Source: an uncultured Rikenellaceae bacterium (lineage in GTDB: Bacteria > Bacteroidota > Bacteroidia > Bacteroidales > Rikenellaceae). From it: a stretch of DNA of 64,000 bases. Where the stretch lies: contig CALVFY010000001.1 in NCBI GenBank assembly GCA_944326945.1, positions 1-64,000 on the forward strand. Direction: 5' to 3'. A program made the translations under genes and the position numbers. How positions within the stretch are numbered: the stretch's first letter is position 1; every line of letters starts with the position of its first letter. Positions 1 to 64,000 of the stretch are shown here, piece after piece. The notes under the pieces were generated by a model that had not been told where the DNA came from, did not search any database, and worked only from the letters and a program-made list of their open reading frames with translations.

Positions 1-116
1 CCTGATAGCATATGTTCCACCAACCGACGTGAACCATCCTCATCCAGCCTGTTGTTGTCCCTCATCGGGGTGATCATTGGGGGAACTATCCCGCGTAATC
101 GTTTCCTATTATCCAT
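1..116 (-). CDS. Dihydrodipicolinate synthase/N-acetylneuraminate lyase family protein, N-terminal fragment
   Basis: Only the first 38 or so codons are in the window; the gene runs off the left edge. The minus-strand reading starts at the ATG ending at 116 and contains GIVPPMITPM, followed by a charged stretch and LVEHMLSGG-like spacing. This is the typical first beta strand and helix of the DapA/NanA class I aldolase family (pyruvate-condensing TIM barrels). Family members beside sugar kinases and LacI regulators often act on sugar acids rather than in lysine synthesis, so the substrate is left open. It lies downstream of the VCBS-repeat gene on the same strand with a 30 bp gap, so the two are probably co-transcribed. 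The active-site lysine lies outside the window. Confidence 0.7.
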   Translation of the reverse strand, partial: MDNRKRLRGIVPPMITPMRDNNRLDEDGSRRLVEHMLS

Positions 117-146
117 CTTTCTTACTTATTTATATCGTTTGACTTT

Positions 147-2207
147 TTATTTTATTTGGCGAATATTGTTTTTTAGCAGGTAGAAATGTCCGTCTTCTGC
201 TCCCACCAACAGATCGGGAACTCCATTTCCATCCCAGTCTACAGGGGTCGGGCAGGTTGTATGACCTGCCAATCGTACAGAGGAAACATTCCCTCGGTGA
301 CGTAGTTGTACCATTCCGTCTTTTGTGGTGCCGAGATTTTCGAACCATTCGGTATTGCGGCTATTTACCAAAATATCCCAATCTCCGTCGCCATCCCAAT
401 CGGTAATGCATATCTTACGGCGTCCGGAAGCACCCGCTTCGGCAGAATTGAGTCGAAGGGGACCTGCCGCTGTATCCGTTACCTCCGATTTGTTGTTATA
501 GGAGGAATTTTCGTCGCAGAGGAAAATACGTCGGCCGGGTTTGAGCAACAACTCCCCATTCTTGTCTTTGAATCGCTCCCAGAAACAGAGATAACCTTCA
601 TGATCGAGCATGATCAGATCGGTCAGACCGTCTTTGTTCCAGTCTATGGCTACGGGAGTAGTTCTCCATTGGGTCACCAGGGTTCCCGGTTCGGGATTCC
701 ACCAGTTCCATACAGGCTTCGGAGTATTTCCTTCCCATGCGACTCGGACGGGTTGTGCCGGAGCCAATTCCAAACCTTTGCCTATGTTGCGGAACCACTC
801 TATTTTGCCCCAAATCGAATTTACAATCAGATCTGCACGTCCGTCGCCATCCCAATCGGCTATGGTGAGTACCGTATAACCCCATTTACGTTCGGCCGGA
901 CCCTGGATCGATCCATTTTCGCCTGCCATAATCCGAATCGGCTTGCCGTCTACGGTGAATAATTGAGGTGCGTCCCATACCGGATTTTCCCCGCCCGACA
1001 GATTGCGGATCAGTGCAATATTCCCAGCCGAATTACCTGTTATGATATCCTGCTTCCCGTTGCCGTCCCAATCATAGGCACAAGGTGTTGAAAGGGCTCC
1101 GAACTTTACCGCATCGGCTTTTTGTCGTAAATAAACCGGCGATTCGAACTGGGGCATCCTTCTTTTTACTTCGCCTGTGTGGCGTACCCATGCTACGCGA
1201 CCGTCTTCGTCGCCCACCAATAAGTCCATATGTCCATCCCGATCCAAATCGCACATTACCGGTACGATCATCTCGATATGGAAACGAATTTCTCCTTTTG
1301 CGTTGGCCAGTTGACGGCCTTTGGTAAAGCGTGGAACGGTGCGCGTACCGATATTTTCAAACCAGGTAAGTCCGTCGACGAATTCTCCGCAAATGATATC
1401 CAAATCCCCATCGCCATCCCAATCGTATACGTTCGGATTGGGGGCTCCGTAGGTGTCGATCTCTCGGCCATCGGCCCTGATCCGGCCACGGTTCACGTAC
1501 TTGCCATTCACATTCTCCAGCAGATGTACATAGCCGTGGAGAGGTCCCCGTATCCATTCTCCTTGTTCATTGAAGGCGTTGTCCCATCCGTAATCATCCC
1601 ATGTGTCCACGCCCGCGATGATATCCTGATCTCCGTCGCCGTCCCAATCCACATAACTCCACATTTTACTTCGTGATCTTTTGAATCCTTCGTCCATCAC
1701 CGGTCCTTCGTATGGAATAGGTCGTTTATTCTTGAAAAAATCCTTGAAAAAGCCCTCGTATTCGAAACCATGCATCAGAACCCGAGGTTTCCCGTCTACT
1801 ATTGAAAGTTTTATGTTATTGGCTGCTCGTGCCGACAGTTTTTGTGGACGATCGAAAAATGGTTTTTGAGGAGTCCCGATATTCTTGAAATAGTAAATCC
1901 CTTTGTACGGTGTGTCCGGACACGAAATCACCAAGTCCGTCAGTCCGTCTCCGTCGTAGTCGATGGGCATCGGGATGCCCCATAAACCTACCCCTAAATC
2001 AACGGCTAAATTCTCATTGTTGTATAATACTCGATATTTGTCGGTATCCGATTGCGCCGTACGTTTCTGTTGCTGGGGTGCCTGCATGAGAACGGTTTCG
2101 TTTGTAGACGACATCCCCATGGACCCGAAAACAGGAGAAATACAAGCCAATGCTAATATTGGCGGTATTGTTTTTGTTAGGTGGTTAGGTTTAGGTCTTT
2201 TATTCAT
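147..2207 (-). CDS. Secreted VCBS/FG-GAP repeat protein
   Basis: A 686-residue protein with an N-terminal signal peptide (basic start, then PPILALACISPVFG). The rest is built of about nine copies of a calcium-binding-like loop of the form D-x-D-x-D/N-G-x-x-D-I/L, for example DWDGDGDQDIIAG and DWDGNGVPDLLVG. These are the VCBS/FG-GAP repeats that fold as beta-propeller blades. No catalytic domain is recognisable. In Bacteroidota such proteins are commonly exported and found in glycan-use loci, where they may bind or cleave polysaccharide. It is followed by the aldolase fragment on the same strand and preceded by a LacI gene, so a role in use of a sugar or sugar acid is inferred. The start at 2207 gives a clean signal peptide. 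Confidence 0.8.
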   Translation of the reverse strand: MNKRPKPNHLTKTIPPILALACISPVFGSMGMSSTNETVLMQAPQQQKRTAQSDTDKYRVLYNNENLAVDLGVGLWGIPMPIDYDGDGLTDLVISCPDTPYKGIYYFKNIGTPQKPFFDRPQKLSARAANNIKLSIVDGKPRVLMHGFEYEGFFKDFFKNKRPIPYEGPVMDEGFKRSRSKMWSYVDWDGDGDQDIIAGVDTWDDYGWDNAFNEQGEWIRGPLHGYVHLLENVNGKYVNRGRIRADGREIDTYGAPNPNVYDWDGDGDLDIICGEFVDGLTWFENIGTRTVPRFTKGRQLANAKGEIRFHIEMIVPVMCDLDRDGHMDLLVGDEDGRVAWVRHTGEVKRRMPQFESPVYLRQKADAVKFGALSTPCAYDWDGNGKQDIITGNSAGNIALIRNLSGGENPVWDAPQLFTVDGKPIRIMAGENGSIQGPAERKWGYTVLTIADWDGDGRADLIVNSIWGKIEWFRNIGKGLELAPAQPVRVAWEGNTPKPVWNWWNPEPGTLVTQWRTTPVAIDWNKDGLTDLIMLDHEGYLCFWERFKDKNGELLLKPGRRIFLCDENSSYNNKSEVTDTAAGPLRLNSAEAGASGRRKICITDWDGDGDWDILVNSRNTEWFENLGTTKDGMVQLRHRGNVSSVRLAGHTTCPTPVDWDGNGVPDLLVGAEDGHFYLLKNNIRQIK

Positions 2208-2287
2208 GTTTTGTTTCGAAAAAACGTTTTAGCGATCTGACGTGTTTGTAGGTGCTTGTTTTTTATGTATTTGAATGTTTTGAGGAC

Positions 2288-3313
2288 TTATTTTTTGCGG
2301 GATGAATTGCCTCTGATGAGTTCCGGACTGAGGGTGATCGAGGCTATTCGGCTTTTGTCTTGATTTTCAATACCCTTGATGAGTAGTTCTACGGCCTCGT
2401 AACCAAATTGCTCAATGGGTTGTTTGATATAGGTCAAAGTCGTGTGGTAAAGTTCGAAGGCTTCGCTGCCATCGAATCCTACTACTGCAATATTATCGGG
2501 TACCGTGATGTTGAATTTTGCCAAGGCTTTGAGCCCTTCGATTGCCAACGTGTTCGTGGCGAAGATGATTGCCTCTGCCGGGTGAGAACTTTGGGTGATT
2601 TCCTGTACGACTTTTTGAATCTGCTCCGGGATGTGTTGAAATTTAATTCGATGCGTATGGATGAATGATTTCAATCCCTGTTGTTCCATGGTAGAGGAGT
2701 ATCCCGTTTCTCGTTCGAGGGTATTTGACAAACGCATGTCATAAGAGACCATTTCAATGCGACGATAACCCTGTTCGATCAGATGTTCTGTGGCCAATGC
2801 GGTGGCTTTTCGATTGTTGAGAACCACGTGACTGATCTCCAATTCGGGAATGGTGCGGTCCAGCAATACCAGTGGCAGTGACGTCTCCGCCAATTGGCGG
2901 ATCACCTCTTCCGAACCATGGCAGGGTACGATGATCAATCCATCGACCCCTTTATTGACCATAACGTTAATGAGGTTTTCCAATTTGGCGGCATTCTCGT
3001 CCGAACTGCCGAAAATCACCGTATAATTATATTTATAGGCATTATCTTCGATACGACGGGCAATGTCGGCAAAAAACGGGTTCGATATGTCGGATACGAT
3101 CACCCCGATCGTACGGGATCGGCCGCTACGAAGGCTTCGGGCGGCATTGTTGGGCTGGTAATTAAGTGCCCGTGCCGTTTCCTGGATGCGTCGGGTCATC
3201 TCTTCACTTACCCTGTAGTGTTTCCCCTTGTTGTTCATGACGAACGAAACTAAGGAGGTCGAAACGCCTACGGCTTCTGCTATATCTTTGATGGTAATAC
3301 GACGACTCTGCAT
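2288..3313 (-). CDS. LacI-family transcriptional regulator
   Basis: A 341-residue repressor of standard LacI/GalR length. Residues 1-60 hold the helix-turn-helix and hinge (TIKDIAEAVGVSTSLVSFVMN, then YQPNNAARSLRSGRS). The remainder is the periplasmic-binding-protein-like effector domain (GVIVSDISNPFFADIARRIE). It is transcribed divergently from the ribulokinase-type gene. The 120 bp between them contain two direct copies of a CTAAAnCGTTATA element with a central CG, the usual hallmark of LacI-family operators, so control of itself and the kinase is likely. The effector is probably a sugar or sugar phosphate of the pathway encoded by the neighbours. Confidence 0.93.
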   Translation of the reverse strand: MQSRRITIKDIAEAVGVSTSLVSFVMNNKGKHYRVSEEMTRRIQETARALNYQPNNAARSLRSGRSRTIGVIVSDISNPFFADIARRIEDNAYKYNYTVIFGSSDENAAKLENLINVMVNKGVDGLIIVPCHGSEEVIRQLAETSLPLVLLDRTIPELEISHVVLNNRKATALATEHLIEQGYRRIEMVSYDMRLSNTLERETGYSSTMEQQGLKSFIHTHRIKFQHIPEQIQKVVQEITQSSHPAEAIIFATNTLAIEGLKALAKFNITVPDNIAVVGFDGSEAFELYHTTLTYIKQPIEQFGYEAVELLIKGIENQDKSRIASITLSPELIRGNSSRKK

Positions 3314-3347
3314 TGGGAAAATATCTGTTTTTATTTTGGTTTGTTGG

Positions 3348-3389
3348 CTAAATCGTTATATATTTGCAAATATACGCTAAAACGTTATA
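3348..3389. promoter_or_regulatory. Divergent lacI/kinase promoters with two LacI-type operators
   Basis: At 3359-3374 the -7 elements of both divergent genes abut as a perfect 16 bp palindrome, TATATTTG on the plus strand directly followed by its complement. Direct repeats CTAAATCGTTATA (3348-3360) and CTAAAACGTTATA (3377-3389) flank it, start points 29 bp apart, each centred on CG as LacI-family operators are. Binding at both would cover both start regions. The match to TAnnTTTG is visible; the operator role is inferred. Confidence 0.7.
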
Positions 3390-3435
3390 ATTGCAAAATA
3401 AATTCCAAAAAAATAACCAGGAAAACATATATATT

Positions 3436-5064
3436 ATGAACAGTCAATATGTTATAGGTTTGGATTATGGCAGCGATTCGGTTCGGTGTGTGGTCGTAGA
3501 TGCTAAAAATGGAGAAGAAAAAGGGTCTGCAGTCTGCTATTATCCGCGTTGGAAAGCTGGAAAATATTGCGATCCGACATGTAACCAGTATCGTCAACAT
3601 CCGCTCGATTATATCGAATCTTTGGAACAGGTGGTAAAAGATGTTTTAGCTCAATGTGGCAAAGAAGTGGCTGATAATGTGTGCGGCATGTCGTTTGATA
3701 CCACTTGCTCCACGCCGGTTCTGACTGACCGAGAGGGAACTCCGCTGGCGCTATTGCCTGCGTATGCTGAGAATCCGAATGCCATGTTTGTGCTTTGGAA
3801 GGATCATACGGCTATTGCCGAGTCGGATGAAATAAACGATTTAGCACGGAAATGGGAGATTGATTACACGAAATATTCAGGAGGGATTTACTCTTGCGAA
3901 TGGGTTTGGTCGAAGATGCTCCATTGTCTGCGGGAGGATCCCTCTTTGAGAAAAGATGCCTGGGCTTGGATTGAACATTGCGACTGGATGCCTGCCCTGT
4001 TGACAGGAAATACGCTTCCGGAGAAGGTGGTTCGCAGTCGTTGTGCCGCCGGCCATAAAGCCATGTGGCATGCGTCGTGGGGAGGACTTCCTTCCGAGGA
4101 ATTCCTTGCGACGCTTGATCCGCTGTTGTCCGGATTCCGGGCCCGTCTTTATACGCATACCTATACTGGAGATACCCGTGTGGGGGGATTGTCTGCAGGG
4201 TGGGCGGAAAGATTGGGCCTTCCCGAAGGAATTGCCGTAGGTGTGGGCGCGATCGACTGTCATGTCGGGGCGGTAGGTGCCGAAATAACCCCTAATGTAT
4301 TGGTTAAGGCGATGGGAACATCTACGTGCGACATTCTGATGACATCGCCGGAGAAGATCGGAGAACGAGTCATTCGAGGAATTTGTGGTCAGGTGGACGG
4401 TTCGGTAATGCCCGGTTATGTGGGGTTGGAGGCCGGGCAGTCGGCTTTTGGGGATATTTATGCATGGTTCCGCAAGGTGATGAGTTGGCCTTTGCGTAAT
4501 ATTGCTCATGCCGATCCTGACTTAGAGGATAGGATTCTGAATGTGTTGACGGAGCAAGCCGAACAATTGGAGCCCGGCTGTGGAGGATTGGTGGCTTGCG
4601 ATTGGTTTAATGGACGTCGTACTCCCGATGCCGATCCTCGTATGAAGGGGGCATTGATGGGGTTGACTCTTTCGACTTCGGCTCCTGCCATTTTCCGGGC
4701 ATTGGTAGAGGCTACGGCATTCGGTTCGCGGGCTATCAATGAGCGGATGATTGAAGAGGGGGTCGAGATCGAGGGGATCATTGCCCTGGGAGGTATTGCC
4801 CGTAAATCGCCTTTCGTGATGCAGGTGATGGCCGATGTGATCGGGTTGCCGATTCGTGTGGCTCGTACTTCGCAGACCTGTGCAGCGGGTGCGGCGATGT
4901 TTGCTGCCGTGGCTGCAGGGATTTATCCCTCTCTCGAAATGGCTCAACAGGCTATGGGGGCAGGATTCGATATGGAGTATATGCCTGATCCGGACAGACA
5001 TGCCGTGTATAATCGAATCTATGAGTCTTATCGAAAATTAGGGACTTCCGTGGAGGACTTTTAA
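3436..5064 (+). CDS. araB: FGGY-family carbohydrate kinase, ribulokinase type
   Basis: A 542-residue protein of ribulokinase length. The N-terminal ATPase motif reads VIGLDYGSDSVRCVVVDA. The central part has the ribulokinase-like ETTPNVLVKAMGTSTCDI segment (here beginning AEITPN) and the C-terminal part an ALGGIARKSPFVMQ block. The predicted reaction is ATP-dependent phosphorylation of L-ribulose to L-ribulose 5-phosphate in the cytoplasm. No isomerase or epimerase lies beside it, so another pentulose or ketose substrate is possible. The ATG at 3436 was chosen over the in-frame ATG at 3391 because conserved sequence begins there and a ribosome-accessible AGGA lies just upstream. A hairpin terminator follows at 5071. 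Control by the divergent LacI protein is inferred from operator-like sites. Confidence 0.88.
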   Translation: MNSQYVIGLDYGSDSVRCVVVDAKNGEEKGSAVCYYPRWKAGKYCDPTCNQYRQHPLDYIESLEQVVKDVLAQCGKEVADNVCGMSFDTTCSTPVLTDREGTPLALLPAYAENPNAMFVLWKDHTAIAESDEINDLARKWEIDYTKYSGGIYSCEWVWSKMLHCLREDPSLRKDAWAWIEHCDWMPALLTGNTLPEKVVRSRCAAGHKAMWHASWGGLPSEEFLATLDPLLSGFRARLYTHTYTGDTRVGGLSAGWAERLGLPEGIAVGVGAIDCHVGAVGAEITPNVLVKAMGTSTCDILMTSPEKIGERVIRGICGQVDGSVMPGYVGLEAGQSAFGDIYAWFRKVMSWPLRNIAHADPDLEDRILNVLTEQAEQLEPGCGGLVACDWFNGRRTPDADPRMKGALMGLTLSTSAPAIFRALVEATAFGSRAINERMIEEGVEIEGIIALGGIARKSPFVMQVMADVIGLPIRVARTSQTCAAGAAMFAAVAAGIYPSLEMAQQAMGAGFDMEYMPDPDRHAVYNRIYESYRKLGTSVEDF

Positions 5065-5070
5065 TGGTGA

Positions 5071-5097
5071 CGACCGGCATTTCTGCCGGTCGTTTTG
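5071..5097 (+). terminator. Intrinsic terminator after the kinase gene
   Basis: A perfect 9 bp stem (CGACCGGCA / TGCCGGTCG) with loop TTTC, followed by TTTT. It begins 6 bases after the kinase stop codon. Confidence 0.85.
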
Positions 5098-5118
5098 GTA
5101 TGAGAAAGGAATAATCCG

Positions 5119-5126
5119 TATCTTTG
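5119..5126 (+). promoter_or_regulatory. -7 promoter element of the O-acetylhomoserine sulfhydrylase gene
   Basis: TATCTTTG fits the Bacteroidota -7 consensus TAnnTTTG, with a TTTTG run about 20 bp upstream. It overlaps a possible TTG start at 5124, which argues that translation begins at the ATG at 5160. Confidence 0.75.
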
Positions 5127-5159
5127 TCATTTGAAAGAACGATTAAGAAGTTACGAAAA

Positions 5160-6440
5160 ATGACGAAAAAATTGAAACCCGCTACTCTTTGTGTTCAAGG
5201 AGGGTGGAAGCCGAAAAAAGGGGAATCTCGCGTGGTGCCGATCTGTCAGAGTACCACATTCAAATATGAAACCAGTGAACAGATGGCCCGTTTGTTCGAT
5301 CTGGAAGAGGCCGGGTATTTTTATACACGTCTTCAGAATCCTACCTGCGATGTGGTGGCTGCCAAGATCGCTGCACTGGAGGGAGGTGTGGCCGGGATGC
5401 TTACTTCGTCCGGACAGGCCGCCTCATTTTTTGCCGTACTCAATCTCTGTTCGGCGGGTGACCATATCGTAAGTTCGGCCACTATTTATGGCGGAACCTA
5501 CAATCTGTTTGCCGTGACCATGAAAAAAATGGGCATTGAGGTGACTTTTATCGACCAGGATGCCTCGGAAGAGGAGATCGGACAGGCTTTCCGTTCCAAT
5601 ACGAAAGCCTTGTTCGGCGAGACGATCTCCAATCCCGGTGTAGAGGTGCTCGATATCGAAAAATTTGCCCGGATCGCTCATTCGCATGGGGTGCCTCTGA
5701 TCGTGGACAATACCTTCGCCACACCGGTAAACTGCCGTCCGTTCGAATGGGGTGCCGATATTGTGACCCACTCCACTACCAAATATATGGATGGACATGC
5801 TACGTCGGTGGGGGGTGCCATTGTGGATAGCGGCAATTTCGATTGGGAAGCTTATGCCGATAAATTCCCCGGTCTGACGCAGCCCGATCCTTCCTATCAT
5901 GGTCTTACCTATACGAAAGCATTCGGTAAGAATGCCTATATAACGAAAGCCGTCGTGCAGTTGATGCGTGATCTGGGTTCTTCCCCCGCTCCGATGAATG
6001 CTTTCTTGCTTAATCTCGGCCTGGAAACATTGCATCTGCGTGTACAGCGCCATTGCCAGAATGCGCAACGCGTGGCCGAGTTTCTTGCGGCGAACGACAA
6101 AGTGGCCTGGGTCAACTATCCCGGGTTACCCGGTAACAAGTATCACGAATTGGCTGGCAAGTATTTGCCCGACGGAAGTTGTGGTGTGATCGCTTTTGGC
6201 CTCAAGGGCGGTCGGGACGAGTCGATTCGTTTCATGGACAGTCTGAAGTTGGCGGCTATTGTTACCCATGTGGCAGATGCGCGTACTTCGGTGCTCCATC
6301 CGGCCAGTCATACGCATCGCCAACTCTCGGACGAACAACTGCGCGAAGCAGGAGTCGCTCCCGATTTGATCCGCCTTTCGGTGGGGATCGAGGATGTGGA
6401 GGATATCTTGGATGATATTCGTCAGGCATTGGGTGAATAG
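5160..6440 (+). CDS. metY: O-acetylhomoserine sulfhydrylase (aminocarboxypropyltransferase)
   Basis: A 426-residue PLP-dependent Cys/Met-metabolism enzyme that makes homocysteine from O-acetylhomoserine and sulfide. Visible family features are the N-terminal TLCVQGGW and PICQSTTF, the YTRLQNPTCDV substrate loop, the SSGQAA cofactor loop, and the PLP-lysine segment HSTTKYMDGHAT. The length matches the MetY/Met17 branch rather than the shorter cystathionine synthases. Its natural partner, homoserine O-acetyltransferase (metX), is encoded at 19.8-20.8 kb on the other strand. The start at 5160 is set by the TATCTTTG promoter element at 5119, which lies within a longer TTG-initiated frame. Confidence 0.93.
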   Translation: MTKKLKPATLCVQGGWKPKKGESRVVPICQSTTFKYETSEQMARLFDLEEAGYFYTRLQNPTCDVVAAKIAALEGGVAGMLTSSGQAASFFAVLNLCSAGDHIVSSATIYGGTYNLFAVTMKKMGIEVTFIDQDASEEEIGQAFRSNTKALFGETISNPGVEVLDIEKFARIAHSHGVPLIVDNTFATPVNCRPFEWGADIVTHSTTKYMDGHATSVGGAIVDSGNFDWEAYADKFPGLTQPDPSYHGLTYTKAFGKNAYITKAVVQLMRDLGSSPAPMNAFLLNLGLETLHLRVQRHCQNAQRVAEFLAANDKVAWVNYPGLPGNKYHELAGKYLPDGSCGVIAFGLKGGRDESIRFMDSLKLAAIVTHVADARTSVLHPASHTHRQLSDEQLREAGVAPDLIRLSVGIEDVEDILDDIRQALGE

Positions 6441-6825
6441 TTTCTCTAAAGAGTATTCGAAGAATAGAGGGGGAATCCGGAATCTCAGATTATAGGAAGA
6501 CCTGCGGTGAACACTCTTGTTCTCCTTTTCGGCCGATTCTGAGGAGGATGCTACCCCGTTGGACGATTTTGTCCGACTTATGTTTGAGGGTCAGGCCGGT
6601 GTATTGCCCGATGCCCGTGCGGGGACCGTCGAAAGTGTGGATATGCGTCCCGCATCTTGATTCGTCATATCGGCAAATCGGCTATTTCGGACGTACTCTG
6701 TCGTGATATTCGGATTGAGCCGGTCGAGGAAAATCTCGTTCGGGTGCTTTCCCCGATCCGGGTGGGTGTTATTCCGTGAAAAATGCTTACCTTTAGCCTC
6801 GGAATAAAAAACCTGGTGAGGACTT
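6441..6825 (+). pseudogene. Gap with possible decayed coding sequence
   Basis: This 385 bp stretch has no intact gene, yet reads like coding sequence. From about 6509 one frame runs open through FSFSADSEEDATPLDDF to a stop at 6658. A second frame, just downstream, reads IGKSAISDVLCRDIRIEPVE and onward to a stop at about 6779. Base composition and codon choice resemble neighbouring genes. The two pieces could be the remnant of one frameshifted gene; the protein is not recognised. It could equally be non-coding sequence with chance open frames. Confidence 0.25.
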
Positions 6826-7914
6826 ATGGGGATCAAACAGCGTAACATATTGATTACCGGTGGCGCCGGTTTTATCGGATCGCATGTGGTGCGGTTTTTC
6901 GTGCAACACTATCCGTACTATACCATTTGGAATCTCGATAAGTTGACCTATGCCGGCAATCTCGAAAATCTGCGGGATGTAGAGGCTGCCCCCAATTATC
7001 GTTTTGTCAAAGGGGATATTTGTGATACGGAGTCTCTTCGTGAACTCTTTGCCCGGGCCGATATCGACGGGGTGGTTCATCTGGCAGCCGAAAGTCATGT
7101 GGATCGCAGCATTCGAGACCCTTTTCTGTTTGCCCGGACCAATGTGCTGGGAACTCTTTCTTTGCTGGAGGTGGCCCGTGAGGCTTGGACAGGAGAGGGA
7201 AAAGTGCCGAAAGGGAAACTTTTTTATCATGTCTCCACCGATGAGGTCTACGGTTCGTTGGGTAGGGAAGGCCTTTTTACCGAAGCTACTCCGTATGATC
7301 CTCGCAGTCCCTATTCGGCATCCAAGGCTTCGGGCGACCATTTCGTGCGGGCGTATGCCAATACCTATGGGTTACCCGTGATTATTTCCAACTGTTCGAA
7401 TAATTATGGCCCCAATCAATTCCCGGAAAAATTAATCCCGCTTTGTATCAATAATATTTGTCATAATCGTCCGATTCCGATCTATGGCCGGGGAGAGAAT
7501 GTGCGCGACTGGCTCTATGTGGAGGATCATGCGCGTGCCATCGATTTGCTCTTTCACAAGGGATGTGTCGGAGAGACCTACAATATCGGGGGATTCAACG
7601 AATGGCGAAATATAGATATCGTTCGGTTGGTGATTCGTACGACGGATCGGCTGTTGGGGCGTGCGGAGGGTGCTTCCGATGCGTTGATTACCTATGTGGC
7701 CGATCGGGCAGGGCATGACCTGCGTTATGCCATCGACTCTTCTCGACTGGCAAAAGAGTTGAATTGGAAGCCGATGTTGGGTTTCGAGGAGGGTATTGAG
7801 CGTACGGTGGAATGGTATCTCGAAAATCGGGATTGGCTCGATCGGGTGACCAGCGGTGCTTATCGGGAGTACTATGAGACGATGTATGGCAAAGGAGACA
7901 AATTTGAAAAATAG
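6826..7914 (+). CDS. rfbB: dTDP-glucose 4,6-dehydratase
   Basis: A 362-residue extended short-chain dehydrogenase. The NAD-binding GGAGFIGSHVV motif is at residues 10-20 and the catalytic Tyr-x-x-x-Lys (YSASK) at about 163-167, with the STDEVYGSLG segment typical of RmlB upstream of it. It converts dTDP-glucose to dTDP-4-keto-6-deoxyglucose, the first committed step toward dTDP-rhamnose and related 6-deoxysugars for surface polysaccharide. Partner genes rmlA, C and D are not in the window. kdsA starts 6 bp after its stop, so it heads an LPS/glycan operon with kdsA, kdsD and a lipid A deacylase. Confidence 0.93.
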   Translation: MGIKQRNILITGGAGFIGSHVVRFFVQHYPYYTIWNLDKLTYAGNLENLRDVEAAPNYRFVKGDICDTESLRELFARADIDGVVHLAAESHVDRSIRDPFLFARTNVLGTLSLLEVAREAWTGEGKVPKGKLFYHVSTDEVYGSLGREGLFTEATPYDPRSPYSASKASGDHFVRAYANTYGLPVIISNCSNNYGPNQFPEKLIPLCINNICHNRPIPIYGRGENVRDWLYVEDHARAIDLLFHKGCVGETYNIGGFNEWRNIDIVRLVIRTTDRLLGRAEGASDALITYVADRAGHDLRYAIDSSRLAKELNWKPMLGFEEGIERTVEWYLENRDWLDRVTSGAYREYYETMYGKGDKFEK

Positions 7915-7920
7915 ACAGTT

Positions 7921-8715
7921 ATGGCAGTCGGAATAGAGTTCGATCCTGCCCGGCCGCTCTTTATTGCCGGGCCTTGTGTGATAGAGTGTGCGGAGTTGCT
8001 CGATGAAGTGGCTCGTGAATTGGTGCGGTTGCGTGATAAATTGGGGGTGCAGATTGTATTTAAGGCCTCGTTCGACAAGGCAAACCGTACGTCGCTCTCC
8101 TCTTTTCGGGGGCCTGGACTTGAAAAAGGATTACAGATGCTGGCAGATATCGGTGGAAGATACGCGTTGCCGCTGACAACCGATATTCATGAACCGGGAC
8201 AGGCCGCCCCTGCCGCCGAAGTGGTGGATATACTTCAAATACCCGCATTCCTGTGCCGACAGACTGATCTGCTCGTGGCGGCTGCCCGGACGGGGCGTGT
8301 GGTTAATATTAAAAAGGCTCAGTTCCTCTCGGGGGTGGACATGCGATATCCGGTGGAGAAGGTGAAGGGGTCGGGGAATGATCGTGTATGGCTCACGGAA
8401 CGAGGAAATGTGTACGGATACAACAATCTGGTGGTCGATTTCCGTAATCTGGCGGATATGGCAGCATTGACTCCGCGGGTGATCATGGATTGTACCCATT
8501 CCGTACAGCGTCCGGGTTCGGCCGGAGGTGCCACGGGAGGCGATCGTCGTTTTGTGCCGGCCATGGCTTTGGCAGCCAAGGCGTTTGGCGCCAACGGCTA
8601 TTTCTTTGAGGTGCATCCCGATCCGGATCGGGCTTTGAGTGACGGACCCAATATGTTGCCCCTTGCTCAATTGGAACAGGTGGTCCGTTCGTTGGTGGAT
8701 GAAAATGGAAAATAG
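7921..8715 (+). CDS. kdsA: 3-deoxy-8-phosphooctulonate (Kdo-8-phosphate) synthase
   Basis: A 264-residue class I DAHP-synthase-fold enzyme that condenses phosphoenolpyruvate with arabinose 5-phosphate to give Kdo-8-phosphate. Diagnostic segments are the N-terminal FIAGPCVIE, the FKASFDKANRTS block, TDIHEP, the QIPAFLCRQTDLL block, KKAQFL and the C-terminal FFEVHPDP. The length is slightly short of the E. coli enzyme (284). It sits between rfbB and kdsD; kdsD makes its arabinose 5-phosphate substrate, and waaA at 40.4 kb uses the final Kdo product. Confidence 0.96.
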   Translation: MAVGIEFDPARPLFIAGPCVIECAELLDEVARELVRLRDKLGVQIVFKASFDKANRTSLSSFRGPGLEKGLQMLADIGGRYALPLTTDIHEPGQAAPAAEVVDILQIPAFLCRQTDLLVAAARTGRVVNIKKAQFLSGVDMRYPVEKVKGSGNDRVWLTERGNVYGYNNLVVDFRNLADMAALTPRVIMDCTHSVQRPGSAGGATGGDRRFVPAMALAAKAFGANGYFFEVHPDPDRALSDGPNMLPLAQLEQVVRSLVDENGK

Positions 8716-8750
8716 TGGAGTGTCTCGGATGCTCCGATTGAAATAGTGAT

Positions 8751-9722
8751 ATGAGTGCAATTATGGATATAGCCCGGCATACATTCCGGGTAGAATCGGA
8801 TGCTGTCGGCGCTTTGGCCGGTAAACTGACCGATGATTTTGAAAGTGCCGTGCGGACGGTATTGGCTTGTCCCGGAAAATTGATCGTCACGGGAATGGGT
8901 AAATCGGGGTTGATCGGTTCGAAAATCGCCGCTACGCTGGCCAGTACCGGGACCCCTTCTTTCTTCATGCATCCCGGAGAGGCTTATCACGGAGATCTTG
9001 GTATGATCTCTTCGCAGGATGTGATTCTGGCCATCTCCAATTCGGGTCAGACCGATGAAATCTTGAAATTGATTCCTTTTTTTGAAGACAATGGGAATAC
9101 GGTTATTTCGATGACAGGTAATCCGGGTTCGACGTTGGCTCGTCACTCCCGGTTTCATCTCGATGTGAGTGTGGCCGAAGAGGCTTGCCCGTTGTCGTTG
9201 GCGCCGACCTCTTCGACGACCGCCGCTTTGGTGATGGGGGATGCGTTGGCGATGGCGCTGATGCACGAGAGAGGTTTCAAGGCGGAGGATTTCGCCCGGT
9301 TCCATCCCGGAGGAAGTCTGGGCCGCAAGTTGCTTACTCGGGTGGGCGATGTGATGCGGCGAGACAATCTGCCATGTGTGCCTCCTCAGATGTTGCTCAG
9401 CGACGTGATTATCGAGATCAGTAATGCCCGGCTCGGGGTGGCGGCTATTATGGAGGGCGATCGTATTTGTGGTCTGGTGACGGATGGTGATGTGCGGCGT
9501 GCGATGCAGAAGTATCGTAATCGCTTTTTCGAGATCCGGGTGGAAGAGGTGATGACGCGTACCCCCAAGATGGTCCTTCAAACGGCACGGATCACCGAAG
9601 CCGAAGAAATTATGCGTCGTTTCAAGATTCACTCGTTATTGGTTACCGATGAAAAAGGGCACCTGACGGGAATCGTTGAGTTGTATGACTTGATGAGCGA
9701 CAATACGCATGTGAATTTTTAG
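8751..9722 (+). CDS. kdsD: D-arabinose 5-phosphate isomerase, KdsD/KpsF type
   Basis: A 323-residue protein with the standard KpsF/GutQ/KdsD layout. An N-terminal SIS sugar-isomerase domain (about 1-195, with VTGMGKSGLIGSKIAATLAS and ISNSGQTDEI) is followed by two CBS domains (about 205-320, with TDGDVRRAM and IMRRFKIHSLLV). It interconverts ribulose 5-phosphate and arabinose 5-phosphate for Kdo synthesis. It follows kdsA by 35 bp on the same strand, making the first two steps of the Kdo pathway adjacent. The PTSSTTAALVMGDALA block is typical of the family. Confidence 0.95.
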   Translation: MSAIMDIARHTFRVESDAVGALAGKLTDDFESAVRTVLACPGKLIVTGMGKSGLIGSKIAATLASTGTPSFFMHPGEAYHGDLGMISSQDVILAISNSGQTDEILKLIPFFEDNGNTVISMTGNPGSTLARHSRFHLDVSVAEEACPLSLAPTSSTTAALVMGDALAMALMHERGFKAEDFARFHPGGSLGRKLLTRVGDVMRRDNLPCVPPQMLLSDVIIEISNARLGVAAIMEGDRICGLVTDGDVRRAMQKYRNRFFEIRVEEVMTRTPKMVLQTARITEAEEIMRRFKIHSLLVTDEKGHLTGIVELYDLMSDNTHVNF

Positions 9723-9734
9723 CCGTAGAGGAGA

Positions 9735-11054
9735 ATGATGGTGTCGGTGCACGGGAGAGTGGAGCGTGATCTGATTCGGATGGTCGTTCGAAGGGGCCTA
9801 CTGTTGATGGTGGGCGTATTGATCGGAACCGTCTCTTTGTGTGCCCAGGATCGGACTTTGGGATCGGCGGAATCGGACTGCACGGAGAAGAGTTCCGAGG
9901 AGGGGCGTGGACAGGGAGAACGTTGTCTGGAGCATAGTCTGAGTGTCGAGTATCGTCCGAACTATATCTTGCCGACGAATGATTTCCTTAAAGGAGAGAA
10001 TATTTATCGTCAGACAATTCCCTATTCTGCTTCCGTGCATCTGAGATATGCGTTCGGTTTCCGGCCGGGGTCGCAGGCAGACCGAATTTATGGCGGAGCC
10101 TATCAGGGGATCGGATTTTCCGGATATTTTTTCCCTGACCCGGAAGAGATCGGTTCACCGTATGCATTTTATCTGTTTCAAGGAGCCCGTATTGCCCGTA
10201 TTGCCCCGGCTTTTTCTCTCAATTACGAGTGGAATTTCGGACTTTCGACCGGCTGGAAACCTTATGACAAGAATTATAATGCCAACAATAAGATGATGGG
10301 CTCGAAAATGAATGCCTATATCGATGTGAATATCTATTTCAGTTGGCGTTTTTCCCGGCTGTTCGATCTGAATGCCGGGGGCGATCTGACTCACTTTTCT
10401 AATGGAAATACCTGGGTGCCCAATGCCGGTTTGAATACGGTGGGTTTGAAAGCAGGTGTTACGGCGTGGTTCAATCGGAAGGATCGTCTGATCCCCCGGA
10501 AGGTCCGGACTTGCAAGACGGGCGGTTTTCCTCGTCATGTGAGTTATGACCTGACGCTGTTCGGCTCGTGGCGACGAAAGGGAGTGGATTATTACGGACA
10601 GGGACAGATTGCCTCTCCCAAGGCCTATCCTGTGGTGGGATTCAATTTCTCACCGATGTATAATCTTAGTTATAAGTTGCGTTTGGGGCTTTCGCTCGAT
10701 GGAGTGTTCGATTCCAGTGCCAATGTCTATCTGGAGGATCAGATTGTGTCTGTCGGAGACTCTCCCGATCTGGTGTTCAAACGTCCGAATGCCGGTAGAC
10801 AGTTGGCTCTCGGACTCTCCGGTCGGGCTGAATATGTGATGCCCTATTTTACCGTAGGTTTCGGTGTCGGATCCAATGTCTTCCATGGGAAGGGCGATCT
10901 GGACGCTCTATATCAAATGCTGTATCTGAAAATTAATGCTACGCGTAATTCATTCGTGCATATCGGGTATAGTTTGCAGAATTTTCAAGATCCGAATTTC
11001 CTGATGCTTGGTGTCGGATTCCGTTTCAATAACAGGTATCCGCGGTTGCGATAG
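9735..11054 (+). CDS. PagL-like acyloxyacyl hydrolase / lipid A deacylase, outer membrane
   Basis: A 439-residue protein with an N-terminal hydrophobic signal (RGLLLMVGVLIGTVSLCAQ) and a beta-barrel-like remainder rich in alternating aromatic residues. The THFSNGNT segment (His220, Ser222 counted from 9735) matches the His-Ser active-site motif of PagL lipid A 3-O-deacylases. The third residue of the PagL triad, a Glu 12 positions after the Ser in Pseudomonas PagL, is Asn here (NAGLN), so the catalytic arrangement differs or lies elsewhere. It follows kdsD by 12 bp at the end of the Kdo gene group, consistent with remodelling of LPS acyl chains. The exact start is uncertain (ATGs at 9735, 9738 and 9780). 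Confidence 0.75.
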   Translation: MMVSVHGRVERDLIRMVVRRGLLLMVGVLIGTVSLCAQDRTLGSAESDCTEKSSEEGRGQGERCLEHSLSVEYRPNYILPTNDFLKGENIYRQTIPYSASVHLRYAFGFRPGSQADRIYGGAYQGIGFSGYFFPDPEEIGSPYAFYLFQGARIARIAPAFSLNYEWNFGLSTGWKPYDKNYNANNKMMGSKMNAYIDVNIYFSWRFSRLFDLNAGGDLTHFSNGNTWVPNAGLNTVGLKAGVTAWFNRKDRLIPRKVRTCKTGGFPRHVSYDLTLFGSWRRKGVDYYGQGQIASPKAYPVVGFNFSPMYNLSYKLRLGLSLDGVFDSSANVYLEDQIVSVGDSPDLVFKRPNAGRQLALGLSGRAEYVMPYFTVGFGVGSNVFHGKGDLDALYQMLYLKINATRNSFVHIGYSLQNFQDPNFLMLGVGFRFNNRYPRLR

Positions 11055-11085
11055 GGATTCGCTGTCCCGATTTGATGGTATTTTC

Positions 11086-11748
11086 TTACCAGTGAATCGG
11101 TTCCTGGCCGGTGCGGATCAGATATTCGTTGGCTTGTGAAAAGTGGCGGCATCCGAAGAATCCCCGGTAGACCGAAAGCGGTGAAGGGTGCACGCTTTTG
11201 AGAATGCAGTTGCGGGTCGGATCGACGATAGCTCCCTTGCGTTGTGCATAGGAGCCCCAGAGCATATAGACAACATGGCTCTTGTGCTCGGCGATGGTGC
11301 GGACAACGGCATCCGTGAAACGTTCCCAACCGGCTCCTGCATGAGAGGCCGCCTCGTGTGCTCGGACGGTCAGTACGGCGTTCAACAGTAGTACGCCCTG
11401 TTCGGCCCAGCGATCCAGATTGCCGCTGGTGGGTATGGGGGCTCCGGTGTCGTCTTGTACCTCCTTGAAAATGTTTTGCAGCGAAGGGGGGAATGGGATA
11501 CCATCGTTCACTGAAAAACAGAGTCCGTTGGCCTGTCCCGGACCATGATAGGGGTCTTGGCCGATGATCACCACTTTCAGATGGTCGAAACTGCATTTGT
11601 CGAAAGCCCGAAAGATATCTTTTCCTTTCGGGTAGACGGTACGGGTGAAATATTCCTTTTTTACGAAATCGACCAGTTGTGCAAAATAGGGTTCCTCGAA
11701 TTCCGTGGCCAGCAGCTCTTTCCAGTCGGGGGATATTTTTACCTCCAT
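11086..11748 (-). CDS. ung: Uracil-DNA glycosylase, family 1
   Basis: A 220-residue enzyme, normal length for UDG, that removes uracil from DNA. Visible motifs are the water-activating GQDPYHGPGQANGLCFSV loop (about residues 62-80), the LLLNAVLTV strand, and the C-terminal DNA-intercalating HPSPLSVYRG loop. It converges with the PagL-like gene and is transcribed from a TATCTTTG element at 11780-11787. It lies beside the phage-type regulator and terminase but is an ordinary chromosomal gene by sequence. Confidence 0.97.
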   Translation of the reverse strand: MEVKISPDWKELLATEFEEPYFAQLVDFVKKEYFTRTVYPKGKDIFRAFDKCSFDHLKVVIIGQDPYHGPGQANGLCFSVNDGIPFPPSLQNIFKEVQDDTGAPIPTSGNLDRWAEQGVLLLNAVLTVRAHEAASHAGAGWERFTDAVVRTIAEHKSHVVYMLWGSYAQRKGAIVDPTRNCILKSVHPSPLSVYRGFFGCRHFSQANEYLIRTGQEPIHW

Positions 11749-11779
11749 AGCAGATGTTTTGATTCTTGTGTTGTCTGAT

Positions 11780-11787
11780 CAAAGATA
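11780..11787 (-). promoter_or_regulatory. -7 promoter element of ung
   Basis: The minus strand reads TATCTTTG, a full match to TAnnTTTG, 32 bases upstream of the ung ATG. Confidence 0.7.
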
Positions 11788-11832
11788 GGAAATTTGATTG
11801 CTTTGTCGTCTCGACGGACGGTAAAATCGTTG

Positions 11833-12543
11833 TTATAATCCTCCTCCTCCGATGCGAATGCCGGCTACGATTCGTGCCATGGCTCGAATACGATTCCGGT
11901 CGATTTCCCGGCCGGGAAGGGTGGGATCGGCACCCCGCAATTCAAGAGACCCCTCTTGTTTGCCGGGGCGCAGATAACGTACCGTGATGTACTCTTCGTC
12001 TTCCATTTCTACTCCGAGAAGATGCATGTCTCCCCAAAAAGGATCCGTTTCCGGTGTGATACTTCGGTAGAGAGCCAGGTCGCCTCGTCGCAGAAGGGGG
12101 GACATCCCGTCGTCGTGTATGCGTAGTGCTCCGTCGCAACGAGGAAGGCCTGGTATCTGAAGGTGGTCCGTCGGTTGGATGGTTTCCGGATGGTGCAATA
12201 ATTGGGAGAGGCCCTCTGGAGGAGCCGTCTCATAGAGTGGGATGATTTGGCGGTAACGGGAACCGCCTTCGGGTATCGGAAGAGGGGTGAAAAGGTCTTT
12301 GGTACTTTCGGCGCCCTCTTTCGGTTCAGTCAACATGGGGCCCAGACCATTGTCCAGCCAGGAAGGGTTAATGCCGTATGCCCGGATCAGTAGATCTCGA
12401 TTGCGCGCAGAGAGAGCTGTATGCCCTGTTTCGATCATCGAAAGGGCGCTTTTCCCGATTCCTAACCGTGCGGCTACCGCATCTTGTGTTAGACGTAACT
12501 CTTTTCGGAAGAGTTTAAGGCGTTCCGGAAGTGTTGTTTTCAT
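11833..12543 (-). CDS. XRE/S24-like phage-type repressor with degenerate peptidase site
   Basis: A 236-residue protein. Residues 8-62 form a helix-turn-helix (LRLTQDAVAARLGIGKSALSMIETG). Residues 125-230 match the LexA/CI-like S24 fold (ALRIHDDGMSPLLRRGDLAL, then YITVRYL). The Ser of the GDSM motif is Gly146 here, and the usual Lys of the VKR motif is Arg189. Both self-cleavage residues are therefore replaced, and RecA-stimulated autoproteolysis is not expected. It is divergent from the large terminase with 171 bp between them. Its own -7 element overlaps a 23 bp near-palindrome, which suggests autoregulation. Function as repressor of the terminase or phage-like genes is inferred from position. 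Confidence 0.85.
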   Translation of the reverse strand: MKTTLPERLKLFRKELRLTQDAVAARLGIGKSALSMIETGHTALSARNRDLLIRAYGINPSWLDNGLGPMLTEPKEGAESTKDLFTPLPIPEGGSRYRQIIPLYETAPPEGLSQLLHHPETIQPTDHLQIPGLPRCDGALRIHDDGMSPLLRRGDLALYRSITPETDPFWGDMHLLGVEMEDEEYITVRYLRPGKQEGSLELRGADPTLPGREIDRNRIRAMARIVAGIRIGGGGL

Positions 12544-12569
12544 GGCGGTTCAATGGCTGAATCATAAGG

Positions 12570-12597
12570 CAAAAATAAGGTAAATTTTTTATCTTAT
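12570..12597 (-). promoter_or_regulatory. Repressor promoter with candidate operator palindrome
   Basis: The minus strand has TATTTTTG (12570-12577), matching TAnnTTTG. It overlaps the near-palindrome at 12575-12597 (arms ATAAGGTAA and TTATCTTAT, one mismatch in the arms). A palindrome over the regulator's own -7 box is the expected place for an autoregulatory operator. Confidence 0.5.
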
Positions 12598-12644
12598 GGC
12601 GTATTTGTTCCATTTTATGGAAAGAGGACGGAGGTTCTGTCTGT

Positions 12645-12652
12645 TATTTTTG
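12645..12652 (+). promoter_or_regulatory. Candidate -7 element of the terminase gene
   Basis: TATTTTTG matches TAnnTTTG 63 bases upstream of the terminase ATG. No clear TTTG is seen at the -33 position, so this is either weak or activator-dependent. Confidence 0.4.
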
Positions 12653-12714
12653 AGTCGGATTCCTGAAGAAAAGGAGGATCTCTCTTTTCTATTGGACGTG
12701 TGTAGATAAGATCG

Positions 12715-14178
12715 ATGATGAGTAAAAAGAAAAAACAATCTTCTTGCCTTGAGCCTGATTTCGTCCGGTTTGCCCAGACAATTTTCCCGACGATAGAACT
12801 TACGCCTTTTCATGAGGCCTATTATCGTGTGTTGGATGCATTTGCGCATGGTCTTGTGCGCCGGCTGATCGTGACCGTGCCTCCGCAACATGGTAAGTCA
12901 TTGGGCGCTTGTGAATTGTTGCCGGCCTATCTGTTGGGGCTTGATCCCGATCGCCGGATTACGATTGCTTCTTATGCCGCTTCGTTGGCTATGCGATTCA
13001 ATCGCCGGGTACAGCGATCGATGATTTCTCCGGCTTATTGTGAAATTTTTCCGCATACGCAGATTAAAGGTTCTCCCGGACTTTCGGCGCAGGAGTGTGC
13101 TGGCTATATGCGTACGAGCGAACGTGTGGAGATTGTGGGGCATGAGGGCGAACTTTTTGCCGTGGGACGTGAAGGAGCACTTACCGGAAATCGTGTTGAT
13201 ACGTTTATTTTGGACGATCTGTATCGGGATGCCATGGAGGCCGATTCGCCTCTGATTCGGGAAAATTGTTGGGAATGGTACACCTCGGTGGTGAAGACCC
13301 GTCAACACAATGCCTCTTCGGAGTTGCTGGTCTTTACCCGTTGGCATGAGGAAGATTTGATAGGGAGGATTATGGCTCGCGAACCGGTTGAGAGACTCAC
13401 TCGGTGGCAACAACTTGATGAACCGCGAAAGGGATGGTTGGCGCTTCATTTTGAGGCTCTTAAAGAGGGTGAGCCTACCGAAATAGATCCACGTAGCCCC
13501 GGAGAGGCGCTTTGGGCGGATAGGCATAGTGCCTTGTTGTTGCGGGAGAAAGCTCGTCTTGACCCCTGGCGATTCGAGGCTCTCTATCAAGGACATCCCT
13601 GTTCCAGGGAGGGATTGCTTTATGGAGATGGCTTTGGGGTCTACGATGCTCTGCCCGGTGACGATGAGGTGGTGCGGCGAGCGAATTATACAGATACGGC
13701 CGATACCGGAGACGATTTTCTTTGTTCGGTTTGTTATGTGGTGGATCGCTCCGGGATAATTTATGTCACGGATGTGGTCTATTCCAGGGAACGTATGGAG
13801 GTGACGGAACAACTGGTCGCTTCTATGCTGGAAAAGGATGAGTCTCGGCATGCATGGATCGAGAGTAATAATGGTGGGCGTGGATTTGCGCGAGCAGTAG
13901 CCCGATTGACGACTTTGGTGCGAGTGGAGTGGTTCTGCCAGACGGCAAACAAGGAGGCTCGTATTTTGTCTAACTCCTCTACCGTGCTTCGTCAGATACG
14001 TATGCCTCGTGATTGGGAGAGTCTGTGGCCTTTGTTTGCTCGGCATGTGACGACTTATCGGCGTAATTTTCGGGCCAATCGTTGGCATGATGCTCCCGAT
14101 GTGTTGACTGGAATTATCGAACGTGAGATGCTTATGCCTCGTCGTAGTAGATTGCAGGCGGTTAGTTTCTTGAGATAA
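12715..14178 (+). CDS. Phage-type terminase large subunit
   Basis: A 487-residue packaging motor that looks fully intact. The ATPase has a Walker A motif VPPQHGKS (about 55-62) and a Walker B/catalytic pair FILDD (167-168). The C-terminal RNase H-like nuclease has acidic residues in YTDTADTGDDF (Asp327), WIESNNGG (Glu383) and HDAPDVLTG (Asp459/462). It cuts and pumps DNA into a procapsid. No small terminase, portal or capsid gene lies beside it; those with a structural role are at 59-62 kb on the same strand. It is divergent from an S24-like regulator and followed by a small-RNA locus. An ATG at 12718 is an alternative start. Composition resembles the host genes, with no sign of recent import. 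Confidence 0.93.
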   Translation: MMSKKKKQSSCLEPDFVRFAQTIFPTIELTPFHEAYYRVLDAFAHGLVRRLIVTVPPQHGKSLGACELLPAYLLGLDPDRRITIASYAASLAMRFNRRVQRSMISPAYCEIFPHTQIKGSPGLSAQECAGYMRTSERVEIVGHEGELFAVGREGALTGNRVDTFILDDLYRDAMEADSPLIRENCWEWYTSVVKTRQHNASSELLVFTRWHEEDLIGRIMAREPVERLTRWQQLDEPRKGWLALHFEALKEGEPTEIDPRSPGEALWADRHSALLLREKARLDPWRFEALYQGHPCSREGLLYGDGFGVYDALPGDDEVVRRANYTDTADTGDDFLCSVCYVVDRSGIIYVTDVVYSRERMEVTEQLVASMLEKDESRHAWIESNNGGRGFARAVARLTTLVRVEWFCQTANKEARILSNSSTVLRQIRMPRDWESLWPLFARHVTTYRRNFRANRWHDAPDVLTGIIEREMLMPRRSRLQAVSFLR

Positions 14179-14180
14179 AA

Positions 14181-14268
14181 AAATAAAATGGAGAAATAAT
14201 TTTCTCCATTTTATCAGGTTAGGTTAGTGTCGGTTAGTAGAGGTTTGGGGCATTCATCCCCCAGACTT
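14181..14268 (-). ncRNA. Predicted small RNA C, antisense-type partner of small RNAs A and B
   Basis: A stand-alone transcription unit on the minus strand without an open frame. The promoter is textbook: TTTG, 19 bp, then TAACTTTG at 14275-14282. The transcript would be about 85 nt. It starts with a hairpin (GUCUGGGG paired with CCCCAAAC, with mismatches), continues with a single-stranded tract holding CCUCUACUAACC and ACUAACCUAA, and ends in the 14 bp terminator stem plus U tract. The tract is complementary to the tandem GGUUAGUAG motif of the two RNAs at 63.6 and 63.8 kb. It converges on the 3' end of the terminase. No named family can be assigned from the sequence alone. Confidence 0.6.
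14183..14214 (-). terminator. Terminator hairpin of the small RNA beside the terminase
   Basis: A perfect 14 bp stem (ATAAAATGGAGAAA / TTTCTCCATTTTAT) with a 4-base loop. Read on the minus strand it runs straight into a run of seven T, a strong intrinsic terminator in that direction. On the plus strand, past the terminase stop, no T tract follows. Confidence 0.8.
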
Positions 14269-14274
14269 CTATTA

Positions 14275-14305
14275 CAAAGTTAAAGCTTATTTTTAATTAA
14301 CCAAA
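14275..14305 (-). promoter_or_regulatory. Promoter of small RNA C
   Basis: On the minus strand, TTTG (at about 14302-14305), a 19-base spacer and TAACTTTG (14275-14282) match both elements and the spacing of the Bacteroidota housekeeping promoter. Confidence 0.7.
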
Positions 14306-14335
14306 AAAAGTCACAGTTTTACTGTGACTTTTTTT
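14303..14335. terminator. Bidirectional terminator hairpin
   Basis: A perfect 15 bp stem with AAAAAAAGTCACAGT pairing with ACTGTGACTTTTTTT around a TTT loop; T-rich on both strands. It isolates the terminase/small-RNA unit from the AraC gene. The remaining gap 14336-14568 is AT-rich and shows nothing else recognisable. Confidence 0.85.
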
Positions 14336-14568
14336 GATATTTGGATCTGTTGTTGGTCCTGATTGGTATGGCGAAAACCTTTTTTTTAAAAACCGGGCGT
14401 CAGATTATCTGTTTATTTTACGAATTTAGGAAAAAGGTTCGAAAATATTAAATGGAATATTGGATTGTTGGATTGTATGAATAAGTCAATAGATATTACT
14501 TCTTCTTGTTAGGAAAACAATGAAGATAGTCCAACGTCCGGTTTTAATGGAATGAGGTGTTTGGATAA

Positions 14569-15492
14569 TTATGCGTGTTGAAATATTTCCCGGGAGGAGT
14601 TGACCTGTGGTGTCGGATAACCGGTGGAGATATTGCTCTCACTATGGCGATTACGGTAGTTTGCTGGAGTGAGTCCGTACTCTTTCTTGAAAAGTTTGAT
14701 GAAATGAGAGGTGTTCGGGAAATTACATTCGATACCGATCTCCGAAATGGATTTGTTGGTCGAAATCAGTAATAACCGGGAGTGCATGAGTCTCTGCTTG
14801 ATGAACCATTTGTGCGGTGGTTCGAAAAAGTGTTTCTTGAACTCCTTTTTGAAAGAGGTGAGACTGCGGTTGCACATTTGTGCCAATTCGTCGATTGAAA
14901 CGTCGTTGAATATGTTTTGATGAATGGTCTGTTCGAAATTTTCCTTCATCTGGTCGATGTTGCTCAGGACTTTGCTCTTTAGACAGCAGTCGTTCTGTGT
15001 CAGAATCAGATAGATCAGTTCGGTCATTTTGAGCGTTTCGGCTGTTTCGTCCTGGGTGAACAGATCGTCTTTGATATACTGATTGATTGTTGAGAAGAAG
15101 TTGCGGATGGTGTTCCACGCGGGATAGATGACATGACTTTGTTCGCGACAATTTTCGCAACTGTGATCGTTGGTGATATTGAGTTGATAGGTCATGCTGA
15201 GTTGGGTGAGAATACGGCCCAACTGCTCGGGAGTGTAATAGAAGGTGATTTGTTCGAAGGGTTTTCCATTTTCAGGAATGTCTTCGGTATAGTGGTGGCC
15301 GGTGCCCAGATAGAAAAGGTCGCCGCGATTCACTTCATGACGCACGTCGCCGTAGTAGATGTATTTCTTTCCGCGGAGGATGTAGCCGATGCTGTGGCGG
15401 GAAAGATTGTGGGATTGGATACCGTTCCGATATGGTTGGACGTATTTCACGATCATCGGTTGTTGGGTAGAAGTTGGGAAACGGTTCGTCAT
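14569..15492 (-). CDS. AraC-family transcriptional regulator
   Basis: A 307-residue protein. The N-terminal half looks like an AraC-type cupin sensor (HSIGYILRGKKYIYYGDVRHEV, then GDLFYLGTG). The C-terminal residues, about 190-290, carry the double helix-turn-helix (SIDELAQMCNRSLTSFKKEFKKHF, then SEIGIECNFPNTSHFIKLFKKEYG with the family signature ending TPANYR). A CENC cysteine pair lies between the domains and could sense redox state or metal, but this is speculative. It is divergent from bioA across a 526 bp AT-rich gap. The regulated genes and effector are unknown. Confidence 0.92.
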   Translation of the reverse strand: MTNRFPTSTQQPMIVKYVQPYRNGIQSHNLSRHSIGYILRGKKYIYYGDVRHEVNRGDLFYLGTGHHYTEDIPENGKPFEQITFYYTPEQLGRILTQLSMTYQLNITNDHSCENCREQSHVIYPAWNTIRNFFSTINQYIKDDLFTQDETAETLKMTELIYLILTQNDCCLKSKVLSNIDQMKENFEQTIHQNIFNDVSIDELAQMCNRSLTSFKKEFKKHFFEPPHKWFIKQRLMHSRLLLISTNKSISEIGIECNFPNTSHFIKLFKKEYGLTPANYRNRHSESNISTGYPTPQVNSSREIFQHA

Positions 15493-15993
15493 AATGTTTG
15501 ATTTTTAAATTGTGAATAATGTTTAGAGAATAAAATATTTAATGGTTTATTGAATGCTCTTGATACAAATGTACAATTTAAATTTGTTAAAGCAATAGTT
15601 TATAGTGTATATTTACAATATTATTTTCATGTAAAAATATAAATAATTGTATGTTAATGTGTTGTGTTTTTTGATCGATGCAATAAAAATGCAATTTGAT
15701 ATACTTTTGATACAATATTGTATTGTATGTCGTGCAATGTGGACTTTGGAGAATGGAAAAATAATCTTATTGGACTATAGGTGTTACAGATAATTTTTTG
15801 CAATCCTCGTGCCAATCATGTTGGATATAGCGCGTTTTTGGACTCTGAAAGTGGAATAGGGATAGGGCCTTTATCGCCATTTTTCAAGATAGATGATTCC
15901 TTTGTAGGGGCAGGATAGAGTATGGATCAACCCTGAATGGTTTTATCGGGTGAACAGGCCATGGTGTGTGCTGGTATTCCCTGAAGAAAATCT
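15493..15993. other. AT-rich intergenic region between the AraC gene and bioA
   Basis: About 500 bp with no supportable gene. The left 250 bp are very AT-rich and contain repeated TTGATACAA/TACAAT-type words (near 15551, 15703 and 15713), which could be sites for the adjacent AraC protein. The right part becomes GC-balanced toward the bioA promoter. Nothing else is recognised. Confidence 0.4.
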
Positions 15994-16001
15994 TATCTTT
16001 G
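15994..16001 (+). promoter_or_regulatory. -7 promoter element of bioA
   Basis: TATCTTTG, a full TAnnTTTG match, 17 bases before the ATG at 16019. It lies inside a longer in-frame reading from 15950 and so fixes the shorter start. The expected 5' leader is only about 10 nt. Confidence 0.75.
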
Positions 16002-16018
16002 TTTCAAAATTAGTTGTT

Positions 16019-17311
16019 ATGGACATCAATCACCAACAGCAGGTCGATGTGACTTTCGATCGCGATCATATTTGGCATCCTTATACGTCTATGATAGGGC
16101 CATTGCCGGTCTATCCGGTGGTGGCGGCACGAGGTGTGTATCTCGAACTGGAAGACGGTCGGCGTTTGATCGACGGAATGTCTTCCTGGTGGTGTGCCGT
16201 ACATGGGTATAACCATCCGGTACTCAATAAGGCATTGAAAGAGCAGTCGGAACGGATGTCTCATGTGATGTTCGGGGGATTGACCCATGCGCCGGCGGTG
16301 GAATTGGCTAAAAAACTGGTGGCGATGACTCCCGGGGCACTTGATCGGGTTTTTTTCTGTGATTCGGGATCGGTGGCGGTTGAGGTGGCTGTGAAGATGG
16401 CGCTTCAATATATGCATGCTCGAGGGGAGAGCGGACGTAATCGTATTGCGACTATCCGAGGAGGTTATCACGGGGATACGTGGCATGCCATGTCGGTTTG
16501 TGACCCAGTGGGTGGGATGCATTCGCTTTACACGGGACGCCTGCCGATTCAGTATTTTGCGCCGCGGCCGGAAGTGCGTTTCGGAGATGATTGGAGAGAG
16601 GAGGATTTCGAACCGATGGCTGCTCTTCTTGAGGAGCATCGGGATCGGATTGCTGCCGTTATTCTGGAACCGGTGGTGCAAGGTGCCGGAGGAATGTGGT
16701 TCTACCATCCAGACTATTTGAAACGGTTGAGGGAATGCTGTACGGAACTGGGAATATTGTTGATTGCCGATGAGATTGCCACGGGCTTCGGACGTACCGG
16801 ACGATTGTTCGCTTCGGAATGGGCCGGTATCACCCCCGATATTTTCTGTGTGGGTAAAGCAATCACGGGAGGATATATGAGTTTTGCGGCGGTATTGGCT
16901 ACGGGAGAGGTGGCAGACACTATCTCTTCGGGGCATCCGGCCGAGTTTATGCATGGACCGACCTTTATGGGAAATCCATTGGCTTGTGCCGTGGCGAATG
17001 CTTCCTTGACTCTTCTGACGGAGCATTCTCCGCTGGAAAGGATTGCTCAGATCGAACAGCATCTGAGGGAGGGATTGGCTCCGGCAGTATCATTACCGGG
17101 AGTGGCCGATGTGCGGGTATTGGGTGCGATTGGGGTGATCGAGATGAAACGTCCTGTGGAGATGGCTTCCATGCAGCGTCGTTTCGTGGAACATGGGGTG
17201 TGGGTTCGTCCTTTCGGTCGGCTGGTCTACGCGATGCCTCCCTATATCATCAGGGATGAAGAGTTGGAGCGGTTGACCGCAGCCATGGTGGCCGTAGTTG
17301 CAGAAGAGTAA
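16019..17311 (+). CDS. bioA: Adenosylmethionine-8-amino-7-oxononanoate aminotransferase
   Basis: A 430-residue class III PLP aminotransferase that makes 7,8-diaminopelargonate in biotin synthesis, using S-adenosylmethionine as amino donor. BioA-specific segments include HIWHPYTSM near the N-terminus, [16 protein letters not shown], the [16 protein letters not shown] cofactor loop and the PLP lysine in [12 protein letters not shown]. The usual length is about 430. No other bio gene is adjacent. It converges with the DUF6427-like gene across only 6 bp. The start at 16019 is placed by the promoter element at 15994. Confidence 0.95.
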
Positions 17312-17317
17312 GGTGGG

Positions 17318-18403
17318 TCAGAATGGGGATGGAACGAAGCGGATGGCTATGGCGAAGAGTATGGTGAACAGATAGAGCAGGGCCGGCAAGAAACCCGTAT
17401 GTCGAACGAAATAGTGCGGGGTGATTACGGCTAAAGGAACCGCCAGGAGCGTGAACATTTCGGCCGAACGGCTTGGCAGAAAAAACAGCCCTAAGGATAG
17501 AATCTGCATATAGATGAAATAGAGAAAGATCCTGCGGGCTCGTGTGCGCATTTGGGAGGCGTACCCCGCAAATGAAATCAGCGAAAATACCATCAGGATA
17601 GTCAGCATAAGAGCCAGCATCATTCTCCATAGACCGATGTCTGTGGTAAGCAAGTCCCATCCCGAAGGAGCAATCAGGGCATTGATCAGAGTCTCCCCGA
17701 GGTATCCGAATGAGTTTCCCATTCCCCAATAGACATAAGAGCCAATTAGGATAGGAAGAGTGTAACCGATCAGGGCGACGGTTGCTTCTTTGCCATTACG
17801 TCTGAACAGGATGATCGCAATGGGAATCAGTGGAAAGAAAAGGATGGATGGGGCATACAACAAAGGGGTTGTCCCGATCAGGAAGGCTCCACGAAACAGC
17901 GGGTCGAAACTGGCCTTGCGGCGGAATCCTGCGATCAGCCGATCGGAACCGATAATGAGTAGGAGGGCTGTTAATGCGGCCGTCATTCCATTTTCTGGAA
18001 CATAGAATCCCAGTGCGGGAATAATGAAAAAGAGGGCTGGCAAGTAGGTGCGTACGACCAATACCCTGTTCCGGGTGACGATACGAGTGATCCATAATGA
18101 CCCGAAGAAAAGCAGCAGACCAATCCCCAGGCAATATGAACCGGATGCGGGGGTGTTATTCGGAGCAATCAGAGCTCCTAAAGGAGCTGTTGCTTGCGTG
18201 CTTCCTTCGGAAGAGAGGGGGAGATTCTGACTTGATATTACAGTCGAAGACGCTCGTACAACGATGGTTGTCGCGGGAGCCGTCTCTCTCTTCCCCAAAA
18301 AAAGAGCCAGCAGTAAAATCAGCAGCAATAGGGTGAATGAGAGCGGTTGACGAACGATATCCAGTTGCATAGAGCGTCCTGTATTGGATGTGTTTAGAGT
18401 CAC
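17318..18403 (-). CDS. Polytopic membrane protein, DUF6427-like
   Basis: A 361-residue integral membrane protein with roughly 9-10 hydrophobic segments, the first at SFTLLLLILLLALFLG. A Ser/Thr/Pro-rich loop of about 50 residues follows it (TIVVRASSTVISS onward), then a regular alternation of transmembrane helices and short basic loops to the C-terminus. It resembles the Bacteroidota-specific family of unknown function DUF6427 found near purD; that assignment is from memory of gene context and is tentative. It is the last gene of the metX-purD operon, starting 34 bp after purD. No transporter or enzyme motif is visible. Confidence 0.7.
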   Translation of the reverse strand: MTLNTSNTGRSMQLDIVRQPLSFTLLLLILLLALFLGKRETAPATTIVVRASSTVISSQNLPLSSEGSTQATAPLGALIAPNNTPASGSYCLGIGLLLFFGSLWITRIVTRNRVLVVRTYLPALFFIIPALGFYVPENGMTAALTALLLIIGSDRLIAGFRRKASFDPLFRGAFLIGTTPLLYAPSILFFPLIPIAIILFRRNGKEATVALIGYTLPILIGSYVYWGMGNSFGYLGETLINALIAPSGWDLLTTDIGLWRMMLALMLTILMVFSLISFAGYASQMRTRARRIFLYFIYMQILSLGLFFLPSRSAEMFTLLAVPLAVITPHYFVRHTGFLPALLYLFTILFAIAIRFVPSPF

Positions 18404-18437
18404 AATGACTGTCTGTTACGGAAATCCGGACAGCCGG

Positions 18438-19736
18438 TTATTTCCATTTCATCAGATCCTGTCCGATGTCACCTCGTCGGTAAAGTCCCTCGTAATGGAT
18501 GCCGGAAATGGTGTTGTAGCTTTTCTCTAAGGCCTCTGCAATGTTGTGTCCCAGAGAGGTCACGGCCAATACTCTTCCGCCGTTGGTGACGGTTTTCCCG
18601 GCTTTGATGGTTGTCCCGGCGTGGTAAATGATGCTTTCCGAAGGCGTATCGAGTCCTTCGATGGGGAATCCTTTCGTGTAATCGCCCGGGTAACCTCCCG
18701 AAACGCATACTACGGTTGTGGCGGTGCGTGGGTCGATTTTCAGTTCATATTTGTCCAGCGAACCATGGGCCATCCCTTCGAACAGCGACATGATATCCGA
18801 TTCGATACGAGGAAAGACCACTTCCGTTTCGGGATCGCCCATGCGGACATTGTATTCGATGACATAAGGCGTGCCGCCTACATTCATCAATCCGATGAAG
18901 ATAAAGCCTTTGTAGTCGATCTTTTCCTCTTTCAAACCCTGGATGGTCGGTTCGACGATGGAGATGCGCACTTTCTCCATAAACGCATCGTCGGCGAATG
19001 GTACGGGCGATACGGCTCCCATTCCGCCGGTATTGAGCCCTGTGTCTCCTTCTCCGACACGTTTGTAGTCTTTGGCTACGGGCAGGATTTTATAGTGGGT
19101 GCCGTCGGTGGCCACGAATACCGAGCATTCGATGCCGTCCAGGTATTCTTCAATGACCACCGTATTGCCGGCGGCTCCGAATTTACCCGTCAGCATTCGC
19201 TCCAACTCCTCTTTGGCTTCGTCGAGCGACGAAAGAATCAAGACTCCTTTGCCGGCAGCCAGTCCGTCGGCTTTGAGTACATAAGGGGCGTGGAGAGTCT
19301 CCAGAAAACGACGGCCCTCTTCAAGAGTCTCCTTGGTGAAACTGCGATAGGCCGCCGTGGGAATGTGGTGACGGGCCATGAAAGCCTTGGCGAAATCTTT
19401 GCTGCCCTCCAGACGTGCGCCTGCACCCGAAGGCCCGATCACCGGAACATGATGGATTTCGTTGTCGTCGTGGAAAAAGTCGTAAATGCCTTTGACCAGA
19501 GGCTCTTCGGGTCCGACTACGACCAGATTGATATTGTTGGTGAGTATGAATTGTTTCAACGTGCCGAAATGGGTGGGTGAGAGTTCTACGTTCGTGCCCA
19601 GCGAGGCGGTTCCGGCGTTGCCCGGTGCGATATAGAGGCGCGCGGTGCGAGGACTCAGAGCGATTTGCCGGGCTATTGCATGTTCGCGGCCACCGGAGCC
19701 CAATAATAACACGTTGACAGATTCGGGTAATTTCAT
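18438..19736 (-). CDS. purD: Phosphoribosylamine-glycine ligase (GAR synthetase)
   Basis: A 432-residue ATP-grasp enzyme of standard PurD length that joins phosphoribosylamine and glycine in the second step of purine synthesis. It begins with the typical [14 protein letters not shown]. It contains [17 protein letters not shown], the [14 protein letters not shown]-grasp loop, TGGMGAVSP and the metal-binding [10 protein letters not shown]. It lies 31 bp downstream of metX on the minus strand. The next purine enzyme, purN, is at 43.5 kb. Confidence 0.97.
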
Positions 19737-19767
19737 TGCAGATGAATTAAATGATATCTTGTATGGA

Positions 19768-20781
19768 TTAGTTGGCTAAAAACGGTTTGAGCAGAGCGTT
19801 CAGTTTGTCGGATTCCACCAGGAAACCGTCGTGCCCGAACGGAGAACTGAGCAGGTGAATTTCTGCATTGGGGATATGACGGTAGAGGTAGATCTGTTCC
19901 GAAACGGGGAAAATGATATCCGACGAGATGCCGATCACCATCGTAGGGCAGGTGATTTGTCCCAAAGCGCTTTCAATACCGCCCCTGTAACGTCCTACGT
20001 TATGGGAGTCGAAGGCTTGTGTCAGACGATAATAGGAGTAGGCATCGAATCTTCGGCAGAGTTTGTCTCCCTGGTATTGTTGATAAGTGGTGGCGCGGAA
20101 TCCGGCCACTTTATACATTGTGTCGTTTTCCTGTTGGGTGGCGTTGTAGGCCGACGAGCCTCGATAGCTCAGCAACCCGATTGAACGTGAAACGCGCATC
20201 CCTTTCTTGCCGGCATCGGGATTGGGCTGTCCGTAAGTGGCATCGGCTTCGATAGCCATGCGTTGTGATTCGTTGAACGCGATTGCCCATGGTTGACTGC
20301 GGGCGGCCGTGGCGATCAATACCAGTTTGTCCGTGATTCCGGGACTCGATATGGCCATTTCCATCGCCTGGAATCCTCCGATCGAACTTCCCACGATTGC
20401 GCGCATATGGCCGATCCCGAGGTGTTCTGCCAGCAACAAATGGGCATTTACCATATCGCGTACGGTGATAAAGGGAAATGAATCGTAATAGGGATGCCCC
20501 GTAATGGGATTGATGCTCAGTGGACCTGTGGAGCCATAGTGAGAGCCGATGATGTTGGCGCAGACAATGAAGTATCGTTTAGGGTCGAGAAAGCGTCCTT
20601 GTTCCACCGAATGGGGCCACCAATCGGCCACATCTGAATTAGCCGTCAGAGCATGGCACACCCATATCGTATTGTTCCCTTTCGGTTTGCCGAAAGTGTG
20701 ATAGGCGATAGTCAATTCGGGAAGTTCTTCCCCGTTTTCAAGCCGGAATGGTTTGTCGTATTTGAAGTAGCGGACAGGCAT
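19768..20781 (-). CDS. metX: Homoserine O-acetyltransferase
   Basis: A 337-residue alpha/beta hydrolase-fold acyltransferase. The [13 protein letters not shown] block, the [14 protein letters not shown] nucleophile elbow (catalytic Ser in SSIGG) and the C-terminal FGHDGFLVE (catalytic His) are those of MetX. It makes O-acetylhomoserine, the substrate of the metY product encoded at 5.2 kb. The start is set at 20781 ([11 protein letters not shown]) rather than the longer frame from 20820, because the -7 element TAGCTTTG (20799-20806) falls within the extra 13 codons. It heads the operon with purD and a membrane protein. Confidence 0.94.
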
Positions 20782-20798
20782 TGATTTTTCTATTCCTG

Positions 20799-20806
20799 CA
20801 AAGCTA
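20799..20806 (-). promoter_or_regulatory. -7 promoter element of the metX operon
   Basis: The minus strand reads TAGCTTTG, matching TAnnTTTG, 18 bases before the ATG at 20781. This implies a leader of about 10 nt. Confidence 0.7.
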
Positions 20807-20868
20807 CGTAATTTTTCCAAAATCCGCTCTTCTCTGTCGCGGAAAAATCACGGTTGAGCTGAAAAGCT

Positions 20869-21879
20869 CTACGGATGCCGGGCTGACAGATAAGTTTCAC
20901 TCCGCAGAATCATGTTTTCGCGCAGGTTGACGGCGTAGAGCCATGAATCCATAAAGTGGAGATTTCCCAATGGAAAGAGGGTTTTGTAGGCTTCGATGTA
21001 ACACTCTTGGGGGTCGATGTCCGAGCAGATCAGGTAGTGGTCTTCGAGGCGGGCTCCCGTTGTGTAGTCGGGAATTTCGTCGTAGGTATCCGTTTGAGGA
21101 TTGTAGCGAATGATGCCGTGATGTTCGGAACGGGAAGCGGGTGTACCATCCGTACGCCAGTTGAGAGGATTGATTCCGACAACTGAGCGGTCCATTAGAG
21201 GAGATTTGGCTGCTGGATCGGTCAGAGAGTTATAGAGGATGATCACTCCTGTATCATTGGGACCCGTTGCGGGACGTAGTCGTTCGGGGTAACGATCGAG
21301 TTCCTCTTGAGTGATCTGGTATCCGATCAGATAGGCCGCAATCAGACGAGAAAACTGTTCTTGGGTCATTCCATGTTTGAGCAGGTCGATCAGTACGGCC
21401 GAACCCTGGCTGTGTCCCAACAGCATGAAAGGACGTCCGCCGTTGAGATGGTCCATATAATAGGCAAAGGCCCGTCTGATGTCTTCGCGAGGGATGGCAC
21501 TTTTGGCTTCGATGGCTTCGGGGCCGGATTCATAGACTGCCATGGTGATTTGCCGGTAGTAGGGGGCGAAAAAGTTGAATCGGCCGGAGGCGTAGGCTTC
21601 CCGGTTGAATCGTTGGTTGTCCACGGCAGCTTCCCGTTCGCGAAGTTGATCGACATTCGTGTAGTCGAGAGTGTCGCCTTGGGCATTGGTCGGTATGGTG
21701 CCGACTGTAGGGTAGACGTAAAAGATATCGACAGCTTTGTCCGGTGAACTCAATTCGTACCAATAAGTCGCATCGGCATAGTCGGGAGCAGGGGGAATCA
21801 GCTTGTCATATTTGTCCTGTTTGCTGCATGCGCCCAATAGCAGTAGAAGAACAAGGAATAATGACCGACAGACTTTCAC
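20869..21879 (-). CDS. DUF3089 alpha/beta-hydrolase lipoprotein
   Basis: A 336-residue protein with a lipoprotein signal (SLFLVLLLLLGACSKQ, lipobox Cys18). The mature part has VDIFYVYPTVGT near its N-terminus and a nucleophile elbow GHSQGSAVL. A YLIGYQ segment follows, and the combination matches the DUF3089 group of alpha/beta hydrolases. An esterase or lipase-like activity at the envelope is likely but the substrate is unknown. It starts 12 bp after the BatB-like gene and is probably the last gene of that operon. Confidence 0.85.
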   Translation of the reverse strand: MKVCRSLFLVLLLLLGACSKQDKYDKLIPPAPDYADATYWYELSSPDKAVDIFYVYPTVGTIPTNAQGDTLDYTNVDQLREREAAVDNQRFNREAYASGRFNFFAPYYRQITMAVYESGPEAIEAKSAIPREDIRRAFAYYMDHLNGGRPFMLLGHSQGSAVLIDLLKHGMTQEQFSRLIAAYLIGYQITQEELDRYPERLRPATGPNDTGVIILYNSLTDPAAKSPLMDRSVVGINPLNWRTDGTPASRSEHHGIIRYNPQTDTYDEIPDYTTGARLEDHYLICSDIDPQECYIEAYKTLFPLGNLHFMDSWLYAVNLRENMILRSETYLSARHP

Positions 21880-21890
21880 GGGAGTAGCGT

Positions 21891-22910
21891 TTAGTTGCGA
21901 TTGAAAATATTGAATCGGGCGAAGATGCGGTTTTTACGGCTGAGCATCAACATGTCGATCAGCAACAATACCAAGGCAGCCCCCACCAGATATTGGAATT
22001 GTTCGTTGAACTCTTCAAAGATGGTGGATGTGAGTTTTTTCTTTTCGGTTTGATTGATTTTGGCGATGATTTCATCCAGACCGATACTTTTGTTTGTGGC
22101 TCGGATATAGGCGCCGTCGGTGGAGAGAGCGATCTGCTCCAGAGAGGGTTCGTCCAGTTTCGAGACTACCATATTTCCTTCTTCGTCCTTGAGGAATTCT
22201 CCGTCGATCTGGATCGGAGCACCTTCCGGGGTGCCGATACCGATCGTATAGATTTTGATTCCTTGTTCGGCGGCCCGTTTGGCGGCGGCGAGAGCATCAT
22301 CCTCGTGATTTTCTCCGTCCGAAATGATAATCAATACCCGGCTGCCTTCGCTTCCCGTGGAGAAGGAACTGGCTGCCAGATCGATGGCTGCGCCGATAGC
22401 CGTGCCTTGACGGGAGACCATCGTTGGCGAGAGTTGGGCCGCAAAATTCCGTGCGGTAACATAATCGGCCGTAATGGGAAGTTGCACATAGGCATCTCCG
22501 GCAAAGGCGACCAGACCTACCCGATCCTGATGGAGTCCTTCCAGCAGACGATTGATGGCGAATTTGGTGCGCTCGAGTCTGTTCGGTTCGAAATCTTGGG
22601 CCAGCATACTGTTGGAGACGTCGACGGCCAACATGATCTCGATGCCTTGCCGGGTGACCTCTTTGAGCTTCGAACCGAATTGGGGGCGGGCCACGGCAAT
22701 GATTAATAGTCCGAGGGCGGTGATGCAAAGGATGAATTTATTGCGTACACGGCGGGGAGAGGCATCGGGCATCAATGTACGGACGGTTTCCGGATCGCCG
22801 AAACGGGCCAGACGCCGACGATAAAGACGACTTGCCCAAAGATAACTGCCGATCAGAATGGGAATGAGCAGCAGTAACCAGAGCATATGTGGAGATTCGA
22901 ATCTGAACAT
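21891..22910 (-). CDS. batB: BatB-like von Willebrand factor A membrane protein
   Basis: A 339-residue protein with two N-terminal hydrophobic helices (about 9-27 and 58-76), a VWA domain and a C-terminal helix (LVGAALVLLLIDMLML). The metal-ion adhesion site is intact (DVSNSM, then TAIG and a later SDGENHEDD). Such proteins face the periplasm and are part of the Bat (Bacteroides aerotolerance) cluster, where they are thought to assemble with the TPR protein and a MoxR ATPase. It follows the BatA-like gene by 12 bp. The exact function of Bat proteins is not established. Confidence 0.85.
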   Translation of the reverse strand: MFRFESPHMLWLLLLIPILIGSYLWASRLYRRRLARFGDPETVRTLMPDASPRRVRNKFILCITALGLLIIAVARPQFGSKLKEVTRQGIEIMLAVDVSNSMLAQDFEPNRLERTKFAINRLLEGLHQDRVGLVAFAGDAYVQLPITADYVTARNFAAQLSPTMVSRQGTAIGAAIDLAASSFSTGSEGSRVLIIISDGENHEDDALAAAKRAAEQGIKIYTIGIGTPEGAPIQIDGEFLKDEEGNMVVSKLDEPSLEQIALSTDGAYIRATNKSIGLDEIIAKINQTEKKKLTSTIFEEFNEQFQYLVGAALVLLLIDMLMLSRKNRIFARFNIFNRN

Positions 22911-22922
22911 GGTGTACGGAGT

Positions 22923-23918
22923 TTAAGGAATCTGACGAAGCCAGATGAATTTGGTGAAAAATTCGACAATCAATAACAGGAGCGCTGCCAGAAGGAACGA
23001 GGCGAATTGTTCGTGATAACGGGTGAAGTTGTCGATTTCGACCTTCGACCGTTCCAGTTGATTGATCTTGTCGTAGATGTCTGAAAGGGTTTTGTTATCG
23101 GTTGCCCGGAAATATTCTCCTCCGGTATTCTCGGCGATTTCGGCAAGTATCTTTTCGTCGATCTCCACTTTGGCCGGAACAAACGAAATATTTCCCCAGA
23201 CATCGACTGCCGGATAAGGTGCCGTTCCCATGGAACCGACGCCCACGGTATAGACCCGGATTCCATATTTTTGAGCTATTTCAGCAGCCGTCAGCGGGGC
23301 TATCTGACCGGAGTTGTTTACACCGTCGGTCAGTAGAATGATCACTTTGCTTTTGGCATCGCTCTCTCTGAGCCGATTGATCGAGGTGGCCAGACCGGTT
23401 CCGATGGCCGTACCGTCGGCGATCATACCGCTCTGCACTTGACCCAGCAGGTTGAGCAGCGATTTTTTATCCGTGGTCAAGGGGCTTTGCGTGAAACTTT
23501 CTCCGGCGAAGATAACCAAACCGATTCGATCGTTGGGACGATCCACGATGAATTTGGCAGCCACCTCTTTGGCCGCTCCGATTCGATCGGGATCGAAGTC
23601 GCGGGCGAGCATACTGGCCGATACGTCGAGGGCCAGTACGATGTCGATGCCTTCGGTTGTCGAGTGGCTGTTGCTTTCCGAACTCTGTGGACGGGCCAGT
23701 GCCACGACCAACAGTGCGACCGTACAGCACCGCAGGACGAAAGGCAGATGGCGCAGCCAGTAGCGGAAAGTTTTCGGCGAGCCTTTCAGTCCGTCCAGCG
23801 ACGAGATACGAAGAGTCGCGCCCCCTTGCAGCGTGCGATAGATATAATACCCGATCATTACCGGCACCAGAAGCAGCAACCAGAGCAGATGAGGGTTGGC
23901 AAAACGTATGATATCCAT
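22923..23918 (-). CDS. batA: BatA-like von Willebrand factor A membrane protein
   Basis: A 331-residue protein built like its downstream neighbour: an N-terminal membrane helix (LLWLLLLVPVMIGYYI), a second near residue 65, a VWA domain and a final helix (FLLAALLLLIVEFF). The MIDAS residues are present (DVSASM, TAIGTG, LTDGVNN). It is one of the two VWA components of the Bat cluster, and the YPAVDVWGNISFVPAKVEIDE insertion is typical of BatA. Unusually it lies after, not before, the TPR gene. Confidence 0.85.
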   Translation of the reverse strand: MDIIRFANPHLLWLLLLVPVMIGYYIYRTLQGGATLRISSLDGLKGSPKTFRYWLRHLPFVLRCCTVALLVVALARPQSSESNSHSTTEGIDIVLALDVSASMLARDFDPDRIGAAKEVAAKFIVDRPNDRIGLVIFAGESFTQSPLTTDKKSLLNLLGQVQSGMIADGTAIGTGLATSINRLRESDAKSKVIILLTDGVNNSGQIAPLTAAEIAQKYGIRVYTVGVGSMGTAPYPAVDVWGNISFVPAKVEIDEKILAEIAENTGGEYFRATDNKTLSDIYDKINQLERSKVEIDNFTRYHEQFASFLLAALLLLIVEFFTKFIWLRQIP

Positions 23919-23930
23919 TGTCAGTCTCTT

Positions 23931-24680
23931 TTACCAGTTTTTACTCGAACGACCCACTGCTTTTGCCTTCTGGGCATTGACCTTTTCACGGGTTTTGTCC
24001 TCTTCGTTCTGCATGGCCTGCAGCATCTGATCGGCCTCTTCCTGACTCATGCCGCCTTTGTCGGGTTCGGATTTCGACGGGTCGGATTTATCCGGATTCT
24101 GTTTGTCTTGATTCTGATTCTGCTGGTCTTGCTGGTTTTTGTTCTGGTCGTTCTGATTTTGTTTGTCGTTTTGATTGTTCTGATTGTTCTGATTCTGCTG
24201 GTTTTGGTTGTTGTTGCCGCCTCCTCCGCCCTGGTTTTGATTGTCCTTGTTGAGCAGTTTTTTGGTGTAAGCCAAGTTGAATTTGGCCTGTTCGTCGCCG
24301 GGATTGAGACGCAGGGCATTCTTGTAGGCTTCAAGAGCCTGTTCCAACTGGCGTTGTTGAAACAGAGCATTGCCTGTGTTATAGAATGAACCGGCGGCAT
24401 ATTCCATGTGTGTAGAGTCGGCTGCCAGGGGCGCGAAAATTTGGGCGGCATCGGCGTAGCGTCCCTGTTTGTAGAGCGTGTTTCCCAGGTTGAATTGAGC
24501 TTCGTAGGACCCGGGGGTTTTCTCCAGGGCACGGCGATAGGCAGCTTCGCTTTCGACGTAGTTGCTTCGTTCATACTCTTTGTTTCCGGAACGGATGTAT
24601 TTACGCTCGGGATAACGTTGGGCGTATGTTCCTGCTGCACAGAGCAGCATTCCCAATGTGACAATTACAATACGTTTCAT
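23931..24680 (-). CDS. batC: BatC-like TPR protein with Asn/Gln-rich linker
   Basis: A 249-residue periplasmic protein with a signal peptide (VTLGMLLCAAGTYAQ). About three tetratricopeptide repeats follow (residues 30-145, for example AQFNLGNTLYKQGRYADAAQ and YNTGNALFQQRQLEQALEAY). Then comes a low-complexity stretch of about 60 residues dominated by Asn, Gln, Asp and Lys, and a short basic end (KAKAVGRSSKNW). TPR proteins of this kind are the scaffold component of Bat clusters. Its ATG overlaps the preceding gene's stop by 4 bp, implying translational coupling. The low-complexity tract is made of non-identical codons and so looks selected rather than slippage-derived. Confidence 0.85.
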   Translation of the reverse strand: MKRIVIVTLGMLLCAAGTYAQRYPERKYIRSGNKEYERSNYVESEAAYRRALEKTPGSYEAQFNLGNTLYKQGRYADAAQIFAPLAADSTHMEYAAGSFYNTGNALFQQRQLEQALEAYKNALRLNPGDEQAKFNLAYTKKLLNKDNQNQGGGGGNNNQNQQNQNNQNNQNDKQNQNDQNKNQQDQQNQNQDKQNPDKSDPSKSEPDKGGMSQEEADQMLQAMQNEEDKTREKVNAQKAKAVGRSSKNW

Positions 24681-25888
24681 CGTTCCTCCTCCTTTCTTGT
24701 TTGGGGTACGGGCAGGGGAGTTGCCTCTTGGGGGGCCGAAGCAGATACGGAATCGGTTGTCTCTTTTTCTGCGAGTGTGGACGGAATGCTCTGTCCTGTT
24801 GCGGAGAGAGGAGTGTTTTCGCTTTTGTTTTGAGAACTTGCCGGAATTGCCGGAGGTGTGACCGGTTCCATCGGTGTGTCCGGACTCTCGATTGCTGTTT
24901 CGGTGGCCTCTTTGGTCTCCTCTACGAAATAATAGGCATTCAGATACGAATTTTCGTTTTCTTCGGCCTCGGGTACGTGTTTGGCGAATTTTACCAAATC
25001 GGCCGTACGAAGTATGTTCTCCAGATCCGATGCACTTTTGGCCGGCAGATCGAGTTCTCGTACCGCATCCATAATCTCATCCGATGTCATCTCCATGGCG
25101 CGTACTCCGAACCGTCCCACCAGATATTCTCTCAGAATGTCGGTCAGACGCGTATAATAGAGTTTATGCTTGTTGTTTTGCCATATCTTTTGATTGTGAA
25201 GCGTTTCGAGGGCCTTGATAGCAATCACGTGCGGCGGATCTTTGGGCTTTGGACCCAAACCGGGCAGTCGGCGACGGTATTTGATCAGTAGCCAGATCAA
25301 TACGCCCAGAACGGCCGCCCCCAGCAATCCCCATAAGATGTATCCGCTGATTTCTCCCGGACGGAAAGGGGTCTCCATGGGAGGCAGAATGTCGTAGATG
25401 GTCTGAGTGGTGGTGTCGATCTGGTAGGTCCCCACGAAAAGCTGGAGCGAGTCACGGGAATAGAGTGTATCGACGATATTTTTGTCTATATACAGCATCG
25501 GGAAGCATCCCATGTTGTAGATGCCTTCATCGAAGGTGATGAGTTTGTAACTTTTTTCCAGGGTGACCCGACGGCCCTCTTTTTTCAACGTATCACAACC
25601 GTTCTCTTCCAGAATTTCGACTACATCACCCAGCTTGTTATTGTCGAATTGCGGGAACCCGATCTGCTGTATGATATCTTTGTCGATTTCGACTTTTAAC
25701 AGGAAGGCATCTCCGATTCCAACACTGTCGGGTTCGAAACGGGCATGAACGACAGGGGCATTGGCGGTCTTGGCTGTCTGGGTGGAGTCCGAAGCGGGTT
25801 TCTGGGCCGTTGCTTCGTAGACTCCCGTTATCAATAAGACTGCGAACGTCGTACGTATCAAAAAATGAGGTATGTTCAATACGGACAT
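24677..25888 (-). CDS. Bat-cluster membrane protein of unknown function
   Basis: A 403-residue protein with a signal sequence (FLIRTTFAVLLITGVYEATAQ), a beta-rich periplasmic region of about 170 residues, one transmembrane helix (ILWGLLGAAVLGVLIWLLIKY) and a cytoplasmic domain with YYTRLTDILREYLVGRFG and TSDEIMDAV, like that of proteins between DUF58 and VWA genes in other Bat operons. The C-terminal 70 residues are Pro/Ser/Thr-rich and disordered. It may do the work of BatD, which is otherwise absent. The start at 25888 is preferred over an upstream in-frame ATG at 26035, because the signal peptide begins there and the longer form would overlap the DUF58 gene. Confidence 0.75.
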   Translation of the reverse strand: MSVLNIPHFLIRTTFAVLLITGVYEATAQKPASDSTQTAKTANAPVVHARFEPDSVGIGDAFLLKVEIDKDIIQQIGFPQFDNNKLGDVVEILEENGCDTLKKEGRRVTLEKSYKLITFDEGIYNMGCFPMLYIDKNIVDTLYSRDSLQLFVGTYQIDTTTQTIYDILPPMETPFRPGEISGYILWGLLGAAVLGVLIWLLIKYRRRLPGLGPKPKDPPHVIAIKALETLHNQKIWQNNKHKLYYTRLTDILREYLVGRFGVRAMEMTSDEIMDAVRELDLPAKSASDLENILRTADLVKFAKHVPEAEENENSYLNAYYFVEETKEATETAIESPDTPMEPVTPPAIPASSQNKSENTPLSATGQSIPSTLAEKETTDSVSASAPQEATPLPVPQTRKEEER

Positions 25889-25979
25889 AGTTTCTTTAAT
25901 CTCAATAAATATCGTTTGTTTTTCGAGTGCCGGAGCACTTCTCCGTAGAGGTCTTTCTCTCTGCCGGGAGACGAAACAT

Positions 25980-26861
25980 TTATCGTTTCTTGAAAAGTTT
26001 GATGAGTGATTTGACATAATCTTCGCCCGTCGCAATCGAAACGTTGTCTACGCGACTGCGTTTGAGTGTGGTGTCGATGATCTGACTGTTCTCTTCCCAA
26101 CGGCGGCGATAGGTGTCGCGTACCGTACGGGACGAGGTGTCCACCCATGCCTTACGGCCCGTTTCGGCATCCTGCAACTCGACGATACCAACATCGGGAA
26201 GCTCCGTCTCTCTGCGGTCGTAGATACGTATTCCGACCAGATCGTGCTTGTCCGAAGCGATCTTGAGAGCCTCTTCGAAGGCACTTTCACCCTCTTTTGT
26301 GTCTAAAAAGTCGGAGAGAATGAACGTTGTGCAACGCTTCTTGATAATGTTGGTCAGATAGCGCAGAGGTTCCGACAGCGAAGTGTTTCGGTGTTCCGGG
26401 CGGAATTCGATCAACTCACGGATAATCATCAGAATATGGGAACGTCCTTTTTTCGGCGGAATGAACTTCTCCACTCGGTCGCTGAAGAAGATACAACCCA
26501 CCTTGTCATTGTTTTCGGCGGCGGAGAAGGCCAGTACGGCTGCAATTTCCGTGATCATATTCTTCTTGAGTTTGTCCGTCGTGCCGAACAGACGCGATCC
26601 GCTCACATCCACCAGCAACATCATGGTGAGTTCCCGTTCCTCTTCGTAGGTCTTGATATGGGGTTTGCGACTGCGGGCGGTGACGTTCCAGTCGATGTCG
26701 CGGATGTCGTCGCCGATACGGTACTCTCTCACCTCGCTGAAGGCCATACCCCGCCCCTTGAAGGCGCTGTGGTAATGCCCCGCGAAGATGTCGTTGCTCA
26801 GTCCGCGGGTCTTGATCTCGATCTTGCGGACCTGTTTGAGTATGTCGCTGCTTGTTTCCAT
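25980..26861 (-). CDS. DUF58-domain protein of the Bat cluster
   Basis: A 293-residue soluble protein. The N-terminal part carries the DUF58 signature (FKGRGMAFSEVREYRIGDDIRDIDWNVTAR, quoted in part: FSEVREYRIGDDIRDIDW). It continues into a VWA-like fold with DVSGSRLFG and an ILSDFLD strand. DUF58 proteins are almost always encoded beside MoxR ATPases, which are thought to act on them or on the VWA proteins. It starts 15 bp after the moxR stop. Confidence 0.92.
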   Translation of the reverse strand: METSSDILKQVRKIEIKTRGLSNDIFAGHYHSAFKGRGMAFSEVREYRIGDDIRDIDWNVTARSRKPHIKTYEEERELTMMLLVDVSGSRLFGTTDKLKKNMITEIAAVLAFSAAENNDKVGCIFFSDRVEKFIPPKKGRSHILMIIRELIEFRPEHRNTSLSEPLRYLTNIIKKRCTTFILSDFLDTKEGESAFEEALKIASDKHDLVGIRIYDRRETELPDVGIVELQDAETGRKAWVDTSSRTVRDTYRRRWEENSQIIDTTLKRSRVDNVSIATGEDYVKSLIKLFKKR

Positions 26862-26876
26862 GGCCGGAAGTAAGGT

Positions 26877-27875
26877 TTAGGGTACCTCTACCTTGTTCAG
26901 AATTTCGGTGATGATCTCTTCGCTGTTGATATTTTCGGCTTCGGCCTCGTAGGTGAGTCCGATCCGGTGGCGCAATACGTCGTGGCACACCGCACGAACG
27001 TCTTCCGGAATCACATAACCGCGGCGTTTGATGAAGGCATAGGCTTTAGAGGCTTTGGCCAGCGAGATGCTCGCACGGGGTGATCCTCCGTAGCTGATGA
27101 GCGGAGTGAGCGATGCCAGGCCATATTCCTGGGGCTCGCGAGTGGCGAAGATGATATCCACGATATACTTTTCGATCTTTTCGTCCATATAGACGTCGTT
27201 TACCACTTCGCGAGCTTTTACGATGTCTTCGGGTGAGATCACACGGTTCGGTGAGGGAAGACCGCCGCCTTGTAGATTCAGACGTACGATATCTCGTTCC
27301 TCCTGTTTCTTCGGATAGGTGATTTTGGCCTTGAGCATGAACCGGTCGACCTGGGCCTCGGGCAGAGGATAAGTCCCTTCCTGTTCCAACGGGTTTTGGG
27401 TGGCCAGTACGAGGAACGGTTGGGGCAGGGGATAGGTCTCGTCTCCGATGGTCACCTGACGTTCCTGCATGGCTTCGAGCAGGGCGCTCTGTACTTTGGC
27501 CGGCGACCGGTTGATCTCATCCGCCAGGACGAAGTTGGCGAAAACGGGACCTTTCTTTACGGTAAATTCTTCGTTTTTCTGCGAGTAGATCAACGTACCG
27601 ATCAAGTCGGCCGGCAGCAAATCGGGGGTGAACTGAATACGACTGAATTTGGCATCGACGGCCTTTGCCAGGGTCGTGATGGCCAGCGTTTTGGCCAATC
27701 CGGGAACGCCTTCCAGCAGGATGTGCCCATTGGAGAGCAGTCCGATCAGCAGGGTGTCTACCAGGTGTTTTTGGCCTACGATCACCTTGCCCATCTCCAT
27801 GTTCAGCGTATCGACGAAGACACTCTCGCGTTCGATGCGCTCGTTGAGTTCTTTAATGTTGATTACCTCACTCAT
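26877..27875 (-). CDS. MoxR-family AAA+ ATPase
   Basis: A 332-residue AAA+ ATPase. The P-loop is the characteristic LEGVPGLAKT, Walker B is VLADEINRSPAK, and sensor and arginine-finger segments (ATQNPLEQEGTYPLPEAQVDRF in part) follow, then the C-terminal lid with YGGSPRASI. MoxR proteins act as chaperones for assembly of VWA-domain complexes. The ATG at 27875 is chosen because the -7 element TAACTTTG at 27936-27943 lies within the longer frame to 28118. First gene of a seven-gene minus-strand operon through the DUF3089 gene. Confidence 0.95.
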   Translation of the reverse strand: MSEVINIKELNERIERESVFVDTLNMEMGKVIVGQKHLVDTLLIGLLSNGHILLEGVPGLAKTLAITTLAKAVDAKFSRIQFTPDLLPADLIGTLIYSQKNEEFTVKKGPVFANFVLADEINRSPAKVQSALLEAMQERQVTIGDETYPLPQPFLVLATQNPLEQEGTYPLPEAQVDRFMLKAKITYPKKQEERDIVRLNLQGGGLPSPNRVISPEDIVKAREVVNDVYMDEKIEKYIVDIIFATREPQEYGLASLTPLISYGGSPRASISLAKASKAYAFIKRRGYVIPEDVRAVCHDVLRHRIGLTYEAEAENINSEEIITEILNKVEVP

Positions 27876-27935
27876 GACTCTGTTTATCTTGTTTTCGATT
27901 TGTTCGGATAGTTGTTTTTTATAACGATCGGATTG

Positions 27936-27997
27936 CAAAGTTATTATAAAAAAAACAATTTTGCTCCCGTATTTCACATTTTTCGTTCGTAACTTTG
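27936..27997. promoter_or_regulatory. Divergent promoters of the Bat operon and the uvrD-like gene
   Basis: Two identical TAACTTTG -7 elements face away from each other: minus strand at 27936-27943 (Bat operon, leader about 55 nt) and plus strand at 27990-27997 (helicase gene, leader about 12 nt). Both match TAnnTTTG exactly. Confidence 0.75.
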
Positions 27998-28015
27998 TCC
28001 CCAAAACGAAACGAA

Positions 28016-30619
28016 GTGTCGGATTATATAAAGAACCTGAACGAGGCCCAACGGGCTGCTGTGGTCCATTTCGAGAAGCCCTCGCTGATTGTGGCCGGTG
28101 CCGGATCGGGGAAGACACGTGTGCTTACCTGTCGGATTGCTTATATGCTGGAAAAAGGGGTAGCTCCTCATACGATTCTCGCTCTTACCTTCACCAATAA
28201 GGCGGCGGCCGAAATGAGGGAGCGAATTGCCGCTTTGGTGGGAACCGTCAAGAGCCGATATATCTGGATGGGAACGTTCCACAGTGTCTTTTCGCGGATA
28301 CTGAGGGCAGAATCCGCCTCATTGGGCTATCCGCAGTCGTTTACCATCTACGATACGGCCGATAGCCGCAATGTCATCAAGACCATTATCAAAGAACTTT
28401 CTCTTAACGACGAAACCTATAAACCGGCGGCTATTCAGGCTCGCATCTCGTTGGCAAAGAATAACCTGGTTACGCCGGAAGCCTACGAGGCCAATGCAGC
28501 GTTGGTGGGTGAGGATCGTGAGCGGAAAGTACCCCGGCTCTGTGAGATATACAAACGTTATGCCGCTCGGTGCCGGGAGTACGGCGCGATGGATTTCGAC
28601 GACCTGTTGCTCAATATCAACATTCTGTTCCGCGATTTTCCCCGGGTGTTGGAGAAATATCAGAACATGTTCCGTTACATTCTGGTCGATGAGTATCAGG
28701 ACACCAATTATGCCCAGTATATCATCATCCGGCGATTGGCTCAACACCATTCCAACGTGTGTGTGGTGGGCGATGATGCGCAGAGTATCTATTCGTTCCG
28801 CGGGGCGAAGATCGAAAATATTCTTCGTTTTCGGAATGACTTTCCGGGGGCGGACGTCTTCAAACTGGAACAGAACTATCGTTCGACCCAGACTATCGTG
28901 AATGCAGCCAATAGTGTGATCGAAAAGAATCGCAAGCAGATCAGGAAGGAGTCTTTTTCGGAGGGGGCCAAGGGTGAGGCGATCAAGGTGTTGAAAGCCT
29001 ATACGGATCAGGAGGAGGCTTCGTTGGTGGCCGATGAATTGAGGGCTCGGGTACGTGATAGCGGAGCCGATTGGAGCGAAGCGGCGTTGTTGTATCGGAC
29101 GAATATGCAGTCGCGTGTGATGGAGGAGGCTTTGCGCCGCAGGGGGATTCCCTATAAGGTATATGGAGGACTCTCTTTCTATCAGCGCAAGGAGGTGAAG
29201 GACCTGATCGCCTATATCCGATTGGTGGTCAATCCGAAGGATGACGAGGCTTTCCGGCGTATCATCAACTATCCGGCAAGAGGAATCGGTGATGTGACAC
29301 TGAACCGTATTGCCGAGGCGGCTGTAAAACATGGCGTGAGTCTTTGGGAGGCTGTTTCGATGCTTCCGGCGGACGATCTGGCCTTGAAAGCCGGGGCAGG
29401 GAAAAAAGTGGCCGATTTTGTGGAGTTGATTCGTTCGCTCTCTTTGATGCGGACCACTTCCGATCTCTATACGACGGGATTGGAAATTGCCACCCGGTCG
29501 GGAATCATCGGCCTTTACAAGATGGAGAATACGCCCGAAGCCATGAGTGCGCTCGACAACATTCAGGAACTGCTCAATTCGATGAAGACTTTCGAGGAGC
29601 AGCGTGAACAGGAGATGCGCGAAATGGAAGCGTCCCCCGAGGAGATGGAGTCGCTGGCCGAAGGTGAGACGCAGGTGTCGGGTCCTCCGTCGCTGGAGGA
29701 GTGGTTGCAGAATGTCGCCCTGTTGACCGATGCCGATAATGAAAAACCCGATGAGTGGAACAAAGTGACGTTGATGACCGTACATAGTGCCAAGGGATTG
29801 GAGTTCCGTTTCGTGTTCATTGTGGGCATGGAGGAGAATCTGTTCCCGAATCTGATGGGGATGGGGACGCCTGAAGGATTGGAAGAGGAGCGCAGGCTTT
29901 TTTATGTGGCTTTGACACGGGCCAAGGAGGCGGCTGTGCTCAGTTTTTCCGAAACGCGTTTCAAGTGGGGAAATACGGAGTTCTGTCATCCGAGTCGATT
30001 CCTCTCCGAAATTGATCCGAAGTATCTGGATGTCGCTTTCGATCTGGAAAATCCGGCGGAGGAAAGAGACGAACATCCGGTGGAGGGACTGCGCAGGCGC
30101 TTTGTCGAGAGAGAGTCCGGTTCGGTTTCGGGAAGATATGGGGATCGGAATGTTTCTCGGGAATATCCCGGCGGTTATGGGGGTGGAGCACGTGGTGGTT
30201 ATGCCGGTCGGGATGGTCGTTCATGGGCCGATCGGGAAAATAATACACAACGAGGCGAGGCGGCTCGACGCTGGGTCAGTCCGAAGCCCGGAGGAGGCAG
30301 TCCCGTGGCTCCGCGGCCGGTGGAACGGGTGGAGGTGCCTCGACCGCAGGTGGGCGAGGGGACTCGTTTCCGGAGTATGGGTGTGCGTGCCGCTGTCGCG
30401 GATGAAGAGTCGGTGGTGCCGCCGAGTCGTTTCTCCGCAGCTTCGTCTGGAGCGGCTGCTTATGCGGAAGGGATGATAGTCGAACACGGGAAATTTGGTC
30501 GGGGCAGGATCGTGGCGGTGGAGCAGACTGCCGGGGATGTGAAACTGGTTGTGGAGTTTGAGGGGGGGGGCCGGAAAACGCTGCTGAGTAAGTTCGCACG
30601 ACTGACGGTAGTCGGTTGA
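28016..30619 (+). CDS. UvrD/PcrA-type superfamily 1 DNA helicase
   Basis: An 867-residue 3'-5' helicase. Motifs in order: Q-motif LNEAQRAAV, Walker A AGAGSGKTR, TFTNKAAAEM (Ia), VDEYQDTN (II), GDDAQSIYSFRGA (III), QNYRST (IV), the VHSAKGLEF block (V) and ALTRAKE (VI). A Gly/Arg-rich linker of about 90 residues leads to a C-terminal Tudor-like fold (VEHGKFGRGRIVAVE), as in PcrA/UvrD that bind RNA polymerase. The TTG at 27995 overlaps the promoter element, so the GTG at 28016 is the better start. A run of nine G at 30562-30570 near the 3' end is a possible slippage site. Roles in repair and replication are expected. Confidence 0.94.
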   Translation: MSDYIKNLNEAQRAAVVHFEKPSLIVAGAGSGKTRVLTCRIAYMLEKGVAPHTILALTFTNKAAAEMRERIAALVGTVKSRYIWMGTFHSVFSRILRAESASLGYPQSFTIYDTADSRNVIKTIIKELSLNDETYKPAAIQARISLAKNNLVTPEAYEANAALVGEDRERKVPRLCEIYKRYAARCREYGAMDFDDLLLNINILFRDFPRVLEKYQNMFRYILVDEYQDTNYAQYIIIRRLAQHHSNVCVVGDDAQSIYSFRGAKIENILRFRNDFPGADVFKLEQNYRSTQTIVNAANSVIEKNRKQIRKESFSEGAKGEAIKVLKAYTDQEEASLVADELRARVRDSGADWSEAALLYRTNMQSRVMEEALRRRGIPYKVYGGLSFYQRKEVKDLIAYIRLVVNPKDDEAFRRIINYPARGIGDVTLNRIAEAAVKHGVSLWEAVSMLPADDLALKAGAGKKVADFVELIRSLSLMRTTSDLYTTGLEIATRSGIIGLYKMENTPEAMSALDNIQELLNSMKTFEEQREQEMREMEASPEEMESLAEGETQVSGPPSLEEWLQNVALLTDADNEKPDEWNKVTLMTVHSAKGLEFRFVFIVGMEENLFPNLMGMGTPEGLEEERRLFYVALTRAKEAAVLSFSETRFKWGNTEFCHPSRFLSEIDPKYLDVAFDLENPAEERDEHPVEGLRRRFVERESGSVSGRYGDRNVSREYPGGYGGGARGGYAGRDGRSWADRENNTQRGEAARRWVSPKPGGGSPVAPRPVERVEVPRPQVGEGTRFRSMGVRAAVADEESVVPPSRFSAASSGAAAYAEGMIVEHGKFGRGRIVAVEQTAGDVKLVVEFEGGGRKTLLSKFARLTVVG

Positions 30620-30694
30620 GGTGAAGGAGAATGATATGTCTGGAAAACACGAAATAATGAAAGGACTCTTTTTCGTTCTATAAAAATTAACGAT

Positions 30695-31378
30695 ATGACG
30701 ATAAAAGAACGTTACAAGGGGGTGATCGACTATTTTTCGAAGGAGATGCCCACGGCCGGTTCGGAGTTGCACTACAAGGATCCTTTCCAGCTGTTGGTGG
30801 CCGTGATCCTTTCGGCTCAATGTACCGACAAGCGGGTGAACATGACCACGCCGGCCCTGTTCGAACGATGGCCTGATGCGGCGGCGATGGCTGCCGCTTC
30901 GCCGGAAGAGATTTATCCCTATATCAAAAGTATCTCCTATCCCAATAATAAGGCGAAGAACCTGGCCGCCATGGCCCGGATGCTCTCTTCGGAATTCGGC
31001 GGCGTAGTGCCCGACGATGTACAGCAGTTGCAGCGATTGCCTGGGGTGGGACGTAAAACGGCCAATGTGGTGGCTTCGGTGATCTATAATAAATTTGTCA
31101 TGCCCGTCGATACCCATGTCTTCCGGGTGGCTGCCCGCATCGGACTCACGCGTGGTGCAAAGACTCCGCTTCAGACCGAATTGCAGTTGACCGATCATAT
31201 TCCGGCTCCGCTTTTGCCTGTGGCTCATCACTGGCTGATTTTACATGGACGTTATGTGTGTACGGCTCGTAAACCCAAGTGTGGGGAGTGTGGAATCCGT
31301 CGTTGGTGTCGGTACGATCAGGCAGCGGCCAAAAAACTCTCTGTGGACGGGGAAAAAGTGGCGGGTGTCTCAAAATAG
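30695..31378 (+). CDS. nth: Endonuclease III
   Basis: A 227-residue DNA glycosylase/AP lyase for oxidised pyrimidines. It has the helix-hairpin-helix LPGVGRKTANVV with the catalytic Lys and the VDTHVFRVA aspartate. The C-terminal 4Fe-4S cluster has the correct C-x6-C-x2-C-x5-C spacing (CTARKPKCGECGIRRWC). It lies 75 bp after the helicase gene and may share its transcript. Confidence 0.97.
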   Translation: MTIKERYKGVIDYFSKEMPTAGSELHYKDPFQLLVAVILSAQCTDKRVNMTTPALFERWPDAAAMAAASPEEIYPYIKSISYPNNKAKNLAAMARMLSSEFGGVVPDDVQQLQRLPGVGRKTANVVASVIYNKFVMPVDTHVFRVAARIGLTRGAKTPLQTELQLTDHIPAPLLPVAHHWLILHGRYVCTARKPKCGECGIRRWCRYDQAAAKKLSVDGEKVAGVSK

Positions 31379-31445
31379 TTGCGGAATAGAACGGGACAGA
31401 CGGAATTTTTTGTAGATTTAGAACCTGTTTTATCCGAAAGTTGCT

Positions 31446-33089
31446 ATGAAAAGACGATGGTATTATGGCGTGTTCCTCATACTGATAGGGATATTGGCCG
31501 CAGAGTGTGGTAAAGACAATGCTTCAGGAGATAAAGGTGGTACGGGTTCGGCAGAAGAGGAGTTGAATCGTTGGATCTACAAAGTGATGAAGGTGGGGTA
31601 TTTGTGGAATGGTGAGATCTCATCCTCTCCCGATTATTCACTCGATTATGAGGACTTTTTCCAGTCCCTGCTCAAGAAGCCCGTACCGGTGGGTTACTCC
31701 GCCCAAGGCAGGGGAATATTGGCCTCCAATGAACCGCATGACGGCACCTTGTCCGATAATGCCGCATGGTCGCCTTATTCCTATATGGAGGCGTGGGGGC
31801 CGACGGTACGTTCGACATCGGGGCTTCATTCGTTCGGGTTTCAATTTCAAATGTATTCGTTTGGAGGGAGAACTTCCACGAAGATATTGGCCCAGGTGCT
31901 ATATGTGGCTAAAAATTCTCCGGCTGAAGCAGCCGGATTGCGTCGCGGAGACTGGATCATGAAAGTGAATGGAACGGCTTTCTCGTTGTCGAATTACGTG
32001 ACTCAGGCATCGAAACTGATGGCGTCGGCAGAAAATACACAGATAATGGTCACGGTAGTCCCGATTTACGGTAGCTCTGCCGGCAGTGGCGATATGTCGC
32101 TGCTTATTCGGGACGATCAGTCGCAAGATATCTTATTGTCGGCTGCTCCGGTGGATGATAATCCTGTCTTTTATTCGAAGTGCCTCACGCTTCAAGGAGG
32201 GCGCCGGGTCGGTTATCTGGTATATAACGGATTCAGTCGCGGACGGAATCCCAATACTTTTGAGGATGATTATAATGACCATACCTATGACGACGCTTTG
32301 AAGACAGCTTTGCGAGAAATGGGGGATATTGATGATCTGATTCTCGATCTGAGATATAATCAGGGGGGGTATGTGCTCTCTTGTCAGTTGCTGGGGAGTA
32401 TGATCGCTCCGGTGTCGTTGGCAGGATCGGTGTTCAATCAGAAAAAAGATAATACGGGACACTATACCCAGGACCATTTCCTCTCAGTGGCCCAGATGTC
32501 GGACGGTGATTTTTCGGGTGAGGCGGGAGTGAATCTCAATCTGGAAAGACTGTATGTGTTGACGTCCAGTCGGACGGCTTCGGCCAGTGAGATGCTGATC
32601 AATAGTTTGAGAGGAGCGAATACCCCTATGACGGTATATGTGATCGGTGATCAGACCGAAGGGAAAAATGTGGGTTCTTATCTGTTCGACAAGACGACTA
32701 CGGCCGGAACGACATATGCCGGAGGTGTGTTCGATGGTGTGGAGTATTGTCTTCGCCCGATCGGATTTCAATGTTTTAATGCCAAGGGAGAGTCTGATTA
32801 TGCCAACGGATTTCTTCCCGGGACGGGTAAGACCGTGGATCTGGCTTGTGTGGTGGATGAAATGCCTAATCCCGTGGAGAATAAGGAGTATCGTTTGGAG
32901 GAATTCGGCGCTGATTCTGAACCGATGTTGGCTCGTGCCATTGCGTTGATCGAGGGGCAGGCAGAGGCTTCTCAGGCCATGGTGCGTAGTCAGAGCGGTA
33001 AAGGCATTGAAGGAGGTGTGTTGCCTTTCTCCTCGATTGACTTTAAGTCTGTAAGGGGATGTATTCAAACAGAGACTGATCTGGAGTGA
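31446..33089 (+). CDS. S41-family (C-terminal processing) protease, lipoprotein
   Basis: A 547-residue envelope protease. It has a lipoprotein signal (GVFLILIGILAAECGK, Cys22), a PDZ domain at about 140-215 (AKNSPAEAAGLRRGDWIMKVNG), and the S41 catalytic core. In the core, LDLRYNQGGY leads to the nucleophile segment SSRTASASEMLINSL and the general-base lysine in TEGKNVGS. Bacteroidota carry several such lipid-anchored Ctp/tail-specific proteases. The substrate is unknown. The C-terminal 40 residues after SEPMLARAIALIEG look unstructured. Confidence 0.9.
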   Translation: MKRRWYYGVFLILIGILAAECGKDNASGDKGGTGSAEEELNRWIYKVMKVGYLWNGEISSSPDYSLDYEDFFQSLLKKPVPVGYSAQGRGILASNEPHDGTLSDNAAWSPYSYMEAWGPTVRSTSGLHSFGFQFQMYSFGGRTSTKILAQVLYVAKNSPAEAAGLRRGDWIMKVNGTAFSLSNYVTQASKLMASAENTQIMVTVVPIYGSSAGSGDMSLLIRDDQSQDILLSAAPVDDNPVFYSKCLTLQGGRRVGYLVYNGFSRGRNPNTFEDDYNDHTYDDALKTALREMGDIDDLILDLRYNQGGYVLSCQLLGSMIAPVSLAGSVFNQKKDNTGHYTQDHFLSVAQMSDGDFSGEAGVNLNLERLYVLTSSRTASASEMLINSLRGANTPMTVYVIGDQTEGKNVGSYLFDKTTTAGTTYAGGVFDGVEYCLRPIGFQCFNAKGESDYANGFLPGTGKTVDLACVVDEMPNPVENKEYRLEEFGADSEPMLARAIALIEGQAEASQAMVRSQSGKGIEGGVLPFSSIDFKSVRGCIQTETDLE

Positions 33090-33169
33090 TCTGTGGCTGA
33101 AAAGATCGAAAATTTTGTCGGAATGGGATATTTCATGAGGCGGATAGGCGGGATTTGCGGAAAAATCAG

Positions 33170-33177
33170 TACTTTTG
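33170..33177 (+). promoter_or_regulatory. -7 promoter element of the nrnA-like gene
   Basis: TACTTTTG matches TAnnTTTG 42 bases before the ATG at 33219. Confidence 0.6.
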
Positions 33178-33218
33178 CCCCCTCGATCTCGACTATAAAT
33201 TAAAAAACGGAAGGAAGG

Positions 33219-34259
33219 ATGACGGAGATGATTGATCGTAGTGATCTGGAGAGACTGAAGGAGTGGCTTGCGCCCAAAGGTCAAAAAATTGTGGTGGTAG
33301 CTCATACCAATCCCGACGGCGATGCGATCGGTTCGGCTTTGGCGTGGCGCAAGTTGTTGGTGAAGATGGGCCATGAGGTGTGTTGTGCGGTCCCGAATCG
33401 TTATCCCTCTTTCTTGGGCTGGATGTCAGAGGTGGAACATCTGGCTGTTTTCAGAGAGGATACCGGAGGTGAAGTGGCTCGTTTCATCGCAAAGGCCGAT
33501 TTGATCTTCTGTCTGGATTTCAACCAGATCGGACGATTGGAGGGTATGAGCGAGGCGATTGCTGCCAATACGAAAGCACGGCGGATATTGATCGATCATC
33601 ATCTGAATCCGCCGGCTATTTACGATTTGCAGTTTTCTGTGCCGGACGCTTCGTCGACGTCGTTCCTGATTTATAATATCATTGTGGCGATTGCGGGAGA
33701 AGAGGCGGTCGATTATGCAATGGCTGAATTGCTCTATGTGGGGATGATGACCGATACGGGGAATTTCAGTTTCAGCAATCTCTCTCCGGAATTGTATCGC
33801 GCGGTGGCTGTCTTGGCAGAGCGAGGAATTGATATCCCTGCTATTCACAACCAGGTCTATAACAGCTTCTCGGAAGGGCGTATTCGTCTGTTGGGTTATG
33901 CGCTTAATCGTAAGATGGAGATTATGCAGCCTTATGGCGCGGCTTATATATCCTTGACCGAAAATGAATTGAGACGATTCCGTTTTCAGGTGGGCGATAG
34001 TGAGGGGTTTGTCAATTTCCCCTTGGCTATTAAGGAGATTTCCATGTCGGCGATGTTCTTGGAAACAAAGAACTTTATTCGTGTTTCGCTTCGTTCGCGA
34101 GGGGTTGTGGATGTGAATGTTTTTGCCCGTCGGTATTTCGAAGGAGGTGGGCACAAGAATGCTGCCGGAGGAAAGTCGTTCCTGTCCATGCCGCAGACGA
34201 TCGAAAAATTCCGTGCCGCAGTAGAGGAGTTTTTCGGAGCCCCTCAGGGTGAAAAATAA
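33219..34259 (+). CDS. nrnA: DHH/DHHA1 phosphoesterase, NrnA-like (nanoRNase / pAp phosphatase)
   Basis: A 346-residue protein with the DHH-family motifs VVAHTNPDGDAIGSALA, a FCLDFNQ strand, the namesake DHH in LIDHHLNP, and GMMTDTGNFSFSN. It ends in the DHHA1 substrate-binding motif GGGHKNAAGG. Family members degrade very short RNA oligomers and/or dephosphorylate 3'-phosphoadenosine 5'-phosphate. Which activity dominates cannot be told here. An ATG at 33228 is an alternative start. Confidence 0.9.
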   Translation: MTEMIDRSDLERLKEWLAPKGQKIVVVAHTNPDGDAIGSALAWRKLLVKMGHEVCCAVPNRYPSFLGWMSEVEHLAVFREDTGGEVARFIAKADLIFCLDFNQIGRLEGMSEAIAANTKARRILIDHHLNPPAIYDLQFSVPDASSTSFLIYNIIVAIAGEEAVDYAMAELLYVGMMTDTGNFSFSNLSPELYRAVAVLAERGIDIPAIHNQVYNSFSEGRIRLLGYALNRKMEIMQPYGAAYISLTENELRRFRFQVGDSEGFVNFPLAIKEISMSAMFLETKNFIRVSLRSRGVVDVNVFARRYFEGGGHKNAAGGKSFLSMPQTIEKFRAAVEEFFGAPQGEK

Positions 34260-34279
34260 AAGTCAGGCAAGAATTACTC

Positions 34280-34846
34280 TCAAGCCCCTTTGAACAGGTC
34301 GATCTCTCCCCGTTCGCTTTGACCGTAGATTTTAGCTAATTCGGCAATAACCGGTGAAATGAGCTCCAGGACATCCCGTATGGCCGTTTGTTCATTGTCC
34401 GGGGCATCTTTCCCTTTTATGCGGTAGAGCATGACGGCGTAGAGTGCGCGGAAGCAGAGTTCGATGTCGCTTACCTCTTGTTTGCCGAGGGCTTGTCGCA
34501 GACGGGGCAGTTCTGGTGCGAGGCGGGCAAAAAGAGTCCGATAATGTTCTCCGACGGGCAATTTCATCAACTGTAGATGAAGGTTCTGAAGGTCTCCGAT
34601 CAAGTGGAGTGTGTGGTCGAGATGGCCATGTCGTTCCTTTCCCTCTTCGCGGAGAAGATTGACCAGTTCCATATACCAAAGAAAAGCCTCTTGTTTGCCT
34701 GCCGGGTCGATTTGTTGCGGTTCGGCCAGTTGTGAATAGATCGCTTCGGGACTCATTTGAAGAGCTCGGAGAAGATCTTCCAGTTGCCAGAGATAGAGAA
34801 TATATTCGGCGATGTTTTCTTTGCGTTTTGCACGTGCGATGTACAT
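34280..34846 (-). CDS. DUF4924 family protein
   Basis: A 188-residue, largely alpha-helical cytoplasmic protein. It begins MYIARAKRKENIAEYILYLWQ and has no signal or membrane segment. It matches what I know of DUF4924, a conserved Bacteroidales family of unknown function. It converges with nrnA across 20 bp. A degenerate -7 element (TATCTTTA) lies upstream. Confidence 0.75.
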   Translation of the reverse strand: MYIARAKRKENIAEYILYLWQLEDLLRALQMSPEAIYSQLAEPQQIDPAGKQEAFLWYMELVNLLREEGKERHGHLDHTLHLIGDLQNLHLQLMKLPVGEHYRTLFARLAPELPRLRQALGKQEVSDIELCFRALYAVMLYRIKGKDAPDNEQTAIRDVLELISPVIAELAKIYGQSERGEIDLFKGA

Positions 34847-34990
34847 GATGTGTGATATGTTTATGTCGATGTGTTTCGAACGGAGTAAAGATACGAACTG
34901 TTTTGTGATTTTGATCCTCGATTTTGTCGTTGAGATACGTTTTTGTGGCGTTCCTTCGTTTTAATTGTGTGTGGATTGTGCGAAAATTTG

Positions 34991-34998
34991 TATATTTG
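34991..34998 (+). promoter_or_regulatory. -7 promoter element of the thioredoxin-like/lpxH/thyA/folA operon
   Basis: TATATTTG, a full TAnnTTTG match, 20 bases before the ATG at 35018. Confidence 0.7.
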
Positions 34999-35017
34999 TT
35001 TTCATAAAACATAGAAA

Positions 35018-36166
35018 ATGAAAGGTTACAGCTTGTTTGTTTTTGCCCTGGGTGGGCTTTTGGCCTCGTGTGGAGGCGATCGGGCGAAGATCAGTGGTCG
35101 ACTCGCTTGCAGCGATCCGGATACGGTCTATTTGGAATCGGTCTCTCCCACGGGTAATAGTATTATCGATTCGGCCAAAACAACCAAGAAGGGAGATTTC
35201 AAATTCAAGGTGGATTTGCCTCAAGGTCCCGCTATCTATAATATTCGTTGTGATGGTGAGTCGATTCCTCTGCTGTTGGCGGCAGGAGAACATGTGAAAG
35301 TAAATTCTGTGGGAAAACTCTCCAGAAATTATACGGTGGAGGGATCGGAAGGTTCGGCATTGATGAAGGAACTTAGCCGGATCATGGTGGAGGGGGTTTC
35401 GGCTCTCGATTCGATTACCGGGCGCTATACCCAACTTGAACCGGGGCAGGATTCTTTACGGCGGAAAATAGCTTCCGATTATGCCCGGCAGTTCTATAAG
35501 ACAAAACGTGAACAGATTGCTTTCATCGTGGGAAATTCCGGTTCGTTGGCCGCTTTTTATGCTCTGTATCAACGATTGCCCAATGACAATGTGCTTTTTA
35601 ATGGCGAAGGCGATGTGGTGTATTATCGCATGGTGGCCGATTCGATAGAGACGCGATTGCCTGATTCTCCTTATTTGGTGCCGTTGCGTCGTCAGATTCA
35701 GGATATGTCGGCAGGAAATGCATTTCAACAATTGCTCGCCCAGAGTGATAAAATCGGCGTTTTGAATTATCCCGATCTGGAGTTGCCCGATATGTATGGA
35801 AAGAAAATCCGGCTTTCGTCGTTGAATGGCAAGGTTGTATTGCTCGATTTCTGGTCGGCCGCTTCGGATCGTAGCAAGATGATGAATGCCGAGATGAAGG
35901 AGTTCTACGATGAATTGAGTGACCGTGGATTTGAGGTGTATCAAGTGTCGCTCGATAGTTCGAAGCCTCTGTGGGTCACCACGGTGCAGAATCAGAAATT
36001 GCCTTGGGTGAGCGTGTGCGATTTCAGAGGGGCAGAGAGTCCCGCGGCAAGAATATATAATATCCGCAGTGTGCCGACAAACTTCCTGATTGATCGAGGT
36101 GGAAATATCGTGGCACGGGATGTGTATGGGGCTGTGTTGCTCGAAAAAGTTCGTGCTCTGTTGTAG
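35018..36166 (+). CDS. TlpA-like thioredoxin-fold lipoprotein lacking the CxxC motif
   Basis: A 382-residue protein with a lipoprotein signal (FVFALGGLLASCGG). An N-terminal DUF4369-like beta domain follows (ISGRLACSDPDTVYLES), then a helical middle and a C-terminal thioredoxin/AhpC-like fold (LPDMYGKKIRLSSLNGKVVLLDFWSA). The position normally holding W-C-x-x-C reads SAASDRS, with no cysteine, so a disulfide exchange role is excluded; only the fold and the cis-Pro loop (RSVPTNFLID) remain. In Bacteroidota such proteins are common at the envelope. It is the first gene of an operon with lpxH, thyA and folA. Confidence 0.88.
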   Translation: MKGYSLFVFALGGLLASCGGDRAKISGRLACSDPDTVYLESVSPTGNSIIDSAKTTKKGDFKFKVDLPQGPAIYNIRCDGESIPLLLAAGEHVKVNSVGKLSRNYTVEGSEGSALMKELSRIMVEGVSALDSITGRYTQLEPGQDSLRRKIASDYARQFYKTKREQIAFIVGNSGSLAAFYALYQRLPNDNVLFNGEGDVVYYRMVADSIETRLPDSPYLVPLRRQIQDMSAGNAFQQLLAQSDKIGVLNYPDLELPDMYGKKIRLSSLNGKVVLLDFWSAASDRSKMMNAEMKEFYDELSDRGFEVYQVSLDSSKPLWVTTVQNQKLPWVSVCDFRGAESPAARIYNIRSVPTNFLIDRGGNIVARDVYGAVLLEKVRALL

Positions 36167-36192
36167 AAAAAATCGGCCGAAAAAAGATCGGA

Positions 36193-36930
36193 ATGTATTA
36201 TTTTGCATCGGATATGCATCTGGGCTCGGGTTGCGGTGATCCGCGACGTCGGGAGAAATTGCTTGTGCGATGGCTTGAAGAGGTGTCGGCCGATGCCGAG
36301 GCGATTTTTCTGGTCGGAGATGTGTTCGATTTCTGGTTTGAATACCGACGGGTGGTCCCGAAGGGGTTTTCCCGGTTATTGGGGAAGTTATCGGAGTTGA
36401 CAGATCGCGGAGTGACGATCCATTTTTTCCCGGGGAATCATGACATGTGGGTGTATGACTATTTGAGCCAGGAGTGTGGCGTGGTGATCCATGAAGGTGT
36501 GGAGGTGTTCGATTTATTCGGGAAAAAGGTGCTGATCGCTCATGGTGATAATATGGGGGGAGAGCGTACATGGTTGGAAAAACTGATGGTGTGGACATTT
36601 CATTCTCGGACGATCCGCAAGATATTTTCTGTTTTGGTGCATCCTGATTGGGCTATGAAATTCGGGCAATGGTGGTCGGGGAAGAGCCGGAAAGCCAAAA
36701 ATATATCTCATTCTTTCCGGGGAGAGGATGAGTGGCTGGTGCGTTGGGCCAGAAACCGACTCAAGAAAGAGTCAGTGGACTATTTTGTGTTCGGTCATAT
36801 TCATTGTGCGGAGAATTATGACCTGGGTAACGGCAGTCGGGTGTTTTTTTTGGGAGAATGGATCGAACATCCCTCTTATGCGGTGTTGAATGCATCGGGG
36901 GAGATGGAACTGGTGAGTTACTGGCAATAA
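36193..36930 (+). CDS. lpxH: UDP-2,3-diacylglucosamine diphosphatase
   Basis: A 245-residue calcineurin-like metallophosphoesterase with all metal-binding motifs: SDMHLGSG, GDVFDFWFEY, GNHDMW, HGDN and GHIHCAE. It hydrolyses UDP-2,3-diacylglucosamine to lipid X in lipid A synthesis at the inner membrane. It starts 26 bp after the preceding gene and 24 bp before thyA, so it is part of a compact operon. Other lipid A/Kdo genes in the window are kdsA, kdsD and waaA. Confidence 0.93.
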   Translation: MYYFASDMHLGSGCGDPRRREKLLVRWLEEVSADAEAIFLVGDVFDFWFEYRRVVPKGFSRLLGKLSELTDRGVTIHFFPGNHDMWVYDYLSQECGVVIHEGVEVFDLFGKKVLIAHGDNMGGERTWLEKLMVWTFHSRTIRKIFSVLVHPDWAMKFGQWWSGKSRKAKNISHSFRGEDEWLVRWARNRLKKESVDYFVFGHIHCAENYDLGNGSRVFFLGEWIEHPSYAVLNASGEMELVSYWQ

Positions 36931-36954
36931 GGTGCGGGATAAATAAAACGCGAT

Positions 36955-37749
36955 ATGCAACAATATTTAGATCTGTTGAGGAAGATTAAGGCTGAAGGCG
37001 TCCGGAAAAGTGACCGGACGGGAACAGGTACGATCAGTATCTTCGGCTATCAGATGCGTTTTGACTTGGACGAGGGTTTCCCCTTGTTGACGACGAAAAA
37101 ATTGCATCTGCGTTCGATCATTCATGAACTGCTTTGGTTTTTGAAGGGCGATACCAATATTCGCTATTTGCATGAGAATGGGGTGACGATCTGGGATGAA
37201 TGGGCCGATGAAAATGGAGATCTGGGGCATGTGTACGGTTATCAGTGGCGCAGTTGGCCCGCGCCGGACGGCCGTCATGTGGACCAGATTGCTCAAGTGG
37301 TCGAGTCGCTGAGGAATAATCCCGATTCGCGAAGACATATTGTCAGCGCGTGGAATGTGGGAGAGGTGGAGCAGATGGCGTTGCCTCCTTGTCACGCGCT
37401 GTTTCAATTTTATGTGGCGGAGGGACGACTTTCGTGTCAACTCTACCAGCGTAGTGCAGACGTCTTTCTGGGTGTCCCCTTCAATATCGCTTCATATGCT
37501 CTGCTGACCATGATGATGGCGCAGGTCCTGGGGCTTCGGCCGGGGGATTTCGTCCATACGCTGGGCGATACCCATATCTATTTGAATCACCTGGAGCAGG
37601 TGGATTTACAGTTGAGTCGTACGCCTCGGGCACTGCCCCGGATGGTGCTCAATCCGGAGGTGAAATCGATTTTCGATTTCAAATATGAGGATTTTACGCT
37701 CGAAGGATACGATCCGTGGCCTTCGATCAAAGCTCCTATTGCCGTATGA
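36955..37749 (+). CDS. thyA: Thymidylate synthase
   Basis: A 264-residue enzyme, the same length as the E. coli protein. It converts dUMP to dTMP with methylene-tetrahydrofolate. Visible are the [18 protein letters not shown] start, [16 protein letters not shown], the catalytic cysteine in [13 protein letters not shown], and the [18 protein letters not shown] block. Its stop codon overlaps the folA start as ATGA, coupling the two enzymes of the folate-thymidylate cycle. Confidence 0.98.
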
Positions 37750-38231
37750 TCTCGGTGATTGCGGCCGTGGCACAGGGAGGGGTGATCGGCGGAGGGAACA
37801 GGCTTTTGTGGCATATTTCGGAGGATTTGAAGCGTTTCAAGTCCATTACGACAGGACATCCTGTGGTGATGGGACGCAAAACCTGGGAGTCGTTGGGAAG
37901 GGCCTTGCCCGGGCGACGGAATGTGGTTATTACCCGTCAGGCCGATTATCGGGCAGAGGGTGCAGAGACAGTCGGATCATTGTCCGAGGCTGTGGCGCTT
38001 TTTGCTCCGGAGGAGGAGGTTTTCATAATCGGGGGAGGTGATATCTATCGACAGGCGATGCCCTTGGCCGACCGATTGTATCTGACCGAAGTGGAGGTCA
38101 AATATGACGGAGATACCTATTTCCCCGATTGGTCCTCCGAACAATGGATAGAGGTGTTGAACGAACGTCATGAACGGGGCGAAAAATTCCCTGGACCATT
38201 CGTCTTTCGGGATTTCGTACGCAGACGATAA
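37746..38231 (+). CDS. folA: Dihydrofolate reductase
   Basis: A 161-residue enzyme that regenerates tetrahydrofolate consumed by thyA. Motifs: [48 protein letters not shown] and the [23 protein letters not shown] block. The ATG at 37746 overlaps the thyA stop codon by 4 bp and begins exactly at the conserved N-terminus. Last gene of the operon. Confidence 0.97.
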
Positions 38232-38280
38232 TCTTGTGTGCAGAAATTCTATTGGAAATTTTCTGTCAGCTATCCATTTT

Positions 38281-40194
38281 TTAAAAAGTGAGATCCACTC
38301 CCCCGAAGACCAATGCCCGGGGCATGGGAAATCCATAGTTGATCGTATAGCGGGCTGCTGTCAGATTCTCTCCCTTTACAAAGAGATTGAGACCTCGTTC
38401 GAGTGGCCCGAAATGGTAGGCTACACGAGCTCCGAGAAGGGTGTAGTTGTTCTGAATCGCGGCACTTTCATCGGCAGACGGAAGTCGTGTATAGAGCCGG
38501 GAGACCACTTGGAGATTGACATTCAGTGTAAAACGTCCCGGTGTATAGGTCGCGCCTGCGAATGCCTTGTGGCGTGGAGCGGCCAGTAAGGGGCGGCTTG
38601 TGGAAAGATAGCTGTAATTCGCATCGACCGAGAGGTCTTTGTCCGCTCGATAGTGTAAATCGAATTCGATGCCTTTGTTAATGAATTTTCCCGTATTGAG
38701 ATTGGTCGGACGTCCGTTGGTACGTACGGTCTCGATCAGATTGCGCCCGTCAATGAAAAAGGCTGTCAATTCGGTCGACAAGCGTCCTCCCCAAAAGGTC
38801 TGGGCAAATGTCAGATCGTAATTCAACATGTTTTCTGGCTCAAGATCGGGGTTTTGAGGCGGGAACATGTACATCTCGCGAATATTCGGACTACGAAATC
38901 CTTTGGAAAAGGAGCCTCGCAGGGTGGTGGTTTCCGTAGGACGGAAACTGAATCCTGCCTGTGGCACCCATACCCCACCAAAGCGGCTGTTGTGTTCGTA
39001 TCGTACGCCGGCACTGAGTGTGAGAAGCTTTGCTATGTCTTGTTGCAGGGAGAGGTAGGCTGCTGTTTCGTGAATGGTGCGGTCGACCAGGTCGCTGCGA
39101 GGGGAACCGTCGCGGTAGATGTACCAGGCATGGCCTCCCCAGTTTTTGTAGTCGATGCCTCCCGTGATACGGTTGCCTTGGAAGGGGCGGAAGGTTTGAT
39201 AGAGCATCGCTCCGAGATGGTGATCGTTTGAGCGGAACAGATCGTTGCGGGGTTGGTCGCCGGGAGAGTAACCGTCATCAATTTTGTGGTGTCCCCAATT
39301 GTAGAAGAGGCGAAGGGCTCCGTCATGAGTGGCGTGAGTGTTCTCCAGTGCCACGGATGCGCTGCCTCGCAGAATGTCCATGATGTTGTCCAGAATGGGG
39401 TCGTCTATCTCGCCGGGGTTTTGATTGTGAATGTCGGCCAGGGAGAGATTTCCTGTGAGTTTGTAATGTTCGGAGAGTTCATACCCCAAGTTGGCGTAGC
39501 CGTTGGTGATACGGAAACGGGAGTCGGGACGATGTCCGTCCGTACGGTCGTGGTTGATGGAAACGAAACTGCTGAAACGGCCGTGACGATAGCCGTTGTT
39601 GAGCAGGTATTTTTGAGTGTTGTAGGAGCCGAAAAGTACTCGGGCCCGGGTCTGGCTGCCATCTGTCTCGGGTTTGCGGGTAATGACATTGACTACTCCG
39701 CCCATGGCATTCGATCCGTATATCAGAGACCCTGGGCCGCGGATAACCTCGACCCGTTCGGCATCGGAAGCTACATACATGTCGGGTAGAGCATGGCCGA
39801 AGATTCCCGCCCATTGAGGTTGACCGTCCAGGAGGATGAGGACTTGATTGCCGCCACCCACTCCACGGACATTGACGGCTCCGGCTGCATCGGTCGAGAC
39901 ACCGAATCCTGTGACCCCTTTCTGGGTGACGAACAGGCCCGGAACTTGTTGGGAAAGGACCGGGAGCAGAGAGGATTCGCTGCTGTTTTCGATCTGGCTG
40001 CGGGTGACCACCGACAGGGTGAGGGGGAGTATGTTGCGATGGACACGGGTACGTGTAGAGTAGACTTCGATGCGCTGAATATCGGCACTGTCGGCTATTG
40101 TCGAGTTAGTACGGTGGGCCGGTTGTTTCTCTTCGGCTTGCAGTAACGATGGCAATCCGATCGCAATGCAGAACACGATCATTAATTTTTTCAT
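38281..40194 (-). CDS. TonB-dependent outer-membrane receptor
   Basis: A 637-residue receptor with a signal peptide (LMIVFCIAIGLPSLLQAEE). The plug domain (about 45-160, VRGVGGGNQVLILLDGQPQ and VEVIRGPGSLIYGSNAMGGVVNVIT) is followed by a 22-strand-type beta barrel ending in GGVDLTF, with a C-terminal aromatic residue as outer-membrane proteins need. The architecture is like BtuB/CirA/ferric siderophore receptors and not SusC (no N-terminal carboxypeptidase-like repeat). The ligand is unknown. The start at 40194 is set by the promoter element at 40222. Confidence 0.92.
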   Translation of the reverse strand: MKKLMIVFCIAIGLPSLLQAEEKQPAHRTNSTIADSADIQRIEVYSTRTRVHRNILPLTLSVVTRSQIENSSESSLLPVLSQQVPGLFVTQKGVTGFGVSTDAAGAVNVRGVGGGNQVLILLDGQPQWAGIFGHALPDMYVASDAERVEVIRGPGSLIYGSNAMGGVVNVITRKPETDGSQTRARVLFGSYNTQKYLLNNGYRHGRFSSFVSINHDRTDGHRPDSRFRITNGYANLGYELSEHYKLTGNLSLADIHNQNPGEIDDPILDNIMDILRGSASVALENTHATHDGALRLFYNWGHHKIDDGYSPGDQPRNDLFRSNDHHLGAMLYQTFRPFQGNRITGGIDYKNWGGHAWYIYRDGSPRSDLVDRTIHETAAYLSLQQDIAKLLTLSAGVRYEHNSRFGGVWVPQAGFSFRPTETTTLRGSFSKGFRSPNIREMYMFPPQNPDLEPENMLNYDLTFAQTFWGGRLSTELTAFFIDGRNLIETVRTNGRPTNLNTGKFINKGIEFDLHYRADKDLSVDANYSYLSTSRPLLAAPRHKAFAGATYTPGRFTLNVNLQVVSRLYTRLPSADESAAIQNNYTLLGARVAYHFGPLERGLNLFVKGENLTAARYTINYGFPMPRALVFGGVDLTF

Positions 40195-40221
40195 GTCAAT
40201 GATTGATTGGGTTGTCGGATG

Positions 40222-40229
40222 CAAAGATA
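40222..40229 (-). promoter_or_regulatory. -7 promoter element of the TonB-dependent receptor gene
   Basis: The minus strand reads TATCTTTG, a full match to TAnnTTTG, 27 bases before the ATG at 40194 and within the longer frame to 40224. Confidence 0.7.
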
Positions 40230-40322
40230 GCGGATAAATTCGGATCTGAACTGAGATGGATTACGGTTTGAGATACCAATTTTACCGATTTTGTATTTGA
40301 AAAGGGTAAAGGGGAAATGAAA

Positions 40323-40348
40323 CGGGAAGCAGCGGCAACTGCTTCCCG
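40323..40348 (-). terminator. Hairpin downstream of waaA
   Basis: A 10 bp perfect stem (CGGGAAGCAG / CTGCTTCCCG) with loop CGGCAA, 24 bases past the waaA stop on the minus strand, followed by TTTCATTT. The T tract is imperfect. Confidence 0.6.
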
Positions 40349-40371
40349 TCGGGAGATTCGTGGGAAAGCGA

Positions 40372-41607
40372 TTAGCTCCTCCCAAAAATATATTTCATGA
40401 TCTTTTCGGTCGCCCCTTTGTTTTCATTGATATAGTGGGCCGAAAGGTGTCGGGTGTGTTCGTAGGTCTTTGAGTCGGATTCGAGTCGTGTGAGCCAACT
40501 GTTCAATTCGTCGAATGTGCGGATGCTTTGGGCGGCTCCCAATGCGATCATCTCCCGTGCCTCTTTGAATTTCATGTAATTAGGTCCGAAAACAATGGGG
40601 AGCCCGAATGTGGCCGCTTCCAGTATGTTGTGGATGCCGACACCGAATCCTCCTCCGATATAGGCGTAATGGGCGTATTGATATACCGAGGAGAGGATGC
40701 CGATCGTGTCGATGAATAACACTCGGGTGGTTGACAAGTCGGTCGATTCATTGCATTCGGTATATCGGGCGGAAGGGCAGGCGAGACGGCTCCGAAAGCG
40801 TTCGATACGGTTCGTGTCGATTTCGTGGGGGGCAAGAATGAATTTCATGTCGGGCCATTGGGCGATCAGTTTCTCCAGAAGTTCTTCATCGGGAGGCCAG
40901 GTACTTCCTGCCACGAAGATTCGTTGGGCTTCGGCTGCGAAATGCTCGACGATTTCGATGCGATGGGCTGAGGCGGCAATGGCATTTACTCGATCGAACC
41001 GGGTGTCGCCAGCGATGGAAACGTTGCTGATGCCGATGTGGTCGAGTAGCAGTTCCGAATCGCTGTTTTGAACAAAAAGGCGTTCGAAAGTGCGTAATCC
41101 CCGTCGGAAAATGCCTCCGTACCAACGGAAAAATACAGCATTGGGGCGGAATATGGCTGAGACAATGAAGGTGCGGCAGCTGCTGCGCCGTAGTTGTTTT
41201 AGGAAATTGAGCCAAAATTCGTATTTGACAAATACGGCAACTTCCGGTTGTACGATACGCAAAAAACGTCGTGCATTGCGTGGCGTATCGGCCGGAAGAT
41301 AGAATATGTAATCGGCTCCGGAGTAATTCTTCCGTATTTCATAGCCCGAGGGGGAGAAAAATGTCAATAGAATCTTGTATTCCGGATGGGCTGCCCGTAC
41401 GGCCTCGATCAATGGGCGGCCTTGTTCGAATTCTCCTAAAGAGGCGGCATGAACCCAGAAAATTTTTTCTCCCTTGGGGATGGCTGTCCGCAGGCGTTGG
41501 AGCAGATGCTTCCTGCCGCGAACCCAGAGTTTCGCTTTCGGATGAAAGAGGGAGGCAAGGCGGATGCCTGCTACAAAAAGGTAGATACCTATATTATATA
41601 GCAACAT
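40372..41607 (-). CDS. waaA: 3-deoxy-D-manno-octulosonic acid (Kdo) transferase
   Basis: A 411-residue inner-membrane-anchored glycosyltransferase. An N-terminal helix (YNIGIYLFVAGIRLASLF) precedes the two GT-B domains. WVHAASLGEFEQGRPLIEA holds the catalytic Glu. FVKYEFWLNFL is typical of KdtA, and the C-terminal YIGGGFGVGIHNILEAATFGLP is the nucleotide-sugar loop. It attaches Kdo to lipid A and so uses the product of the kdsA/kdsD pathway at 8-9.7 kb. It is the last gene of a minus-strand run from purN. Confidence 0.95.
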   Translation of the reverse strand: MLLYNIGIYLFVAGIRLASLFHPKAKLWVRGRKHLLQRLRTAIPKGEKIFWVHAASLGEFEQGRPLIEAVRAAHPEYKILLTFFSPSGYEIRKNYSGADYIFYLPADTPRNARRFLRIVQPEVAVFVKYEFWLNFLKQLRRSSCRTFIVSAIFRPNAVFFRWYGGIFRRGLRTFERLFVQNSDSELLLDHIGISNVSIAGDTRFDRVNAIAASAHRIEIVEHFAAEAQRIFVAGSTWPPDEELLEKLIAQWPDMKFILAPHEIDTNRIERFRSRLACPSARYTECNESTDLSTTRVLFIDTIGILSSVYQYAHYAYIGGGFGVGIHNILEAATFGLPIVFGPNYMKFKEAREMIALGAAQSIRTFDELNSWLTRLESDSKTYEHTRHLSAHYINENKGATEKIMKYIFGRS

Positions 41608-41634
41608 TGGAATGGGGGTAGTATGCTGTCGGAA

Positions 41635-42300
41635 TTAGTTCAACAATTCGCGGAGCGCTTCGCGGTTGATAACTGTGATGTGTTCTTTCCCGAGTCGGAG
41701 GATATGTTTTTTCTCCAGGCCCTCAAGTACGGTGAGCAGGGAATTGCGTGTGGCTGCAAAGTATTCCGCAATTTCGGTAATGGAGGGGATCTCTACCGTA
41801 GGAGCTTGTTCCGAGGTGTGATCTAACAGATAATGGGCTATTTTCGCTTTCAGTGAGTTGTATGAAAGCAGGTAGATCTTTTTAGACCACACGTTTGCTC
41901 TGTTCGAAATGATGTCGATGAAATTCGAAAGAATCAGTATGTTTTCCTGCATCAGCTCGAAAACCAGTCCCCGGTGGAGAGTGAGTATTTGAACATCCGT
42001 GTTGGCGATTACGTCGATTGGAAGTCGGTTATAGCCGCCGAAAAGAAATGCCGGGGCAATCAGTTGAGGGGCTTCGATCGTGTCGACTTTCAGAATTTTA
42101 CCCACAGGATCAGTCATTTGACCGCGTACGTCTCCTCTCAGAAGAATCATCAGACCTGAGTAGGCCATGTCTTTATGAGCGATCATGTCGCCCTCTTTGT
42201 AATCGGTGATGGTACAGTTCTGGCCAGGTTCGATGATCTCTTTGATTTGATCTGCTGTCATGCCTCGGAACAGGGGGCATTCGGTCAATATAGTATACAT
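41635..42300 (-). CDS. Crp/Fnr-family transcriptional regulator
   Basis: A 221-residue protein. The cyclic-nucleotide-binding-like beta roll is at about 1-120 (DYKEGDMIAHKDMAYSGLMILLRG). A long dimer helix follows, then a winged HTH at about 150-215 (TVEIPSITEIAEYFAATRNSL in part, then LEGLEKKHILRLGKEHI). There are no Fnr-type cysteines. The conserved Arg/Ser phosphate-binding pair of CRP is not evident, so cAMP binding is doubtful. The ligand and regulon are unknown. Confidence 0.88.
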   Translation of the reverse strand: MYTILTECPLFRGMTADQIKEIIEPGQNCTITDYKEGDMIAHKDMAYSGLMILLRGDVRGQMTDPVGKILKVDTIEAPQLIAPAFLFGGYNRLPIDVIANTDVQILTLHRGLVFELMQENILILSNFIDIISNRANVWSKKIYLLSYNSLKAKIAHYLLDHTSEQAPTVEIPSITEIAEYFAATRNSLLTVLEGLEKKHILRLGKEHITVINREALRELLN

Positions 42301-42364
42301 AATATGTGCGCTTTAAATCATCCGTTAAAATTAGATATTTCCTCCGAGAAAAGCAAATCGTCGT

Positions 42365-42727
42365 TCACCAGTGAGGGGTGACGGCGTTCGGGATATAGCG
42401 TACGGTGCATCCTTCGGGTGTGAGATCTACCGCCGCCAAGTCGAAGTTGATCTCCAGATTGCAGGGATGGCTGGCCAGCCAGGCTCGGGCAGCATGGCAT
42501 AATGCATTGAATTTGGCGGGGGTGAGCGCTTCTTCGGGAGTGGTGAGTGATCCTTTTTTTCGGCTTTTTACCTCGACGAAATGAAGGGTGTCTTTCTTGC
42601 GCGCTACGATATCCAGTTCGTAGCGGCCGGCCCGCCAGTTGCGGTCGAGAATGCGAAAACCATGGGCGAGCAGGTATTCGGTTGCCGCCTGCTCGCCTCG
42701 GTATCCGATAGAAAGAGTATCCTTCAT
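42365..42727 (-). CDS. yraN: YraN/UPF0102 family protein (nuclease-like fold)
   Basis: A 120-residue protein, normal for the family. The N-terminal GYRGEQAATEYLLAHGFRILDRNWRAGRYELDIVARKKDTLHFVEVKSR pattern (D-x-V...E-V-K-x-R) resembles a Holliday-junction-resolvase-like PD-(D/E)xK core. Function is not firmly known. It starts 12 bp after pepE and precedes the Crp-like gene. Confidence 0.92.
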   Translation of the reverse strand: MKDTLSIGYRGEQAATEYLLAHGFRILDRNWRAGRYELDIVARKKDTLHFVEVKSRKKGSLTTPEEALTPAKFNALCHAARAWLASHPCNLEINFDLAAVDLTPEGCTVRYIPNAVTPHW

Positions 42728-42738
42728 GCAATAGACGT

Positions 42739-43440
42739 TTAGAGAAGGAAGCTCAGGTTGTCGCCGGCATTCACTTCGCGGGTCGGTTCTCCGTAGTGGA
42801 AAATACGCATCGGACGGGGGCCGATCAGTTGCAGATCATTCTCCTCCAGGCGAAGCATACATCCTTCGCGCAGGCCGACTACCGTGACATCCGGATTGGC
42901 TGTGATATATTCCGTGATACGCACTTCGCGGGTCTCTCCGGCGTGGCCTTCGAGATGGGCGTCGGTGTAGTGGGGATTGATTTGGAATTTGACGGCTCCT
43001 GTCCCCCGGAACGATTGTGGCTCGACGATGGGCATATCGTTGGTGGTGCCGATTGTCGGACATGCTACGTTACTGCCTGCGCTCCACCCAATATAGGGAA
43101 CTCCGGCCATGATCCGTCGCCGGATGGCCTCTACCAGATCGTATTGTTGCATTGTCTTGAGAAGGGCGAATGTGTTGCCTCCACCTACGACGACTGCTTG
43201 GGCGTGGCGAACTTCGGCCGCGGGATCTTCGTAGTGGTTCACGGAACGTACCCGGATGCCGATTTCATCGAAGCGATCCTGGACTTTGCGTTCGTAGTCG
43301 TCGTACGAAAAGGTCACTGCGGCATAGGGGATGAAAACCACTTCTCGGATTTCTCCCAGAAATCGGCTGATTTCCCCGATGGGATATTTCAGATAGGGCT
43401 CTCCTGCGTTGGTGGAGTTGCTGATTAGAAGAAGTCTCAT
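42739..43440 (-). CDS. pepE: Dipeptidase E (alpha-aspartyl dipeptidase, S51)
   Basis: A 233-residue serine peptidase specific for Asp-x dipeptides. It has the family start LLLISNSTNAGEPYL, the VVGGGNTFALLKTMQ strand, the nucleophile elbow in YIGWSAGSNVACPTI, and the IVEPQSF and NPHYTD segments. The length equals the E. coli/Salmonella enzyme. It lies between purN and yraN in a compact minus-strand run. Confidence 0.95.
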   Translation of the reverse strand: MRLLLISNSTNAGEPYLKYPIGEISRFLGEIREVVFIPYAAVTFSYDDYERKVQDRFDEIGIRVRSVNHYEDPAAEVRHAQAVVVGGGNTFALLKTMQQYDLVEAIRRRIMAGVPYIGWSAGSNVACPTIGTTNDMPIVEPQSFRGTGAVKFQINPHYTDAHLEGHAGETREVRITEYITANPDVTVVGLREGCMLRLEENDLQLIGPRPMRIFHYGEPTREVNAGDNLSFLL

Positions 43441-43460
43441 GGCATTTTGTTTTTTTGTGT

Positions 43461-44030
43461 TTAGAGTTTCCGTATTTCTTGTTCAATGACGCGGGGATAG
43501 TGTGTGTATTCCAGTTCGTGAATCCGTGCGGCCAACGTCTCTGGGGTGTCGTCCGGCAATACCTTTAATTTATATTGAGCGACGATGGCGCCGTTGTCGT
43601 AAATCTCGTCGACCCGGTGGATTGTGATCCCGGACTCTTTTTCTCCCGCTTCGATAACCGCCTGGTGAACCCGGTTGCCATACATCCCCTTGCCTCCATA
43701 GGCGGGAAGCAGCGATGGATGGATATTGAGTATGCGACCGGAATAGGCCTGAACCAAGGCCGTTGGCAGCAGCCAGAGGAAACCGGCCAAGACCAGAAAG
43801 TCGATCTTGTGTTCGGCTAACAGATGAGGAATACGGTCGCTCTCCCGGAAGGTGGAACGGTCGAAAACAATCGTCTCCACACCTAAGGTTCGGGCTCGAG
43901 TCAGTGCATAAGCATCCTCCCGATTCGATAACAATAATGTGACACGAGCTGTCTCGGAGTGGGCAAAATAGCGGATGATCTGTTCGGCATTGGTCCCGGA
44001 GCCGGAAGCAAATATCGCTATGTTTTTCAT
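43461..44030 (-). CDS. purN: Phosphoribosylglycinamide formyltransferase
   Basis: A 189-residue folate-dependent enzyme of the third purine step. It begins NIAIFASGSGTNAEQII and has VLAGFLWLLP and the LNIHPSLLPAYGGKGMYG active-site loop (catalytic His, the Asp in VDEIYDNGAIVAQ). The frame continues upstream to 44366, but the conserved start is the ATG at 44030, and that extra part runs antisense through acpP. A minus-strand TACTTTTG at 44078-44085 supports this start. Confidence 0.96.
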   Translation of the reverse strand: MKNIAIFASGSGTNAEQIIRYFAHSETARVTLLLSNREDAYALTRARTLGVETIVFDRSTFRESDRIPHLLAEHKIDFLVLAGFLWLLPTALVQAYSGRILNIHPSLLPAYGGKGMYGNRVHQAVIEAGEKESGITIHRVDEIYDNGAIVAQYKLKVLPDDTPETLAARIHELEYTHYPRVIEQEIRKL

Positions 44031-44077
44031 ATTCAGTGTTTTGTGTAAAAAAAAGTTGAAAAAAACTTTGGAAGTAT

Positions 44078-44106
44078 CAAAAGTAATGGAAAAAGTGTTA
44101 CTTTTG
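44078..44106. promoter_or_regulatory. Divergent promoters of purN and acpP
   Basis: TACTTTTG occurs on the minus strand at 44078-44085 (purN) and on the plus strand at 44099-44106 (acpP). Both match TAnnTTTG and lie 13 bp apart. The acpP leader would be about 60 nt. Confidence 0.65.
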
Positions 44107-44175
44107 CAAAAAATTGTCGTTGAAAAACGAAGTAATCTTGAAAAATAACAATTGTTAAACTTAAATTTTTGAATC

Positions 44176-44409
44176 ATGTCAGAAGTTTCTTCAAAAGTAG
44201 TAGAGATCATCGTGGACAAGTTGGGCGTTGATGCTGCTGAAGTCGTTCCCGCTGCCAGCTTTACCAACGATCTCGGCGCAGATTCGCTGGATACCGTCGA
44301 GTTGATCATGGAGTTTGAGAAAGAATTCGAAATCTCGATTCCCGACGAAGACGCAGAGAAAATCACTACCGTAGGTGACGCGATCTCCTACATCGAATCG
44401 AAGAAATAA
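44176..44409 (+). CDS. acpP: Acyl carrier protein
   Basis: A 77-residue acidic protein of normal ACP length. The phosphopantetheine attachment Ser lies in [16 protein letters not shown]. It carries growing acyl chains in fatty acid synthesis. fabF follows 58 bp downstream. It is the first gene of the plus-strand acpP-fabF-rnc-radC run. Confidence 0.98.
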
Positions 44410-44467
44410 TTCGACCTAATTTTCTGATTTCACATTCGAACTTTGTTTAATTTAGACAGTAAATTTT

Positions 44468-45715
44468 ATGGCATTAAGAAGAGTCGTCGTAACGGGTATC
44501 GGGACTATTAACCCTTTGGGCAACAGTGTTGAAGAATATTTCTCAAATCTGGAAAAAGGAGTCAGCGGAGCGGGACCGATCACTCACTTTGATGCATCGC
44601 TGTTTAAAACCAAGTTCGCGTGCGAGGTCAAAAATTACAATCCTGCCGACTTTTTCGATCGGAAAGAGGTCCGAAAATATGATCTGTTCACTCAGTATGC
44701 TCTGGTCGCTTCAGAGCAGGCTATGAAAGATTCCGGAATCGATCTGGAAAAGATCGATCGGGAAATGGCCGGAGTGATCTGGGCTTCGGGTATCGGTGGG
44801 TTGGAAACTTTCTACCAAGAGGTAAAGGGCTTTGTAGAGGGCGGATTCGTCCCCCGCTACAGCCCTTTCTTTATTCCCAAAATGATCGCTGACATCGCTG
44901 CCGGTTATATCTCCATGAGATATGGTTTCATGGGACCTAATTATTGTACCGTGTCGGCTTGTGCTTCTTCGAATCATGCCATGATCGATGCCTTTAACTA
45001 TATTCGCATGGGTAAGGCCGATGTTATGGTGACCGGTGGGTCGGAAGCGGCTGTCAATCAGCCTGGTGTGGGCGGATTTAACTCCATGCAGGCTCTTTCG
45101 ACCAGAAATGATTCTCCGGAAACCGCTTCCCGTCCTTTCGATGTGAACCGTGATGGTTTCGTGATCGGTGAAGGTGCCGGAGCGCTCATCTTGGAGGAAT
45201 ATGAACATGCTAAGGCTCGTGGAGCCAAAATTTATGCGGAAATGGTAGGTGGCGGTATCAGTGCCGATGCTTATCACTTTACGGCTCCCCATCCCGAAGG
45301 ATTGGGCGCCAAGAAGGCTATGAAGGATGCCTTGAAAGACGGTGGTCTCAATCTTGAACAAATTGACTTTATCAATACGCACGGAACATCTACCCCGGTG
45401 GGTGACCCTGCTGAGTTGAAGGGGATTTTGGCTGTGTTTGGAGATCATGCCTACAAAATGAATATCAATTCTACGAAGTCAATGACCGGTCACCTGCTCG
45501 GTGCTGCCGGAGCTATCGAGGCATTGGCTTGTATTATGACTATTGATCGGGGTGTGGTGGCTCCTACGATCAATGTGGAGGAACTCGACCCGGTGATCGA
45601 TCATAAGTTGAATTTGACCCTCGGACAACCTCAGGAACGTAAGGTGAAATATGCTATGAGCAATACGTTCGGTTTCGGCGGACATAATTCAACCGTAATT
45701 TTCGGGAAAATCTGA
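44468..45715 (+). CDS. fabF: Beta-ketoacyl-ACP synthase II
   Basis: A 415-residue thiolase-fold condensing enzyme. It has the VVVTGIGTINPLGNS start, the nucleophile in TVSACASSNHAM, and the two catalytic His residues in NTHGTSTPVGD and SMTGHLLGAAG. It ends NTFGFGGHNSTVIF. It extends acyl chains carried by the adjacent acpP product. The length and motifs point to FabF rather than FabB. Confidence 0.97.
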   Translation: MALRRVVVTGIGTINPLGNSVEEYFSNLEKGVSGAGPITHFDASLFKTKFACEVKNYNPADFFDRKEVRKYDLFTQYALVASEQAMKDSGIDLEKIDREMAGVIWASGIGGLETFYQEVKGFVEGGFVPRYSPFFIPKMIADIAAGYISMRYGFMGPNYCTVSACASSNHAMIDAFNYIRMGKADVMVTGGSEAAVNQPGVGGFNSMQALSTRNDSPETASRPFDVNRDGFVIGEGAGALILEEYEHAKARGAKIYAEMVGGGISADAYHFTAPHPEGLGAKKAMKDALKDGGLNLEQIDFINTHGTSTPVGDPAELKGILAVFGDHAYKMNINSTKSMTGHLLGAAGAIEALACIMTIDRGVVAPTINVEELDPVIDHKLNLTLGQPQERKVKYAMSNTFGFGGHNSTVIFGKI

Positions 45716-45734
45716 TCGCTCAATTTTTAGTGTC

Positions 45735-46706
45735 GTGTTCCGGTTTATACTTCGTCCGCTGAAGAAGCGTTTCGGCAGCGACCGAAAGTATTATCAAATT
45801 GTGGATACGGTTTTCGGAATTTTTCCGAACAACATAGAACTTTATAAGCTGGCCCTGATTCACAGGTCAGCTTCTTTGCTTACTGAAAGTGGGGTTCCGC
45901 TCAACAATGAGCGGCTCGAATTCTTGGGCGATGCCATATTGGAAGCTGTCGTTTCGGATTATCTGTTCATAGAGTTCCCTGGACGTGACGAGGGGTTTCT
46001 TACGCAAATGCGTTCGAAAATCGTGAGCCGGGCCAGTTTGAATCAGATCAGTATTAATATAGGCCTCTCTGAGTATATCATTATGCAACAGGGCGGTGTG
46101 CATGTGCAGAAACATCTCTATGGGGATGCGCTGGAGGCAATGATCGGTGCTATTTATCTCGATAAAGGCTTTGATTTTGTGAATCGATTGTTAATCAATC
46201 ACATTCTTCGAGACAATATCAATTTGAATGCTATGACCCATACCGAAAACGATTTTAAGAGTCGTTTGATCGAATGGTGTCAGAAGAATCGTAGGGCAAT
46301 TGTCTTTGATACGGGGCATACGGCCGAGTCTACTCCCCAGGTGCCGGCATTTCGTGCTCGGGTCTTGATTGATGGAGTGGAGATGGGGTATGGAAATGGC
46401 GCCTCGAAGAAAGAGGCCGAACAGCATGCCTCTTATGCTGTCTCCCAGGCGCTTTCGGATGACATGGGATTTCATTTGCTGGAATTTTTGGATGATTCGT
46501 TGTCTGGAGAAAATTCGGGATCAGAGATGCAGAATGGTGTGTCCGTTGCGAATGAGAGTGTGGACGAAAGAGGGAGACATGATCAAGTAGAGACAAAACC
46601 CGTTGCAAAACATCGGAGAAGAAGCAGAAAGAAAAAATTGAAGGCTGCATTGGGTAGTGAAATAGGTGTGGAATTGGCACCAAAGGAGGTGGACGAGAAT
46701 GGCTGA
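45735..46706 (+). CDS. rnc: Ribonuclease III with a basic C-terminal extension
   Basis: A 323-residue double-strand-specific RNase. The GTG start follows fabF by 19 bp. The RNase III signature NNERLEFLGDAILEAVVSD and the second metal site (LYGDALEAMIGAIYLDKGF) are intact. A dsRNA-binding domain follows (to about residue 250). The last 70 residues form an extension ending in a Lys/Arg cluster (KHRRRSRKKKLK), which is longer than the 226-residue E. coli enzyme and may add RNA affinity. It overlaps radC by 8 bp. Confidence 0.95.
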   Translation: MFRFILRPLKKRFGSDRKYYQIVDTVFGIFPNNIELYKLALIHRSASLLTESGVPLNNERLEFLGDAILEAVVSDYLFIEFPGRDEGFLTQMRSKIVSRASLNQISINIGLSEYIIMQQGGVHVQKHLYGDALEAMIGAIYLDKGFDFVNRLLINHILRDNINLNAMTHTENDFKSRLIEWCQKNRRAIVFDTGHTAESTPQVPAFRARVLIDGVEMGYGNGASKKEAEQHASYAVSQALSDDMGFHLLEFLDDSLSGENSGSEMQNGVSVANESVDERGRHDQVETKPVAKHRRRSRKKKLKAALGSEIGVELAPKEVDENG

Positions 46707-47373
46707 AAGTAGTGAGGACAGAGAAATTCGCGAGAAACTGGTGATCCGAGGGGCGGAGCGTTTGAGTGATGCCGAATTGGTGAGTGTTGTGATTCGGGAA
46801 AAAATCAAAACAGGCTCCGCAATAGAAACCGCCCGTAAGTTGCTTGATTCGGTGAATGGATCTCTTGTCCGTTTGGCTGGATTTTCTTTTCAGGAGTTGA
46901 GAAGTTGTTGTGAGTTGGGGGCTACCCGGGCTGCCATGTTGCAGGCCGCCTTGGAGCTCGGTCGCCGATTGAAATTTGAGGGCGGAGCTGATATCACCCG
47001 GATTGAAGGATTGTGGGATGTGGTGCAGATGTTTCGCCCGTTGGTCGCAGGACTTAGCCATGAGGAGTTTTGGGTGCTATATCTGACTGCAGGAAACAGG
47101 GTTTTGGATCGGGTCAGAATTAGCCAGGGGGGCGTTACGGGGACGGTCGTCGATTATAAAATCGTGGTTAAACGGGCTGTCGAATTGCTCGCTTCTTCTT
47201 TGATATTAGTGCATAACCATCCTTCGGGAATCGCTCAGCCAAGTGGGGATGACAAAAATTTGACCGATAAAATGGTTATGGCGGCTTCTCTGTTTGATAT
47301 TCAGGTGCTGGATCATTTGATTATAACGGAGGATGCTTGTTTCAGTTTTCGGAAAGAAGGTCTTATTAGATAA
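46699..47373 (+). CDS. radC: RadC-family JAMM/MPN+ protein
   Basis: A 224-residue protein. The N-terminal half has HhH-like helices (EIREKLVIRGAERLSDAELVSVVI). The C-terminal half is a JAB/MPN domain with the metal motif HNHPSGIAQPSGDD. The classic DNA repair role was withdrawn in E. coli; function is unclear. The start is fixed by an unusually strong Shine-Dalgarno AAGGAGG at 46683-46689 and avoids an upstream ATG at 46666. It overlaps the end of rnc. A bidirectional terminator follows. Confidence 0.93.
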   Translation: MAESSEDREIREKLVIRGAERLSDAELVSVVIREKIKTGSAIETARKLLDSVNGSLVRLAGFSFQELRSCCELGATRAAMLQAALELGRRLKFEGGADITRIEGLWDVVQMFRPLVAGLSHEEFWVLYLTAGNRVLDRVRISQGGVTGTVVDYKIVVKRAVELLASSLILVHNHPSGIAQPSGDDKNLTDKMVMAASLFDIQVLDHLIITEDACFSFRKEGLIR

Positions 47374-47403
47374 TGGTTTTCGAGCAGCAGTATGGTTCCA
47401 TAT

Positions 47404-47441
47404 AAAAAACTGTCGTTCAATTCTTTGAACGACAGTTTTTT
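47404..47441. terminator. Bidirectional terminator between radC and the lipoprotein gene
   Basis: A perfect stem of about 17 bp, AAAAAACTGTCGTTCAA against its complement, flanked by A and T runs on both sides, serving both converging genes. Confidence 0.9.
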
Positions 47442-47461
47442 ATTCTTGACGAGAGAATGAT

Positions 47462-48247
47462 TTACTCTGCGGGATCTTCGATAAAGTGGTCGGTGCCTTT
47501 GATAATCGTCTTGGGGGTACTTTCCAGCATGATGGCCCCTTTGCTGTATTGTGAATTGATTGCAGCTACTTTGATTTCGAACTCTTGGCCTTCGGGATAA
47601 GCACTCAGATCAAGAGATACGGAACATTCTTTAGCGGTAGCATAGTCGGACCGGATATAGGACAGATTGTATCCGATTCGATAAAATCCCGGGTTAGAGA
47701 AATCATAGCCAGGGATGGCCTGACGTACACAGATGATAATGCCGGCTGCTGTGGCGTTTTCGATCTCTTCCCATGAGGCTTTGACACTGTTGCCATCGTA
47801 AGAGAATTCTGTGAGTTTGAGCTCTCCCAAGGCATCTTCTTCGGTAAAATTGAACGAAATACTACCTGTGGCTGTCTGTTCTGTTCCACTTTCGTTGATT
47901 CCTGTGGCAACAATGCTATAGGTGCCACTGACGTCGGTCAGAGACGTTTCTGCTGAATAATCAGCGTCGGTTTCGTAGAAATATGGACCAAGGCTGCGGC
48001 CGTAAACGGGCAGACCATCGTGGGTGATTGTTACGTCGGAGAAGGTGCCGTAGGCTGCTCCGAGACCAATGTATGGGGCGAAAGTTTTTTCCAATGACTC
48101 ACCTGTCCCCGTGTTGGTCTGGAGAATGTAGCTTCCTCCTTGTGAATAGAGGGTCAGTGAATTCTCGACATCCTCGTTACAGCTGCTCAGAACGGCTCCT
48201 GCCAGCGATAACAGAGCGAATCGTTTCAATAGATGAAGTGTTTTCAT
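47462..48247 (-). CDS. Lipoprotein of unknown function
   Basis: A 261-residue protein with a lipoprotein signal (ALLSLAGAVLSSCNED, Cys23). The mature part is beta-rich with two or three immunoglobulin/fibronectin-like segments (DVTITHDGLPVYGRSL, TYSIVATGINESGTEQ, FEIKVAAINSQYSKGA). No catalytic motif is visible. Similar proteins are frequent as surface lipoproteins in Bacteroidales and some bind glycans or form fimbrial parts; neither can be shown here. It converges with radC. Confidence 0.75.
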   Translation of the reverse strand: MKTLHLLKRFALLSLAGAVLSSCNEDVENSLTLYSQGGSYILQTNTGTGESLEKTFAPYIGLGAAYGTFSDVTITHDGLPVYGRSLGPYFYETDADYSAETSLTDVSGTYSIVATGINESGTEQTATGSISFNFTEEDALGELKLTEFSYDGNSVKASWEEIENATAAGIIICVRQAIPGYDFSNPGFYRIGYNLSYIRSDYATAKECSVSLDLSAYPEGQEFEIKVAAINSQYSKGAIMLESTPKTIIKGTDHFIEDPAE

Positions 48248-48308
48248 GAATCAATTTTTTAGATTATATCCCTATAGATGTTTCTTCTCTTAAAAACGTT
48301 GCATCGGA

Positions 48309-49775
48309 TTATTCAATTTCCCAATCATAACCATCTTTTCGGTCTTTGACTCGGATACCGATCTCGGTGAGCCGGTCTCGGATACGGTCGGATGTGGCCC
48401 AGTCGCGAGCGGCTTTGGCCTCCATACGCATGTCGAGAAGCATATTTACCAATGGCGTGACCAGATCGTTGTTTTCTTCCCCTTTTTCGTTATGCAGGCC
48501 TAAAACCTCTGTGACTATCGTGTGGAAGAGGGTGCGCAGTCGGTCGAGATCGGTAGCTGTGATGGTTTGTTGTCCGTCGCGCAATTGGTTGATTTGGCGT
48601 ACCCAGTCGAAAAGTGCCGAAATGACTATGGGTGAGTTCAGATCGTCGTTCATTGCTTCGCGATAACGGGTCTCCAGGTCGGATACATTCACGGAGGATG
48701 TCGCTGATGGAGTGATCTTGGAGAGCGTTTCCATGCCTTTCATCAGTCGGTCGAGTCCTTTTTCCGCGGCTTGCAGTGCTTCGTTCGAGAAGTCGAGGGT
48801 GCTGCGATAGTGGGCCTGCAGAATGAAGAATCGGATGGTCATGGGTGAATAGGCCTGGGTTAGCAGGCGATGTTTCCCGGTGAAGAGCTCTTCAAGGGTA
48901 ATGAAGTTGCCCAGCGATTTGCCCATTTTCTGTCCGTTGATCGTGATCATGTTGTTGTGTACCCAAAAACGGGCCGAGTCGTGTCCGCAAGCCGCTACAC
49001 TTTGGGCAATCTCGCACTCGTGGTGGGGAAACATCAGATCCATGCCGCCTCCGTGGATATCGAATCGTTCGCCCAGATATTTGGCGCTCATGGCCGAGCA
49101 CTCGAGATGCCAGCCCGGAAAACCGTCGCTCCAGGGTGAGGGCCAGCGCATGATATGTTCCGGTGAGGCTTTCTTCCAGAGTGCAAAATCGTAGGGGGAG
49201 CGTTTGTCGTCCTGTCCGTCGAGGGTGCGGGTGTTTGCGATCATTTCGTCGAGAACTCGCCCCGAAAGGCGTCCGTAGTGATGCTTCTTGTCGTAAGCCT
49301 CTACGTCGAAGTAGACTGAACCATTGCTCTCATAGGCAAAACCGGCGGCCAGAATGCGTTTGACCAACTCGATCTGTTCGATGATGTGGCCCGATGCCTG
49401 CGGTTCGATCGAGGGGGTGAGTACTCCCAAGGCATCCATAGCCCGGTGGTAGCGTTCGGTGTAGTAGTGGGCGACCTCCATCGGTTCGAGTTGCTCAAGG
49501 CGCGCCTTTTTGGCAATCTTGTCTTCGCCCTGGTCGGCATCGTTTTCCAGGTGCCCTACATCGGTGATATTGCGTACGTACCGCACTTTGTAGCCCAGCG
49601 ACGTCAGGTAGCGGAAAAGAAGGTCGAACGTGATGGCTGGGCGGGCATGCCCCAGGTGGGGATCGCCATAGACCGTGGGGCCGCAGACGTACATTCCAAC
49701 ATGGGGAGGATTATAGGGTACGAACTCTTCTTTGGTCCGTGAGAGTGTGTTGTACAATGTTAGTTTCGAGTCCAT
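48309..49775 (-). CDS. cysS: Cysteinyl-tRNA synthetase
   Basis: A 488-residue class I synthetase. The HIGH-type motif is in [18 protein letters not shown], with a zinc ligand Cys in the same segment. The HxxxCE zinc site appears as LECSAMSAK and [11 protein letters not shown], and the KMSKS loop reads [11 protein letters not shown]. The C-terminal helical domain ends with the tRNA-binding [23 protein letters not shown] (in part). The start at 49775 matches the family N-terminus; an upstream ATG at 49871 would add 32 unrelated residues. Confidence 0.97.
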
Positions 49776-49920
49776 AACTTGTGTGTTTTGTCTTGATTTC
49801 GGCAAACTGAAGAGTGTGGATGCTTCGTCGAGACTTAATTTCAAGTGAAAGTTAGGGTGTAAAATTAGCAACTTTCTTAATAAGTAGGGAATAAAATGGA
49901 GTTTTACACCGTTATTTTTT

Positions 49921-49928
49921 TAATTTTG
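49921..49928 (+). promoter_or_regulatory. Candidate -7 element of the DUF2723 gene
   Basis: TAATTTTG matches TAnnTTTG 137 bases before the ATG at 50066, implying a leader of about 130 nt that contains no recognised regulatory RNA. The rest of the 290 bp between cysS and this gene shows nothing else. Confidence 0.5.
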
Positions 49929-50065
49929 CAGCGGAATGAAAATTGTTTCCGGATTTCTGCCGTTGATGTGAATCTGAAAAGAGAAATTATCGACAGGGTC
50001 GGGGTCCGAAAAAACAGTTTATGAAATTATGATGTCGCCTTCGGGTGCTTAAAACCGATCAATAG

Positions 50066-53000
50066 ATGAATTACTTCAGAAAGTGCAATCTGCTCTTCGG
50101 ATGGCTGACTTTTGCAATAGCCGCCATTGTGTATTTGATGACGATGGAGCCGACTGCCAGTCTCTGGGACTGTGCCGAGTTTATCGCTACCTCTTACAAA
50201 CTGGAAGTGGGACATCCCCCTGGAGCCCCCCTCTTTATGATGATTTCGCGATTTTTCTCGATGTTCGCACCCGACAAGGAGTCTGTCGCACTGATGGTCA
50301 ATGCCATGTCGGCCCTGGCGAGTGCGTTTACGATTCTGTTTCTCTTCTGGACGATCACTCACCTGGCTCGGCGCATTTATGGAAAAGGGGAAAGTGAACT
50401 TTCAAAAGGGCAGGTCTGGACGGTGATCGGGGCCGGTTTGATCGGGGCTTTGGCTTATACGTTTACCGATACCTTCTGGTTCTCAGCGGGAGAGGGTGAG
50501 GTGTATGCGCTTTCGTCTCTCTTTACGGCCATGGTCGTATGGGCCATGTTGCGTTGGGAAAATGTGGCTGATGAACCTCACGCTAACCGTTGGCTGGTGT
50601 TGATCGCCTATCTGATGGGGCTTTCGATCGGTATCCATATTCTGAATCTGTTGACGATTCCCGCCTTGGTTTTCATCTACTATTTCAGAAAATATCCGAA
50701 GGTCACGAAATGGGGAGTGGTCAAGGCTTTGATCGCCGCAGGTGGTATCTTGATGGTGATTTATGTGCCGATTATCTCCTGGTCGGTGGCCATAGGCGCC
50801 TGGTTCGACAGGGTGTTTGTAAATGGTCTTGGGTTGCCGGTGAATAGTGGTATCACGTTCTTCGCTTTGGCTGTGTTTGCATTGGCCGGATGGGCGATTT
50901 GGTATACCTATAAGAGAGGTAGGGCTTTGGCCAATTTCGTCGTGTTGTGTGGAACGGTGATCCTGCTCGGTTATGCCTCCTATGCTTCGGTTATTATTCG
51001 GGCTGCCGCAAATCCTCCAATGAACAGCAACAACCCGAACAATCCCTATGCGTTGCTCTCGTTGTTGAATCGTGAACAATATGGTGATCGTCCGCTACTC
51101 AAGGGCCCCTACTACTCTTCGCCTGCTATCGGGGTGGAAGAGAAAACGTTCTACTACATGGGCGATGATGGAAAATACAAGAAGGGCAGTATGGTGTCCG
51201 GATATGAATATCCTTCGGAGTTCGAATTTTTCTTCCCTCGGATGTATTCCAGCAAGGATTCGCATATCAAGGATTATGAAACATGGGGAAATGTGAAGGG
51301 ACGTAAAATGCGTTATAACGGGGAGACCATTACGGTGCCTACCTTCGGGGAAAATCTGCGCTACTTCTTTGCCTATCAGCTCAATTTCATGTATTGGAGG
51401 TATTTCCTCTGGAATTTCGTGGGAAGACAAAGCGATGTGCAGTCTACCGGCGAAATTACGGACGGAAATTGGTTGTCAGGAATCAAGGCCATCGATAAAC
51501 TATATCTGGGACCCCAGGATAATCTCCCCTCGGAGATGGCCAACAACAAGGGGCGAAATACTTACTATTTCCTGCCCTTTATCTTGGGCATGGTGGGCTT
51601 GATTTATCAGCTTAATCTCGACAAGAAGAACTTCGTGGTGGTGATGTGGCTCTTCTTTATGATGGGAATCGCTCTGGTGCTCTATTTCAACTCGACTCCT
51701 GCTGAACCGAGGGAAAGAGATTATGTTTATGCCGGTTCGTTCTATGCCTATTGTATGTGGATCGGATTCGGGGTGATGGCTGTTGCCGATCTGTTGGGCT
51801 GGCTGTTGAAAAAACGGGGGATCGTGACAGCCGTCGGGGCAACTGTGATTTGCAGTTGCGTGCCGATTATCCTGGCTGCTCAGAACTGGGATGATCATGA
51901 CCGTTCCCATCGTTATGTGGCCCGGGATATCGGTTACAACTATTTACAGTCGGCATTGCCCAATGCAATTGTGATGAATTACGGAGACAACGATACCTTC
52001 CCCTTGTGGTACAATCAAGAGGTGGAGGAGGTGCGTCCCGATATCCGCGTGATGAATATGAGTTATTTGGGTGCCGATTGGTATATCGACGAGATGAAGA
52101 TCAAGGCTAACGAGTCGGATCCGGTGCCTTTCTCGTTGCCTCGAAGCAAGTATGTCAATCGGAATGATTTTATTTTCGTGCAGGATCTGTTCAATCGTCC
52201 TGTAGATATACGGCAGGCTCTGGAATTCCTCAAGAGCGACGACCCGAGGACTCAGGCCAAAGTGGGAAATAAAGCTGTCGATTATCTCCCCGCAAAACAG
52301 TTGGCTATCCCTGTCAATAAGGAAAATGTTCTGGCCAGCGGTATCGTCAAGCCGGAGGAGGCCCATCTGATTGAAGATACGGTCTATATCAATATATCGA
52401 AAAATAATCTCGATAAGGGCGAGATGATGTTGGTGGATCTGCTGGCTAATTTCGATTGGAAAAGACCGCTCTACTTTACGCAGACCTATACGGTGGCTCC
52501 ACTCGGCTTGAGGGATTATCTGCAGTTCGACGGGTATGCCTATCGGTTGGTGCCTATTAAAACTCCGGTGAAGAGTTCTTTGGAGATCGGTAGGATCGAT
52601 CCGGAATATCTCTATGATAAACTGATGAATACGTTCCGTTACGGGAATGTGAAAGATCCGAGAGTCAATGCAGATTTCTTCGTGCAGACCAATTTTAATG
52701 CCGCTCAAACAAGAAATGCTTTCGCTCGACTGGCTAAGGCGCTCGTATCGCAGGGCGATACGGTGCGTGCGGTGGAGGTGCTCGATCGAGGGGTGGAAGA
52801 GATGCCTTTCTCGCAGATCAAACACTCTTATGTGTTGACAATGCCTGTGATCGAGGCTTATTATATGGCCGGTGCAATGGAGAAGGCTAATGCTATTCTG
52901 GAAGATTATGCATCCAATCTGGAGGAGTATATCCGTTATTATATGCAGTTTACAGGAGACAAAGCAGATATGGTGACGCAGGTACTCCAGGAAAAGATGG

Positions 53001-53098
53001 CTTTGCTCGGAGAGTTGTATAATATGGCTAAGGTGTATAACCAGACGCAACAAGCGGAAAAGATTCATCAGTTCTTTGTCTCGGTGGGAATCGAATAG
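50066..53098 (+). CDS. DUF2723-family polytopic membrane protein, putative protein O-mannosyltransferase type
   Basis: A 1010-residue protein with about 12 N-terminal transmembrane helices (to about residue 600) and a soluble C-terminal part with TPR-like helices (AQTRNAFARLAKALVSQGDT onward). The first loop contains the family hallmark PTASLWDCAEFIATSYKLEVGHPPGAPLF, with the acidic Asp-Glu pair typical of PMT-like glycosyltransferases, and the SAGEGEVYALSS segment. Bacteroidota use such proteins for protein O-glycosylation or envelope glycan transfer. rnhB follows by 15 bp. Confidence 0.9.
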   Translation: MNYFRKCNLLFGWLTFAIAAIVYLMTMEPTASLWDCAEFIATSYKLEVGHPPGAPLFMMISRFFSMFAPDKESVALMVNAMSALASAFTILFLFWTITHLARRIYGKGESELSKGQVWTVIGAGLIGALAYTFTDTFWFSAGEGEVYALSSLFTAMVVWAMLRWENVADEPHANRWLVLIAYLMGLSIGIHILNLLTIPALVFIYYFRKYPKVTKWGVVKALIAAGGILMVIYVPIISWSVAIGAWFDRVFVNGLGLPVNSGITFFALAVFALAGWAIWYTYKRGRALANFVVLCGTVILLGYASYASVIIRAAANPPMNSNNPNNPYALLSLLNREQYGDRPLLKGPYYSSPAIGVEEKTFYYMGDDGKYKKGSMVSGYEYPSEFEFFFPRMYSSKDSHIKDYETWGNVKGRKMRYNGETITVPTFGENLRYFFAYQLNFMYWRYFLWNFVGRQSDVQSTGEITDGNWLSGIKAIDKLYLGPQDNLPSEMANNKGRNTYYFLPFILGMVGLIYQLNLDKKNFVVVMWLFFMMGIALVLYFNSTPAEPRERDYVYAGSFYAYCMWIGFGVMAVADLLGWLLKKRGIVTAVGATVICSCVPIILAAQNWDDHDRSHRYVARDIGYNYLQSALPNAIVMNYGDNDTFPLWYNQEVEEVRPDIRVMNMSYLGADWYIDEMKIKANESDPVPFSLPRSKYVNRNDFIFVQDLFNRPVDIRQALEFLKSDDPRTQAKVGNKAVDYLPAKQLAIPVNKENVLASGIVKPEEAHLIEDTVYINISKNNLDKGEMMLVDLLANFDWKRPLYFTQTYTVAPLGLRDYLQFDGYAYRLVPIKTPVKSSLEIGRIDPEYLYDKLMNTFRYGNVKDPRVNADFFVQTNFNAAQTRNAFARLAKALVSQGDTVRAVEVLDRGVEEMPFSQIKHSYVLTMPVIEAYYMAGAMEKANAILEDYASNLEEYIRYYMQFTGDKADMVTQVLQEKMALLGELYNMAKVYNQTQQAEKIHQFFVSVGIE

Positions 53099-53113
53099 TG
53101 CGATAGGTGTCGT

Positions 53114-53731
53114 ATGCTGACCCTTTGTTATCAAATGGAGGTGCCTGAGGCCGGGTGTGATGAAGCTGGCAGGGGGTGTTTGGCTGGACCCGTATTTGCT
53201 GCTGCGGTAATCTTGCCTCCGGATTTTGCCCATCCGATGTTGAATGACTCTAAACAGATGAGTCGGCGAAATCGGGAGCTAATGAGGAGGGTGATCGAAC
53301 AGGAGGCTATCGCTTGGGCCGTGGCCGCTGTCGATGCTGAACGGATCGACAGAATTAATATTCTGAATGCATCGATGGAGGGGATGAATTTGGCTGTCAG
53401 ACAATTGAAGGTTCGCCCCGGATTGTTGCTGGTGGATGGTAACCGTTTTAAAACGACTCTGGGTATTCCATATAAATGTGTGGTGAAAGGGGATGCTACG
53501 TATGCCGATATCGCTGCCGCTTCGGTGTTGGCCAAAACTCATCGCGATGAATTTATGGAGCGAATCGCGAAAGAGTTTCCTGGGTATGGCTGGGAACGCA
53601 ATATGGGTTATCCGACCAAAGAACATAGACTTGCCGTCGCTCGATTGGGGGTGACTCCTTATCATAGACTATCGTTTAATCATCAGGCAGGACAGTTGGA
53701 TCTGTTCGCGGAAGAGAAGGCAAGTAAGTAG
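53114..53731 (+). CDS. rnhB: Ribonuclease HII
   Basis: A 205-residue enzyme that nicks RNA-DNA hybrids. The catalytic GCDEAGRGCLAGPVFAAAV and the C-terminal-half VVKGDATYADIAAASVLAK aspartate site are intact, as is MGYPTKEHRLA. Last housekeeping gene before the phage structural block. Confidence 0.97.
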   Translation: MLTLCYQMEVPEAGCDEAGRGCLAGPVFAAAVILPPDFAHPMLNDSKQMSRRNRELMRRVIEQEAIAWAVAAVDAERIDRINILNASMEGMNLAVRQLKVRPGLLLVDGNRFKTTLGIPYKCVVKGDATYADIAAASVLAKTHRDEFMERIAKEFPGYGWERNMGYPTKEHRLAVARLGVTPYHRLSFNHQAGQLDLFAEEKASK

Positions 53732-54087
53732 GAGACAGAATGGCCTATGAAAATGCTCGGGCCGTTTTCTGTTGATATATAGTGTTATACGATCTTTCGG
53801 GAACCGTTTTATTTATATGCAATTTGATTTTTTCGGCCGTACCTCTTGACAAGGGGGGTACGGCCGTATTATATTTGTTTCGACTTCCCAAAAGATATCT
53901 GTCAGGAAAAGTGATTTCGAAATTGAAGCGAAAGTTTCTACTCGCTTCCTTGGCCAGGAGTGAGGTTATCAACAGTTGGTAAAAATTTCCGGAAAAAGTG
54001 TTGAAAAGGCGATACTGTTAATAAGTGTATCGACTTTTCTTGGCAGATTCTTGTCGTAAAGACAGAAGAACGATAGTCTAATGTAGA
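53732..54087. other. Gap between rnhB and the phage structural block
   Basis: 356 bp. It contains the hairpin/promoter at 53834-53877. A TTATCAACA word at 53966 resembles a DnaA box with one mismatch, and similar words recur to 54434. No gene is supported: the open frame at 53782-53982 has no recognisable protein and overlaps the hairpin. Confidence 0.5.
53834..53877 (+). promoter_or_regulatory. Strong hairpin followed by a promoter-like TATATTTG
   Basis: Arms CGGCCGTACC (53834-53843) and GGTACGGCCG (53857-53866), extendable inward, then a T-rich stretch that holds TATATTTG (53870-53877). A TTGAC lies in the loop 22 bp upstream. The element can be read as the rnhB terminator or as a promoter for the phage block with an overlapping inverted repeat as operator; the sequence does not decide. 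Confidence 0.5.
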
Positions 54088-54366
54088 ATGATTTTTGTAG
54101 GGAAAATGGCTGCGTTAAAGAGAAATACAGAATTGGATGGAACGGTTTGTCCTGGGAATGGAGTCGGTTTTTATGTTGATAATCAACAATCTGTTGCGTT
54201 GTCTGGACGAAAAGATGAAATCGTGAAGTTGATTTCGAAGGCCTGTGATGAACTGCATAGTTATGCGGAAGAACGGTTGAAATTGAAGTTGTCGGAAGGT
54301 TGTGCGGTTGGGGTAAATCGTGAATTGAAAGATTTGATTCGGGTGTTGAAAAAAGAGATTTATTAA
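54088..54366 (+). CDS. Small protein of unknown function at the start of the phage block
   Basis: A 92-residue soluble protein (from the ATG at 54088; 86 residues from the better ATG at 54106 with AGGG upstream). It has an amphipathic helical C-terminal half (KLISKACDELHSYAEERLKLKLSEG) and no membrane segment. Not recognised. It is the first plus-strand gene after rnhB and is separated from the next by 125 bp, so it may be a regulator of the block or a separate small gene. Confidence 0.5.
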   Translation: MIFVGKMAALKRNTELDGTVCPGNGVGFYVDNQQSVALSGRKDEIVKLISKACDELHSYAEERLKLKLSEGCAVGVNRELKDLIRVLKKEIY

Positions 54367-54491
54367 CAGTTGATTTGCCTCTTTGTGTCGTTTGTGAACC
54401 GGTTATTAACACGATGTTGACGGTTTTATCAACGGTTTGGACGGCTGTATAGAGAGGGGTGTCGAACGGTGCTGTCTTAAAAATCAAAATT

Positions 54492-54908
54492 ATGCGTGAA
54501 ATTTTAACGGCTGCTTTGAAAAAGGCGGTTGAAGAGGAGGGGTATATTTTTTATTCCGGGTTTGAGTATCGCGCCGGAAAGATCGAAGGAAATTTTCCTG
54601 CGGTATGGTTGGCCCCTCCGAAATTGGTGAATGTGACAGGCGAGGAAGATGGTGAGAGAGAATATGCCGTGGAACTGGTATTGATGGCCTCGGGTGTCGG
54701 CATAAAGGAGAGGGGGGATGTCTGGAGTAAATTGGAACAGGATGCGGTGGAAATTTATCATCGGATCGGGAAAGAGTGTGCTGTGGTGAGGGTGGAAGAT
54801 CTGAAATGTTGGCCGGGAGAGTATGCTTTAACCGGTTATGGCGAGGTGTCGATGAAAATGACATGTCGGGTGGTGTTGTTTTGGCAAAATGGATGGTGTG
54901 AAAAATAA
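54492..54908 (+). CDS. Putative phage tail-completion/neck protein
   Basis: A 138-residue soluble alpha/beta protein. Its layout is an N-terminal helix (REILTAALKKAVEEEG), a central beta region with AVWLAPPKL and YAVELVLMASG, a helix (DVWSKLEQDAVEIYHRIGKE) and a final beta pair. This arrangement resembles small phage tail-terminator/completion proteins, which also show a helix before a beta sheet and a substrate-like loop. No sequence signature is decisive; the position at the head of phage structural genes is the main support. The ATG at 54492 starts the helix. Confidence 0.45.
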   Translation: MREILTAALKKAVEEEGYIFYSGFEYRAGKIEGNFPAVWLAPPKLVNVTGEEDGEREYAVELVLMASGVGIKERGDVWSKLEQDAVEIYHRIGKECAVVRVEDLKCWPGEYALTGYGEVSMKMTCRVVLFWQNGWCEK

Positions 54909-54921
54909 AACCAACAAAAAA

Positions 54922-55956
54922 ATGATACAGGTGGTGAGTAGTCCCGAAGCGTATTCGGGGTGTTTGGATGAGGTGATTTATGAAATATCCGGTTGTAGTG
55001 CGGACACGGCTACGGAGGTGGAGATATTAGGTCGGAAAAGTGGGAATGAGGAGTTGGTTTTAGGGGTGAAGGTGTTTTATGGTGCGACCGATTATCGGGT
55101 GAATGTGGCCGGTTATGTGCGTGATCTGTTTGAGGAGATCTCTTTGGTGCAGAGTAAATCAGGATGGGTGGACGGCTCGAAATATGTGGCTTGGGTGCGG
55201 GTGAGAATAGAAGATGTGGTGTCTGAGTGGTGTCCGTTATTGTCGGGAATTCGGAGTGTGGCAGAGGGTGATATGCTTTCTGCGGGGCCGGTTGAACGTG
55301 TATTGGCTGTGGGGGAGTGGGATGAGTGTGTGTGGAGAAAAAAATCGGCAAGTGTATCGGCATCGTTGAAATTGATAGGCGAATCGGAGAAAGAGTGTGT
55401 GATTGATCTTGGAACTTGCGATTTGACCGATGATATCGTCGGAATCTCGGTGAATTGGGATGATTTGGAGGAACAGCTCCTGGCAAAAGGTCTTTCTATG
55501 AAAGAGTTCGTTCGATTGATAGTTGAATGTCGTGGAGAAGAGGCTGTGCCGGTTGTGCTCAGAGAGTATAGGCTGGAGCCCTGTCTGAGAAACAATTTGC
55601 GTTTGGCTTGGAGAAACGAAGTCGGTGGGGTGGATTATTATACCTTTTCGCGGTCTGTTCAGGAAACCGCTGTAATTGATAAAATAAAGGCTCAGACGGC
55701 TTCGGAAGTTCATGTTTTGGAGAGTCGGGTGGAATGTGTGAGAAGGTTGGTGTCTCGGTGTGAGCCGAGTGAGGTAATGCGATGGTTGGTGTCGTTGATG
55801 GCTGCCAGGCAGGTGTGGTGGATCGGTTCGGGATCGGAAAAGAGGATTCGTGTCGTTCCCGTGGATGTGATGGCGGAAAAAAGTGTGCTGAAAGAGGAGG
55901 GCAAACTGTGCCGTTGGGAAGTAGAGGTCAAACCCTTACAGAAAATGCTGTTCTAA
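54922..55956 (+). CDS. Phage structural (tail-tip-like) protein
   Basis: A 344-residue protein, beta-rich with no signal peptide. A segment near residue 230 reads WRNEVGGVDYYTFSR, similar to the NPLGG-D-YYTF blocks I know from uncharacterised tail-associated proteins of Bacteroidota phages. The start is set at 54922 (MIQVVSSPEAYSG), although a longer frame from 54889 overlaps the previous gene. Its stop is 3 bp before the next ATG, so the two are coupled. A distal-tail or fibre-adaptor role is inferred from context, not shown. Confidence 0.55.
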   Translation: MIQVVSSPEAYSGCLDEVIYEISGCSADTATEVEILGRKSGNEELVLGVKVFYGATDYRVNVAGYVRDLFEEISLVQSKSGWVDGSKYVAWVRVRIEDVVSEWCPLLSGIRSVAEGDMLSAGPVERVLAVGEWDECVWRKKSASVSASLKLIGESEKECVIDLGTCDLTDDIVGISVNWDDLEEQLLAKGLSMKEFVRLIVECRGEEAVPVVLREYRLEPCLRNNLRLAWRNEVGGVDYYTFSRSVQETAVIDKIKAQTASEVHVLESRVECVRRLVSRCEPSEVMRWLVSLMAARQVWWIGSGSEKRIRVVPVDVMAEKSVLKEEGKLCRWEVEVKPLQKMLF

Positions 55957-55959
55957 AAG

Positions 55960-58383
55960 ATGAAAGATATGGTGAGGTTTTTTATTGATGGACAGGAAGC
56001 GGATGTGGATCGGGATGGAGTTGGGCCTATTTCTATACCAGCGGATTGGTTGACCGGATTGGAGGAAGATGATCGAAAAGGGAGGGCGTTGCAAGTGAAG
56101 GTGCCGGCAACCCTGAGAAACCGGACTATCATCGGTGACGTGGATGAAATTGCTGACGGAACTTTTTTTAATCAGCAGGAACATCGTGGATGGATGGAGG
56201 TCGATGGGTGTCGGCTGGCGGAAGGAGAACTTTGTTTACGGGAAGTGGAACATGGAGCTGAAGGCATTTGGTTCGTTTTTGAAATTGAAATGCTCGGAAA
56301 GCCCTGGGCAAATTCGGCCGCAGAAGAAATGTTGCGAAAACTTGATGGCGAGTTTCAGATTGTATTGCGTGGTGATACGATTGCTCAGAGTTGGACCTGG
56401 GATCAGGCTGTCAGGTTCTTGCCAGTACAACGGCAGGAGATGTTGAGTGAAAATCCTGATGGAAATCTGATAGAACCCGTCAGGGTGCTGACGGTGGAGG
56501 ATTATCATCCTTTTTTGCATGTGAGATCGTTGTTGGAAAAAATGGTCGGGAAGGAAGGTTATCGTATCCGATCGGACTTTTTCGATAGCGAACTCTTTAA
56601 TGCTCTCTATTTGAGCGGAAATTATATCGTCCATGATGTGGAATTGCTTCGCAGCAGGATGGATTTCCGGGCAGGAAGATTCAAAGATGCTGAGGCTGTG
56701 ACGGATCGATTCGGTTATGTGTATGCAGGACAAGCTGCCTCGGAAAATTCGTTAGGTGGGTTGGTCGATACGGCTGATCCGAATGAGGTCTCCGATGGGG
56801 CCTCGATTGAGGGGGTATTCGATGTGGGGGGATGTTTCGGAAACGAAGATGGTGTCGCCGTGTTCTATCCTCCTCAGGAAGTGGTGCTTGGGTTCGAATA
56901 TGGGTTGAGATATACGACCGATACTTGGTTGGCTTCGCGAGAGGAGTTGTTCGGGATTAATCGGGTGAAATTACCCGGCGAAGAGTTCCGGCAGTTCCGT
57001 ATTGCCAATCGAAATGTGGACCGCAGGGGGGAATATGCCGCTAATTTCAGCTATTTGTTGGTTGTGTTCGACTATGTCGAAGGGGAAAGTTTCCAGTTGA
57101 GGCATGACGTAGTGAGTGATCCTTCGGCAGATTTGGATCATTTGCAAGAGGGGGAATTCAGTACGGAAGTGGCTGCTGAATTTGCCGCGCGTACGTTTAA
57201 TGTGGGTACGTATACCGAAAATCGTTTGCTGAATCCCGTGTTGTGGGTGCGTGAGGGCGAAACATTTGTCCCGTATCAGGGAGATTGGGCGTTGTATGAC
57301 GGATATGTGACCGAAAGAGGCAGTGCTGAAATCGAATTTACTGTATGCAGTGCTCCCGAAAGATTGTTGCCGTCTCAGCCGAAATATTTCGACAGGATCA
57401 TATTCGCTGGACCGGAACAGGGTATGAAGATGACGCTCAGTAAACGGACTACATTGAGACCGCGGTTTACGGCAAATCCTGGTGAGGGAAGTATGGTACC
57501 TTTTGAGGAATTGGCGGAACATCGCGTGAGGCAAATTAAGGTGATCGAGGCTGTGAAGCATCTTTTTAACCTTTATTTCTATACGGATAATCGGACCAAA
57601 ACCCTCTATATTGAACCTGAAAAGGATTTTTATCGGAAGGATGTATGGGTGGATTGGAGCCGAAAGGTCGATAAGACGCATCCTGTGGTGGTTGAAGAGA
57701 TCGGAAAGGAGTCGCATAAGATCACGACATTGTGTTATCAGGAAGGGGATGGCGCTGTGGATCAATGGAATGTGGAACATGAAGAGATTCTCGGTAGTTG
57801 GAGTAGAGAGATTCGGAATAGATTTGCTCAAAAAGGAGAAGAAATTATTCAGAATCCGATGGCAACCGCTTCGATTGTGAAAGAAGGGGTTTATGCTGAA
57901 GCTCCCAGTGTCGGCTTTCTGCAAGTCGGATTGCGGGATCAAGAGTCTGAACAGAATGGGGAGAATGTGAATTTCCCTGCTAAGTTCGTCTATTATTTCG
58001 GTATGAAAGAGTTGCCCGAAGGAGAGTTGTGGGGCTGGCCCGGAAATGGAAAAATGTATCCGGAGATGGCCTTTCATAGAGCCGCTTCGGAGGGGAATGA
58101 ATCGGTTTCTCTATTGTTTGAGGACAGGGATGGCGTGGAGGGACTGCATCGGTTTTATGATATCGATTTCAGAAGATGTGATTTGGGTAGGAAGGTGACG
58201 GTGTGGCTCTTATTGGAGCCGCAGGATATGGAAAATCTGTTGACCCCCAACCGGCTGATGAGGGATTTCAGAGCTTTGTTCCGGCTGGGAATCGGTGGGG
58301 AAAATATGCTTTTCAGATTGGAGAGTGTGAGTGATTATCGCCCGGGAAAGGCCGCAAAATGTGTATTCTTTTCCGAAGTGTAA
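55960..58383 (+). CDS. Large phage tail/baseplate-hub-like protein
   Basis: An 807-residue protein, the largest of the block. It starts RFFIDGQEADV and contains DYHPFLHVRSLLEKMVGKEGYRI followed by DFFDSELFNALYLSG. The pattern H-P-F-L-x-V-K/R...GY is one I associate with hub or tail-tip proteins of Bacteroidota siphophages, where a similar segment precedes a large beta domain. No lytic or peptidoglycan-cleaving motif is visible. Composition and codon use resemble the host's, which suggests long residence. The exact role is inferred. Confidence 0.6.
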   Translation: MKDMVRFFIDGQEADVDRDGVGPISIPADWLTGLEEDDRKGRALQVKVPATLRNRTIIGDVDEIADGTFFNQQEHRGWMEVDGCRLAEGELCLREVEHGAEGIWFVFEIEMLGKPWANSAAEEMLRKLDGEFQIVLRGDTIAQSWTWDQAVRFLPVQRQEMLSENPDGNLIEPVRVLTVEDYHPFLHVRSLLEKMVGKEGYRIRSDFFDSELFNALYLSGNYIVHDVELLRSRMDFRAGRFKDAEAVTDRFGYVYAGQAASENSLGGLVDTADPNEVSDGASIEGVFDVGGCFGNEDGVAVFYPPQEVVLGFEYGLRYTTDTWLASREELFGINRVKLPGEEFRQFRIANRNVDRRGEYAANFSYLLVVFDYVEGESFQLRHDVVSDPSADLDHLQEGEFSTEVAAEFAARTFNVGTYTENRLLNPVLWVREGETFVPYQGDWALYDGYVTERGSAEIEFTVCSAPERLLPSQPKYFDRIIFAGPEQGMKMTLSKRTTLRPRFTANPGEGSMVPFEELAEHRVRQIKVIEAVKHLFNLYFYTDNRTKTLYIEPEKDFYRKDVWVDWSRKVDKTHPVVVEEIGKESHKITTLCYQEGDGAVDQWNVEHEEILGSWSREIRNRFAQKGEEIIQNPMATASIVKEGVYAEAPSVGFLQVGLRDQESEQNGENVNFPAKFVYYFGMKELPEGELWGWPGNGKMYPEMAFHRAASEGNESVSLLFEDRDGVEGLHRFYDIDFRRCDLGRKVTVWLLLEPQDMENLLTPNRLMRDFRALFRLGIGGENMLFRLESVSDYRPGKAAKCVFFSEV

Positions 58384-58405
58384 TTGGTCTTAAAAAAATA
58401 TCAGA

Positions 58406-58675
58406 ATGACTACTTATGAAAATCAATTGATGCAGTTGATTGAAGATCGCTGTGGAAATTTTTCTCCGAAAGAGGTGGCCGAAAAGCTGATTCGGATAGG
58501 TGTTGTCGATTTTTCCAGGTGTAAAATATTAGCGGTGAGAGAGTATGTGCAGGAACAGATGAAAAAGGGAAAACTGAAAGTGGATGTGATGTGGGAGGCA
58601 GCAGAACGTTTCGCTTGTTCGTATGAATATGTCAGAAAGTGTGTCTACTATTATAGAGATGTGAATTGGAGATAA
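58406..58675 (+). CDS. Small helical protein of the phage block
   Basis: An 89-residue protein that is almost all alpha helical (NQLMQLIEDRCGNFSPKEVAEKLIRIG) and ends in an aromatic-rich helix (CSYEYVRKCVYYYRDV) that reads like a helix-turn-helix recognition region. Not recognised. It starts 23 bp after the tail gene. It might be a small DNA-binding or packaging factor, for example the missing small terminase, but the sequence does not prove it. Confidence 0.5.
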   Translation: MTTYENQLMQLIEDRCGNFSPKEVAEKLIRIGVVDFSRCKILAVREYVQEQMKKGKLKVDVMWEAAERFACSYEYVRKCVYYYRDVNWR

Positions 58676-58742
58676 GTCCGATTCCGTGGAAATGCTCGGC
58701 TGGAAGGTGTGTTTACATTTGTCGTACGGTATAGTGAAAAAA

Positions 58743-59765
58743 ATGACTGGAATATTCAAAATTGAAAATCGTGATGCAGGGGTTGTGCAGATCGATATTG
58801 AGGGGGTGATCGGGGTCTCGGAAGTTGCTCAATTCGATGAACCTCAGGGGCGGATCGCTACTTATGGGGAGTTTAAAAAAAAGGTCGAACAGATTAGAAA
58901 TATTCGGGCTCCCAGGGTGGAAGTCAATATCCGTTCGACCGGAGGAGAAGTGAATGATGCGTTGCTCATTCATGATGCTTTGGTGGGACTGGATGCGGAG
59001 GTGACGACGCGTTGTTTCGGGTATGTCGCTTCGGCGGCTACGATTATCGCTCAGGCGGCTTCCATCGGCCGGAGAGAGATCTCTTCGAATGCGCTCTATC
59101 TGATTCATAACTCCGTGTCGTGCGGAGAGGGGAATGCCCGAATGTTGGGCGAAACAGTGGCTCTGTTGAAGCAGACCGATCGAAGAATCGCTGAACTGTA
59201 TGCTCGGCGGTCTGGACGTAAGGTGGATGTGTTTGAAAAGTTGATGGGTGAAAATGGGGGGAATGGTCGCTGGTTGTCCCCGAAAGAGGTGCTCGATGCA
59301 GGGTTGGCTGACCGGATTGTTGCAGCTGAGCCGTTGAAAAACGATGCAATGAAAATGATCGCCGAATTGGGCCTGCCGAAGCCTCCTTACAAAATGTTTA
59401 ATCAAAATCAAATCTCTCAGGGTATGAATATATCAAAAAAATGGTCGGCCTTATTGGACGTGCTTGGTTGGCAGGCCGGAAAAGAGAAATCTTTGGGTGA
59501 ACGCGAAATGCAGCGAATTGATGAAGAGCTCGCCCAGCGTGGTCGTGTGATTGATCGGATGGTTCAGGAAAAAGAAAAAAATGACGGAGAACATCGTCTC
59601 GAGGTGGAACGCTTACAGAATCGGATCGCGCAGTTGGAGGCCTTGAATGCCCGGCTGAAGGCTGGCGCCTCTTGTGTTAAGCCCAGAGAAGACCCTTCGG
59701 TGCATGAGTATCGTCGCGCGGCCAATGACGATGCCTATGAACTGGATGCTAAAGGTTTCAAATAG
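58743..59765 (+). CDS. ClpP-type phage head maturation protease fused to a scaffold-like tail
   Basis: A 340-residue protein. Residues 1-200 form a ClpP/S14-like protease: VNIRSTGGEVNDALLIHDAL (oxyanion strand), the nucleophile Ser in GYVASAATIIAQAAS, and the catalytic His in LYLIHNSVSCG. Residues about 235-320 are a charged coiled-coil (MQRIDEELAQRGRVIDRMVQ onward), as in phages where protease and scaffold are one polypeptide. It would process the capsid shell during assembly. The start is uncertain: GTG at 58686 or ATG at 58743; the latter begins at the conserved fold. The major capsid gene follows by 36 bp. Confidence 0.88.
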   Translation: MTGIFKIENRDAGVVQIDIEGVIGVSEVAQFDEPQGRIATYGEFKKKVEQIRNIRAPRVEVNIRSTGGEVNDALLIHDALVGLDAEVTTRCFGYVASAATIIAQAASIGRREISSNALYLIHNSVSCGEGNARMLGETVALLKQTDRRIAELYARRSGRKVDVFEKLMGENGGNGRWLSPKEVLDAGLADRIVAAEPLKNDAMKMIAELGLPKPPYKMFNQNQISQGMNISKKWSALLDVLGWQAGKEKSLGEREMQRIDEELAQRGRVIDRMVQEKEKNDGEHRLEVERLQNRIAQLEALNARLKAGASCVKPREDPSVHEYRRAANDDAYELDAKGFK

Positions 59766-59801
59766 TAGGGATCGAATGATCCGAATTAAATCGAAAAAAC
59801 A

Positions 59802-61034
59802 ATGAGTAAAATTGAACAAGCCAAGTCGTATACGGGACAAGATCTCGAAACGATTTTTTTCAGACCGATGTTGAATGGCCCAGATGCCGAAAAATTGGGA
59901 ATACGGGTGATGTATAACATGCCCGTCCCTACGGTACTCCATTTTTGGAAACGGGAGGGAAATATCCTGCAAAAGTATCTGTCGGCCGGTTGGAGTGGGG
60001 GTGAGCCTGCCGCCAAATTTCAAAAAACCATTAACCTGTCGAAGGTGAAGGCTGAAATCGGATACTCCGCGGAGGACTATTTCAATATGGTCTATGAGTT
60101 GATCACGAATCGTTCGGATGTAAATCTGGAAGATTTGTCTGGTACGGAATTGGAGGTGGCTGAGACCGCTCTGTTCAGGGAGGCGATTGCCGAAAGTATT
60201 CGGGCAACCATGTGGCTCGGGGATACCTCTAAGGAGGAGGGTCTCAATACTTTCGACGGTTTCCTCAAGCAGATTACGAGTGACTTGGGAACGGATGAGG
60301 AGTCGGTATGCGGCTTTTTGATGCCCAAAAACGAAGAGACGAACTGGGCTGAATCGGTGTTCAAACAGTTGTGGGAGAAAGCGCCCAGAGCTTTGAAGGC
60401 GGCCAAGGCTGAGGGAAATCTGGTGTTTCTCGTTACTTCGGATGTGTATGCCGCTTATGAGGAAGCACTCGAAAATGTATTGTTGGAGTCGGCTTTCATC
60501 GCTCGGCAAGAAGGTCGGAGTACACTTTCGTTTCGGGGTATTCCGGTGATCGATGTACAGTTGGCCGATTATCTCGAGCAACAATCCGAAATGCCTCATT
60601 CTTTTGCCTTGTTGACCGATCGACGAAATCTGGCTCTGGCTGTTAATACGGCGGCATTCCCGGGAACGGAAGTCAGAATGTGGTACAATCCCGATCAGAT
60701 GGAGAATCGGCAAAGAGCCGTCTTTATGGCTGGATGTGACTATCTGCTGCCGGAATTGATGTCGTTCGCTTTCGGGGCTGCCAATCTGGAATGTGATACC
60801 GACAGCGTGACTGAAAGTGGTGGAACACTCTCGGTGACGGCCCGATCCGGAAATGTGATGATAGAGAAGATTCAGGCCGTGGGGGTGAATGCGGAAGGTG
60901 AACCTCAGGGTGAACCGGTGCTTCTTGACTTCGATGGCGAATGTTATTCGGGATCTATTACCGGAACGGGTATTACCCAGGTGCAGTTGTCGGTTGGGTA
61001 TAAGAACGGGGAGGTGCAAACGGTACTTGTGTAG
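59802..61034 (+). CDS. Phage major capsid protein
   Basis: A 410-residue protein. The N-terminal half shows an HK97-like N-arm and E-loop arrangement, with VMYNMPVPTVLHFWKREGNILQ and KVKAEIGYSAEDYFNM. A helical spine (ETALFREAIAESIRATMW) and the A-domain lead to the middle (RGIPVIDVQLADYLEQQ). A C-terminal Ig-like domain of about 75 residues (SVTESGGTLSVTARSGNVMI) is probably a surface decoration. Assignment as capsid rests on position between protease and portal and on size; no motif is decisive. A hairpin follows the stop codon, consistent with high capsid expression relative to portal. Confidence 0.75.
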   Translation: MSKIEQAKSYTGQDLETIFFRPMLNGPDAEKLGIRVMYNMPVPTVLHFWKREGNILQKYLSAGWSGGEPAAKFQKTINLSKVKAEIGYSAEDYFNMVYELITNRSDVNLEDLSGTELEVAETALFREAIAESIRATMWLGDTSKEEGLNTFDGFLKQITSDLGTDEESVCGFLMPKNEETNWAESVFKQLWEKAPRALKAAKAEGNLVFLVTSDVYAAYEEALENVLLESAFIARQEGRSTLSFRGIPVIDVQLADYLEQQSEMPHSFALLTDRRNLALAVNTAAFPGTEVRMWYNPDQMENRQRAVFMAGCDYLLPELMSFAFGAANLECDTDSVTESGGTLSVTARSGNVMIEKIQAVGVNAEGEPQGEPVLLDFDGECYSGSITGTGITQVQLSVGYKNGEVQTVLV

Positions 61035-61039
61035 CAAGG

Positions 61040-61071
61040 AAGACCGTCCGGATAATTTTCCGGACGGTCTT
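61040..61071 (+). terminator. Partial terminator between capsid and portal genes
   Basis: A perfect 13 bp stem (AAGACCGTCCGGA / TCCGGACGGTCTT), loop of 6 bases, starting 6 bases after the capsid stop. Only a short T tract follows, so leaky termination is likely, lowering portal relative to capsid transcript. Confidence 0.7.
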
Positions 61072-61092
61072 TATGGAGATATTTGTTCGGAT

Positions 61093-62385
61093 ATGGATAG
61101 AAGAAAAAAAGAAAAAAGTATCTCTGATCGTAGATCTCGGATCAGAAACCGCACAGGGGTGCAGGATACTCTGACTCCTCGGGTGAAAATGTTTGTTTCG
61201 GAGGAGCGTCGTGATCCGTTTATTGTATTGGGAAGAGTCTCCGGGACGGCGAATGACTTCTGGCGTTGGGGTGATGATAATTTATTTCCGTGTGCCTTGG
61301 CGCTGCTTTCTCGCAGGTCTGCAATTCATCGCAGGATTATCAATGACAAGGCTGATTATATCTCGGGAAAAGGCTTTTCGTTTGATCCCGCTTTGCCGGA
61401 ATTGGGAAGGTTGGTGGAATGTATCAATGGAACAGGTGAATCGTTACGTCAGCTTTTGAATAAATTGGCCTTTGATAAGGCTTTATTCGGAAATGCCTTT
61501 GCTGAAGTGGTGACCGATGGGCAGGGCAGTTTTCTCTCTCTCTTCCATCAGGATGCCTCCCGATGCAGGTTGGCGCGTGATCGTAAACATGTGCTGTTGC
61601 ATCAGGATTGGGCGCATTACAGGGCTTCTGAGGCGATTAAGTTGTCTTTGTGGCCCAATTTCGAGGTGGCGGCAGATGGAACGATGAGATCCGTAATTCA
61701 TTATAGGGATTATGAACCTTTGTTTGAAAATTATGGGGTGCCACCTTATATCGCAGGTCTCAATGTTTCGGCGATCGCCTATAAAACGGATAAGTGGAAT
61801 ATCTCGAGGTTGGATAATTCGTTCCAATTGTCGGGAGTGATGACTCTGGATGCCGGTGTGGACAATGAAGCCGAGGCTGAAGAGTTGATTCGTCGGGCAG
61901 AGAAAAAATTCGGGGGCAAACCCGGTCAGGTGATGTTTATGATTCGGGATGCGGAGGGAGCCTCGGGATCTTCATTCGTGCCGATTGCGGCAGCTAACGA
62001 CGGAGATTGGAAGGCATTGCATGAACAAGCTACCTCGGATATTGTGGTGGCGCATTCCTGGTTTCGTTCGCTCAGCGGGCTCGATTATGCGTCGGGCTTC
62101 GATGCGGAACGAATATTACATGAGTATGAGGTGGCGCTCAATACCGTGATTCTTTCCGAACAGGAGGAGCTGATGGAACCTTTAAGACAGGCAATACGGC
62201 AAGTCCTGGGGGTGGAGGCATCTTCTCTTCAGGTGGTGAATCGACCGCCGACCCGTTCCAAACCGCTGTATATGAAAGTATGGGAGGCCAGAAAAGCGGA
62301 TGGACTCGATTATGATCCGGACGATCCTCTGCAACAACTCTTCGTAGCACAGATCACTAAATATGCATTACGTAATATAGACTGA
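61093..62385 (+). CDS. Phage portal protein
   Basis: A 430-residue protein. FWRWGDDNLFPCALALLSRRSAIHRRIINDKADYISGKGF is the portal N-terminal block (quoted in parts: DNLFPCALALL, KADYISGKGF). KWNISRLDNSFQLSGVMTLDAG and RSLSGLDYASGFDAERILHE belong to the stem/wing region, and the C-terminal helices precede a QQLFVAQITKYALR end. Portals form the dodecameric DNA entry vertex that docks to the terminase. Its terminase partner is 47 kb away at 12.7 kb. The start at 61093 avoids the upstream frame that reads back into the capsid gene. The connector gene begins 1 bp after its stop. Confidence 0.85.
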   Translation: MDRRKKEKSISDRRSRIRNRTGVQDTLTPRVKMFVSEERRDPFIVLGRVSGTANDFWRWGDDNLFPCALALLSRRSAIHRRIINDKADYISGKGFSFDPALPELGRLVECINGTGESLRQLLNKLAFDKALFGNAFAEVVTDGQGSFLSLFHQDASRCRLARDRKHVLLHQDWAHYRASEAIKLSLWPNFEVAADGTMRSVIHYRDYEPLFENYGVPPYIAGLNVSAIAYKTDKWNISRLDNSFQLSGVMTLDAGVDNEAEAEELIRRAEKKFGGKPGQVMFMIRDAEGASGSSFVPIAAANDGDWKALHEQATSDIVVAHSWFRSLSGLDYASGFDAERILHEYEVALNTVILSEQEELMEPLRQAIRQVLGVEASSLQVVNRPPTRSKPLYMKVWEARKADGLDYDPDDPLQQLFVAQITKYALRNID

Positions 62386-62386
62386 G

Positions 62387-62854
62387 ATGGGAAATTTATT
62401 GGTGACACCGGGTGAAGTGGTCCAGATCGCTTTTCGGGGAGCGGAATCGGTTGATCCGAATTTGATCGGGGAGGCGATGATCGTGACGGCTCAGTATAAG
62501 TTTATTCGTCCGGTGTTGGGCAAACTGTATGAGGCTTTGTCAGAAGGTAAGTACACTCAATTACTGGATGAATATATCAAGCCTCCGCTGGCTCATTATG
62601 TCAAATGGTTGCTATTGCCTCGACTGAGTGTTCAATGCGGTACGATCGGGTTAGTCCAATTTAAAGGGGATAATTTTTCGGCCGCCGATGGCAAGGGGGT
62701 GACACGATTGGCTAAACAGGTGCGTAGTGATGCCCAAGTATTGATGAAACGGGCTGTGGAACGAATTGAATCATCTTTGGAGGAATTCCCGGAGTATGAG
62801 CCGGAACAGAATGTCTTGAACCGGATTGCCTTGATCGGGGATTGGGTGGTATAA
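62387..62854 (+). CDS. Putative phage head-tail connector protein
   Basis: A 155-residue helical protein (MTPGEVVQIAF-like start, then LIGEAMIVTAQYKFIRPVLGKLYEALSEGKY and VKWLLLPRLSVQCG). It resembles the DUF6712-type proteins I associate with head-tail junctions in Bacteroidota phages; this is tentative. It is the last gene of the block. Its stop codon lies inside the left arm of the bidirectional terminator it shares with tdk. Confidence 0.65.
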   Translation: MGNLLVTPGEVVQIAFRGAESVDPNLIGEAMIVTAQYKFIRPVLGKLYEALSEGKYTQLLDEYIKPPLAHYVKWLLLPRLSVQCGTIGLVQFKGDNFSAADGKGVTRLAKQVRSDAQVLMKRAVERIESSLEEFPEYEPEQNVLNRIALIGDWVV

Positions 62855-62894
62855 ATAAACAAGCTCTCTGAAGTCAGAGAGCTTGTTTATTTAT
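62851..62894. terminator. 21 bp perfect bidirectional terminator shared by the phage block and tdk
   Basis: Arms 62851-62871 and 62874-62894 are perfect complements with a 2-base loop. The connector stop (62852-62854) and the tdk stop (62891-62893) both fall inside the arms, so the phage block and tdk are joined without any spare sequence. Confidence 0.92.
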
Positions 62895-63463
62895 ACATTT
62901 TTCTTACGGGATTGGTTGAAGCAATGACGACAAATGGGTTCGTAGCTCTCTTTTTCGCCCAACATCACTAATTTATTATCCGATGCCAGACGATGTGAAT
63001 GGTGTGCCAAATTGCCACATCGTACACAGATGGCATGTACTTTCGTTACGTATTCCGCCGTAGCCATCAATTGAGGCATCGGACCGAAAGGATTCCCTTG
63101 AAAATCCATGTCAAGGCCCGCCACGATAACCCTTACTCCATTGTCGGCCAACTGTTTGCATACCTGTACAATGCTCGAATCGAAAAATTGAGCTTCGTCG
63201 ATACCTATCACGTCGACGTCGGAAGCAAGCAGTAATATATTGCCCGGAGAATCTACCGGGGTGGAACGAATGGCATTCGCATCATGAGAAACCACATCTT
63301 CGGCTGAATAACGGGTATCCATTTGGGGTTTGAATATTTCTACTTTTTGATTGGCGAATTTGGCTCGTTTTAATCGGCGGATCAACTCTTCGGTTTTTCC
63401 CGAAAACATGGAGCCACATATGACTTCGATCCAACCTGCCCGGCTGGCATTTTCCAAAAACAT
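62891..63463 (-). CDS. tdk: Thymidine kinase
   Basis: A 190-residue type II TK. It has the P-loop in [19 protein letters not shown], the GIDEAQFFD Walker B/base segment, the [12 protein letters not shown] lasso and the zinc ribbon CVRCG...CRHC. It salvages thymidine into dTMP, alongside thyA for de novo supply. The start is set at 63463 because TATCTTTG at 63487-63494 lies within the longer frame to 63517. It converges with the phage block. Confidence 0.96.
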
Positions 63464-63486
63464 AGCTTTGTCGATTTTAATGGAAA

Positions 63487-63494
63487 CAAAGATA
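63487..63494 (-). promoter_or_regulatory. -7 promoter element of tdk
   Basis: The minus strand reads TATCTTTG, a full TAnnTTTG match, 24 bases before the ATG at 63463. Its own promoter makes tdk independent of the two small-RNA units upstream. Confidence 0.75.
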
Positions 63495-63566
63495 GGCATC
63501 CCCTGCAGAATGGACAAGCAAGGTTGAAAGATTGTGGATAACTCATCGGAGATGCAGTCTGAAAGG

Positions 63567-63659
63567 CAAAAAAATAAGGAAATCCTGAGTGGCAGAACGC
63601 CTGACCCCTGATTTCCTCTACTAACCTAAAACTACTAACCTAAAATGAACCTTAAAACT
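63567..63659 (-). ncRNA. Predicted small RNA A
   Basis: A stand-alone minus-strand unit of about 90 nt. Promoter: TTTG, 20 bp, TATCTTTG at 63666-63673. The body holds two tandem copies of AGGUUAGUAG, then a hairpin with the stem GGAAAUC/GAUUUCC and the conserved loop GGCGUUCUGCCAC, followed by UUAUUUUUUU. No start codon or frame is present. Size, order restriction and flanking promoter/terminator recall the Bacteroidales-1 RNA family (Rfam), but I cannot confirm this from sequence. It has a near-identical tandem sibling 230 bp upstream. Confidence 0.7.
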
Positions 63660-63665
63660 TCACTG

Positions 63666-63697
63666 CAAAGATAAGGTAAGTTTGGATATTATGCAAA
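63666..63697 (-). promoter_or_regulatory. Promoter of small RNA A
   Basis: On the minus strand, TTTG, a 20-base spacer and TATCTTTG (63666-63673) match the Bacteroidota consensus in both boxes and in spacing. Confidence 0.75.
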
Positions 63698-63794
63698 TTT
63701 TTCAAGAAATTTTTAAAGATATTTAATATCTTGAAGTTTTTGTCGGACCTGAGGTCTGGAAAAAGACGTTGGTGGGGACAAAAAGGTATAGTAT

Positions 63795-63889
63795 AAAAAC
63801 AAAGCAAGGAAATGCGGAGTGGCAGAACGCCTCTTCTCCGATTTCCTCTACTAACCTAAAACTACTAACCTGAAATGAACCTTAAAACT
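63795..63889 (-). ncRNA. Predicted small RNA B, tandem copy of RNA A
   Basis: About 95 nt. The first 55 nt are almost identical to RNA A. The terminal hairpin differs in its stem but still pairs: GGAAAU-CGGAG against CUCCG-C-AUUUCC, with the same loop GGCGUUCUGCCAC. Stem differences that keep pairing argue for selected structure. Promoter TTTG, 20 bp, TATCTTTG at 63896-63903; the end is a T run (63795-63799 on the plus strand, as A). Its tandem motif is AGGUUAGUAG twice. Confidence 0.7.
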
Positions 63890-63895
63890 TCGTTG

Positions 63896-63927
63896 CAAAG
63901 ATAAGGTCGATTTTTGGCATTTCCAAA
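63896..63927 (-). promoter_or_regulatory. Promoter of small RNA B
   Basis: TTTG, a 20-base spacer and TATCTTTG (63896-63903) on the minus strand. Beyond it, 63928-64000 is AT-rich with no recognised gene. Confidence 0.75.
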
Positions 63928-64000
63928 TTTTTCTTAAAAAAATATTAAATATTTTGAAAAATTACTCCGTAATGGCGTCTCAGGAATGGAAAAACTACTT

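Follow-up and report, generated by a model that had tools for sequence, protein, structure and literature searches.

A CI/LexA-type repressor inherited beside a terminase gene in Rikenellaceae has probably lost RecA-stimulated self-cleavage

The regulator encoded at 11833-12543 of the window, by which we mean the whole 64-kb stretch of DNA analysed here, is in our judgement probably an autoregulated repressor of the CI/LexA type that has been passed down vertically next to a terminase gene, and that has kept its HTH and its operator while losing RecA-stimulated self-cleavage. The gene and those of its parts that bear on this reading are:

11833-12543, minus strand: regulator ORF of 236 aa, with a CI-type HTH and a predicted S24/LexA-fold C-terminal domain from which the self-cleavage residues are gone (AlphaFold2 mean pLDDT 78.8)
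12355-12519, minus strand: HTH_3 DNA-binding domain, residues 9-63 (Pfam E 1.2e-11)
11851-12249, minus strand: predicted S24/LexA-fold C-terminal domain, residues 99-231 (Foldseek E about 1e-05; VIA-align Z 13.7 against LexA C-terminal domains)
12211-12216, minus strand: Glu110-Gly111, the place of the former scissile bond, which is Ala-Gly in 77 relatives (family alignment)
12106-12108, minus strand: codon of Gly146, at the position of the catalytic Ser of the family (family alignment)
11977-11979, minus strand: codon of Arg189, at the position of the catalytic Lys of the family (family alignment)

The reading frame is open over its full 236 aa. The HTH half resembles 434 Cro, P22 C2 and lambda CI by domain match, its GIGKSALSM segment is the same as in intact relatives, and in the AlphaFold2 model residues 1-68 match DNA-binding domains of the P22, 434 and lambda types. 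Beyond a linker (residues 74-95) that is modelled with low confidence, residues 99-235 match LexA C-terminal domains with Z scores of up to 13.7. The Pfam model Peptidase_S24 (PF00717) matches residues 134-226 with an E value of 5.8e-05 and 23.2 bits, the curated cut-off being 23.3, and it matches all 43 of 43 aligned sequences at E ≤0.01. As modelled, the window regulator has the C-terminal fold of LexA and CI and by its Pfam matches belongs to the S24 family. A phmmer search yielded no PDB sequence match for the C-terminal domain of an intact relative, so that the correspondence with LexA rests on the fold match together with the family alignment, and for the C-terminal domain of the regulator these two agree. 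TIGR00498, the canonical LexA model, has no match in the genome and is absent among the listed NCBIfam matches of the regulator.

The Ser-Lys dyad and the scissile Ala-Gly bond found in the S24 peptidase family are both absent from the window regulator. In the family alignment Gly146, which sits in IHDDGMSPL, stands opposite the Ser of GDSM, and Arg189, which sits in TVRYL, opposite the Lys of VKY; in the region of the scissile bond, alignment with the orthologs sets PPEGL against the TAGL of the relatives. The sister species, represented by the other genome of the genus, has DDGM and VRY as well, which makes an error of sequencing or assembly unlikely, and in its regulator an Ala-Gly survives, displaced upstream by one residue relative to the family (VTAGGL). 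The window repressor most likely cannot be inactivated by RecA-stimulated self-cleavage.

The protein is no stray phage repressor, being an ortholog of the divergent regulator that is found beside the terminase throughout Rikenellaceae: a search of 199 relatives recovered it from 116 genomes, in the window's own family mostly as a single full-length copy. Counted over 87 family orthologs, from which three g14 proteins were left out as too diverged, Ala-Gly, Ser and Lys are kept together in 77, and at least one of them is lost in the other ten, two of which come from the window's genus, six from group g4 and two from g16. The loss in g4 is graded: one state has Glu-Gly with Ser and Lys kept, others have Pro-Gly or Ser-Gly with Ser lost, another Asp-Gly with both Ser and Lys lost, and yet another retains Ala-Gly with both lost. 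Ser and Lys are retained in all 81 phage relatives that were read, of which 76 have Ala-Gly and five Ala-Ser; this set was partly fetched by a Ser-motif pattern that allows Gly or Ser, which biases the count for Ser somewhat and that for Lys not at all. Since 77/87 orthologs and 76/81 phage relatives keep all three elements, the loss in the window is not chance variation. The intact state is the commonest in the family and probably the ancestral one, and from the conserved residues we infer that the intact relatives would cleave themselves with RecA. On a terminase tree of 106 rows, which was built by a quick search and carries SH-aLRT support only, the label intact or lost needs at least four changes, namely in the window's genus, in G060/G066, in the clade of G004, G024, G038 and G054, and in G034/G078; an intermediate state, in which Ala-Gly is lost and Ser and Lys are kept, is found on it too.

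The first-pass annotation of this gene had read Gly146 for Ser and Arg189 for Lys and had concluded that the Ser-Lys self-cleavage switch is unavailable. The family alignment and the DDGM and VRY of the sister species bear out the former and support the latter, with the scissile Ala-Gly as a third missing element. Conservation of the two residues in close relatives holds for the sister species but not for the family at large, and because the wider family is intact the loss is a trait of this genus and a few other lineages rather than of the element. The same annotation had suggested an element tied to host physiology instead of DNA damage. No tie between the element and host physiology was found, only the usual damage switch being absent, and the suggestion goes unsupported; an antirepressor or other protease, permanent repression, and slow decay fit the missing residues equally well.

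Elsewhere in the same genome, contig C29 encodes an HTH protein with an S24-like tail in which the positions aligned with Ser and Lys are occupied by Ala and Arg (L004:1219-1854). A further S24 repressor is encoded on contig C11, divergently from a phage tail collar gene (L110:10106-11802); TAGL, GDSM and a Lys are intact in it, and its C-terminal domain, at about 55-60%, comes nearer to the family type than that of the window protein does. This paralog was considered as a substitute regulator and set aside: its site is intact, but it groups with phage repressors.

The elements found between the regulator and the terminase are:

12549-12561, minus strand: probable autoregulatory operator TTCA-GCCAT-TGAA, an exact instance of the family dyad TTCA-N5-TGAA (pattern match)
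12570-12577, minus strand: TATTTTTG, predicted -7 element of the regulator promoter, matching TAnnTTTG (consensus match)
12645-12652, plus strand: TATTTTTG, candidate -7 element of the terminase (pattern match only)

TAnnTTTG is the -7 promoter element of Bacteroidota. Upstream of the intact orthologs lies a palindrome, TTCAAWWWTTGAA, which is matched at eight or more of its ten scored positions in 73/76 intact orthologs as against 21% of shuffles, and at nine or ten positions in 62/76 as against 2%. It begins 15 or 16 bases past TTTG, the end of TAnnTTTG in the sequences read, in 50 of 73 cases. The window operator starts eight bases past TATTTTTG (12577-12570) and is one of three exact TTCA-N5-TGAA sites in the window; the operator of the sister species has one mismatch, and that of some other loss lineages is degraded. 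The recognition segment of the HTH is nearly identical in the window and in the intact relatives. A different palindrome, at 12575-12597, had been put forward in the first-pass annotation as a binding site. There is indeed an imperfect inverted repeat here (12563-12598), and the palindrome overlaps the regulator promoter element; as an operator, however, it was rejected, having no obvious counterpart upstream in the sister species, no match in the window to its symmetrised version (≤3 mismatches) and a better family site nearby, and 12549-12561 appears to be the better candidate.

A search of ten genomes for the exact promoter-plus-operator pattern hit the promoter of the regulator itself in three of them and, besides, a few scattered sites; in the genomes compared, no hit was close to a capsid cluster. 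The hits on its own promoter suggest that the repressor is probably autoregulatory. The divergent terminase promoter is a possible second target; with about 85-95 bp between the operator and the candidate terminase promoter, repression of the terminase is not evident.

The divergent neighbour of the regulator and the head genes with which it is associated are located as follows:

12715-14178, plus strand: terminase large subunit, encoded divergently from the regulator and conserved in the family (PHROG 38, E 2.1e-79)
54088-62854, plus strand: dispersed head-gene cluster (capsid in 101/120 family genomes)
54088-58675, plus strand: further ORFs of the head-gene cluster, carrying no assignment
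58686-59765, plus strand: head protease of the cluster
59802-61034, plus strand: major capsid-like protein of the cluster
60889-62385, plus strand: portal of the cluster
62387-62854, plus strand: DUF6712 protein of the cluster

The terminase is present in 105/120 family genomes and in 70 of the 72 good ones; for the capsid, 68 of the 72 good ones have it. Against the phage and prophage terminases included, those of the family form one clade with an SH-aLRT support of 98%. In the window 40 kb separate the terminase from the head genes, and ordinary chromosomal genes lie in the interval as well as on the outer sides; g14 and g8 genomes have the set in one contiguous block, whereas in other genomes it is dispersed. 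No integrase or replication genes were noticed among the ORFs inspected next to the terminase and head loci. As far as genes can tell, the set looks like a domesticated phage gene set whose layout recalls gene transfer agents. It is possible, if doubtful, that Rikenellaceae carry a family-wide packaging system resembling a gene transfer agent under a damage-sensing repressor, and that several lineages independently freed it of control by DNA damage, destroying self-cleavage while keeping the repressor.

Several observations on these neighbourhoods may be recorded here. For two conserved ORFs within the head cluster, at 55960-58383 (807 aa) and 54889-55956 (355 aa), neither Pfam nor PHROG gave a match. 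Between regulator and terminase, most of the family encodes a small protein (about 90-120 aa) that carries a VPVWW motif and matches nothing in Pfam (for example L137:8071-8349 and L131:8223-8558); its gene was not found in the window or in the sister-species, g8 and g14 loci searched. The AraC-type gene at 14569-15492 shares 93% identity with its sister-species ortholog, a higher value than for those neighbouring genes that were compared. The g8 genomes (L104, L106, L107) have an AraC-type regulator near the terminase, on the usual side of the S24 regulator, which they lack. The window's AraC gene was discarded as a replacement regulator: in G009, G048 and G086 its orthologs are found at a distance from the terminase, and in g8 genomes the AraC genes that adjoin the terminase resemble it no more than other g8 paralogs do.

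Once self-cleavage is lost the C-terminal domain changes rapidly, whereas several lineages keep a conserved DNA-binding half. Among intact orthologs the C-terminal domain, with a mean identity of 80%, is more conserved than the HTH with 73%; in the window's genus the order is reversed, as the C-terminal domain of the window regulator has 40% identity to the intact set and the HTH of the genus 56%. In G060/G066 the HTH remains at the intact level of 71-72% and the C-terminal domain is down to 55-59%. Between window and sister species the regulators are 69% identical and free of stops, with dN 0.23 and dS about 2.2 (NG86), a dS near saturation that makes dN/dS no more than a rough guide; the HTH is 79% identical and the linker 47%. 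We read this as retention of a DNA-binding protein after the protease function had gone.

How would such a repressor work, and how would it be released? We suggest that the regulator was inherited down Rikenellaceae beside the terminase of domesticated, dispersed phage head and packaging genes, that its ancestral type could cleave itself, Ala-Gly, Ser and Lys being conserved together in most of the family, and that the window species, having lost all three, kept the DNA-binding domain and the TTCA-N5-TGAA operator. It would still bind its own promoter as a dimer, and perhaps the divergent terminase promoter too, but would no longer be cleared by RecA-stimulated self-cleavage, so that release would either need another input or no longer happen. 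The first of these outcomes deserves attention as an alternative in its own right: some other trigger, for example a host signal, an antirepressor or a separate protease, may release the repressor, in which case the signal was changed and control was not lost. CI repressors that work without proteolysis and rely on antirepressors or other factors do exist (PMC10432266), the terminase, capsid and portal genes have low dN and no stops between window and sister species, and the HTH of G060/G066 stays at the intact level. We nevertheless hold this alternative only tentatively, as no candidate antirepressor or protease was found, the small intergenic gene of the relatives was not found in the window or sister loci searched, and the neighbouring AraC gene is unlinked to the terminase in the other genera examined.

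A regulator on its way out, in which self-cleavage goes first and the protein later, as in another lineage, seems to us rather unlikely. Three g16 genomes (G043, G069 and G081) have the terminase with no regulator beside it and group with G034/G078, the two g16 genomes whose regulators are broken, and one g4 genome has a stop codon within the regulator gene. In the window's genus itself, divergence is raised over the whole protein, the HTH included. Against decay, however, stand the frame, open in two species of the genus at 69% identity and with a dN well below dS, and the better conservation of HTH than of linker between these same two species. That a different Ser and Lys took over the active site, so that the window protein still cleaves itself, is highly improbable: Ser113 is common to both species, but K195, the sole Lys after residue 95 of the window regulator, is Arg in the sister species, whose single Lys in the C-terminal domain is at 217, so that with no Lys in common the sequences offer no genus-wide substitute for the lysine base and rescue of this kind was rejected, and moreover the Ala-Gly site is absent from the window protein and the model shows an ordinary LexA fold.

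We thus favour a retained, autoregulated repressor without self-cleavage, and it remains to place it among known systems. With LexA and the CI proteins of lambda and 434 it shares the HTH_3 half, the LexA-fold C-terminal domain and the divergent position beside a phage gene; it differs in lacking the Ser-Lys dyad and Ala-Gly, which most of its orthologs have. The nearest annotated phage repressors, those of Porphyromonas gingivalis prophages (e.g. BK068089), are about 34% identical, have an intact TAGL and keep the dyad, and they belong to annotated prophage genomes (BK068089 has a transposase).

The SOS repressors of Bacteroidetes are CI-like S24 proteins with a conserved Ala-Gly, a Ser-Lys dyad and fixed N5 dyads, and both of the non-canonical LexA groups of the phylum are reported to be absent from Bacteroidales (PMC8565304). 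The family described here resembles them, by features and not by orthology, in being chromosomal, in combining a CI-type HTH with an S24 domain, in a probable operator with its spacer fixed at 5 bases in its own promoter and, in most orthologs (77/87) though not in the window protein, in the Ala-Gly bond and the Ser-Lys dyad. The operators differ, CTAA-N5-TTAG or GGA-N5-TCC there as against TTCA-N5-TGAA here, and so do the partners, which are SOS genes there and a terminase here. An S24 repressor with a complete cleavage apparatus is thus found across a family of the very order from which the published SOS repressors of the phylum are reported absent.

Like gene transfer agents, the Rikenellaceae set has a terminase, a capsid and a portal that are kept by descent across a family and split over chromosomal sites; gene transfer agents, however, are defined by particles that package host DNA, whereas this set is known from its genes alone. 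A survey of capsid-packaged DNA in the gut assigned such activity mainly to Oscillospiraceae and Ruminococcaceae and names Rikenellaceae only for their abundance in community DNA (PMC12946183). In the literature we searched, which excluded most subscription journals and bioRxiv, we found no description of a Rikenellaceae gene transfer agent or of this locus, and a dispersed packaging gene set in this family appears to be undescribed there.

Phage repressors that are not cleaved were known before, and the CI protein of phage N15 resembles the window regulator in that it works without self-proteolysis (PMC10432266). Unlike N15 CI, however, the window regulator has an ancestor that looks cleavable; the loss is confined to certain lineages, has recurred, and concerns a bacterial gene that is inherited vertically, so that it can be traced from one lineage to the next. 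An intermediate step is available and intact sister species serve as controls, which makes this a natural experiment on the role of the S24 domain: with cleavage gone, the half of the protein that had been the most conserved turns into the more variable of the two. The damage switch looks disconnected, yet the regulator protein looks maintained in the window's genus and in at least three other lineages. Taken together, the window repressor represents a familiar type of repressor in a derived form that has arisen repeatedly, within a larger and less understood family-wide gene set.
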